This document shows positions 1-37,328 of a DNA stretch of 37,328 nt, in pieces; the stretch's first letter is position 1, and each line of letters begins with the position of its first letter. The notes beneath the pieces were generated by a model. That model saw only the letters and a list, made by a program, of their open reading frames with translations. It made no database searches and was not told the origin of the DNA. Both the position numbers and the translations under genes were made by a program. The DNA comes from Burkholderiaceae bacterium (GTDB taxonomy: Bacteria > Pseudomonadota > Gammaproteobacteria > Burkholderiales > Burkholderiaceae_C). The DNA lies in assembly GCA_031277295.1 (NCBI GenBank), contig JAITMV010000010.1:1-37328 (forward strand). The letters run 5' to 3'.

Positions 1-210
1 TCGGGTGGGCTGGCAAGGCGCGAGGACGCCGCAGGCTAATGCCTGCAAGGACGAGCAACGCCGCCAGCGCGCCAAAAGCTCCAAGTTTTGGCGGCCTGAT
101 CATCGGGTGCGTAGCGCTCTCACCCAAAAGGTGGGTGTGATCGAAGCCACGAAAGTCAATATCCATACGGTTTTCCGGAAGATAACAAGCGGTCAACTGC
201 CGTTTCTAGG
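1..210 (-). repeat. Truncated copy of the 333-bp interspersed MITE-like element
   Basis: No gene is supported here. The stretch aligns along most of its length with the reverse complement of 32067-32365. Shared landmarks are GGTGGGCTGGCAAGG near the left edge, AAGTTTTGGCGGCCTGATC, ATCGAAGCCACGAAAG, GAAGATAACAAGCGG and the terminal CGTTTCTAGG at about 200-210. Relative to the copy at 32067 it lacks an internal segment, and it may continue beyond the window. The only open frame is short and has no recognisable protein, so I treat it as non-coding repeat. Confidence 0.75.
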
Positions 211-240
211 ATGATTGCTTGGCGCGCGACAGAGGGTGTG

Positions 241-404
241 AAAAATGACAAATGACCCGCTGCGCTCGATGACAAATGACAAATGGAAAGTTACCGCGCG
301 ACACGCACCCACAGCAGACCGCGCTGGGGGTGCGTCTGCTGGTTCGGCGCGCAAATATCACATTGAGCGAAGCGAGTCATTTGTCATTTGTCATTTGTCA
401 TTTA
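241..404. repeat. Nested palindromic element overlapping the probable gspI start
   Basis: Outer arms made of ATGACAAATGAC-type repeats followed by CGCT-rich sequence (about 242-285) reappear inverted at about 362-404. The inner part holds a GC-rich hairpin with arms ACGCACCC (303-310) and GGGTGCGT (328-335). The right arm ends in repeats of TCATTTG and contains the TTG proposed as the start of gspI. A similar architecture is seen at 33200-33350. It is probably a non-autonomous repeat; a protein-coding role is unlikely. Confidence 0.6.
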
Positions 405-760
405 TTCGCAGGCTTTCGGGCTTCACCCTGATTGAGGTGCTGGTGGCGCTGACCATTACCGCCATTGTCCTGATTGCCGGCTTCAAGGCGACCGCCGCCC
501 TGACCGACAACGCCGGCCGCCAGAGCGCCTTGCTGCTGGCCCAGTTGTGCGCCGAGAACAAGCTGCTTGAGTTGCGCTTGGCGCGCCGGCTGCCGGCGGT
601 GGGCGACTTCGACAGCGATTGTGTACAAGCCGAGCGCACGCTACGAGTGACGCAAACCGTGCGTCCCACGCCTAATCCCAACTTTCGCCGCGTCGATGCC
701 GCCGTCAGTGAAAACGGCAATTTCATCGTGCGGGTGATTGCGATCATTGGAAGACACTGA
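395..760 (+). CDS. gspI: Type II secretion minor pseudopilin GspI
   Basis: GspI is a minor pseudopilin that helps form the tip of the type II secretion pseudopilus at the inner membrane. The prepilin peptidase site is clear: Gly9 is followed by FTLIEVLVAL, with Glu at mature position 5, then a hydrophobic helix of about 20 residues. The product is about 121 residues, normal for the family. I chose TTG at 395 because it gives a short basic leader (MSFIRRLSG). The frame stays open upstream to ATG 245, but that part lies in a palindromic repeat and is probably not translated as gspI. gspJ and gspK follow, after a repeat-filled gap. The stop TGA (758-760) is the first triplet of a repeat shared with the 3' end of rmlD. 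The start is less certain than the identity. Confidence 0.88.
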   Translation: MSFIRRLSGFTLIEVLVALTITAIVLIAGFKATAALTDNAGRQSALLLAQLCAENKLLELRLARRLPAVGDFDSDCVQAERTLRVTQTVRPTPNPNFRRVDAAVSENGNFIVRVIAIIGRH

Positions 761-930
761 GATGAAACACTCCCGTGTCTCGCCGGTTTTTCTCCTTCCC
801 CTTTTGGGGAAAGGCAGGGATGGGGGCTGGCGGCGCAAAAAAAGCAAGCGTAGGGCGGGGTTCACCCCGCCATTGCGCCGCTTCACAAAACCGGAGAATG
901 GCGGGGTGAACCCCGCCCTACGCCTGCTTC
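758..930. repeat. Composite repeat, copy A, between gspI and gspJ
   Basis: It begins at the gspI stop (TGAGATGAAAC), continues with TCTCGCCGGTTTTTCTCCTT and a short CCCC/GGGG hairpin, and ends in a large inverted repeat. The arms, 842-874 and 897-929, are 33 nt each with one mismatch, and each arm is itself palindromic around GGCGGGGTTCACCCCGCC. Nearly the same composite lies at 12672-12830, with a partial third copy at about 12832-12910. The long open frame through it (from 738) is an accident of the repeat. Confidence 0.85.
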
Positions 931-1040
931 GTCATTCCCGCGAAGTTCCCGCCTTCGCGGGAATGACAGGGAATCCGGGGGCGTTTGATCCTGCGCCGGC
1001 TCTTGAGGAAGCTTCCTTGGATTCCCGCCTGCGCGGGAAT
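931..1040. repeat. ATTCCC...GGGAAT palindromes (dRS3-like)
   Basis: The first palindrome has perfect 15-nt arms at 931-945 and 953-967 with a 7-nt loop (GTCATTCCCGCGAAG and its complement). The second, at 1021-1040, is exactly ATTCCC, eight bases, GGGAAT, which fits the dRS3 consensus known from Neisseria; related motifs are common in betaproteobacteria. Together with the preceding composite repeat they fill the gap of about 370 bp between gspI and gspJ. I see nothing else in that gap apart from the gspJ translation start region. Confidence 0.7.
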
Positions 1041-1130
1041 GACGACGGAGGGGGCGGGAACGACGAAAGGGTGAGGGCCGCGTTGGTTTCATGCGGTGCG
1101 GGTGAGGCGCCAGCGTCATGGAAAACTGAA

Positions 1131-1865
1131 GTGAGTGTTTGGCGTGAATACCGCTCGCTTAACCGAAGACCGCCTGACGCCCGATGCCCGTCGAGCGGGT
1201 TCACCCTGATCGAGGTGCTGGTGGCGCTGGTCATCATGGCACTGATAGCGGCGCTGAGTTGGCGGGGTATCGACAGCATGACGCGCGCGCAAGCCGTCAC
1301 GCAGCGCGCTACCGACGAGGTGCTGACGTTGCAAGCCGGCTTGGCGCAGTGGCGCGCCGACCTGAACGCAATGATGAACTGGCCGACCGAATCCGGCGTC
1401 CCGCCCGCCGGCGCAGCCGGCAGCCGCAGCTTGGCTTGGGACGGCAGCGTGTTGCGCATCACCCGTATGCTGACCGACGTTCCCGCCGCTGGCTTGCGCG
1501 TGGTGGCCTGGACGCGCCGCGCCGCCGACGGCCAGTGGCTGCGCTGGCAGTCGGCGCCGGTGCGCACACAGGGGGCTTGGATTGCCGCCTGGGAGCAGGC
1601 TGCCGGCTGGGGCCAGGCGGCGGCGCAGGATGCGTTGCCGGGCGGCGCGCCGCCAGTCGCCATCGCCGTGTTGCAAGGCTGGCAGTTGCTGTACTTTCGC
1701 AACAACGCCTGGACCAACCCGCTCTCCAGCGGCGCTGAGGGCGCGGACAACACCAACGCCTTGCCCGACGGCGTGCGGCTGGTCATCGACCTGGCGCCGG
1801 GCCAGAGCCTGAGCGGGCCGGTGCAGATCGACTGGGTGCGGCCCGATTTCGGGGGCGCGCAATGA
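1131..1865 (+). CDS. gspJ: Type II secretion minor pseudopilin GspJ
   Basis: GspJ joins GspI and GspK in the pseudopilus tip complex. After a leader ending SSG, the sequence FTLIEVLVALVIMALIAALSW gives the prepilin cleavage site, Glu5 and the N-terminal helix; the rest is a Trp-rich globular domain. GTG 1131 is the only good in-frame start close to the leader and gives about 244 residues, usual for GspJ, although the 23-residue leader is long. The frame is open back to 738, but that segment is repeat DNA and would place over 100 unrelated residues before the leader. The stop overlaps the gspK start (ATGA), so those two are translationally coupled, while gspI is separated by repeats. Confidence 0.88.
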   Translation: MSVWREYRSLNRRPPDARCPSSGFTLIEVLVALVIMALIAALSWRGIDSMTRAQAVTQRATDEVLTLQAGLAQWRADLNAMMNWPTESGVPPAGAAGSRSLAWDGSVLRITRMLTDVPAAGLRVVAWTRRAADGQWLRWQSAPVRTQGAWIAAWEQAAGWGQAAAQDALPGGAPPVAIAVLQGWQLLYFRNNAWTNPLSSGAEGADNTNALPDGVRLVIDLAPGQSLSGPVQIDWVRPDFGGAQ

Positions 1866-2842
1866 CGAGCCGCCCGCGGCAAGCTGGCGCGGCGCTGTTG
1901 ATGGCGATGATCGTCGTCACCCTGGTGGCCTCGCTGGCCGGCGCCGCGCTGTGGCAGCAGTGGCGCGGCGTCGAGGTGGAGGCCGCCGAGCGCGCGCGCG
2001 TGCAGTCATCGTGGATTCTGACCGGCGCGCTGGACTGGGGCCGGCTGATTCTGGCCGGCGATGCCCGTGAATCAGGATCAACGCCCATCGATCATCTGGC
2101 CGAACCGTGGGCGATGCCGCTGGCCGAGGCGCGGCTGTCCACCTTTTTGGCCGTCGGCGAGTCCGACACCGACACCGACCGCGACGCCTTTTTATCCGGC
2201 CAGATTACCGACTTGCAATCGCGCTTGAATGTGATGAATCTGCTGGTGAGCGATTCGATCCGGGCGTACCAGAGTTTCGAGCGGCTGTTTCGTGAGCTTG
2301 GCCTGCGCACCGGCGAACTGGCGACGTTGAGAGACAACCTGGCGCGCGCCGCGGCCGCCATGAAACGCGGCAATACCGGCGCCCCCGCTGACGCTGGCGA
2401 CGCGCCGCTGCTGCCGCGCCGCTTCGACCAACTGGCCTGGTTGGGCGTGGCGCCCGAGACACTGGAGACGCTGCGCCCTTACGTGACCGTACTGCCGGTG
2501 TCCAACGCCATCGTGCCGGTCAACCTGAATACGGCCAGCGCGCTGGTGATCTACGCCGTGCTGCCGGAGATCGACTTGGCTGGCGCGCAGCGGCTGGTGG
2601 CTGAGCGCGACCGGTCACCCTTCAAGAACACGGCAGAGGTCAATACGCTGCTGAACCTGAATGCGCGGGATCTGAGCTGGGTCAGCGTAGCGTCCGACTA
2701 TTTCGAAATTCGCGGCCGCCTGCGTCTGGACGACGTGGCGCTGGAAGAAGTGGCCGTAGTGCGGCGCCAGCAGACCGGTTTGCGGTACGGCAGCGTTACC
2801 CTGTGGCGCGAGACGGGATGCTGCGCTCAGGTCGTTCAGTGA
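1862..2842 (+). CDS. gspK: Type II secretion minor pseudopilin GspK
   Basis: GspK caps the pseudopilus with GspI and GspJ. The 326-residue length fits the family. The N-terminus is QAGAALLMAMIVVTLVASLA: a cleavage Gly followed by a hydrophobic helix without Glu at mature position 5, the hallmark that separates GspK from other pseudopilins. The C-terminal half has the SAM-like region with VNLNTASALVIYAVLP. The start codon overlaps the gspJ stop (ATGA). The stop at 2840-2842 directly abuts the stop of the convergent MBL gene with no intervening base. In related bacteria gspL and gspM usually follow; here they do not. Confidence 0.92.
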   Translation: MTSRPRQAGAALLMAMIVVTLVASLAGAALWQQWRGVEVEAAERARVQSSWILTGALDWGRLILAGDARESGSTPIDHLAEPWAMPLAEARLSTFLAVGESDTDTDRDAFLSGQITDLQSRLNVMNLLVSDSIRAYQSFERLFRELGLRTGELATLRDNLARAAAAMKRGNTGAPADAGDAPLLPRRFDQLAWLGVAPETLETLRPYVTVLPVSNAIVPVNLNTASALVIYAVLPEIDLAGAQRLVAERDRSPFKNTAEVNTLLNLNARDLSWVSVASDYFEIRGRLRLDDVALEEVAVVRRQQTGLRYGSVTLWRETGCCAQVVQ

Positions 2843-3484
2843 CTATGAACCGGCTCTTACAAACGGATTGGTGCGGCGTTCCTCGCCGAAGGTGCTCTCG
2901 GGGCCGTGGCCGGGGATGAACACCGTGTCGTCGCCCATCGGCCACAGGCGCTCGCGGATGCTGGCGATCAATTGGTCGTGGTTGCCGCCCGGAAAGTCGG
3001 TGCGGCCAATGCTGCCGGCAAACAGCACGTCGCCGACGAACGCGCGCCGCGCCTCGGGCGAGTGATAAACCACGTGGCCCGGCGTATGGCCCGGACAATG
3101 CCGCACGGCAAGCCGGCATGTGCCGACCTGTACGCTGTCGCCGTCGTGCAGCCAGCGCGCGGGCGTGAACGACTCGACCGCTCCAAAGCCGTATGCGCGG
3201 CCTTGCTGCGGCAGTCCGTCGATCCAGAACTGGTCGCCCGGATGGGGGCCGGTGATTGGCAGGTTCAGACGCCGGCTGAGTTCGCCCGCGCCGCCGGCGT
3301 GGTCGATATGGGCGTGCGTAATCCAGATCTGCTCCAGCTCGACGCCCAGCTCGCGCGCCGCCGCCTCGATGCGCGGCAACTCGCCACCGGGGTCGATGAC
3401 GGCGGCTTTGGCGGTAGCGTCGCACCAGACGATGGCGCAATTCTGCTGAAACGGGGTAACCGGGACGATGCGGTAGGCGAGCAT
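2843..3484 (-). CDS. MBL-fold metallohydrolase (glyoxalase II-like, YcbL type)
   Basis: This 213-residue protein has the metallo-beta-lactamase metal-binding signature THAHIDHAGG (residues 56-65). It also has the later ligands in CPGHTPGHV (His133) and GDVLFAGSIGRTDFPGG (Asp152), and a final PGHGP (His193). This is the short, single-domain glyoxalase II-like form without the C-terminal helical domain of GloB. Such proteins hydrolyse thioesters or related small substrates in the cytoplasm; the true substrate cannot be read from sequence. It lies downstream of the exonuclease III gene on the same strand, 42 bp away, and is convergent with gspK at zero spacing. Confidence 0.88.
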   Translation of the reverse strand: MLAYRIVPVTPFQQNCAIVWCDATAKAAVIDPGGELPRIEAAARELGVELEQIWITHAHIDHAGGAGELSRRLNLPITGPHPGDQFWIDGLPQQGRAYGFGAVESFTPARWLHDGDSVQVGTCRLAVRHCPGHTPGHVVYHSPEARRAFVGDVLFAGSIGRTDFPGGNHDQLIASIRERLWPMGDDTVFIPGHGPESTFGEERRTNPFVRAGS

Positions 3485-3526
3485 GGGGAAATGAGGGTAA
3501 AAAGCAAGGACGCGGGGCTGCCGCCA

Positions 3527-4321
3527 TCACCGTATTGTCATGGCGTATTCGATGGTGATCGGTGCGTGGTCGGAGAATTTTTGCTCTTTGTAGATCGACT
3601 CGCGGCGCGCCAGCGCGGCGACGGCGGCAGTCGCCAGATGGTAGTCCAGCCGCCAGCCGACGTTGTTGGCCCAGGCCTGGCCGCGGTTGCTCCACCAGGT
3701 GTAGGCCGCGCCGGTGGCCTCGGGTTGCAGGCGGCGGTACACATCCACCAGTCCTAATTCGTCTAGCACCTTCGTCATCCAGGCGCGCTCTTCGGGCAGA
3801 AAGCCGCTGTTTTTTTGATTGCTCTTCCAGTTTTTCAGATCGATTTCCTTGTGGGCGATGTTCACGTCGCCGCACAAGATGAATTCGCGCTCGGCCTTCA
3901 GGCGCGCCAACACCGGATAGAACTGATCCAGAAAACGGTACTTGGCCGCTTGCCGCTCAGGCCCGGAGGAGCCGCTGGGAAAGTAGCCGCTGATGACGGA
4001 AAGTTTGCGCTCTGGCGTGTCGAAGCGCGCTTCCAGATAGCGGCCCTCGGCGTCAAACTCGGGCGAGCCGAAACCGGCGATCACGTCGCTGTGCGCGTGC
4101 CGGGTGTAGATGCCGACGCCGGAGTAGCCCTTTTTCTCGGCCAGGTGAAAGTACCCGCGCAGACCAGCCAAGACCTCGAAGCGGCCTTGCAAGTCGGGCT
4201 GCAAGGCCCTGATCTCCTGCACACAAATACAATCCGGCGCATGTTGCTCCAGCCAAGCCTCGACGCCCTTGGCGGCGGCCGAGCGAATGCCGTTGAGATT
4301 GAGGCTGGTTAGCTTGAACAA
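3527..4321 (-). CDS. xth: Exodeoxyribonuclease III (ExoA/XthA family AP endonuclease)
   Basis: Base-excision-repair enzyme that nicks at abasic sites and degrades duplex DNA 3'-5'. Family landmarks of the endonuclease/exonuclease/phosphatase fold are present: LNLNGIRSA (residues 7-15), the metal-binding Glu36 in VQEIRAL, GDVNIAHKEID (151-161) with Asp and Asn, and the C-terminal SDHAPI (250-255) with the catalytic His. Length is 264 residues, typical for the ExoA branch. The start is TTG at 4321, supported by GGAG 8 nt upstream; that site is interleaved with the pyrE start on the other strand, the two start codons being only 13 bp apart. Confidence 0.93.
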   Translation of the reverse strand: MFKLTSLNLNGIRSAAAKGVEAWLEQHAPDCICVQEIRALQPDLQGRFEVLAGLRGYFHLAEKKGYSGVGIYTRHAHSDVIAGFGSPEFDAEGRYLEARFDTPERKLSVISGYFPSGSSGPERQAAKYRFLDQFYPVLARLKAEREFILCGDVNIAHKEIDLKNWKSNQKNSGFLPEERAWMTKVLDELGLVDVYRRLQPEATGAAYTWWSNRGQAWANNVGWRLDYHLATAAVAALARRESIYKEQKFSDHAPITIEYAMTIR

Positions 4322-4334
4322 GGATATGACTCCA

Positions 4335-5021
4335 ATGAACGCACCGCCTACAGCGGAGGCCGGCGCTGACGATGTAGCGCGGCAATTTGTTCAATTCGCC
4401 ATCGACAGCGGGGTGTTGCGTTTTGGCGAATTCAAAACCAAGGCGGGACGGTTATCGCCTTATTTTTTCAACGCCGGCCTGTTCGACGACGGCGCCAAGC
4501 TTGGCCGGCTGGCGCAATTTTATGCGCGCGCGCTGCTGGCCTCAAAGCTGGAATTTGACGTTATCTTCGGCCCAGCGTACAAGGGCATTGCGCTGGGCGC
4601 GGCGGTGGCTGTCGAACTGGCCCGCCTGGGCGTGAACAAGCCATTTGCCTACAACCGCAAGGAAGCCAAGGATCATGGCGAAGGCGGCGTGTTGGTCGGC
4701 GCGCCGCTCAAAGGGCGGGTGCTGATCGTAGATGACGTGATCTCCGCCGGCACGGCGGTGCGCGAGTCGATTGCCCTCATCCGCGCCGCGGGCGCCACAC
4801 CCCATGCCGTGGCGATTGCGCTGGATCGGCAAGAAAAAGCAACCGAAAACGGTCAGGACGTACCCTGGTCAGCGCTCCAATACGTGCGCGATACGCTTGG
4901 GCTGCAAGTTTGCGCTATCGCCCGACTGGTTGACTTGTTGAAACACATTGAAAACGATAGCCACACTTTGTCATACTATGATGCTGTAGTGGCCTACCGC
5001 AACCGTTATGGGGTCGGATGA
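4335..5021 (+). CDS. pyrE: Orotate phosphoribosyltransferase
   Basis: PyrE makes orotidine 5'-phosphate from orotate and PRPP in de novo pyrimidine synthesis. The PRPP-binding loop VLIVDDVISAGTA is at residues 129-141. Upstream are the family motifs FGPAYKGI (78-85) and the catalytic-loop sequence FAYNRKEAKDHGEGG (104-118). I chose ATG 4335 because AGGA lies 10 nt upstream (4321-4324), whereas ATG 4326 would be too close; this gives 228 residues. A longer frame from 4269 overlaps the divergent exonuclease gene and is unlikely. The terminal TGA is followed 8 bp later by the stop of the convergent transporter gene. Confidence 0.95.
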   Translation: MNAPPTAEAGADDVARQFVQFAIDSGVLRFGEFKTKAGRLSPYFFNAGLFDDGAKLGRLAQFYARALLASKLEFDVIFGPAYKGIALGAAVAVELARLGVNKPFAYNRKEAKDHGEGGVLVGAPLKGRVLIVDDVISAGTAVRESIALIRAAGATPHAVAIALDRQEKATENGQDVPWSALQYVRDTLGLQVCAIARLVDLLKHIENDSHTLSYYDAVVAYRNRYGVG

Positions 5022-5029
5022 ACAGGCTC

Positions 5030-6112
5030 TTAGGAGTGTGGCGGCGGCGCATCCTGCGAGACCGCGTCCTCCTCCTCGCGCGAAAACAGCGCCCAGGCCG
5101 CGACGAACAGCGCCGCGATGGTCGGGCCGATGACGAAGCCGGAGATGCCGAACAGCGAAATGCCGCCCAGCGTGGTCAGCAGCACCACGTAGTCGGGCAG
5201 CTTGGTGTCCTTGCCGACCAGAATGGGGCGCAGCAGGTTATCTACCATGCCGACGGCCAGCGCGCCCCAGACGATCAGCGCCACGCCTTGCCAGATAGAG
5301 CCGGTAGCTAGCAGGTAAATGGCCACCGGCGCCCAGATCAACGCCGCGCCGACGGCAGGCAGCAGCGACAGCAGCGCCATCACCGATCCCCATAGCACCG
5401 CGCCGCGGATGTCCAGCGCCCAGAACGCCAGCCCGCCCAACACGCCCTGTGCCAGCGCTACCACCACGTTGCCCCTGACGGTAGCGCGCACCACGGTGGC
5501 GAACTTGTTGGCCAGGTAATGGGTTTGTGCGCGCTCCATCGGTATGGCTTGACGCAGCATACGGGATAAATGCTCGCCGTCGCGCAAAAAGAAGAACAGC
5601 AGGTACAGCATGATCGTCAGGTTGACCATGAACACCAGCGCGTTTTGGCCTATCGACAACGCGCGGGAAGTGACGGCTTGGCCGCTTTTGAGCAAGGCGT
5701 CGGAGAATTTTTCCACCACGCTCTGGATGTCGATCAGGTCGAATTGCGCCATCTGCTCGGTCAGCCAGTGGGGCAGCGCCGCCAGCACTTGCTGGGCATA
5801 GGCGCGGTAGTTCACGTCACCAGCGCGCACGCGCGCCACCAGCGTCGTTATTTCGTTGGCCACGGCAGCGCTGAGCAGCACCATCGGCAGCACGACCATC
5901 AACACGATGAGCAGCAACGTCAGCAGTGCCGCCAGGTTGCGCCGCCCGCCCAGACGTCCGAGCAACGCCCGGAAGGTAGAGCGAAACAGCAACGCCATGA
6001 TGACGGCCCAGAACACGGCGCCGAAAAAAGGCGACAACACCCACGCCAGCGCCACCGTAACAATGGCCAGCAAAAGCAAAAAGACAGCGCGTTGCAGGCC
6101 GGGTGTGTTCAT
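5030..6112 (-). CDS. AI-2E/PerM family transporter
   Basis: A 360-residue inner-membrane protein with about seven or eight hydrophobic segments in the arrangement of the AI-2E transporter (UPF0118) family. There are two N-terminal helices, a pair near residues 60-85, a soluble stretch of about 70 residues, a helix ending LYLLFFFLRDGE, then a cluster of C-terminal helices including LLSLLPAVGAALIWAP and LRPILVGKDTKLPDYVVLL. Members include PerM and TqsA, but substrates are mostly unknown, so no substrate is claimed. The C-terminus is acidic and short. The gene is convergent with pyrE and divergent from the DUF971 gene, with only 31 bp between start codons. Confidence 0.9.
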   Translation of the reverse strand: MNTPGLQRAVFLLLLAIVTVALAWVLSPFFGAVFWAVIMALLFRSTFRALLGRLGGRRNLAALLTLLLIVLMVVLPMVLLSAAVANEITTLVARVRAGDVNYRAYAQQVLAALPHWLTEQMAQFDLIDIQSVVEKFSDALLKSGQAVTSRALSIGQNALVFMVNLTIMLYLLFFFLRDGEHLSRMLRQAIPMERAQTHYLANKFATVVRATVRGNVVVALAQGVLGGLAFWALDIRGAVLWGSVMALLSLLPAVGAALIWAPVAIYLLATGSIWQGVALIVWGALAVGMVDNLLRPILVGKDTKLPDYVVLLTTLGGISLFGISGFVIGPTIAALFVAAWALFSREEEDAVSQDAPPPHS

Positions 6113-6143
6113 GCGGGCGCACTATACCGGAGGCAAGTGCACA

Positions 6144-6590
6144 ATGGTATCTTCGCCACCGCTTTTCGTCATGGCACAAGCCCCAACTGTCTACCCCGCC
6201 GATCCGCCGACTGAATTGGTGCTGCACGCCCGCTCGCGCGTGCTGGAGCTGGCCTGGCCGGACGGGGCGCGGTTTCGGGTTGCGTTCGAGTTGATGCGCG
6301 TCTATTCGCCGTCAGCCGAAGTGCAGGGCCACGGCGCGGGGCAGCAGGTGTTGCAGACCGGCAAGCGCGCAGTCGAGATCACCGATCTCACGCCGGTCGG
6401 GCACTATGCCATCCAACCGCGCTTTTCCGACGGGCATGACAGCGGCATCTTCACCTGGGAGTATCTGTACTTTCTGGGCGCGCGGCAAGATGAACTGTGG
6501 CGCCAGTACGAGCAGCGCCTGGCCGCCGCCGGTCTGGAGCGCGACGCGCCGATGGCGGACAGGGCGGGCGGCGCTTGCGGCCAGCGATGA
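6144..6590 (+). CDS. DUF971 domain protein upstream of ubiE
   Basis: A 148-residue protein with the gamma-butyrobetaine hydroxylase N-terminal-like (DUF971) fold. Recognisable parts are [30 protein letters not shown], then [36 protein letters not shown], the conserved HDSGI(F/Y)xWxYL block. ATG 6144 is chosen for the GGAGG 10 nt upstream (6129-6133); ATG 6171 is possible. The biochemical role is unknown; the domain has been linked to metal or Fe-S handling in other contexts, which I cannot confirm here. It lies just before ubiE, a common betaproteobacterial arrangement, with a gap of 52 bp, so co-transcription is likely. Confidence 0.87.
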
Positions 6591-6642
6591 GTACCATCCA
6601 GCAACCGCCGCGACCGTTGTTCAATATAAACCCAGACTACTC

Positions 6643-7377
6643 ATGACCCAGACCCATTTCGGCTATCAGACCGTGGACGAGCGCGACAAGGCGCGGCGCG
6701 TGCGCGGCGTATTCGATTCGGTGGCCTCCAGGTACGACCTGATGAACGACCTCATGTCCGGCGGTCTGCACCGGCTCTGGAAGGCGTACACCGTGATGGT
6801 CGCGAATGTGCAGCCGGGTCAGCGCGTGCTCGACATCGCCAGCGGAACGGGCGACTTGGCGCGCGCCTTTGCACGCCGGGTCGGACGCGGTGGCCAGGTC
6901 GTGCACAGCGACATCAACGAGGCCATGCTGCGCACCGGACGCGACCGGCTGCTGGATGCGGGCTGGGTCCTGCCCTCGGTGGTATGCGACGCCGAACAAT
7001 TGCCCTTCGCGACTGGCTACTTCGACCTCGCGAGCGTCGCCTTCGGCCTGCGCAACATGACCCGCAAGGACGCCGCCCTGCGCGAAATGGCGCGCGTGCT
7101 CAGGCCCGGCGGCAGGTTGCTGGTGCTGGAGTTTTCCCAAGTCGCCCGGCCATTGCGCAAAATTTACGATCTTTACTCGTTCAACGTGCTGCCGCATCTG
7201 GGCCGATGGGTGGCCGGCGATGCCGACAGCTACCGTTACTTGGCCGAGTCGATCCGTATGCACCCCAATCAGGCCGAACTCAAGGCGCTGATGCGGGCCA
7301 ATGGCTTCGGACACGTGGACTTTCACAACATGACCGGCGGGGTGGCGGCGCTGCACGTTGGCATCAAGGCGGTATGA
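6643..7377 (+). CDS. ubiE: Ubiquinone/menaquinone methyltransferase UbiE
   Basis: SAM-dependent C-methyltransferase of ubiquinone (and, where present, menaquinone) synthesis. The product is 244 residues from ATG 6643. It shows the UbiE signature [25 protein letters not shown] (from residue 23), the SAM motif [12 protein letters not shown] (62-73), and the second signature [27 protein letters not shown] (from 131). The C-terminal [28 protein letters not shown] is also typical. The open frame extends upstream to 6406 but overlaps the DUF971 gene; the motif spacing fits start 6643. It is followed by a weak hairpin (CACACG, 7378-7383, and CGTGTG, 7391-7396) before the Tim44-like gene. Confidence 0.96.
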
Positions 7378-7500
7378 CACACGGGACAAGCGTGTGCGTT
7401 TGGCGTAAAAACCACTCCAAGAAGTAACGTTTCGTTCACAAACGAACCAATATCCGGCAACAGCCAGATAATGCAAGTTTGCCGAGAGACAACGCCCACG

Positions 7501-8466
7501 ATGCCCATGAACCCGCGCCGCTTTGCTCCCCATTTTCTCATATTGCTGTTGGCTGTTGCCTTGAGCGGGTTGTTCGCCCCTGACGCCGAGGCGCGTCGTT
7601 TGGGCGCGGGCAAATCGTTCGGGCGCCAATCCAGCAACGTCACGCAACGCCAAACCCTGCCGCCCGTCGCGCAGCCCAAGCCCGCGCAGGCGGCAGGCAA
7701 CACCGGCGCGGGCGCTACCGCGGCCACACCCAAGCCCTGGGGCGGTTTGCTAGGCGGGCTGGCTGCCGGTCTCGGTCTGGCTTGGCTGGCTAACGCACTC
7801 GGCTTGGGGCCGGCATTCGCCAACGCTTTGCTGATCGCGCTGCTGGTCGCAGCGGGCATGCTTGCAGTCGGCATGTTGCGCCGCGGGCGCGCGTCGGCGC
7901 CGGGCGGACTGGCCTATCAGGGCGCGGGCGCGGCCAATCCGATCACGCCGCGCCAGTACAACCCGACCAACGTTGGCAACGACGCCTCCGCCCGTCCGTG
8001 GGAAGACCCGGCGGTTGCGTTCAACGCGGGCGACTCCATCATCGGTTCGGCGTTGCGCGGGCCGCAAGGCTGGGGCATTCCGGCCGATTTCGATATCGCC
8101 GGTTTCACCGACGCCGCCAAGCGCAACTTCATCACCCTGCAAGCCGCCTGGGACCACTCCGACATTCCGGCTTTGCGCGCCATGATGACCGATGAGATGC
8201 TGGCCGAAATCCAGGCGCAACTGGCCGAGCGCGAGCAGGCCGCCGTCCCCGGCTCTGTCAACCAAACCGACGTGGTCATGCTTGAAGCGCAACTGCTGGG
8301 CATCGAAGAGTTGGACGGCGCCTACATGGCCAGCGTCGAGTTCAGCGGCCTGATCCGCGAAGACCCCTCCGCCGGCCCCAGCCCGTTCCGCGAAGTCTGG
8401 AACATGACCAAATCCAAAACAGGACAAAGCGGCTGGCTGGTGGCGGGCGTGCAGGCTCTGCAATAG
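7501..8466 (+). CDS. Tim44-like domain protein with signal peptide or anchor
   Basis: A 321-residue protein of the bacterial Tim44-like family. The N-terminus (MPMNPRRFAPHFLILLLAVALSGLFAP, ending near AEA) looks like a signal peptide. A Pro/Ala-rich linker follows, then a Gly-rich hydrophobic hairpin with two membrane segments (GGLLGGLAAGLGLAWLANALGLG and ALLIALLVAAGMLAVGML). The C-terminal domain of about 150 residues begins near ADFDIAGFTDAAKRNFITLQAAWDHSDIPALRAMMTDEM, the Tim44/MBA1 fold. ATG 7501 is preceded by GAGAGA at 11 nt. Bacterial members often lie next to ubiE; their function is not established, with peripheral membrane roles assumed. Confidence 0.85.
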   Translation: MPMNPRRFAPHFLILLLAVALSGLFAPDAEARRLGAGKSFGRQSSNVTQRQTLPPVAQPKPAQAAGNTGAGATAATPKPWGGLLGGLAAGLGLAWLANALGLGPAFANALLIALLVAAGMLAVGMLRRGRASAPGGLAYQGAGAANPITPRQYNPTNVGNDASARPWEDPAVAFNAGDSIIGSALRGPQGWGIPADFDIAGFTDAAKRNFITLQAAWDHSDIPALRAMMTDEMLAEIQAQLAEREQAAVPGSVNQTDVVMLEAQLLGIEELDGAYMASVEFSGLIREDPSAGPSPFREVWNMTKSKTGQSGWLVAGVQALQ

Positions 8467-8503
8467 TCCAGGTGACATCAGGGGTCAACCGCCCTGCCGT
8501 TTT

Positions 8504-8640
8504 TAGTGCTCCGTTCCATCAAAACCTTTACAAATGAAATCGATGGATTTGTTCGTCAGGCAAGGCGCAAACCGCAGCAATACTGCATGGTATTGCGAGG
8601 ATTTGTAGCGCCGCCAGAGAGTCAAAGGCGCGGCTTCATA
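8504..8640. repeat. Interspersed repeat between the Tim44-like and TPR genes
   Basis: The 28 bases at 8504-8531 are identical to 32397-32424, one arm of a palindrome at the end of the glycerophosphodiesterase gene. Just before it (about 8482-8503), GGTCAACCGCCCTGCCGTTTTTAG resembles the terminal motif of the 333-bp element. A second part contains a hairpin with arms GCAATAC (8578-8584) and GTATTGC (8591-8597), part of a longer imperfect dyad. The interval holds no credible gene. The TPR gene's stop (8636-8638) lies at the right margin. Confidence 0.65.
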
Positions 8641-9409
8641 GCACCAGGCTGGCGCGCGCCAGTTCTACCCACAGCCGTTCGGCGGCGTCGCGCGGCTGGA
8701 CTTGGGCGGCTTGTTCTTGCAGGCGCGTTGCTTCGGGCTGGCTTTCCGGGCCGTCGAGCATGATTAGCGCGGCGGCAAAGTCCATGAGCACGGCCGCCGA
8801 GTCGGGCGCCAGGTGCCGCGCTCGGCGTAGATGGCTCAGCGCCGAATCGGCGCGGGCGTCGTAGGTCATGGCGGCCACCAGCGGGCCGACTTTGTCGATG
8901 ATTTCAGCCTGAAAACTGCCCAGCACGGCATGTGCAAAGACGTGCGTGGGCGCCAGTTGCAGCGCGGTCTGTAGCGCCGTGCGGATCTGCGCGCCGATGC
9001 CTTGCGCCAGCGCGCGCGCCACATGAATGCCCTGCGCATGGCGCGTGAGCGCGTAGCCCAGCCAGTACCAGCCGCTGGCCTCGCGCGGACGCACGCTGAC
9101 ATGGGCCAAGGCGCGGGCGTGGATGCGATGGTACAGGTCAAGCCGCGCTTTCTCGCCAGGTTCGATCAGCGTGGCGTAAGCGGCGGCGGCGCGGTTGGCG
9201 ACGGCGGCGCCAGCGGCGCCGATTTGGATGCCGGCGATTTCGGCGGCCTCGAACTGGCCGCTATGAAACAGCGCCCAGGCGTCCAGCACGGCGGGGTTCT
9301 GGGGCAGCGGTTCGGCATCAAGCGCGTGCAGCCGCGTCCACCCGGCACGCACCTGCTCGGCGTCTATCGGATAGTCGGCGGCGTGGGGACAGGGCAGCCA
9401 GGTAGTCAT
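8636..9409 (-). CDS. Hypothetical TPR-like helical protein
   Basis: A 257-residue, Ala-rich, mostly helical protein with repeat-like helix pairs (for example LAPTHVFAHAVLGSFQAEIIDKVGPLV and ALSHLRRARHLAPDSAAVLMDFAAALIMLDGP) that resemble tetratricopeptide units. No signal peptide, membrane segment or catalytic motif is visible. Its ATG overlaps the stop of the TetR regulator (ATGA at 9406-9409), so the two are translationally coupled and probably work in one pathway. The interaction partner is not evident. It ends at the edge of a repeat, and the last codons may derive from it. Confidence 0.72.
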   Translation of the reverse strand: MTTWLPCPHAADYPIDAEQVRAGWTRLHALDAEPLPQNPAVLDAWALFHSGQFEAAEIAGIQIGAAGAAVANRAAAAYATLIEPGEKARLDLYHRIHARALAHVSVRPREASGWYWLGYALTRHAQGIHVARALAQGIGAQIRTALQTALQLAPTHVFAHAVLGSFQAEIIDKVGPLVAAMTYDARADSALSHLRRARHLAPDSAAVLMDFAAALIMLDGPESQPEATRLQEQAAQVQPRDAAERLWVELARASLVL

Positions 9410-10080
9410 GGGGCGGGCGCGTAAGCGTCAATGAGCGCCAGCAGGTGCGCGCGCGGGGCGTCGCCCAGATGCGGCGCCAGCAGGCCGAGCACGTGGTAGG
9501 CGCCGCGCAGCAGGGCGTCCTGGGCGTTTTCGGGTTCCATCGCGCTACGCGGGTGCAGCACATACTCGTAGCTCAACCAGTAGGTCAGCACGACTACCAT
9601 GCTGGCGGCGACGGCGTCGCGCGAGCGCGCGGCGGCGGCGTCGATGTCGATGTCGGTCGGCGGCTCGGCGCGCAGGTTGTCGAGCAGCCCGCGCAGTGCT
9701 TCGCGCTTGCGCGTGAGGATGGTGGGAAAGTGGGTTTCCAGCCGCCGGTTGCGCGACAGCAGGTGGTTCAGGTCGCGGTACAGAAAGCGGTATTGCCAGA
9801 TCAGCTCGAACAGCGAGTGCAGGAAAAACCACGCATCTTCCACGTCGCCGACGTCTTGGCTGGCCTCCAGCAATTTGTATAACCGGTCTTCATACTGGTC
9901 GAACAAGGTGTTGACCAATTCATCCTTGGACGGAAAGTGGTAGTACAGGTTGCCTGGGCTGATGCGCAACTCGGCGGAGATCATGGTGGTGGACGCGCTC
10001 GGCTCGCCGAAGCGGTTGAATAGCTCCAGCGTGGTGCCGAGAATGCGCTCGGCGGTGCGGCGGGGCGCTTTCTTGACCAT
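9406..10080 (-). CDS. TetR/AcrR family transcriptional regulator
   Basis: A 224-residue protein with an N-terminal TetR DNA-binding domain. After [40 protein letters not shown], the recognition-helix region [27 protein letters not shown] is a textbook TetR helix-turn-helix. The C-terminal ligand and dimer domain has conserved aromatic runs ([33 protein letters not shown]) seen in a betaproteobacterial TetR subfamily. It is translationally coupled to the TPR-like gene. The 98 bp to the phasin gene upstream hold a short GCCGG/CCGGC dyad (about 10111-10126) and no clear operator. The ligand is unknown. Confidence 0.9.
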
Positions 10081-10178
10081 GGTCTCTTTGTTGTCCTTTG
10101 CCGTCTTTTGCCGGTGCCCTCCGGCGAGCTATTGTGGGGTGTTGGGCCGGTGAGCTATCGTTGGCGCCAGCCGAGACC

Positions 10179-10607
10179 TCAATCCGGCGCTTTGCGCTTG
10201 GCGCGGGTCGTGCGCTTGGCCGCCGGTTGCGTGCTCAGCGCTTGCTCCAGCGCTTGCACTCGCGCGGTCAGGGCGGCCAACTCTTGCGCCGTCGGCATGC
10301 CTAAGCCGGCCAGCGCCTGCGCGACCCGTTGCTCGAAGATGCCGCCCAGACGGTTCCAGGGCGGGGCTTGGGTGGTCATGGCTTGCATTTGCTGCTGCAT
10401 CTGCTGGGCGGCCTCGGCCATGCGTTCCTTGGCCAGCGTTTGTGTCTGGTTTTGCATTTCCAGGCCTTGCTTGACCAGTGCCTCGAAGGCGCGGCCACCT
10501 TCGGCTTGGGCGCGCGCTAGCGCGCCCAAGCCGGCCAGCCAGATGTTGTGCGCGGATTCGGGCGCGGGCGCCGAGTTGTCGGTAAGCGGGCGGGGTTTGG
10601 CGGGCAT
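10179..10607 (-). CDS. Phasin-like polyhydroxyalkanoate granule protein
   Basis: A 142-residue protein with the phasin (PhaI/PhaF-type) layout. It has an amphipathic helical domain starting [28 protein letters not shown], a Gln/Met-rich coiled region ([14 protein letters not shown]), then a heptad-rich segment ([12 protein letters not shown]) and a basic tail ([12 protein letters not shown]) like the DNA-binding tails of PhaF. Such proteins coat PHA granules and some help to segregate them with the nucleoid. ATG 10607 has AGGAGG a few bases upstream (10612-10617), which decides the start against a longer frame from 10814. It is divergent from rmlB, with 112 bp between the start codons. Confidence 0.83.
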
Positions 10608-10719
10608 GCGGCCTCCTGGTAATCTGGCGATACCCGCGCATGATAATGGCCGTTTTTGGCGCCTGCCCGCCCGGCAACGGCGGACGCGGTGCGGTAACCG
10701 TGAAAAAAGAAGGACGTTT
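10608..10719. promoter_or_regulatory. Divergent promoter region, phasin and rmlB
   Basis: These 112 bp separate the phasin start (minus strand) from the rmlB start (plus strand) and must hold both promoters unless transcripts begin inside genes. Visible elements are the phasin SD AGGAGG (minus strand, 10612-10617) and AAGGA (10710-10714) before rmlB. I do not see confident -35/-10 boxes. Confidence 0.5.
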
Positions 10720-11784
10720 GTGATAGTCGTCACCGGTGGCGCCGGCTTTATCGGCAGCAATTTCATTTTGGACTGGCTCGCGGGTAGTGACGAGCCGGTG
10801 CTCAACCTCGACAAGTTGACTTACGCCGGCAATGCGGCCAACTTAGCGGCGCTTGCGGGCGATGCGCGCCACGTCTTCGTGCGCGGCGACATCGGCGATG
10901 CGCCCTTGCTCGCGCGTCTGCTGGCCGAGTACAAGCCGCGCGCCATCATCAACTTTGCCGCCGAAAGCCATGTTGATCGCTCGATTCACGGCGCCGAGGA
11001 TTTCATCGCCACCAACATCGTCGGCACTTTCCGGCTGCTGGAGGCGGCGCGCGCTTATTGGATGGGGCTGCCTGAAGGTGAAGGCGCGCGCGCGGCGTTC
11101 CGCTTTTTGCATGTGTCCACCGATGAGGTTTATGGCTCGCTCGCGCCCGTCGCGCCCGCTTTCACTGAACGCCACCCCTACGAACCCAACAGCCCCTACA
11201 GCGCCAGCAAAGCCGCCAGCGACCATCTGGTGCGCGCTTGGCATCACACGCACGGACTGCCGGTGTTGACGACCAACTGCTCGAATAACTACGGGCCGTA
11301 TCAGTTCCCGGAAAAGCTGATTGCGCTGATGATCGTGAACGCGTTGGCAGGGGGGCCGCTGCCGGTTTATGGCGACGGCCAGCAGGTGCGCGACTGGCTC
11401 TACGTGGCCGACCATTGCAGCGCCATTCGCCGCGTGCTGGCGGCGGGGCGGGTGGGCGAGACCTACAACATCGGCGGCCACAACGAGCGCGCCAATCTGG
11501 ACATCGTGCGCGTCATCTGCGATCTGCTCGACGAATGTGCGCCGCGCGCCGACGGCGGGAGCTATCGCGCGCAAATCACCCACGTCACCGACCGCCCCGG
11601 CCATGACCGGCGCTACGCCATCGACGCGCGCAAGATCGAGCATGAACTCGGCTGGCGGCCAGCCGAAACCTTTGACACCGGCATTCGTAAAACGGTGGCC
11701 TGGTACCTGTCCCACGCCGACTGGGTGCGCGGCGTGCAAAGCGGCGCTTATCGTGATTGGGTTGCCACGCAGTACGGAGCATGA
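10720..11784 (+). CDS. rmlB: dTDP-glucose 4,6-dehydratase
   Basis: Converts dTDP-glucose to dTDP-4-keto-6-deoxyglucose, the branch point for dTDP-rhamnose and dTDP-amino sugars. The NAD-binding motif TGGAGFIG is at residues 5-12. STDEVYG (133-139) supplies the catalytic Asp135-Glu136, and the YxxxK is Y160-SAS-K164. [15 protein letters not shown]-type sequence and [10 protein letters not shown] also match. Start GTG 10720 is chosen for AAGGA 6 nt upstream and because it puts the dinucleotide motif at the N-terminus; the frame open back to 10108 overlaps the phasin gene. The product is 354 residues. It overlaps rmlD by four bases (ATGA). Confidence 0.96.
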
Positions 11785-12674
11785 TCCTCTTACTGGGCAA
11801 GAACGGACAAGTCGGCTGGGAGCTGCAACGCAGCTTAGCCCCGCTGGCGCCATTGGTTGCGCTGGATCGCCACGGCACGGGCGGGCTGTGCGGCGACTTC
11901 AATGACCCGCAAGGGCTGGCCGCCACCGTGCGCGCCGTGCGGCCGGCGGTGATCGTCAACGCCGCCGCCTATACCGCCGTGGACAAAGCGGAAAGCGAAC
12001 CCGAATTGGCCGCCCGCATCAACGCCGCCGCCCCCGACGCGCTGGCGCGCGAGGCCGCCGCCTGCGGCGCGCTGCTGGTGCACTACAGCACCGACTACGT
12101 GTTCGACGGCAGCGGCGACGCGCCATGGAGCGAAGACTCGGCCGTAGGCCCGCTCAACGTTTATGGCCGTACCAAGCTGGCGGGCGAAGAGGCCATCCGG
12201 CGCTGCGGTTGCGCGCACCTGATTCTGCGCACCAGTTGGGTGCATGGCGCGCACGGCGGCAACTTTGCCCGTACCATGCTGCGGCTGGGACAAGAACGCG
12301 CGCGTCTGACGGTGATTGACGACCAATGGGGCGCGCCGACCGCAGCGGATCTGATCGCTGACGTGACCGCGCACGCCATCCGCCAGTTGCGCCAGCGCCC
12401 TCAAGACGGCGGCACCTACCACCTGGCCGCGGGCGGCGCGACCCACTGGTTCGGATATGCGCAATACCTGTTCGATCTGCTCCGGCAAGCGCGGCCGGCC
12501 ATCGCCTTGAAGGTGAGCGAGGTCGCTCCCATCCCGACCAGCGCCTACCCCACGCCGGCGGCGCGGCCTCACAATTCGCGCCTGGATACGCGTAAGCTGC
12601 AAACGGTTTTCGGTTTGCACTTGCCGCCTTGGCAAGACGGCGTAAGCCGCCTGGTCGCTGAGATGCTGAGATGA
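11781..12674 (+). CDS. rmlD: dTDP-4-dehydrorhamnose reductase
   Basis: Last enzyme of dTDP-L-rhamnose synthesis. The 297-residue protein has the glycine motif GKNGQVG (residues 6-12), then STDYVFDG (103-110) and the YxxxK in VYGRTK (Tyr128, Lys132), as expected for an RmlD-type short-chain reductase. The ATG overlaps the rmlB stop. The TGA stop (12672-12674) is also the first triplet of a composite repeat (TGAGATGAAAC), the same junction as at the 3' end of gspI. A 288-bp repeat block then separates it from rmlA, so rmlA may depend on read-through or on its own promoter. Confidence 0.95.
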
Positions 12675-12962
12675 AACTGATCTTGATCTCGCCGGTTTTT
12701 CTCCTTCCCCCTTTGGGGGAAGGCAGGGTTGGGGGCCGGCGGCGCAAAAAAAGCAGACGTAGGGCGGGGTTCACCCCGCCATTGCGCCTCTTCACGAAAC
12801 CGGGTGGCGGGGTGAACCCCGCCCTACGCTTGCTGAAGTGAAACAATCCACATTGTCTCGCCGGTTTTTCTCCTCCCTCCTTTGGGGGAAGGCAGGGATG
12901 GGGGCCGGGCGTCCCCCAAGCGAAGCGAGGTTATTTGTCATCACAAACGCCAAACGCAAACC
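12672..12962. repeat. Composite repeat, copies B and C, between rmlD and rmlA
   Basis: Copy B starts at the rmlD stop and repeats the order seen at 758-930: TGAGATGAAAC, TCTCGCCGGTTTTTCTCCTT, a CCCC/GGGG hairpin, CGGCGCAAAAAAAGCA, then inverted arms (12758-12780 and 12806-12828, 23 nt). Copy C (about 12832-12910) repeats only the first part. After it comes AAGCGAAGCGAGGTTATTTG (12917-12936), which resembles the right arm of the element at 241-404. No gene is present in this gap; rmlA's start lies at its right end without a strong SD. Confidence 0.85.
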
Positions 12963-13847
12963 ATGATCTCCCGCAAAGGCATCATCTTGGCCGGCGGCTC
13001 CGGCACCCGGCTGCATCCGGCCACACTGGCGCTGAGCAAACAGTTGCTGCCGGTGTACGACAAGCCGATGATCTACTACCCCCTGACCACGCTGATGCTG
13101 GCTGGTCTGCGCGACATTCTGATCATCAGCACGCCGCAGGACACGCCGCGTTTTCAGCAACTGCTGGGCGACGGCAGCCAGTGGGGCATCAACCTGCAAT
13201 ATGCCGTGCAGCCCAGCCCGGACGGGCTGGCGCAGGCGTTCATCATCGGCGAGCGCTTTATCGGCGATGCGCCCAGCGCGCTGGTGCTGGGCGACAATAT
13301 CTTCTACGGCCACGACTTTGAGCCGATGCTGGCCCAAGCCGACGCGCGCACGACTGGCGCCACCGTGTTTGCCTACCACGTGCAGGACCCTGAGCGTTAC
13401 GGCGTGGTCGCCTTCGACGCTGCCGGCAAGGCCATCAGCATCGAAGAAAAACCCCGCCAGCCCCAAAGCCACTACGCCGTCACCGGCCTGTACTTTTACG
13501 ACCGCGACGTGGTGCACATCGCCAAGTCGATCCGGCCCAGCGCACGCGGCGAGTTGGAGATCACCGCCGTCAACGGCGCCTACTTGCAACGCGGCCAACT
13601 CGGTGTGCAGATCATGGGCCGCGGCTACGCCTGGCTCGACACAGGCACCCACGACAGCCTGCTCGACGCCAGCCAGTTCATCGCCACGCTGGAGCGCCGC
13701 CAGGGCCTGAAAATCGCCTGTCCGGAAGAGGTCGCCTGGCGCAAAGCTTTCATCGACGCCGCCCAATGCGAACGGCTGGCGCAACCGCTGGCCAAGAGCG
13801 GCTATGGGCAATATCTGCTGCGTTTGCTGGCGGAGAGCCAGCGATGA
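12963..13847 (+). CDS. rmlA: Glucose-1-phosphate thymidylyltransferase
   Basis: Makes dTDP-glucose from glucose-1-phosphate and dTTP, feeding RmlB. The nucleotidyltransferase signature [14 protein letters not shown] starts at residue 8, followed by [28 protein letters not shown] and [22 protein letters not shown] are the RmlA-specific product-binding regions. Length is 294 residues, normal. ATG 12963 gives the canonical N-terminus ([12 protein letters not shown]); the frame from 12882 runs through repeat DNA. Its stop overlaps the ATG of the aminotransferase gene (ATGA). Confidence 0.96.
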
Positions 13848-15037
13848 GTCAGCCGGAGGTGCCTTTTTTTTCCGCTACCGGGGCGGCCTTCGGCGTCGAT
13901 CTTTTGGCCTGTATGGCAACAGTCGTGCAGCAAGGCCGTTACGTTCTGGGGCCGCGGGTGCAGGCGTTTGAGTTGGCCTTTGCAAGTTATCTGGGAGTGG
14001 CGCACGCCGTTGGCGTGGCCAACGGCACCGACGCGCTCACGCTGTCGTTGCGCGCGCTTGGCATCGGGCCGGGTGAGCGCGTGCTGACGGCGGCCAACGC
14101 CGGTTGTTATGCCAGCACCGCCATCGCACAGGCCGGCGCCGAGCCGCTATATGTGGAGATCGACCCGCAAGACATGAACTTGGCGCCAGCGGCAGTGGAG
14201 CAGGCGCTCAAAGCCGGCCCGGTGGCCGCCGTCATCCTGACCCACCTGTACGGCCAGATGGCCCCGGTCGAACGCATCGCCGCGGCCTGCCGCGCCGCCT
14301 GTGTGCCGCTGATCGAGGACTGCGCGCAAGCGCACGGAGCGGCACGCAATGGCCGCAAAGCCGGCGCTTGGGGCGCGCTGGCGTGCTTTAGCTTTTACCC
14401 GACCAAGAACTTGGGCGCTTTGGGCGACGGCGGCTTAGTCGCTACTGCCGACGCCGCACTGGCCGAGCGCGTGCGCGCGCTGCGTCAGTACGGCTGGAGC
14501 GGCAAATACCAGGTCACTCTGCCCGGTGGCATCAACAGCCGGCTCGACGAGTTGCAAGCGGCGCTGCTGCTGGCCAAGCTGCCGCATCTGGATCGCGCCA
14601 ACGCCGAGCGGCGCGCCATCGCCGCGCGCTATCAGGCCGCCTTTGCCGATCTGCCCTTGCGACTGCCGCCTTCGATGGGAAGTGACTACGTGGCGCACCT
14701 GTACGTCGTGCGCACGCCGCGCCGCGCTGAGTTGCAAGCGCATCTGGCGCGGCACGGCATCGCCAGCGAGGTGCATTACCCGCTGCCCGAGCACCGCCAG
14801 CCGGTGCGCTCAGAACGCGCTTACGATCTCGGCGCATCCGGGCAGGTCGCTAAAACGTGTCTAATCGAGGGTGAGCGCCGCGGCTCCAAGGGTGACGGCG
14901 GATTGTCTTTGCCCGTGACCGAGGCGGCCTGCGCCGAGGTGCTGTCGCTGCCGTGCTGTCTGGGCCTCACGTCGACGCAGACCGCGCGGGTCATCGACGG
15001 GGTACGCGCTTTTTTCAACCGGGAATCCGCATGTTGA
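13844..15037 (+). CDS. DegT/DnrJ/EryC1 family sugar aminotransferase
   Basis: PLP-dependent transaminase for a nucleotide-linked keto sugar, by family. The PLP lysine is Lys188 in [15 protein letters not shown], with EDCAQAHG (158-165) supplying the Asp that contacts PLP and the following Gln. [21 protein letters not shown] near the N-terminus is typical. Next to rmlA and rmlB, a dTDP-sugar aminotransferase such as FdtB or QdtB is plausible, but the partner ketoisomerase FdtA/QdtA is not in the window. Residues about 335-352 (around [11 protein letters not shown]) look like an extra insert, and their DNA matches an interspersed repeat (24 bases, one mismatch). It overlaps the previous and next genes. 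Confidence 0.9.
14869..14892 (-). repeat. Fragment of the 333-bp MITE inside the aminotransferase gene
   Basis: Twenty-three of 24 bases match the reverse complement of 32321-32344, an internal part of the repeat at 32067-32399. The stretch lies in frame and encodes residues around 342-350 of the DegT protein, a place where I would expect a short loop. Weaker similarity extends to the left. The match may reflect repeat insertion and later decay. Confidence 0.55.
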
Positions 15038-16008
15038 GCCTGGTCATCCCCGTCTATCGCAACGAAGATTCGCTGCCCGAGTTGCTGAGCGTCTTGCAGG
15101 ACATGGCGCGCGCGCTGCCAGAACCGCTGGAGGCGGTGTTCGTCGTTGACGGCAGCCCCGACCGCTGTTATGACATTTTGCGCGAGCGCCTGCCAGCCGC
15201 CGGCTTGCCGGCCACGCTGGCGCTGCTGACGCGCAACTTCGGCGCCTTTGCCGCCGTGCGCGCCGGGCTGGAACTGGCGCGTGGCGAGACCTTCGCGGTC
15301 ATGGCCGCCGACTTGCAAGAGCCGCCCGATCTGGTGCCGCGTATGCACGCGCTCCTGGCGCAAGACGCCGCCGACGTGGTGGTCGCCGAGCGCGCGCTGC
15401 GCCACGACCCGCCCTGGCAGCGCTGGCAGGCCGGGCTGTTCTGGGCGCTGTACCGCCGCTACGTCGTGCCCGAAATGCCCTCCGGCGGCGTTGACATCTT
15501 CGCCTGCAACCGACCGTTTCGCGACGCCTTGCTGACGATGAGCGAAAGCCGCAGCTCGCTCATTGCGCAAATCTTCTGGCTCGGTTTTCGCCGCGCCAGC
15601 GTGTCCTACGCGCGCCAACCACGGCGGCATGGCACATCGGCTTGGACCTGGCGCAAAAAACTGGCTTATCTATCCGACAGTGTATTTGCGTTTACTGACT
15701 TGCCGGTGCGCCTGCTGATACGCTCAGGCGCCTTGGGCTTGAGCGTGGCCGCGGCGCTGGCGTTGGCGGTGCTGGTGGCCAAACTGTTTGGTCAAATTGG
15801 CGTGCCGGGCTACGCCATGACGCTGATCGCGATTTTGTTTTTTGGCGCTCTCAACCTGCTTAGCCTGGGCATTGTCGGCGCTTACGCCTGGCGCGCCTAC
15901 GAAAATACCAAACAGCGCCCGCAAGCCGTGGTGTTGCGCACGCAGCGTTTCGATCCCGGATGCGACAACGTCGAACAAACCGCGCGGTTTTCTGAAAACG
16001 ATCTCTGA
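15031..16008 (+). CDS. Family 2 glycosyltransferase (DPM1/GtrB/ArnC-like), membrane-anchored
   Basis: A 325-residue GT-A fold glycosyltransferase with two C-terminal membrane segments, the layout of GtrB, ArnC and polyprenyl-phosphate sugar transferases. The N-terminus [21 protein letters not shown] is the GT2 nucleotide site, AVMAADLQEPPDLVPRM carries the metal-binding Asp, and the helices are near residues 230-255 and 262-290. A likely role is loading the sugar made by the upstream genes onto a polyprenyl carrier; this is inference from family and context. ATG 15031 overlaps the aminotransferase stop by seven bases. The TGA at 16006-16008 begins a TGAGCCTGTGA motif seen in another repeat family. 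Confidence 0.88.
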   Translation: MLSLVIPVYRNEDSLPELLSVLQDMARALPEPLEAVFVVDGSPDRCYDILRERLPAAGLPATLALLTRNFGAFAAVRAGLELARGETFAVMAADLQEPPDLVPRMHALLAQDAADVVVAERALRHDPPWQRWQAGLFWALYRRYVVPEMPSGGVDIFACNRPFRDALLTMSESRSSLIAQIFWLGFRRASVSYARQPRRHGTSAWTWRKKLAYLSDSVFAFTDLPVRLLIRSGALGLSVAAALALAVLVAKLFGQIGVPGYAMTLIAILFFGALNLLSLGIVGAYAWRAYENTKQRPQAVVLRTQRFDPGCDNVEQTARFSENDL

Positions 16009-16090
16009 GCCTGTGACCGCGCTACGCGAGCACGAGCGGTTGATGAATTTCCTGAAGGTCAAAAGCGGTCAACTGCGGTTTCTATGCAAT
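16009..16090. repeat. Terminal fragment of the 333-bp element
   Basis: The segment ends in CCTGAAGGTCAAAAGCGG and then GTCAACTGCGGTTTCTA, matching the end of the copy at 1-210 and, inverted, the left end of the copy at 32067. The body of the element is missing. It begins TGAGCCTGTGAC, similar to the arms of the element at 29195-29265. It lies between the convergent glycosyltransferase and mlaB genes; no terminator with a U-tract is seen. Confidence 0.6.
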
Positions 16091-16118
16091 GCGATGGCCG
16101 CCACCCCAGCTTCAGAAT

Positions 16119-16391
16119 TCACCCCATCTCCGGCAGCAGATCGCGCACCCCGTACAGGCCGGCGAGTTCGCGCAGACGCACGGGCAGGCCGCGCACCGAA
16201 AAGCCTTTGCCGTCGCTGATGCATTCGCGCCGGCAGGCCAGCAAGACGGCTAGGGCCGAGGAGTCGAAGCGGGTGAGCGCGGTGGCATCTACCAGCACTT
16301 GCGGCGCGGCTTCGGAGCGGGCGGCTTGCAGCAGCATTTGCAGGCAGGCCTCGGCCTGTTCGTGTGTCAGTTCGGTGGGCAGTACTAGCAT
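16119..16391 (-). CDS. mlaB: STAS-domain protein MlaB
   Basis: A 90-residue STAS-domain protein, last gene of the mla operon. In E. coli MlaB binds the MlaF ATPase and is needed for assembly and activity of the MlaFEDB complex in the inner membrane. The STAS core is visible as VLVDATALTRFDSSALAVLLACRREC (from residue 32), where the DSSAL motif is diagnostic. It is shorter than some homologues but complete. The gene is set 91 bp from mlaC by a small inverted-repeat element and has no strong SD, so its expression may differ from the rest of the operon. Confidence 0.87.
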   Translation of the reverse strand: MLVLPTELTHEQAEACLQMLLQAARSEAAPQVLVDATALTRFDSSALAVLLACRRECISDGKGFSVRGLPVRLRELAGLYGVRDLLPEMG

Positions 16392-16410
16392 AACCGTATA
16401 TCAATGGGAC

Positions 16411-16481
16411 TTACGCAAAAAAAGATGACTCCAGGGGCATCGCTCTGGGACGAGCGCTTTGCTTGTTTCTGATTTGCGTAA
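16411..16481. repeat. Small inverted-repeat element between mlaC and mlaB
   Basis: Ends are TTACGCAAA (16411-16419) and TTTGCGTAA (16473-16481), a perfect 9-bp inverted pair. Inside is a hairpin CGCTC-TGGGAC-GAGCG (16441-16456). It looks like a short MITE or the residue of an insertion sequence, placed one base after the mlaC stop in the direction of transcription. It could fold in the mRNA and reduce mlaB expression. Confidence 0.6.
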
Positions 16482-16482
16482 A

Positions 16483-17130
16483 TCAACTGCCGCCATTGGC
16501 CTGGTTGCGCTCGGCCAGGGATTTGATCAGGCCGTCGATGCCGCCCGCGCGGATTTGCTGCGCGAACTGCGGACGGTAGTTATCGACCAGCCAGACACCG
16601 AGCACGTTCAGGTCGTACATTTTCCAGCCGTAGCCCTGGCCGGGGGTTTTGCCTAGCCGGTAGTCCAACTGAATCGGGTCTGCTCGGCCTTTGACCAGGG
16701 TTTTGACGACGACTTCGTCGTCGGTTGCCGAGCCGCGCATCGGCAGCACGTCGATTTTCTTGTCACTGACTTGCCCCAGCGCGCCGGCGTAGGTGCGTAT
16801 CAGCAGGGCCTTGAATTCGGCTTGCAACCGCTGGCGCTGCTCGGGCGTGGCCTGGCGCCAACTGGGGCCGGTGGCCGAGGCGGTCATGCGGATGAAGTCG
16901 ACGTTGGGCATGATCTTGCTGTCGACTATGGCCATGATCTGCGCAATGTCGCCGTCCGCGACGGCGGCGTCAGACTTGATGGTTTGCAGCACGTCGCTCG
17001 ACAGGCGGGCAACCAGGGCGTCGGGCGCCTCGTCCTCGGCATACGCCAAGGGCATGGCCAGGCACAGCGCGCTCAGCACGACGGCGGCAAAGGTTCGGCG
17101 GGGATGTCGAATCGTCATGGTAATGCTCAC
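16483..17130 (-). CDS. mlaC: Periplasmic phospholipid-binding protein MlaC
   Basis: MlaC shuttles phospholipids between the outer-membrane MlaA complex and the inner-membrane MlaFEDB transporter. A signal peptide (RRTFAAVVLSALCLAMPLAYA) precedes a domain with the family blocks VDFIRMTASATGPSWRQATPEQRQRLQAEFKALLIRTYAGAL and YDLNVLGVWLVDNYRPQFAQQIRAGGIDGLIKSL. Length is 215 residues from GTG 17130, which overlaps the mlaA stop; ATG 17118 is an alternative start. It sits within the F-E-D-A-C-B order. Confidence 0.93.
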   Translation of the reverse strand: MSITMTIRHPRRTFAAVVLSALCLAMPLAYAEDEAPDALVARLSSDVLQTIKSDAAVADGDIAQIMAIVDSKIMPNVDFIRMTASATGPSWRQATPEQRQRLQAEFKALLIRTYAGALGQVSDKKIDVLPMRGSATDDEVVVKTLVKGRADPIQLDYRLGKTPGQGYGWKMYDLNVLGVWLVDNYRPQFAQQIRAGGIDGLIKSLAERNQANGGS

Positions 17131-17927
17131 TTCTGTCTTTGACTTGTCGGGGCCGCCTGCACGGGCAGCGTTTGTCCTTTTTCGTCGAGGTCGTAGCGTT
17201 CCTCGGTTTGCGGTGGGTTGCCGTCATGGACGTCGTTGCGGCGCATTTGCAGATAGGCGTCGCGGCGGAAGGTGTAGGGGTCGAGCGCGGCGGCGTCCAG
17301 CAGGTTGCCGACGTCGAGCAGTTGAGCGCGGGTGTCGATGATTCGTACCACGCTCAACGAGTTGCGCAACGATACGTCGTTGACATACGACAGAGGATGG
17401 CCGTAGAAGTCAACCGGCAGCGCCGCAGTGTCGCGCAGCGTGGATGGCCCCAGCAGCGGCAGCACGAAATAAGGGCCTGAGGGCACGCCCCAATAGCCTA
17501 GGGTCTGGCCGAAGTCCTCGCGGTAGCGTTGCAGGCGCATGTCGGTGGCCGGATCGAGCACGCCGCCAAAACCGATGGTGCTGTTGACGACCACGCGCCA
17601 AAACGAAGACAGCGCCGCCTCCGGCTTGGCCTGCAGCACGTTGTTGATGAACGACCACACATCGCCCAGGTTGCCGAAAAAGTTGCTGACGCCGGTGCGC
17701 ACTGGCTTGGGCAGCACTTTCTTGTAGGCGGTGGCTACGGGTTTGAAGACGGCGTCATCGACCGTGTTGTTGAATCGGGTCATGCCGCGGTTGTAGCCTT
17801 CCCACGGGTCGTGCGGATCGGGCTGGCCGACCGTGGCGCAGCCGGACGATAACGCCATGAGCATTGCGCACCCCAGCAGCGCGCTGGCGCGGCCAAGCCT
17901 GTTTTGAAAGTAACGCTGAATGTTCAT
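17127..17927 (-). CDS. mlaA: Outer-membrane lipoprotein MlaA (VacJ)
   Basis: MlaA removes mislocalised phospholipids from the outer leaflet of the outer membrane. The 266-residue precursor has a lipoprotein signal peptide with lipobox LSSGC (Cys30). The VacJ core includes DPWEGYNRGMTRFNNTVDDAVFKPVATAYKKVLP, VSNFFGNLGDVWSFINNVLQ, and GVPSGPYFVLPLLGPSTLRD. Placing mlaA inside the mla operon is typical for betaproteobacteria, whereas in E. coli it lies apart. It is coupled to mlaC by overlap and separated from mlaD by six bases. Confidence 0.94.
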   Translation of the reverse strand: MNIQRYFQNRLGRASALLGCAMLMALSSGCATVGQPDPHDPWEGYNRGMTRFNNTVDDAVFKPVATAYKKVLPKPVRTGVSNFFGNLGDVWSFINNVLQAKPEAALSSFWRVVVNSTIGFGGVLDPATDMRLQRYREDFGQTLGYWGVPSGPYFVLPLLGPSTLRDTAALPVDFYGHPLSYVNDVSLRNSLSVVRIIDTRAQLLDVGNLLDAAALDPYTFRRDAYLQMRRNDVHDGNPPQTEERYDLDEKGQTLPVQAAPTSQRQK

Positions 17928-17933
17928 TTGTCT

Positions 17934-18422
17934 TTACTTGCCGGTCGACGCCGGCTTGTTGGAAGCACTGCCAGCCGCGCTGTTGTAGAGGAATTGGCCA
18001 ATCAGGTTTTCCAGCACGACGGCTGACTGCGTTTGGGTAACTTTATCACCAGCGGCCAAGTTGGTTTCGGCCGCTCCCGGCTCAATGCCGATGTATTGCT
18101 CGCCCAGCAGCCCGCTGGTCAGGATTTTGAGCGAGCTGTCTTTCGGAAAATGAAAGCGCGCGTCCATATCCAGCCCTATGCTGGCCTGAAAACGCTGATC
18201 GTCGAAGCTGATGCTGGCTACCCGACCTACCACCACCCCGGCGCTGCGAATCGCCGCCTTGGGCTTGAGGCCGCCGATGTTGTCGAATAAAGCCGTGATG
18301 CGGTAGGTCGGCTGCCAGCTCAGCGACAGCAGGTTGGCCGTTTGCAAGGCCAGAAACAGCAGCGCCGCCAGTCCCAGCAATACAAACAACCCCACCCATA
18401 AATCGTTTTTTGATCGTTCCAT
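17934..18422 (-). CDS. mlaD: MCE-domain protein MlaD
   Basis: MlaD is anchored in the inner membrane, forms a hexameric ring and receives lipids for the transporter. One N-terminal membrane helix (WVGLFVLLGLAALLFLALQTANL) is followed by a single MCE domain with DNIGGLKPKAAIRSAGVVVGRVASI and SGLLGEQYIGIEPG. The tail contains the hydrophobic VVLENLIGQFLYN helix expected at the pore. Length is 162 residues. AAGGAG lies upstream of the ATG on the minus strand. The gap of 112 bp to mlaE (18423-18534) holds a CGTCCC-ACGC-GGGACG hairpin (18491-18506). Confidence 0.94.
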   Translation of the reverse strand: MERSKNDLWVGLFVLLGLAALLFLALQTANLLSLSWQPTYRITALFDNIGGLKPKAAIRSAGVVVGRVASISFDDQRFQASIGLDMDARFHFPKDSSLKILTSGLLGEQYIGIEPGAAETNLAAGDKVTQTQSAVVLENLIGQFLYNSAAGSASNKPASTGK

Positions 18423-18534
18423 GATTGTTCGGCTCCTTACATCGTCTTTAGCGTCAATAGCTCTCCAGGGCGTGGCGCATCATCGCCAAACGTCCCACGC
18501 GGGACGCCAACCGCCGCACGGCATCTGGCATGGC
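18423..18534. other. Intergenic gap mlaE-mlaD with a hairpin
   Basis: The gap contains a perfect 6-bp hairpin at 18491-18506 (loop ACGC) and other short GC dyads, without a U-tract. It is the only long gap in the otherwise tight F-E and A-C couplings apart from that before mlaB. It may attenuate or stabilise the mRNA; nothing else is seen. Confidence 0.4.
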
Positions 18535-19320
18535 CTACCGGGTAAACATCATGGCTGTCAGCATGAAGTCCAACCCCAACACCGCAAGCGAGGCCATGAC
18601 CACCGTGCGTGTGGTGGCACGCGCCACGCCGTCGGCGGTCGGCTTGGCCGCAAAGCCTTGCAGCAGCGCAACAAAGGTGACCGTGACACCGAATACGACG
18701 CTTTTGAGCACACCATTGCCCAAATCGCTCCACCAGTCCACGCCGCCTTGCATCTGGCTCCAGAACGCGCCTGGATCGACGCCGATCATCGGCACGCTGA
18801 CGATCCAGCCGCCCATTACACCGACGGCGTTGAACACCGCCGTCAGCAGCGGCACCACGATCACGCCGGCCCAAAAGCGCGGCGCGACGATGCGCCGGAT
18901 CGGGTCCACCGCCATCATTTCCATCGCGCTGAGTTGCTCGCCAGCCTTCATCAGGCCGATTTCAGCCGTCAGCGACGTGCCCGCGCGCCCGGCAAACAAC
19001 AGCGCCGTCACCACCGGCCCCAATTCGCGCAGCAACGACAGCGCCACCATCATGCCGACTGCCTCGGCCGAGCCGTAGCGTTGCAGGATGTTGTAGCCCT
19101 GTAGCGCCAGCACGAAGCCGACGAACAAGCCCGACACGCCGATGATGGCTAGCGAGTAGTTGCCCAAAAAGTGGATCTGCTCGCGTACCAGCCCGAAACG
19201 CCGCAGCGTTGGCCCGGCCAGTTTCACCAGCCGCCAGAAAAAACGCGCTCCGTGGCCTATGCCGGCCAAGCCGCTGCGCACGGCATAGCCGATGCCCGCG
19301 AGCCGCCGCCACCCATTCAT
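18535..19320 (-). CDS. mlaE: Phospholipid ABC transporter permease MlaE
   Basis: MlaE is the integral membrane permease of the MlaFEDB complex. The 261-residue protein has the permease family pattern. An N-terminal interfacial segment is followed by hydrophobic helices ([44 protein letters not shown]). Then comes the coupling-helix region [34 protein letters not shown], and further helices up to [20 protein letters not shown]. Its ATG overlaps the stop of mlaF (four bases), so ATPase and permease are translated together. Confidence 0.95.
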
Positions 19321-20141
19321 TGCGCTGCCTCCACGCCAAAGTCCTGTTCCACCGTGGGGCCGGGATAGTGAAATTGCACCGGGCCGTCCGTGTCCAGTCC
19401 GACAAACTGGCGCACCAGAGGATTGGCGCTGGCGCGTACTTCTTCCGGTGTGCCTTGGGCGGCCACCTGGCCGTCGGCCAGGATGATGACCTGGTCGGCG
19501 ATTTGAAAGGTTTCCACCACGTCGTGCGACACCACGATGCTGGTGATGCCCAGCGCGTCGTTGAGTTTGCGGATCAACCGCGCGGCGGTACCCAGCGAGA
19601 TGGGGTCCAGCCCGGCGAACGGCTCGTCGTACATCACCAGTTCGGGATCGAGCGCAATCGCCCGCGCCAACGCCACCCGCCGCGCCATGCCGCCGGATAT
19701 TTGCGCCGGCATCAATTCACGCGCGCCGCGCAGCCCAACCGCGTCCAGCTTCATCAGTACCACGCCGCGGATCAGGTCATCCGATAAAGGCGTGTGCTCG
19801 CGCAAAGGGAAGGCCACGTTCTCGAACACGCTCAGATCGGTGAACAGCGCGCCGAACTGAAACAACATGCCCATGCGCCGCCGCGCCGCGTACAGCCGCG
19901 CTTCGTCCATGACCCCCACGTCCTCATCGCCCAGCAGCACTTGCCCGCTTTGCGCGCGCTGTTGCCCGCCGATCAACCGCAGTACCGTCGTCTTACCCCC
20001 GCCCGACGCGCCCATGAGCGCCGTGACCTTGCCGCGCGGCACGGTAAACGATAGGTTGCGCAGCACCGGCTGCTCGCCGTACCCGAAGGTCACGCCGCGC
20101 AACTCGATCAGCGCGTCTGGAGATGATGAGGTGTCCGCCAT
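19317..20141 (-). CDS. mlaF: Phospholipid ABC transporter ATPase MlaF
   Basis: Cytoplasmic ATPase of the Mla phospholipid transporter, first gene of the operon. Walker [10 protein letters not shown] is at residues 44-52, Q-loop in MLFQFGALF (93-100), signature [14 protein letters not shown] (148-161), Walker [14 protein letters not shown] (168-180), and the switch His in VVSHD. The GxL(F)TD(L)[13 protein letters not shown] block is typical for MlaF rather than generic ABC ATPases. Length is 274 residues. No strong SD is visible before the ATG. Confidence 0.95.
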
Positions 20142-20569
20142 GGGAGAAAGGTTGATCCGCCGCGATGATACCGGCTGATGCGCGTTGGGCCGGGAAGCCG
20201 GTTTTTTTTAACCTAGAAACCGTGGTTGAACGCGCCCGAGCAGGCCGTTATCGGGCGCGCTGGCGGCGAAAGCTCGTCCTTGCAGGGCGCGGCTTAGCCA
20301 GAAGCTGGGCTCGTTCGCGCCGTCCAAGGGTGCTGCTTTGGCACCCTTTCGGTGAGCAAGTTGCCAGAAGGAGGCTTGTGCTTTGGGTCGTATCGAGCTG
20401 TGGCGGACGTACAAGCCTGCAAGCCATGCCCATAGGCGTGGTTCGCGGCGCTCATCACGACCTGTTTGGGCTCAAGCAGGCTGGAGAAGGGGGGGGTCAT
20501 GGGGGCTCGGATAATGGAAACAAAGAAAAATACTTATAAATCATATGGTTACATCCATGCTTGAGTTCA
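20142..20569. repeat. Gene-free region with a partial copy of the 333-bp element
   Basis: From about 20211 the sequence reads ACCTAGAAACCG, the left terminus of the 333-bp element. About 20280-20335 (CTTGCAGGGCGCGGC and GCTCGTTCGCGCCGTCCAAGG) aligns with about 32260-32310. The right terminus is not found, so the copy is truncated. The remaining stretch to 20569 contains a run of eight G near 20491 and turns AT-rich before the AlbA_2-like gene. Short open frames here have no recognisable features. The mlaF promoter must lie in the first 70 bp; I cannot place it. Confidence 0.6.
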
Positions 20570-22058
20570 TTATTCAGGCGGTAAAGATAATGAACCTCCT
20601 ACCTCGGACTTGGCGGTTGGCTTGGCGTAGGTGGTGTTCCGCTTGCCGCCAGACGTGTCCGCCGTCAGCAGCCCCTGCTCAACCCATCGCTTGAGCATCT
20701 TTGACGCCCTGAGCGTATCGACACCGGCAATCTGGCAAAGATGGCTGTTCGCGATGGGGCCATTTCGGTCGATCCAGTCGCTGACCTGCTCCCACATCGG
20801 GGGGCGTTCTTCATTTAGCAGTGCCACCTGCACCGCCGACTGCGCTTGCTCGGACAGTTCCCGATACTGAGGCGGGTACAGGTTGCTGGCGCGCATGACG
20901 CTGAACATCATGCGCACCCCTTCACCCGCATCCACGTTGGGCGGTTCAGGGAACTCACGCAGGTTGCTGGCCAGCAGGGGATTGCGAGCAAACGACTTTG
21001 TCCGATGAATCGTTGCAGGGGTGATACGGCCCGGTAAAAGTCCCGGACTCAGAACTTCAATACGGTTGTCAAAAATTCGTACATGAACGTCATGATTCAT
21101 ACGATAGTCGCGGTGAATCACGGCATTGGTGATCGCCTCTTTGACGACCCGTTCCGGATAGCGATGTATTGTGCTGAAGCCCGACTTCGCCAGCGTCAGC
21201 CCCTGCGCGAGTTCGTCCATCACATAAGCATGTGTTTGTTCTATCAGGCGGTACACAGGCCCGGACAGCGTCTTGGGTGTTTTCTTGAGATTTGGAACTT
21301 CTCCGGTTTGAATCTGCGTACCCTTTGTAGTGAAAAACACGCACATCGGCCCGCGTCCCCATACCTGCCAGCAAAGCTCCGGGATAGTCGGCAAACAACA
21401 AGACTGCGGCGCGCAACGGGCGAAGCTCGTCAGCTACTTTTTTTGCCAAACCAATCCGGTAAAGCTGATCAGCAATGCCGGCTGGCGCCAAACCGCGCGC
21501 ACGTAGAAAAAGCCGCCATGTCTCGGTATCGAGCAGGTCGAAACTGATATCTACCGGCTCTGATTCGGCGCTACGCACGCCGCGCCGATAGGAAAGCTCG
21601 GTAATTTCTGCCGCGTTCATTTCACGGTTGCTGGTCTGCCCACGCATCCACGTACCGTCATCAAGGATGGAATGAACCTTGTCACTGGGCAGCACATGCA
21701 GTGCAACAACCACACCCGCCGCACCATCACGCATTGCAGTATGCAGACGAAAGCCGCGCACATCCTCAATCACAGGCAGGTGATGTGTGCCCAGCTTACG
21801 CAGCATCTCATCAACTGCTTCGGGACTTTCGCCAATGCCGAACAAGCGGTCACGCCCTTTCGCCCTGCTTGCATCTTCCAAGCCGAGCAGCAGCCAACCA
21901 CCTTCGGTATTGGCGAAAGCGCAGACGGTCTCCAGTGCCTTGCCGACCATCTTTCCGGAAACGCGCTTGGTTTCCAATCGTAGAGACTCCGATCTAGGCA
22001 GCGCCCAGCTCAACACATCTTCTGTTAATTTGGCATCAGCATCTTGCAGCGAAATCAT
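20570..22058 (-). pseudogene. AlbA_2/Schlafen-like DNA-binding protein with ATPase-like domain, frameshifted
   Basis: Two overlapping frames make one protein of about 495 residues. The first (from ATG 22058) has the AlbA_2 domain: ESLRLETKRVSGKMVGKALETVCAFANTEGGWLLLGLED. After VRVFHYKG the reading continues one frame over with TQIQTGEVPNLKKTPKTLSGPVYRLI. It then runs through a HATPase_c-type region (RVVKEAITNAVIHRDYR, FDNRIEVLSPGLLPGRIT) and a C-terminal winged-helix-like part. The shift is at CCCTTT, about 21321-21326 (one base too many). ATG 22058 overlaps the hsdS stop and has GGAGG upstream. Such genes often accompany restriction-modification loci as regulators. It may be a pseudogene, a slippage site or a sequencing error. 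Confidence 0.8.
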
Positions 22059-22803
22059 GGTGTTCCTCCGATCGTGCTTAGCCATGCCAGCGCAGCGGCT
22101 TCGGAATCTTCGATGGCGATTTCTACGGCGCGTTTGGCGGTGGTGAGGAGCTGGGAGGCTCGGATACGATAGTTTTTAGCTTCAATAGCGATTTTTTCGC
22201 ATTTGCTCTGGCTCTCTACACTTGTCACGGGAACCCAGAATTTTCCAACATCGCGCGGGTATAAATGGAGTTGTCCAGTTGCTCCGGTGATGAACTGATC
22301 TATTTGCAACTGCCCAGCGATAGAGCGCAGGAAGGCGGCAAGGTAGTAGGGGTTGATCGTTTTTTGTCTAATTACCGTCACCTCGCTAACCGTACCGTAG
22401 GCACCGGGTTTGTCGAAAACCTGAACCTTGCCTATCGATCCGAATCCAATAGACGAAATTAAAACATCGCCGCACTGGAGCCTGAAAACAGGTTGATCCG
22501 AGCGAGTACGCAGAAGTTTTTCATCATCGTCAATATTCGATAAATCACCAGAGCGAATAATCGGTATGTCACCATCTTCAGCAAGGATTCATGGATGCCA
22601 TCCGTCACGGTCGCAAGAGCATCCAAATGCCCTGCGCCAATCGCATGAAATCGCCGAATAGCGGCAAGCGCGAGCTTCCCAAAATAATCAGCATCGAAAC
22701 GAAAGACGGTGTTATCGGTAAGAATTTCCGACAACTTGAGTTCTGCTATCTCCAGCCCCTCCAACAAGCCCTCATACCGGGCCGCGTCGAAGGGGCGGCT
22801 CAA
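22055..22803 (-). pseudogene. hsdS: Single-TRD specificity subunit (HsdS-like), frameshifted
   Basis: Reading the two frames together gives about 249 residues with one target-recognition domain. The N-terminal part ends TDGIHES. The second frame resumes EDGDIPIIRSGDLSNIDDDEKLLRTRSDQPVFRLQCGDVLISSIGFGSIGKV, followed by NPYYLAAFLRSIAGQLQIDQFITGATGQLHLYPRDV and a C-terminal coiled helix (CEKIAIEAKNYRIRASQLLTTAKRAV). The break lies near 22580-22590 and needs a -1 shift. Length is about half of a classical two-TRD HsdS, so two copies would be needed for bipartite recognition. It starts with TTG at 22803 inside a T8 run, overlapping the stop of the RM gene, and its own stop overlaps the next gene. 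Confidence 0.82.
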
Positions 22804-24803
22804 AAAAAACTTAATTTTTCCTTAGCCGCGAACTCGGCGAAGGCTTCGGCGATGCCGTCTTTCGTCAAGCCCTCGTGGTTGTACAAATCATGCTGCACCA
22901 CCCAATGCCCGTGCGCGTCGCGCAGCAAGTGCCCATCCTTATCCGTGGCAATGAGTTTGTCGCCGCTGTTGTCCTTGCTGGGCAACTGCTGGGTGGCGAA
23001 GAAGATGGGGTAATCGTCCACCTTCGGGCAGTGGTAACGCGGGTCACTGGCGTCGTCGTTCCATTTCTGCACGAGCAGTACGCTGGTTTTGGTGCCGGTG
23101 TGCGGCTTGAAGGTATTGGGGTGCAGGCCGACCACGGCGAGGATGCGGCAACGCTCGGCTAAAAACAAGCGCACGCGCTGATCGCTGGCGTTGTTGAAGC
23201 GGCCCTGCGGCAGCACCACGGCCATGCGCCCGCCGGGGCGCAGAAAATCCAGGTTGCGTTCGATGAATAGGAGGTCGCGGCCTACTTTGCTTTCCAACTT
23301 GCCGTTGGCTTTGTGGCCCAGTTCGTAGGGCGAGAGCATGTCGCTTTGCTTGATGTCGCCCGCGAAAGGCGGGTTGGCCATCAGCACGTCGAAGCCGAAG
23401 GTGCGGTTTTGGTTTTTCGGCTGGCGCAGCTTTTTCAATTTGGTCCAGCCGGGGCCGTAGGTTTCTTGCCAGTCTTCGTCATCCTGGATACGCTTGTCCC
23501 AGCGCGGGTAGTCGAGCGTGTTCAGGTGCAGGACGTTGGTCTGACCATCGCCCGCGATCAGGTTGAGGCAGCGGGCGACGCGCACGGATTTTTCGTCGAA
23601 GTCGATGGCAAAAACCTTGTCGCGCACGTAGTCCTTGCAGCGTTGCGGCTTGTCTTCCATCGTGAACAGGTGCGAGACGGGCAGCCCTTCGCTTTCGAGA
23701 ATCTGCCGCCACACATGAAAGATGGCGTGGACGGTGAAGCCGGCGCTGCCTGCCGCGGTGTCGATGACGGTTTCCGATTCGTGCGGGTTCATCATCTTCA
23801 CGCACATATCGATGACCCAGCGCGGGGTGAAATACTGGCCTTTTTCTCCCTTGGATGATTTGTTGACCAGATACTCGAAGGCGTCGTCCACCACGTCGAG
23901 ATTGGAGTTGAACAGCTTCCATTCTTCCAGCGAGCCGACGCAGACTTGCAGGTGTTCGGGGTTGAGTTTGATCTTTTCGTCAGCGGCGAAAACGCCGGGC
24001 CATTCGTTTTTGGCGTCGTCGAATAATGACTGGATGTTGGCCTTGAGCTGTGTTGCCGTGTTGCTGTTGCGAAAGCGCAGGAACTTGTGACGCTGGCGAA
24101 AGCAATACATCTCGTCGTAGAGCTTGGAAAAAACCAGCTTGAAGACTTCTTCAAAGGCATCAACGCCCGCGTTGGCGAGGACTTCATCCTCCATGTCCTC
24201 GATGAGTTGTTTTAGGCTGCGCGCGCCTTTGCCCTCGGCTTCGCGTTTGCGCTCGATCTCGATCAGGTTTTGCACCGTCCACGGCTGACCGGCCACGTCG
24301 TCGATGGTTTGTCCCGCCGTGGGAATAGCGGGAATTTCGACAAAGTAATTCGGGTTTTTGCGGTGCCAGGCAATGGCTTCCACGCCATTGCACCACAGCG
24401 CCAGCGGCGCGCCGGTGGCGTGGGTGTAGGAGCGCAGTTGTTCCTTGCCGTCCTTGAACTTGCCTTGCTTGACCTCGACGACCAGATACGGATCGGTTGG
24501 GTTGTCGTCGTCCATGACAACGATGTCGGCGCGCTTGGAGGTGTCGCGCCCGAAGGTGATGGGGTATTCGACGGCCAGGCGCGAAACGGGATATTTGAAA
24601 TGCTGATGGAGGCGATGCAGCCAAAGCTGGCGCACCAGTTCTTCGCGCTTGGCGATCACCTTCCTGTCGCGCACGAGGCAGCGCACGTAGCGCTTGCCGC
24701 CCTTGGTGGACAGGCGCGCCTGTACTTCGATGATGACGGGCTGGCCGAATAATTCGGTCAGCGCAGCGGGTTCAATGTCGTTGAGTAGCCCGAAAATTTG
24801 CAT
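22800..24803 (-). CDS. Fused nuclease-N6-adenine methyltransferase (BcgI-like or type I-derived RM protein)
   Basis: A 667-residue restriction-modification protein. Residues about 20-150 form an HsdR_N-like PD-(D/E)xK nuclease: RADIVVMD (Asp93) and YLVVEVKQGK (Glu110, Lys112). A linker and HsdM N-terminal helical domain follow. The SAM-dependent N6-adenine methylase has FTPRWVIDMCVKMMNP (325-340), the SAM loop DTAAGSAGF (348-356) and catalytic NPPF (477-480). No SF2 helicase motifs occur, so it cannot act as a translocating type I enzyme. Nuclease plus methylase in one chain with a separate S subunit resembles type IIB BcgI. It should modify adenine and cut near the site chosen by HsdS. The last codons contain a run of eight T (22802-22809) overlapping the hsdS start. 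Confidence 0.88.
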   Translation of the reverse strand: MQIFGLLNDIEPAALTELFGQPVIIEVQARLSTKGGKRYVRCLVRDRKVIAKREELVRQLWLHRLHQHFKYPVSRLAVEYPITFGRDTSKRADIVVMDDDNPTDPYLVVEVKQGKFKDGKEQLRSYTHATGAPLALWCNGVEAIAWHRKNPNYFVEIPAIPTAGQTIDDVAGQPWTVQNLIEIERKREAEGKGARSLKQLIEDMEDEVLANAGVDAFEEVFKLVFSKLYDEMYCFRQRHKFLRFRNSNTATQLKANIQSLFDDAKNEWPGVFAADEKIKLNPEHLQVCVGSLEEWKLFNSNLDVVDDAFEYLVNKSSKGEKGQYFTPRWVIDMCVKMMNPHESETVIDTAAGSAGFTVHAIFHVWRQILESEGLPVSHLFTMEDKPQRCKDYVRDKVFAIDFDEKSVRVARCLNLIAGDGQTNVLHLNTLDYPRWDKRIQDDEDWQETYGPGWTKLKKLRQPKNQNRTFGFDVLMANPPFAGDIKQSDMLSPYELGHKANGKLESKVGRDLLFIERNLDFLRPGGRMAVVLPQGRFNNASDQRVRLFLAERCRILAVVGLHPNTFKPHTGTKTSVLLVQKWNDDASDPRYHCPKVDDYPIFFATQQLPSKDNSGDKLIATDKDGHLLRDAHGHWVVQHDLYNHEGLTKDGIAEAFAEFAAKEKLSFF

Positions 24804-24825
24804 CTGGTTTTTCTCAATGAAAGAC

Positions 24826-25416
24826 TTAGGGCGGGGCGCTGGGGTGCAATTTATCCAAATTCCATTGCATGGGGTTATTGTGAATATATTCGCGCAGATG
24901 GGTTAATTCGGATTCATTGCGGATGATATGTTCCCAATAATTTCGTTGCCACAATTTTTGATTAAATGAAGGCCATGAATTTTGATGTACGCCATCGGTG
25001 TATTGTTTTGTCGCCATGGTTTTAAAACGACGCACAATTTCCGGCAGGGATAATGTTCTTGTAGGGGCAGGCCCCTGTGCCTGCCCTGTTTCGGTTGTTG
25101 GTGACGCACCTGGGCGACCACGGGGGGTCGCCCCTACACCAGAGGATGTTGTGATGGTCACGATGCCGTGGATGTGATTTGGCATGACGACAAATTTATC
25201 GACGGCGATACCGAAATAATTTCTTGGCATGTCATTCCAGACTGTCAAAACCATCCGGCCTGCATCATTCAGGCACATGACACCATCCACAATTTCACCA
25301 AACAAACAGGCCCGTTCATTCGTGCAGATTGTCAAAAAATACATTCCGGCCTGCGAGTAATCATATCCTTGCAATCGGATGCTGCGGCGATGATGAATTT
25401 TTGGGTTGTATGTCAT
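24826..25416 (-). mobile_element. REP-associated tyrosine transposase (RAYT, IS200-like Y1)
   Basis: A 196-residue Y1-transposase-like protein of the RAYT group, thought to spread REP/REPIN palindromes. It has the HUH metal motif HIHG (81-84) in VVMPNHIHGIV and the C-terminal LWQRNYWEHIIRNESELTHLREYIHNNP, which holds the candidate nucleophile tyrosines (160, 177). I chose ATG 25416 (MTYNPKIHHRRSIRLQGYDYSQ), the normal RAYT N-terminus; the longer frame to 25485 enters a repeat. Residues about 94-119 (VGATPRG... to APT) are encoded by a REPIN-like hairpin pair, a low-complexity insert between the HUH motif and the following helix. The RM genes lie downstream on the same strand. Confidence 0.88.
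25061..25138. repeat. REPIN-like double hairpin inside the RAYT gene
   Basis: The first hairpin has arms GGGCAGGC and GCCTGCCC (about 25065-25086). The second has arms GGGCGACC and GGTCGCCC (about 25112-25134). The outer ends are GTAGGGGC and GCCCCTAC (25061-25068, 25130-25137), an inverted pair. The right 62 bases (25077-25138) repeat at 25441-25502 with three differences, two of which change both sides of the same base pair (G-C to A-T) and so keep the stem. Confidence 0.85.
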
Positions 25417-25440
25417 CGTTTTATCCGGTTTTTTTGTGCC

Positions 25441-25502
25441 GTGCCTGTCCTGTTTCGGTTGTTGGTGACGCACCTGGGCGGCCACGGGGGGCCGCCCCTA
25501 CA
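25441..25502. repeat. Half REPIN next to the RAYT gene
   Basis: This 62-bp sequence matches 25077-25138 inside the RAYT gene at 59 positions and carries the hairpin GGGCGGCC-ACGGGG-GGCCGCCC. It lies between the RAYT start and the 3' end of the oxidoreductase gene. The left hairpin of the internal copy is absent here. Confidence 0.85.
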
Positions 25503-25528
25503 TCACACCGCGCGGTCAAATATCCGCC

Positions 25529-28500
25529 CTAGTCTGGCTGCGGCGGCGCTGGCGCGTCGGGGGGGTGCAGTTGCTCCATCAGCGCGTCCCAGCGGGCGCG
25601 GGCGGCTTTGAGGTGGCGCTGTTTGACGGGGCCGAAGCCTTTGATTTGTTCTGGGATGCGTGCCAGTTCTACCGCGCGGGCGTGGTTGTCGGGCGACAGC
25701 AAACTTAGCGTTTGTTCGATGTCGGCGCGGTATTGCTGGATCAGGGCGCGTTCGGTACGGCGTTGGCTGGCGCCGCCTACCGGGTCCAAGAGGGTGCCGC
25801 GCAGCCATTTGAACCGTGCCAGCAGGCGCAGCAAGGGCGTCAGGCTGGGGCGGTAGTGCTTTTTGATCAGTTGGCCGCGTTCGTCGCGCGGCGCGAAAAA
25901 CGGCGGCGCCAGGTAGTAGTGCAGGCGCCAGTCGCCCTCGAACATGGCGCCGATGCGGGCCAAAAAGGCCGGCTCGGTGTGCAGGCGGGCGACTTCGTAT
26001 TCGTCCTTGTAGGCCATTAGTTTGAACAGGCCGTGTGCGACCGCTTCGCTCAAGGCGGTTTGGCCGAGCCGGCTTTCGGCTTGCCGCACCAGGGTGACGA
26101 AGGCGCGGTAGCTTTCGGCGTAGGCGGCGTTTTGGTAGGCGGTGAGAAATTCGACCCGGCGCGCGATTACGGCGTCTAGCGTGGGGCGCGGTTTGAATTC
26201 GACCGCCTGCTCGCCGCCTACCGCCGCCAGCGCCCGCTGTACGCGCGGCCAGTCGTGCGCGGCGTGACGGCCCCATTCAAATGCGGTTTGGTTGTTTTCG
26301 GCTTCGACGGCGTTGAGTTCGATGGCGCGCAGCAGCGCCGCGCGCGTCAGCGGCAGCCAGCCTTTTTGCCAGGCGAAGCCCAGCAGCATGGGGTTGACGT
26401 AGAGGCTCTCGCCCATCAGCCGGGTGGCGACGGCGTCGGCGTCGAAGCGGGCCAAGCCTTCGTTGCCACCGGCAGCGGCGGCGTCATGTCCAAGCGCGCG
26501 GGCAATGTCGGCGGCGCAACGTTCGGCGGGGCTGAGCCAGCCGGCGTCCTTGATGAATGCCGCCGTCGGCGTGGCGTGGGTATTCAACGCCACGTGGGTG
26601 CGGCCAGCGCGCATACGCGAGAGGGTGTCCCGGTGGGCGGCAACGATGGGGTCACAGCCAATCACCAGGTCTGCCGCCGCCATGCCGACGCGGGTGGTGC
26701 AGATGTCATCCTGCGTGGCGGCGATTTGCACGTGGCTCCAGGTCGCGCTGCCTTTTTGCGCCAGACCCGCCGCGTCTTGCGTGACGATGCCCTTGCCTTC
26801 GATGTGCGCGGCCACGCCGAGCAACTGGCCGATAGTGATGACGCCGGTGCCGCCGACGCCGGCTACCACAATGCCCCAGGCGCGGCCCGGCTCGAGTTGC
26901 GGCGGTTGGGGTTCGGGCAGCGCCCCAAGGTCGCGCGGCAGGGCGGCGGCTTGCAGGCGCGTTTTCTTTTTGAAGTGGCCGCCTTCCACCGTCACCATGG
27001 CGGGGCAAAAGCCGTTCAGGCAACTGAAATCCTTGTTGCAGGTGCTCTGGTTGATGGTGCGCTTGCGGCCAAATTCGGTTTCCAGCGGTTCCACGCTCAG
27101 GCAGTTGCTTTGCACGCCGCAGTCGCCACAGCCTTCGCACACCAGTGGATTGATGATGACGCGGCGCGCCGGATCGGCCAGCGTGCCGCGTTTGCGGCGG
27201 CGGCGCTTTTCAGTGGCGCAGGTCTGGTCGTAGATGATGACCGTGACGCCCGCCACCTCGCGCAACCGGCGCTGCACGGCGTCGAGCCGGTCGCGGTGCT
27301 CGATGCGCACACCTGCGGGCAGGTTCTTGATGTTCGCGCCTTTGTACTTTTGCGGCTCGTCGGTGACGATGACGATGGCTTGCGCTCCTTCGGCGCGCAT
27401 ACTCTGCGCGATCTGAATCACCGACAGCCCGCCGGGGCGCTCGCCGACTGGCTGGCCGCCGGTCATCGCCACGGCGTCGTTGTACAGAATCTTGTAGGTG
27501 ATGTTGACGCCCGCGGCCACCGCTTGCCGCACCGCCAGCAAGCCACTGTGGAAGTAAGTTCCATCACCCAAATTGGCGAATACGTGCGAGTCGTGGCTGA
27601 ACGGCTGCTGGCCGACCCAGGGCACGCCTTCGCCGCCCATTTGTGTGAAGCCGACCGTGCGCCGCTCCATCCACAGCGCCATGAAGTGGCAGCCGATGCC
27701 GGCCATCGCTCGCGAACCCTCGGGCACATGCGTGCTGGTGTTGTGCGGGCAGCCGGAGCAAAACCACGGCTGCCGCTCGGCCCCGGCGCCAGCGGCTTGC
27801 AGCGCGCGTAGCTTGCGTTCGGCGGCGTCCAGCAGCGCCAACTGGCGGTCGAGGCGCGCTTGCACGTCGCCGTCTGTGCCCAGCTTTTTCAGCCGCCGCG
27901 CGATGGCACGCGCGATCAGCACCGGGTTTAGCTCGGCGGTGGCGCGCAGCAGCGTGTTGGTGCCGGGGTTGGCGCGCGAGCGCTCACCGCCGCGATGATT
28001 GTCGCGCCCATCGCCGTCGGCGCTGTCATGAAACTTGCCAAACACGTCGGGACGCACGTCGGCGCGCCAGTGGTACAGCTCTTCTTTCAACTGGTATTCG
28101 ATGATCGGGCGTTTTTCTTCCACCACCAAAATCTCTCGCAGCCCGGTGGCGAATTCGCGCATACCCTGCGCCTCCAGCGGCCACACCACGCTGACTTTGT
28201 GCAGGCGGACGCCGAGCTTGTGGCAGCTTGCCTCGTCCAGCCCCAGATCCAGCAGCGCCTGGCGCGTGTCGTTGTACGCCTTGCCGCTGGCGATGATCCC
28301 CAGACGGTCGTTCGGCCCGGCGATCACGTTGCGGTTCAGCCGGTTGGCGCGCACGTAGGCCAGCGCGGCATGCCACTTGTGGTGAAACAGGCGTTCTTCC
28401 TGCGCCAGCGCGGTGTCTGGCCAGCGGATGTGTACGCCACCGGGCGGCGGCTCAAAGTCTTGCGGCAGCACGATCCGCACGCGCTCGGGATCAACCTCCG

Positions 28501-29170
28501 CGGTAGCGCTGGATTCGACGATTTCCTGGATCGTCTTCATGCCCGCCCACACGCCGGCGTAGCGGCTCATGGCAAAGGCATGCAGCCCCAAATCCAGAAT
28601 CTCCTGCACCGAGGTCGGAAAGAACACCGGCACTCCGCAGGCCTTGAAGATGTGCTCGCTCTGGTGCGCGATGGTCGAGCTTTTGGCCAGGTGGTCGTCT
28701 CCGGCCACCGCGATTACCCCGCCCCACGGCGTGGTGCCGGCCATGTTGGCGTGCTTGAACACGTCGGCGCAGCGATCCACGCCCGGCCCCTTGCCGTACC
28801 AGATGCCGAACACGCCGTCGAATTTGTTGCTGCCAGGCGGCGCGAATCCGAGTTGCTGCGTGCCCCAGATCGCGGTGGCGGCCAACTCCTCGTTGACGCC
28901 AGGCTGGAACACGATGTGCTGCTTTTGCAGATGTTCGCGCGCCGCCCACAGCGCCTGGTCATAACCGCCCAGCGGCGAGCCGCGATAGCCGCTGATGAAG
29001 CCCGCCGTGTTCTTGCCGGCTTGCGCGTCGCGCTGGCGCTGAAGCATCGGCAGCTTGACCAGCGCCTGCACCCCGCTCATGAATACCCGCCCGTGATCGA
29101 GGCGGTATTTATCGTCCAGCGTGACGGTCTCTATCGCTTGGCGAATGTGCTCGGGTAGCGGCGTGTTCAT
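25529..29170 (-). CDS. Indolepyruvate ferredoxin oxidoreductase, fused subunits
   Basis: A 1213-residue fused 2-oxoacid:ferredoxin oxidoreductase of the indolepyruvate type, which oxidatively decarboxylates aryl or branched 2-oxoacids to acyl-CoA with TPP, CoA and ferredoxin. The N-terminal part is the pyrimidine-binding alpha domain (GFISGYRGSPLGGYDQALW, residues about 55-75). The TPP-binding region begins with CSGCPHNTSTHVPEGS near residue 470. A ferredoxin-like cysteine cluster CEGCGDCGVQSNC is near 680, with further Cys in TCNKDFSCLNGFCP. The gamma domain starts at GIVVAGVGGTGVITIGQLL near 765, followed by the long C-terminal domain of this family. ATG 29170 has AGGA about 10 nt upstream; the frame open to 29230 is in a repeat. 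Confidence 0.94.
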   Translation of the reverse strand: MNTPLPEHIRQAIETVTLDDKYRLDHGRVFMSGVQALVKLPMLQRQRDAQAGKNTAGFISGYRGSPLGGYDQALWAAREHLQKQHIVFQPGVNEELAATAIWGTQQLGFAPPGSNKFDGVFGIWYGKGPGVDRCADVFKHANMAGTTPWGGVIAVAGDDHLAKSSTIAHQSEHIFKACGVPVFFPTSVQEILDLGLHAFAMSRYAGVWAGMKTIQEIVESSATAEVDPERVRIVLPQDFEPPPGGVHIRWPDTALAQEERLFHHKWHAALAYVRANRLNRNVIAGPNDRLGIIASGKAYNDTRQALLDLGLDEASCHKLGVRLHKVSVVWPLEAQGMREFATGLREILVVEEKRPIIEYQLKEELYHWRADVRPDVFGKFHDSADGDGRDNHRGGERSRANPGTNTLLRATAELNPVLIARAIARRLKKLGTDGDVQARLDRQLALLDAAERKLRALQAAGAGAERQPWFCSGCPHNTSTHVPEGSRAMAGIGCHFMALWMERRTVGFTQMGGEGVPWVGQQPFSHDSHVFANLGDGTYFHSGLLAVRQAVAAGVNITYKILYNDAVAMTGGQPVGERPGGLSVIQIAQSMRAEGAQAIVIVTDEPQKYKGANIKNLPAGVRIEHRDRLDAVQRRLREVAGVTVIIYDQTCATEKRRRRKRGTLADPARRVIINPLVCEGCGDCGVQSNCLSVEPLETEFGRKRTINQSTCNKDFSCLNGFCPAMVTVEGGHFKKKTRLQAAALPRDLGALPEPQPPQLEPGRAWGIVVAGVGGTGVITIGQLLGVAAHIEGKGIVTQDAAGLAQKGSATWSHVQIAATQDDICTTRVGMAAADLVIGCDPIVAAHRDTLSRMRAGRTHVALNTHATPTAAFIKDAGWLSPAERCAADIARALGHDAAAAGGNEGLARFDADAVATRLMGESLYVNPMLLGFAWQKGWLPLTRAALLRAIELNAVEAENNQTAFEWGRHAAHDWPRVQRALAAVGGEQAVEFKPRPTLDAVIARRVEFLTAYQNAAYAESYRAFVTLVRQAESRLGQTALSEAVAHGLFKLMAYKDEYEVARLHTEPAFLARIGAMFEGDWRLHYYLAPPFFAPRDERGQLIKKHYRPSLTPLLRLLARFKWLRGTLLDPVGGASQRRTERALIQQYRADIEQTLSLLSPDNHARAVELARIPEQIKGFGPVKQRHLKAARARWDALMEQLHPPDAPAPPQPD

Positions 29171-29194
29171 GGTAATGTTTCCTAGGGAAGCCTG

Positions 29195-29265
29195 AGAGCC
29201 TGTGAAAAAACCCGCCTGAAGTTCGCTCATGCTGCGGGAGTGCGCCGGATTTCTTCACAGGCTCT
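29195..29265. repeat. 71-bp palindromic MITE-like element upstream of the oxidoreductase
   Basis: Perfect 12-bp inverted termini AGAGCCTGTGAA (29195-29206) and TTCACAGGCTCT (29254-29265) flank 47 bp with further short dyads. One terminus recurs at 35756-35767 (11 of 12 bases) and a similar TGAGCCTGTGA lies at 16006-16016. It sits 24 bp before the oxidoreductase start, so the element may contain or disturb its promoter. Confidence 0.7.
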
Positions 29266-29342
29266 GACCTCGTGATTCGCGGTTTTCCCTAAATTTTGCC
29301 TTGGCGCGGACACCAAGCGGCGTCGAATTTTTGACGCCCCCG

Positions 29343-30986
29343 TTATTGCAGTCCGCGCACCAACTCGATAGCCTCGTCCACACGGCCCACAGGATAAATG
29401 GCCAGGCCCTCAAAGGCGTTATCGGCCTTTCTGGGCGCATTCGCCTTGGGCACCACGGCGGTGGCGAAGCCGAGCTTGGCGGCCTCTTTCAGCCGCTCCT
29501 GCCCGCGCGGCGCCGGTCGCACTTCGCCGGCCAGACCGACCTCGCCGAAGGCAATCAAGCCCTTGGGCAGCGCCTTGCCGCGCAAGCTGCTGGTAATCGC
29601 CAGCAGCACCGCCAAATCAGCCGCCGGCTCGCTTATGCGCACGCCGCCGACGGCGTTGACGAACACGTCCTGATCGCCCGTGGCCACCCCCGCGTGCTGG
29701 TGCAGCACCGCCAGCAGCATCGCCAGCCGGTCGCGCTCCAGCCCTACCGACAGCCGCCGCGGACTCGGGCCGCCGCTGTCCACCAGCGCTTGAATTTCCA
29801 CCAGCATGGGCCGCGTGCCCTCCAGCGCCGCCAGCACACAACTGCCGGGCACGGGCTGGCTGTGCTGGCTCAAAAAAATCGCGCTCGGGTTGCTTACCCC
29901 TTTCAGCCCGCGTTCGGTCATGGCGAACACGCCAATTTCGCCAGCAGCGCCAAAGCGGTTCTTGATCGCGCGGATGAGCCGAAAGCTCGAATGCGTGTCG
30001 CCCTCGAAGTACAGCACCGTGTCCACCATGTGCTCCAGCACGCGCGGGCCGGCCAGTTGGCCGTCCTTGGTGACGTGGCCCACCAACACCACCGCGCAGC
30101 CGCTGGCCTTGGCCCAGCGCGTCAGGTGCGCGGCGCACTCGCGCACCTGCGCCACGCTGCCGGGGGCGCTGGTGAGCTGGTCGCTGTACACGGTCTGGAT
30201 CGAATCGATCACCGCCACCGCCGGCTGCCTGGCGGCCAACGCGGTGAGGATTTTTTCCAACTGGATTTCCGCCAGCACCGCCACCTGTGAGCCGGCCAGC
30301 CCCAGCCGCCGGGCGCGCAGTGCTACTTGCGCGCCGGACTCTTCGCCAGTCACGTATAGGGTGCCCCCACGCTCCCCTGCTACGCATGGTACGCTGCCCC
30401 CCGAGGGGGCTGGCGCGCCTTGGGGCGGCCCGGCGGCGCGCCCGGTGCCCCCACGCTCCCCTGCTGCGCAGGGTACGCTGCCCCCCGAGGGGGCTGGCGC
30501 GCCTTGGGGCGGCCCAGCGGCGTGCCCGGTGCCCCCACGCTCCCCTGCTGCGCATGGTACGCTGCCCCCCGAGGGGGCTGAACCGCCTTGGGAGCGGCCC
30601 GGCGGCGGCTCGGTAAACAATCCCGCGCGTTGCAGCGAGTCCAGCGCCTGCAACAGCAGCGTCGATTTACCGATACCGGGATCGCCGCCAATCAGCACCA
30701 CGCCGCCTTCGACGATACCGCCGCCCAAAGCGCGGTCCAGTTCGGTTTGCCCGGTCGGCGTGCGCCTTATCTCAACCGCTTCGATCTCGGCCAGCGCCTG
30801 CACACCAGCCGACGGCGCCAACGCCGCAAAAGCCGCGCCCAGCCGGTTTTTGCCGTCCGGCGCGGCGCTTTCGAGCACCGTCTCGATCAGCGTATTCCAG
30901 GCCCCGCAACCGGGACATTTGCCCAGCCAGCGCGGGCTGCTGGCGCCGCATTCGTTGCAGACGTAAACGGTCTTGTCCTTGACCAT
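29343..30986 (-). CDS. radA: DNA repair protein RadA with a repeat-encoded insert
   Basis: RadA is a RecA-like, DnaB-type branch-migration helicase in recombination and repair. The N-terminal zinc finger has Cys10, 13, 24 and 27 (CNECG...CPGCG). Walker A GGDPGIGKST is at 100-109, and TGEES, the KNRFG motif (in AIKNRFGAAGEIGVF) and a C-terminal Lon-protease-like domain follow. The usual length is about 455 residues; this one has 547. The excess is at residues 125-209, between Walker A and TLYVTGEES. It consists of three 28-residue repeats (GGSVPCAAGERGG core) encoded by three 84-bp units. The frame is intact, so a functional protein with a surface loop is plausible. Confidence 0.93.
   Translation of the reverse strand: MVKDKTVYVCNECGASSPRWLGKCPGCGAWNTLIETVLESAAPDGKNRLGAAFAALAPSAGVQALAEIEAVEIRRTPTGQTELDRALGGGIVEGGVVLIGGDPGIGKSTLLLQALDSLQRAGLFTEPPPGRSQGGSAPSGGSVPCAAGERGGTGHAAGPPQGAPAPSGGSVPCAAGERGGTGRAAGPPQGAPAPSGGSVPCVAGERGGTLYVTGEESGAQVALRARRLGLAGSQVAVLAEIQLEKILTALAARQPAVAVIDSIQTVYSDQLTSAPGSVAQVRECAAHLTRWAKASGCAVVLVGHVTKDGQLAGPRVLEHMVDTVLYFEGDTHSSFRLIRAIKNRFGAAGEIGVFAMTERGLKGVSNPSAIFLSQHSQPVPGSCVLAALEGTRPMLVEIQALVDSGGPSPRRLSVGLERDRLAMLLAVLHQHAGVATGDQDVFVNAVGGVRISEPAADLAVLLAITSSLRGKALPKGLIAFGEVGLAGEVRPAPRGQERLKEAAKLGFATAVVPKANAPRKADNAFEGLAIYPVGRVDEAIELVRGLQ
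30361..30612. repeat. Three tandem 84-bp units within radA
   Basis: Units begin at 30361, 30445 and 30529 with GTGCCCCCACGCTCCCCTGC. Each contains the dyad CCCCCCGAGGGGG and ends with TTGGGGCGGCCC-type sequence; the third unit diverges at its end. Eighty-four bases equal 28 codons, so the array keeps the radA frame. The unit resembles GC-rich intergenic palindromes common in Comamonadaceae. The copies are directly adjacent without spacers, so this is not a CRISPR array. Confidence 0.92.
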
Positions 30987-31046
30987 GGTGCGACACTATA
31001 CGAGACCGGGTACTACCGGCGCACGTCAAGCGCACGCCAAAACGGC

Positions 31047-31715
31047 CTACGGCATCGACACCACATAGGCCGCCACGGCGCGGATATCGTCATCGCTCAT
31101 CAGCTTGGTGGTGGCGGCCATGAGCGGATCGCGGCGCACGCCATCCTGAGCGTTGTCGCGGTAGCGTTTGAGCGCGGTCATCACGTAAGACGACTGCTGA
31201 CCCGCCAGGCGAGCATATTCCTCGCTGCCGCGGCCATCGCTGCCATGACAGCGAAAACACACCTTTTCGTAATAAGTCTTACCCTGAGCGCGCAGCGCCG
31301 CATCCGCGCTCGCGCGAGAAGTCACCTTCTGGCGTGAATAAAACAGCGCCGCGCCGACACGCTCTTGCGGCGTCATGGCCTTGAGCATGCCTTCCATGAA
31401 CTCGTAGCGCCGCCGGCCGTCGATGAATTTCTCCATCTGCACCAGAAGATAACGAGGGTTCTGAGCGGCCAGATTGGGCGTTTCCGGATAGGTACTGTTG
31501 CCATCAGGACCGTGGCAATTGGCACATACCGCGGCGACCCTGGTACCTTCTTGCAAAACGGCCGCGCCCAAGGCTGCGTCAGCCTCGGCTTTTTGCAGTT
31601 GCTCAAGCGCTACCGCGGCAGGCGCCGCATCATCGGAGGGCGCAGCCCAACCTACCGACAGGCCAGCCGTACCAAGCAGGAGCGCCGCGACATGAATTCC
31701 AATATGCAATTTCAT
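31047..31715 (-). CDS. Dihaem cytochrome c (c4-like)
   Basis: A 222-residue exported protein with two haem-binding motifs, CANCH (residues 64-68) and CFRCH (153-157), one in each half, as in cytochrome c4. The N-terminus MKLHIGIHVAALLLGTAGLSVGWA is a signal peptide. Candidate axial methionines are in EFMEGMLKAM and in the C-terminal MAATTKLMSDDDI. It likely carries electrons in the periplasm to a terminal oxidase; the partner is not in the window. ATG 31715 fits the signal peptide; an upstream in-frame ATG at 31733 is possible, since no clear SD supports either. The gap to radA is 60 bp. Confidence 0.87.
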   Translation of the reverse strand: MKLHIGIHVAALLLGTAGLSVGWAAPSDDAAPAAVALEQLQKAEADAALGAAVLQEGTRVAAVCANCHGPDGNSTYPETPNLAAQNPRYLLVQMEKFIDGRRRYEFMEGMLKAMTPQERVGAALFYSRQKVTSRASADAALRAQGKTYYEKVCFRCHGSDGRGSEEYARLAGQQSSYVMTALKRYRDNAQDGVRRDPLMAATTKLMSDDDIRAVAAYVVSMP

Positions 31716-32066
31716 TGCCGAAGTTCTTGTCATCGTGCAGCAAAGCCGCACCCATACTCAGGGGCTAGCGAGTGCTGGTGTGCCGCACCAAAGAAGTGTA
31801 AATAATAATTACACATCGTATTGTATGAAAGTGTTACGCGCTTTTGGCGTCTTTGTCTTTGTTAGCCCATTGGCCAGGTGGGTTTTGCCGATGCGCCAGC
31901 CGCGGCGGATTTGTTCAGCGTCGCCTTGACTCGAATACGTAATTCCATTCCAAAATGGTTTTTAATTTTCCAACGAGGTGTAAACGGTTACATATCGTAA
32001 CGCATTAATCATCCGACATTTTTGGGCGTCCTTGCCGGGCCATCCGGCGCGTCTGAGGGATTAAAC
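31716..32066. promoter_or_regulatory. AT-rich upstream region with a repeated dyad
   Basis: No gene is evident. Two similar dyads occur: GTGTAA...TTACAC followed by ATCGTA (31796-31820), and GTGTAA...TTACAT followed by ATCGTA (31978-31999), with spacers of 7 and 4 bases. The first is about 80 bp upstream of the cytochrome gene. They could bind a regulator, but no known box matches with confidence. The base composition is lower in GC than the flanks. Confidence 0.4.
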
Positions 32067-32399
32067 CTAGAAACCGCAGCCCGCCGCTTGTTATCTTCAG
32101 GAAACTCGCGTGAATGTTGGCTTTCGTGGCTTCGATGACCGTCACCTTTTAGGTGAGCGCGCTACGCACCCGATCAGGCCGCCAAAACTTGGGGCTTCTG
32201 GCGCGCTGGCCGTATTGCTCGCCCTTGCAGGCAGTAGCTGAAGCGGCGTCCTCGCCCTTGCAGGGCGCGGCACAACCGGCAGGCTGTGCCCGTTCGCGCT
32301 GTCCAAGGATGCGCTGAGCGCCCTTGGAGCCGCAGCGCTCACCCTTGCCAGCCCACCCGATGACGACTCAGCTCAGGCGCGTCCAACTACGGTTTCTAG
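32067..32399. repeat. 333-bp MITE-like element, most complete copy
   Basis: The termini CTAGAAACCGCAG (32067-32079) and CTACGGTTTCTAG (32387-32399) are inverted, 12 of 13 bases pairing. The interior is shared with 1-210 (inverted), 20211-20335 (part), 16009-16090 (end only) and a 24-base stretch in the DegT gene. No transposase is encoded, so it is non-autonomous. Its right CTAG is also the left CTAG of the palindrome at 32396-32457. Confidence 0.8.
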
Positions 32400-32457
32400 T
32401 GCTCCGTTCCATCAAAACCTTTACTCATGTAAAGGTTTTGGTGGAACGGAGCACTAG
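32396..32457. repeat. 62-bp palindrome overlapping the 3' end of the glycerophosphodiesterase gene
   Basis: Arms 32396-32424 and 32429-32457 are 29 nt each with one mismatch and a 4-nt loop TCAT. Both ends are CTAG. The minus-strand stop TGA of the diesterase gene spans the loop and the first base of the arm (32425-32427). The left arm recurs exactly at 8504-8531. The strong stem could also terminate transcription in both directions, although no long U-tract follows. Confidence 0.88.
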
Positions 32458-33183
32458 GTTGAACAACCCCACCTGATCGGTAATGATGCCGTCAATGCCG
32501 AGCCGGATCAACCGCTCAGCCGCCGGTGGGCTGTTGACGGTGTAGGCCAAACAGCGTAGCCCCAGCGTCCTGGCCTGGGCCACCAGCGCCGCGTTCCACA
32601 GAACATGGTCGCAGACGATGGCGGCGCAACCCAGCCGCTGCGCGGCGCTGGCCCAGCCGTCCCACAGCCGCTCTAGCAGCAGGCCGCGCGGCAGTTGCGG
32701 CGCGGCTTGCAGCGTGGCTTGCAGCGCCTCGGCGCTAAATGAGATCAGCAGGGGCGACACGGCGGCGTCTTGCCACAGGCGCGCGGCGGACTCGGCCACC
32801 ACCCGGCCGGTGACGGCTTCTTGGCTAGGCGTAGGCTTGATCTCGATGGTCAGCAGACGGCCGCCCGCCAGGCACCAGCGCGCCACATCCTCCAGCGTGG
32901 GAATCGGCTCGCCAGCGTAGGCGCGCGAATGCCAACTGCCGGCGTCCAGTCGCGCCAAGGCGCTCCAGGGCTGCTCGCCCGCCACGCCGTGGCCATTGGT
33001 GGTGCGCTCCAACGTGCTGTCGTGCAGTAGAAAAGGCACGCCGTCGGCAGACAGCTTGACGTCGCACTCGAACATCCGCCAGCCATGCCGCGCGCCCAGC
33101 CGGAACGCGGCCAGCGTGTTTTCCGGCGCCAACTCGCCAGCGCCGCGATGGGCGATCCAAAACGGGTAAGGCCAGGGCGTCAT
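32425..33183 (-). CDS. ugpQ: Glycerophosphodiester phosphodiesterase (GDPD family)
   Basis: Hydrolyses glycerophosphodiesters to glycerol-3-phosphate and an alcohol; the form without a signal peptide is cytoplasmic and UgpQ-like. Catalytic and metal residues are visible: His12-Arg13 in AHRGAGELAPENT, Glu39 and Asp41 in FECDVKLSADG, and His54 in FLLHDSTLERTT. LTIEIKP supplies the next acidic ligand. Length is 252 residues. The last nine residues (VLRSTKTFT approximately) and the stop come from the adjacent palindrome, so the original gene probably ended a few codons after DQVGLFN. Confidence 0.92.
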   Translation of the reverse strand: MTPWPYPFWIAHRGAGELAPENTLAAFRLGARHGWRMFECDVKLSADGVPFLLHDSTLERTTNGHGVAGEQPWSALARLDAGSWHSRAYAGEPIPTLEDVARWCLAGGRLLTIEIKPTPSQEAVTGRVVAESAARLWQDAAVSPLLISFSAEALQATLQAAPQLPRGLLLERLWDGWASAAQRLGCAAIVCDHVLWNAALVAQARTLGLRCLAYTVNSPPAAERLIRLGIDGIITDQVGLFNLVLRSTKTFT

Positions 33184-33199
33184 TTAGCGTTTAGCGTTC

Positions 33200-33350
33200 C
33201 ATGAATGACTGCAATGACTTCGCTGCGCTTCCTGCGCTTCAGTGACGCGCTTAGAGGCGCACGATTTCAAATGTGCGCAGCTAAGCGCGCGGCCAATGAA
33301 GTCATTTCGTCATGCGCCAAAGGCGCGATCATTTCGTCATTCATTCACGA
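33200..33350. repeat. Nested palindromic repeat between the TA locus and the diesterase gene
   Basis: Inner arms GCGCTTAGAGGCGCAC (33247-33262) and GTGCGCAGCTAAGCGC (33273-33288) pair at 14 of 16 positions. The outer flanks contain TGAATGAC and AATGAC motifs that return inverted as GTCATTT and GTCATTCATTCA near 33305-33350. The architecture matches the element at 241-404. No gene is present. Confidence 0.55.
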
Positions 33351-33354
33351 GCGC

Positions 33355-33729
33355 TCAGCCGATTTCCGCCATGAGCCGAAAGCGCTGTGCCGTGGCGCGC
33401 ACTTCCTTCATGCGGCCGTGGCCGGGCAGGGGTTTTTCGGACACCGTCACCAGCCCGGCGCGCGCCAGTTCGTCCACGTCACGCTTGACAGCGCTGCGGT
33501 CGCGGTGCAGGCGCTGGGCGATCTCGGTGATTGAACCGGGCATGTCGCGCACGGCGCGAAACAGCGCCAGGCGCGTGGCGGTCACCAACTGCATCATTTC
33601 GACCGGGTCTTCAAAGCTGATGCCGCGCACTTGGGGCAGGCGCTTGCCTTGATCGGCGGCCTTGGCCCATTGGCGGCCCCGCTTGAAAAATTCTTCCGTC
33701 GTTTCGGTTTTGATGGTGAATTGGGTCAT
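33355..33729 (-). CDS. Antitoxin-like HTH protein (TumA/HVO_A0114 family)
   Basis: A 124-residue protein with a MarR-like winged helix: ATRLALFRAVRDMPGSITEIAQRLHRDRSAVKRDVDELARAGLVTVSEKPLPGHGRMKEVRATAQRF. This matches the HVO_A0114-type putative DNA-binding family found beside TumE-like toxins. It is the second gene of a two-gene operon; its ATG overlaps the toxin stop (33726-33729). It would neutralise the toxin and probably repress the operon. The N-terminal 40 residues may hold the toxin-binding part. Family assignment is from memory of the motif pattern and the pairing. Confidence 0.75.
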   Translation of the reverse strand: MTQFTIKTETTEEFFKRGRQWAKAADQGKRLPQVRGISFEDPVEMMQLVTATRLALFRAVRDMPGSITEIAQRLHRDRSAVKRDVDELARAGLVTVSEKPLPGHGRMKEVRATAQRFRLMAEIG

Positions 33730-34028
33730 GGGTGATTCCTCAGGGAAGTCCAGTCTTGCTCAAAGCGTTGTTCAATCTCGTCAAAATTCGCGCACTCAAC
33801 AGGCTCGACAACGCCAAAGTAATGGCGATGGTGTCCATCATCATGTGCGTTGTCATAACCCACCACGCGCCCGTGGTCGCCCGAGTAAAGGCGATGGTTG
33901 ATGTAGGCCAGGTTGTAGCGGGACACCTCGCCCGTGACCGCATCGACCCACACTTCGCGCCGCAGCAAGCCATTGCCGCGCCGACTGTGAATCTTGTGAA
34001 TTTCGTCAATCTGCTTCACATCAGCCAT
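33726..34028 (-). CDS. TumE-like toxin (DUF6516 family)
   Basis: A 100-residue protein with the compact pattern of TumE/DUF6516 toxins: VSRYNLAYINHRLYSGDHGRVVGYDNAHDDGHHRHYFGVVEPVEC, with conserved Arg, Asp and a His cluster. The target is not known to me; a nuclease-type activity is possible but unproven. I chose ATG 34028 (MADVKQIDEIHKIHSRRG); the frame open upstream to 34259 runs through the IS4 remnant. The toxin precedes the antitoxin, the less common order, with an ATGA overlap. A perfect 12-bp inverted repeat covers the start codon. Confidence 0.75.
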   Translation of the reverse strand: MADVKQIDEIHKIHSRRGNGLLRREVWVDAVTGEVSRYNLAYINHRLYSGDHGRVVGYDNAHDDGHHRHYFGVVEPVECANFDEIEQRFEQDWTSLRNHP

Positions 34029-34050
34029 GATGAACTTTATCATGGCTGAT
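34020..34050. promoter_or_regulatory. Perfect inverted repeat over the toxin start codon
   Basis: ATCAGCCATGAT (34020-34031) and ATCATGGCTGAT (34039-34050) are exact inverses with a 7-base spacer. The toxin ATG (minus strand, 34026-34028) lies in one arm. This could be the autoregulatory operator of the TA pair or an mRNA hairpin hiding the start. It could equally be a scar of the IS4-like insertion that borders it. Confidence 0.55.
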
Positions 34051-34698
34051 GAGCGGCAAATGCAGTCGCGTGCGGGCGAGGGCTTTGTCGCCGTGGCTTC
34101 GCAAGCGCGCACCCGGCTGGGCGCGGACGTGATGCGGCAGTTGGCCCGGCGCGTACTGCGCCCGCTGGCTGAACCGGGCGCGGCCGGGGCGTGGTACCGT
34201 CGCTGGCGCGTCATGGCGCTTGACGGCAGTTGTCTGGACGTGGCCGATGAGCGCGCCAATGCCGAACACTTTGGCTACCCCGCCAGCTCGACGGGGCAGG
34301 CCGCCTTCCCGCAGGCGCGCGTGCTGGGCCTGCTCGAATGCGGCACACACGCCATCGTCGCCGCCGAGGTAGCCGCCTACGCCCAAGGCGAACGCACGAT
34401 GGCCGCCGCCTTGCTGCCCGGCAACTTGCGCGCCGACATGCTGCTGCTTGCCGAGCGGGGCTTTTACGGCTTCAAACTGTGGCAACAAGCGGCCAGCACC
34501 GGCGCTGCCCTGCTCTGGCGCTTGAGCAGCACCCTCAAGCTGCCCGTACACAAGGCGCTCGACGATGGCTCGTACCTGAAGCGTCATTTACGACAGCACG
34601 GACAAGTGCCCGGCAACACGGGCAAGCCCTGCGCGCACCGAATTTATTCACACCCTCTGATGCAGTTCGGCGTCGCAGCGAAAAGCAATAAAAAGTAA
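34027..34698 (+). pseudogene. IS4-family transposase remnant
   Basis: Translation of about 220 residues contains IS4-type DDE blocks: RRWRVMALDGSCLDVADERANAEHFGYPASS (first Asp), AFPQARVLGLLECGTHAIVAAEV, and DMLLLAERGFYGFKLWQQAASTGAALLWR (second catalytic region). The normal N-terminal domain and the C-terminal part with the catalytic Glu are missing. The frame diverges after DDGSYLKRHLRQ. No intact terminal repeats are recognised. It separates the toxin-antitoxin pair from the secreted-protein gene and is evidence of past transposition here. Confidence 0.8.
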
Positions 34699-34797
34699 AA
34701 GTAGCAACACAAAGTAAAAGTTTGTACAAACATCTTGACATTGCGTCACAAAACAGCAACCATCGGCCAGTCTGAAATCAACTTAGGAGATCTTATC
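34690..34797 (+). promoter_or_regulatory. Regulatory region of the secreted repeat protein
   Basis: AAAGTAAAAGT occurs twice (34693-34703 and 34711-34721), followed by the perfect palindrome GTTTGTACAAAC (34720-34731) and a -35-like TTGACA (34735-34740). A good -10 box at 17 bp is not seen. The SD AGGAG is at 34785-34789, 8 bases before ATG 34798. The direct repeat and palindrome could be operator sites. Confidence 0.5.
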
Positions 34798-35607
34798 ATG
34801 TCGCTGCGGTTCGGAATGTTGAAAACACTGTCAACGCCAAGAAAATCCTTGGCTGCCCTCTGCGGGCCTGTTCTTGCCTTGGGGATGTGGTCGGCTTCGC
34901 CGCTGGCGCACGCCGGCAACCAACTTCCTATTGGAGATGTCAACGCCGTCAAGGCCTCATGGGGAATAGTGCAGATAGACGGCTGGGCCATCGACCCTGA
35001 CACTTCAGACTCGATCCCGGTGCATGTTTACCTAGGTGGGCCAGCCGGTTCGGGTGAATTGCATGATCTTGGCTATGCTAACGTCGCGCGTCCCGATGTC
35101 GCGGCGGCGTATCCCGGCTATGGCCTGGGTCATGGAACCGCATACAACTTGCTTTCGACCGCGCAGACGGGCAAGGTGCCGTATTACGTGTACGCCATTG
35201 ACGGCCAGGACGCGAGTAAACATACGCTCATCGGCAATGGAACTGTCAATATTCCGATGACGAACAAGCTTCCGGTCGGCAGTTTTGACGGCGCTGCGGG
35301 AGGCAACGGCATGGTGACAGTGTCGGGCTGGGCACTTGACCCTGACTTGAGAGGTGGAGCTATAATCCCGGTGCATGTTTATGTGGGAGGGCCATACGAT
35401 TCGGGCGAAGGGCATGATGTTGGCGAAGCCGACGCGTCGCGCCCCGACGTCACGGCGGCGATCCCCCACTACGACTCGAATCATGGATACAACGCGACTT
35501 TTTTGACTGCTCGGAGAGGCACGGTACCGGTTTACGTGTACGCGATTGATTTCCAAGACGCGCATAGCCACACGCTGCTCGGTATACACAACGTCACGAT
35601 TGAGTAG
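34798..35607 (+). CDS. Secreted protein of two duplicated domains, unknown function
   Basis: A 269-residue exported protein. The signal peptide has a basic start, a hydrophobic stretch (LAALCGPVLALGMWSASPLAHA) and cleavage after AHA (residue 39). The mature part is two repeats of about 110 residues, each with a GWA(I/L)DPD motif, then IPVHVY(L/V)GGP, ASRPDV or ARPDVAAA, a tyrosine-rich HG(T/Y) segment and (V)YVYAID(G/F)QDA. The strand-rich pattern suggests beta-sandwich or propeller-like modules. Similar DPD...VHVY repeats occur in secreted proteins, including actinobacterial cell-wall enzymes, but here there is no catalytic domain. Its composition is less GC-biased than its neighbours and it lies next to an IS remnant, so acquisition by transfer is possible. 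Confidence 0.8.
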   Translation: MSLRFGMLKTLSTPRKSLAALCGPVLALGMWSASPLAHAGNQLPIGDVNAVKASWGIVQIDGWAIDPDTSDSIPVHVYLGGPAGSGELHDLGYANVARPDVAAAYPGYGLGHGTAYNLLSTAQTGKVPYYVYAIDGQDASKHTLIGNGTVNIPMTNKLPVGSFDGAAGGNGMVTVSGWALDPDLRGGAIIPVHVYVGGPYDSGEGHDVGEADASRPDVTAAIPHYDSNHGYNATFLTARRGTVPVYVYAIDFQDAHSHTLLGIHNVTIE

Positions 35608-35685
35608 ATCGAAGCTCTCGTGTCCTGAGCTTGCACGGCGCGAACAAGCCCAGCTTTCCGGTTGGGCCGCGCCTTGGCAAAGGAA

Positions 35686-35723
35686 AAAATGCTCGCAATG
35701 CCTCGTGGCATTGCGGGCATTTT
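35686..35723 (+). terminator. Rho-independent terminator after the secreted-protein gene
   Basis: A 17-bp stem (35686-35702 with 35707-35723, one mismatch) and loop TCGT, flanked by A-rich sequence on the left and TTTTCGTTTTC on the right. It can end transcription on both strands. It lies about 80 bp after the stop of the secreted-protein gene. Confidence 0.85.
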
Positions 35724-35838
35724 CGTTTTCGACGAACGGGTTTGAAGCGGTTTTTTTCACAGACTCTCAGATAAAATCGCCTGCCAAGGTTCAAAGCGGT
35801 CGTCCGTATGGTGCGGACCGCTCCCCAGGCTTATTTCG

Positions 35839-37328
35839 ATGAACGATCCGCAGGCGCTTGCCGCGCAGGCCACCCTGCCCGCGCGATTGCGCGAGATCCC
35901 CTACAACACCACCAGCTTCTCCGACCGCGAGATCGTGCTGCGGCTGCTGGGCGCGCGCGCTTGGGGAGTGCTGCAACAGTTGCGCGCCGAGCGCCACACG
36001 GGCCGCTCCGCGCGCATGCTGTACGAGGTGCTGGGCGACATCTGGGTGGTGCGCCGCAACCCTTATTTGCAAGACGACCTGCTGGACAACCCGCGCCGCC
36101 GCGCGCAACTGGTTGAGGCGCTGCGGCACCGGCTGATCGAGATCGAAAAGCGCCGCACGCCAGCAGCAGACGTCGCGCGCGACGCGCTGGTGGGCGAGTT
36201 GCTGGCGGCGGCTGGGCGGGTGGTCGATGCCTTCGACCGTTCGTTCGCCAAGGTGGCCGATTTGCGCCGTCGCGCCGCGCGCGCGTTGCGGCGGCACACG
36301 CACCGGGACAACATCAAGTTCGACGGCCTCTCGCGCGTCAGCCACGTGACTGATGCCACCGACTGGCGGGTCGAATTTCCGCTGCTGGTGCTGACGCCTG
36401 ACAGCGAGCAGGAAATGGCCGCGCTGGTCAAGGGCTGCATCGAGTTGGGCCTGACCATCGTGCCGCGCGGCGGCGGCACTGGCTACACCGGCGGCGCGGT
36501 GCCGCTGGACTGGAAAAGCGCCGTCATCAACACTGAAAAGCTGACGGCCCTGGGGCCGGTGGAGCACATCACGCTGCCGGGGCTGGAACGCCCCGTGCCC
36601 ACCATCCGCACCGAAGCCGGCGTGGTCACGCAGCGCGTGGCCGACGCCGCCGAGAGCGCCGGCCTGGTGTTCGCCTGCGACCCGACCAGCGCCGAGGCCA
36701 GTTGCATCGGCGGCAACATCGCCATGAACGCGGGCGGCAAAAAAGCCGTGCTGTGGGGTACCGCGCTGGACAACCTGGCCGGGTGGCGCATGGTCACGCC
36801 GCAAGCCGAGTGGCTGGAAGTCACCCGCGTCGGCCACAACCTGGGCAAGATTCACGACGCCGCGACGGCGGTGTTCGAGTTGCAATACTTCGCCGCCGAC
36901 GGCACCACCCCACTGCGCACCGAGCGGCTCGAAATCCCCGGCCATGTATTCCGCAAAGCCGGACTGGGCAAGGACGTGACCGACAAGTTCTTGGCCGGCC
37001 TGCCGGGTGTGCAGAAGGAAGGCTGCGACGGCCTCATCACCAGCGCGCGCTGGCTGCTGCACCGCATGCCCGAGCACACGCGCACCGTGTGCCTGGAATT
37101 TTTCGGCCACGCGCGCGAGGCGGTGCCGAGCATCGTCGAAATCAAGGACTTCATGTTTGCCGAGGCGCAGCGCAGCGCCACCGTGCTGGCCGGACTGGAA
37201 CACCTCGACGACCGCTACCTGCGCGCCGTCGGCTACACCACCAAGTCGCGCCGCGGCGGGCTGCCCAAGATGGTGCTGTTTGGCGACATCGCGGGCGACG
37301 ACGCGGCGGCAGTCGCGCGCGCGGCCAG
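35839..37328 (+). CDS. Large FAD-linked oxidase (DUF3683/glycolate-oxidase-like), partial
   Basis: The frame starts at ATG 35839 and runs off the window, with 496 complete codons visible. The N-terminal region [22 protein letters not shown]... resembles the DUF3683 domain that precedes some betaproteobacterial FAD/FMN dehydrogenases. The PCMH-type FAD-binding domain starts at [45 protein letters not shown] (about residues 190-226) and includes [28 protein letters not shown]. The family includes D-lactate and glycolate dehydrogenases, often with a C-terminal Fe-S domain that would lie outside. A GTCCG/CGGAC dyad lies upstream near 35803-35819. Confidence 0.88.

Follow-up and report, generated by a model that had tools for sequence, protein, structure and literature searches.

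A RAYT transposase gene with a REPIN-like element inside its reading frame

The gene, its in-frame element and an upstream copy

The window, by which we mean the whole 37,328-nucleotide stretch of Burkholderiaceae DNA that was analysed, holds on its minus strand a RAYT (TnpAREP) gene at 24826–25416, which opens with an ATG at 25416–25414 and encodes 196 amino acids including the methionine. Counting the residue after the methionine as the first, the HUH motif (PNHIHG) provides H80 and H82, a WQRNYWEH motif begins at residue 155, and the catalytic tyrosine is Y176 in YIHNNP. The protein matches Pfam Y1_Tnp (E 1.5e-6) and NCBIfam REP_Tyr_transpos (E 1.1e-19), the latter with 70.8 bits, under the 80-bit cut-off; all 28 sequences in an alignment of the protein with its relatives match the NCBIfam REP-associated tyrosine transposase model at E 1e-3. 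Judged by these motifs, the residues likely to serve catalysis and contact with GTAG are H80, H82, Y176, W155, Q156, E161, H162 and R165, and the five from W155 to R165 are spaced like W94, Q95, E100, H101 and R104 of the E. coli enzyme in the list given in PMC6006769. An AlphaFold2 model built from the 28 sequences has a mean pLDDT of 82.5, and the solved structure closest to it is 4er8, E. coli TnpAREP with a bound REP hairpin (E 7.3e-7), which was also the only PDB chain returned at E 0.01 by a sequence-profile search. The gene directly downstream (22800–24803, minus strand) encodes HSDR_N_2 and N6_Mtase domains. A close homologue of it (E about 1e-114) stands near the RAYT genes of L145 and L146, two related loci considered below; across the 119 loci scanned, a strong match to this restriction-modification gene was found near the RAYT in two and a weak one in L042 and L110.

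An earlier note on this DNA, made from its letters alone, had proposed that the RAYT gene carries a REPIN-like element within its own coding sequence, and the motifs, the open frame and the predicted fold bear this out. The element occupies 25061–25138 (minus strand), spans 78 nt, begins ten residues past the second histidine of the HUH motif and is read through, both hairpins and their inverted ends together, as residues 92–118. From 25138 to 25061 the minus strand reads TGTAGGGGCGACC...GGTCGCCC-linker-GGGCAGGC...GCCTGCCCCTAC, which yields two hairpins, each with a perfect 8-bp stem and a 6-nt loop, bounded on the outside by GTAG/CTAC. The first hairpin unit in the direction of the gene (25112–25137, minus strand) is formed by GTAG plus GGGCGACC pairing with GGTCGCCC around the loop CCCCGT, and the second (25061–25086, plus strand) by GTAG plus GGGCAGGC pairing with GCCTGCCC around CCCTGT; both were identified by pattern match and by folding, and the inner stems of the element are GACC and AGGC. 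When 84 nt around the element were folded as DNA, z was −2.35 for the plus and −2.95 for the minus strand, with one of 200 shuffles as good on each. In the AlphaFold2 model the insert sits between the strand at 80–87 and the helix at 123–145, and pLDDT falls below 50 at residues 91–104 and 106–111; the post-HUH loop that holds the REPIN is most likely disordered and tolerant.

A truncated copy of the element lies upstream of the RAYT start codon at 25441–25502 (minus strand), with a start-to-start spacing of 364 from the inner one. The recurrence of the right half upstream, as claimed in the earlier note, holds at 59 identical positions out of 62 (a repeat search gave 94% over 65 nt), and the copy proves to have one intact hairpin (25476–25501, stem GGCC) and a second that is cut. 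The two copies differ at 25084 (C/T), 25117 (A/G) and 25128 (T/C). Positions 25117 and 25128 form one stem pair, A-T in the gene and G-C upstream, so that two of the three differences do compensate each other and keep the stem, as had been supposed, and a single compensatory change separates the upstream GGCC from the inner GACC. Folded by itself, the upstream copy (65 nt) is unexceptional (z −1.02 and −1.33; 31 and 19 of the 200 shuffles did as well). Within 22501–28500 its hairpin at 25476–25501 stands alone as an intact GT[AG]GGGGC-tagged unit beyond the loop; further GTAGGGG or CCCCTAC heptamers occur in the window at 11175, 11193, 17274, 22346 and 35898. A chance hairpin in the gene was rejected on the folding z-scores and on the tagged hairpins of related genes, where the return of the same architecture makes an origin by chance unlikely.

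The element type within the host genome

The earlier note had named absence of the hairpin from the rest of the genome as evidence against its reading; such an absence was not found, although with a nuance. GTAG hairpins that follow the pattern GTAGGGGCRRSC..GSYYGCCC number 77 in the genome (34 on one strand and 43 on the other), and the pattern read backwards gave no match; the loop type CCC[CT]GT is found in three units, all at this locus, the other 74 having different loops. In 52 of the 77 the hairpin is GTAGGGGCAACCCTTGTGGTTGCCC (stem AACC, loop CTTGT), and seven further units have the inner AGGC 8-bp stem with the loop CTTG[TC]. Nineteen plus/minus pairs of hairpins lie within 80 nt of each other in the manner of a REPIN, the inner element included, and the hairpins are spread over contigs C1, C3, C23, C87, C91 and others. 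The pattern was present in six of ten genomes searched, with six as the next highest count, in neither of two congeners searched, and once backwards in the genome G146. The only RAYT genes found in the host genome were that of the window and a distant one on contig C177, with the motif PDHLH and neither GTAGGGG nor CCCCTAC within 3.1 kb; no RAYT matching the population of 77 hairpins was found. Such absences are soft, since the assembly is a bin of 279 contigs, 91% complete with 4% contamination. The REPIN type of the window differs from the abundant type of its host.

The RAYT core has a G+C content of 44% against 63% for the window. At E 1e-15 the protein was matched in one of 200 genomes of the family, the window's own, and at E 1e-6 in two of 100, again including its own; the second, G065, belongs to another genus of the family and contains two AGGC hairpins with the loop CCCCGT that resemble the inner element and together span 77 nt. 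On composition and on absence from the family sample, the RAYT gene was probably acquired horizontally with its REPIN. The converse, that an abundant host REP dropped into a resident RAYT gene, is unsupported: the loops are CCC[CT]GT against CTTGT in the host, and the protein occurs in one of 200 genomes. The seven host units with an AGGC stem and the pair in G065 weaken that rejection.

Hairpin DNA and encoded peptide in related genes

Related genes came from a search of 369 genomes in the class, where 25 had a match (the window's own included), and from 80 named loci, the best 80 of 477 by tblastn; in both cases the query was the full protein with its insert. Several of the seven rows of an added set, A1, were picked after REP-like loops had been seen, so the sample is biased towards inserts. 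Twelve of 116 ORF rows were dropped for missing anchors, leaving 104 tabulated; with one duplicate locus and one ORF without the loop removed, 102 distinct loops were used. Four relatives lie in viral contigs and four in plasmid records. An exact 8-mer tag is present in 78 of the 102 loops, and an exact GTAGGGGC or GCCCCTAC stands in the post-HUH loop of 79 of the 104 tabulated ORFs. A query freed of the loop found the tag in the loop of five (L142, L143, L144, L146, L159) of seven subclass-2.4-like matches with the loop covered, the window excluded and the fragment L147 left out; the untagged two were L145 and L148, the latter lacking both the loop and the next helix. In eleven distant matches of this query (L149–L158, L160) the ORF is free of the heptamer tag throughout.

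The loops vary in other ways. In L033 (GPRACPD) and L142 (GQPITGQPI) a portion of the inner REP forms in-frame tandem repeats, and short in-frame repeats also occur in the loops of L109, L121 and L123. L035 and L051 have long perfect stems with another foot (GTGGAGACGC.. and TAGATACGC..), and their RAYTs perhaps use a different guide tetranucleotide. Near the C-terminus of the frame there is a GTAGGGG tag in L144, and REP-like peptides in L114 and L043.

The two tags are concentrated in the loop: GTAGGGGC or GCCCCTAC occurs 138 times in the 12.7 kb that the loops make up and 46 times in the remaining 56 kb of stop-to-stop frames, upstream sequence included. Of the 102 loops, 84 contain a perfect stem no shorter than 7 bp, as do 24 of 197 adjacent windows of the same length; for perfect stems of 8 bp the counts are 81 and 10. 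The other 18 loops lack a 7-bp hairpin, which counts against a role as substrate. Among GTAGGGGC-tagged units, which were not chosen by pairing, the matching arm (the reverse complement of the four bases after the tag, joined to GCCC, within 26 nt) is kept in 111 of 136, whilst 1000 permutations gave a mean of 5.7 and a maximum of 13, although such counts over related loops ignore their relatedness. These units comprise 30 different stems across the 102 loops. The alternative that the earlier note named as refuting it, an insert that is an ancient conserved part of close RAYTs without hairpin potential, fails on both counts: loops differ among relatives, some of which have a short one with no tag, and most sampled loops can form the stem.

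Three further comparisons bear on whether the DNA or the peptide is kept. When the codons are randomised synonymously, the longest stem falls from a mean of 9.1 bp to one of 5.2 bp, and in 44 of the 102 loops the real stem exceeds all 60 synonymous versions. Codons were also compared in 55 pairs that have a loop peptide of at least six residues in common and a core identity of at most 0.85, no sequence being used twice; 160 of 202 codons in the shared peptides are identical, where 97 would be expected from the core; a control with core peptides gave 106 of 200. Finally, 30 pairs of loops share at least 17 nt, 27 in the same frame and three in different frames (L087/L130, 29 nt; L028/L114, 24 nt; L042/L067, 17 nt), and in 29 of the 30 the core identity is only 0.42–0.66. 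The left tag is translated as VGA 57 times and as xRG 13 times, and never in the frame that would make TAG a stop, as an open frame requires. The stem pairing, the randomisation, the codon identity and the frame differences therefore indicate that the feature which persists is the DNA hairpin and not the encoded peptide. A meaningful peptide insertion of which the hairpin is a by-product is very improbable, despite recurring loop peptides such as VGAGLKPAPT and VGATRRVAP, since identical DNA is read in different frames, stems shorten in synonymous versions and the insert peptide is disordered in the model. The comparison of related genes hence supports the suggestion of the earlier note that the hairpin is kept in DNA while the frame is kept, and would fit either of its proposed causes, selection or recent mobility.

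Movement, retention and known systems

An intact tagged hairpin lies in the loop at 67 of the 102 loci, and in 44 of these 67 there is one in the flank as well (up to about 3 kb each side, or about 1.5 kb for loci from the 369-genome set); flanks with an intact tagged hairpin occur at 13 of the 35 loci without an intact one in the loop. Loop and flank have a 4-nt stem in common at 32 of the 44 loci, against a permuted mean of 3.3 and a maximum of 9 (1000 permutations). The window falls outside these 32, because its flank stem GGCC differs from the inner GACC and AGGC. Of 108 outside units at the 44 loci, 71 lie 200–500 nt before or 100–500 nt after the loop, at the ends of the gene. Exact matches of at least 18 nt to the locus's own flank were found for 31 of the 102 loops (mean 0.48 with the flanks of other loci), which we list against the reading of the loop hairpin as a substrate. 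On a tree of the 102 cores, the left stem triplet requires 37 changes over 65 rows, where 500 shuffles gave 49 on average and at least 43, and the right one 35 over 64 rows (shuffled mean 45, minimum 41); the frame of the left tag, with 9 changes (shuffled mean 12.1, minimum 9), does not cluster clearly. As read from these sequences, hairpin type partly follows the enzyme, yet turns over often. A match of stems inside and outside despite this turnover suggests exchange between copies, or joint inheritance of recent copies; support for the tree is weak, with 55 of 99 inner branches open, and counts of this kind are inflated by relatedness.

One pair of loci separates presence from absence cleanly. 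L145 and L146, from two genomes of one genus, are identical at 1839 of 1992 aligned positions (482 of 513 in the RAYT region); L146 has a 72-nt REPIN in its post-HUH loop and L145 lacks it, without a scar and in frame. Three placements of the junction are possible, and one has C^T at both ends. The pair reflects one event, in either direction, and loss of the stretch from one CT dinucleotide to another would leave the same picture. An insert peptide like that of L146 also occurs in L084, and the more distant L143 and L144 (62% and 61% identical to the L146 query) have the right-end tag only. No further close pair with and without the element was seen among the matches listed, L161–L166 and L205–L212 left out.

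We consider it likely that the REPIN-like element, lying in a disordered loop of a probably horizontally acquired subclass 2.4 gene, is a hairpin substrate of the enzyme and able to move. Most likely, the in-frame REPIN is the substrate of the RAYT and is mobile or homogenised. In this scheme the enzyme would recognise a GTAG hairpin of this kind as single-stranded DNA and cut at a nearby C^T, and REPINs would enter, leave or be overwritten in the loop along with the flanking REP copies. Such elements would be tolerated there because they spare the protein core and their left tag can be read through in two of the three frames. TnpAREP enzymes of groups 2 and 3 cleave at CT, guided by GTAG (PMC8266576), and we infer that the C^T chemistry holds in subclass 2.4 and that the enzyme itself moves the REPINs. 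The element, its frame and its loop, the pairing across many stems, the matching of inner and flanking hairpins and the one clean presence/absence pair are direct observations; the window genome offers no amplified population showing mobility, since the element is there only twice, one copy truncated.

It is quite possible, though not what we would expect, that the REPINs are tolerated debris, landing anywhere and surviving in a dispensable loop, so that their seeming conservation reflects recent insertion. This overlaps with our preferred reading and denies the element any role. It agrees with the disorder predicted for the loop, with short untagged loops in genes with intact motifs (L056, L062, L071, L076, L145), and with intragenic REPs in unrelated genes, for which the same argument has been published (PMC3733652, PMC6006769). 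However, the 27 of 30 pairs that share a frame and the low core identity in 29 of 30 point to long retention or to re-entry at one spot, and the clustering of hairpin type on the core tree, below the minimum of all 500 shuffles, also speaks against debris. A selected cis element, either one that serves autoregulation as a binding site or an mRNA hairpin or a substrate travelling with the gene to a new host, is rather doubtful. Pairing kept through many stems, conservation at the codon level, the matching of inner and flanking stems and the likelihood that the gene arrived horizontally with the element already in it would all fit such a function, but the element is missing from several relatives, and gene conversion with flanking REPs would give equal patterns. 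A more specific proposal, which we regard as unlikely, is that the gene carries its own substrate, the inner copy acting as a template that keeps the flanking REPs matched and founding a REPIN population once the gene reaches another host; transfer of the RAYT would then bring its cognate hairpin along, because the REPIN lies in the coding sequence. If this were true, the window would capture the first stage of an invasion, with a full copy in the gene, a partial one beside it and a host full of another REP family.

RAYTs are the supposed movers of REP and REPIN repeats, and the movement is rarely caught. Because subclass 2.4 joins the enzyme to its candidate substrate, pairs such as L145/L146 and the matching of inner and flanking hairpins offer direct handles on whether the enzyme moves or rewrites REPINs, and the same handles bear on the spread of such systems between phyla.

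The window gene is a further case of a kind already described, since a RAYT gene with an in-frame REP is a published arrangement for subclass 2.4 (PMC6006769). Table 1 of that work gives for the subclass NH[IFV]H, WQ, YIxNNP and a median of 194 aa, and the same source gives a median HuH-Y distance of 88 aa, a variable insertion between beta3 and alphaC and a REP 'inserted in tnpAREP'; it assigns RAYT group 4 of Bertels et al. to this subclass, and calls the predominance of in-frame REP insertions unique to it (Quentin et al., 2018). By motifs, length and insertion the window protein fits this signature: it has NHIH (79–82), WQ (155–156), YIHNNP (176–181), 196 aa with the methionine and 96 residues from the first HUH histidine to the tyrosine (median 89, range 62–143, in 99 of the 104 sampled ORFs), and in the model its insert lies between the strand and helix that would correspond to beta3 and alphaC. 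The in-frame REP between HuH and tyrosine, a flanking REP (the one intact upstream hairpin at 25476–25501) and a GC-rich stem foot are likewise shared, and nothing essential differs from what PMC6006769 describes, apart from an element type confined to this locus in its genome.

The likeness extends to the REPINs of the GTAG REP superfamily (Bertels and Rainey, 2011, PMC3116915; PMC3733652) in the GTAG foot, the 8-bp stem and the inverted pair of hairpins, but the element of the window lies within the transposase gene rather than between genes and has two copies only. With its CCC[CT]GT loop found at this locus only in the genome and no dispersed multicopy population, it is a REPIN by anatomy, not by population. 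Rickettsia palindromic elements and the intragenic REPs described in other genes (Di Nocera et al., 2013; PMC3733652) are likewise mobile palindromic DNA translated in frame, although these occur in many unrelated host genes and that of the window in the gene of its presumed enzyme. E. coli TnpAREP (4er8), the closest fold, has the GTAG-contact residues in common with the window protein, but it is a member of subclass 2.2, where PMC6006769 shows an insertion between beta3 and alphaC to be absent from its list, and its REPs flank the gene. The evidence for the keeping of the hairpin at the DNA level, for the matching of inner and flanking stems and for the clean presence/absence pair probably goes beyond what PMC6006769 describes.
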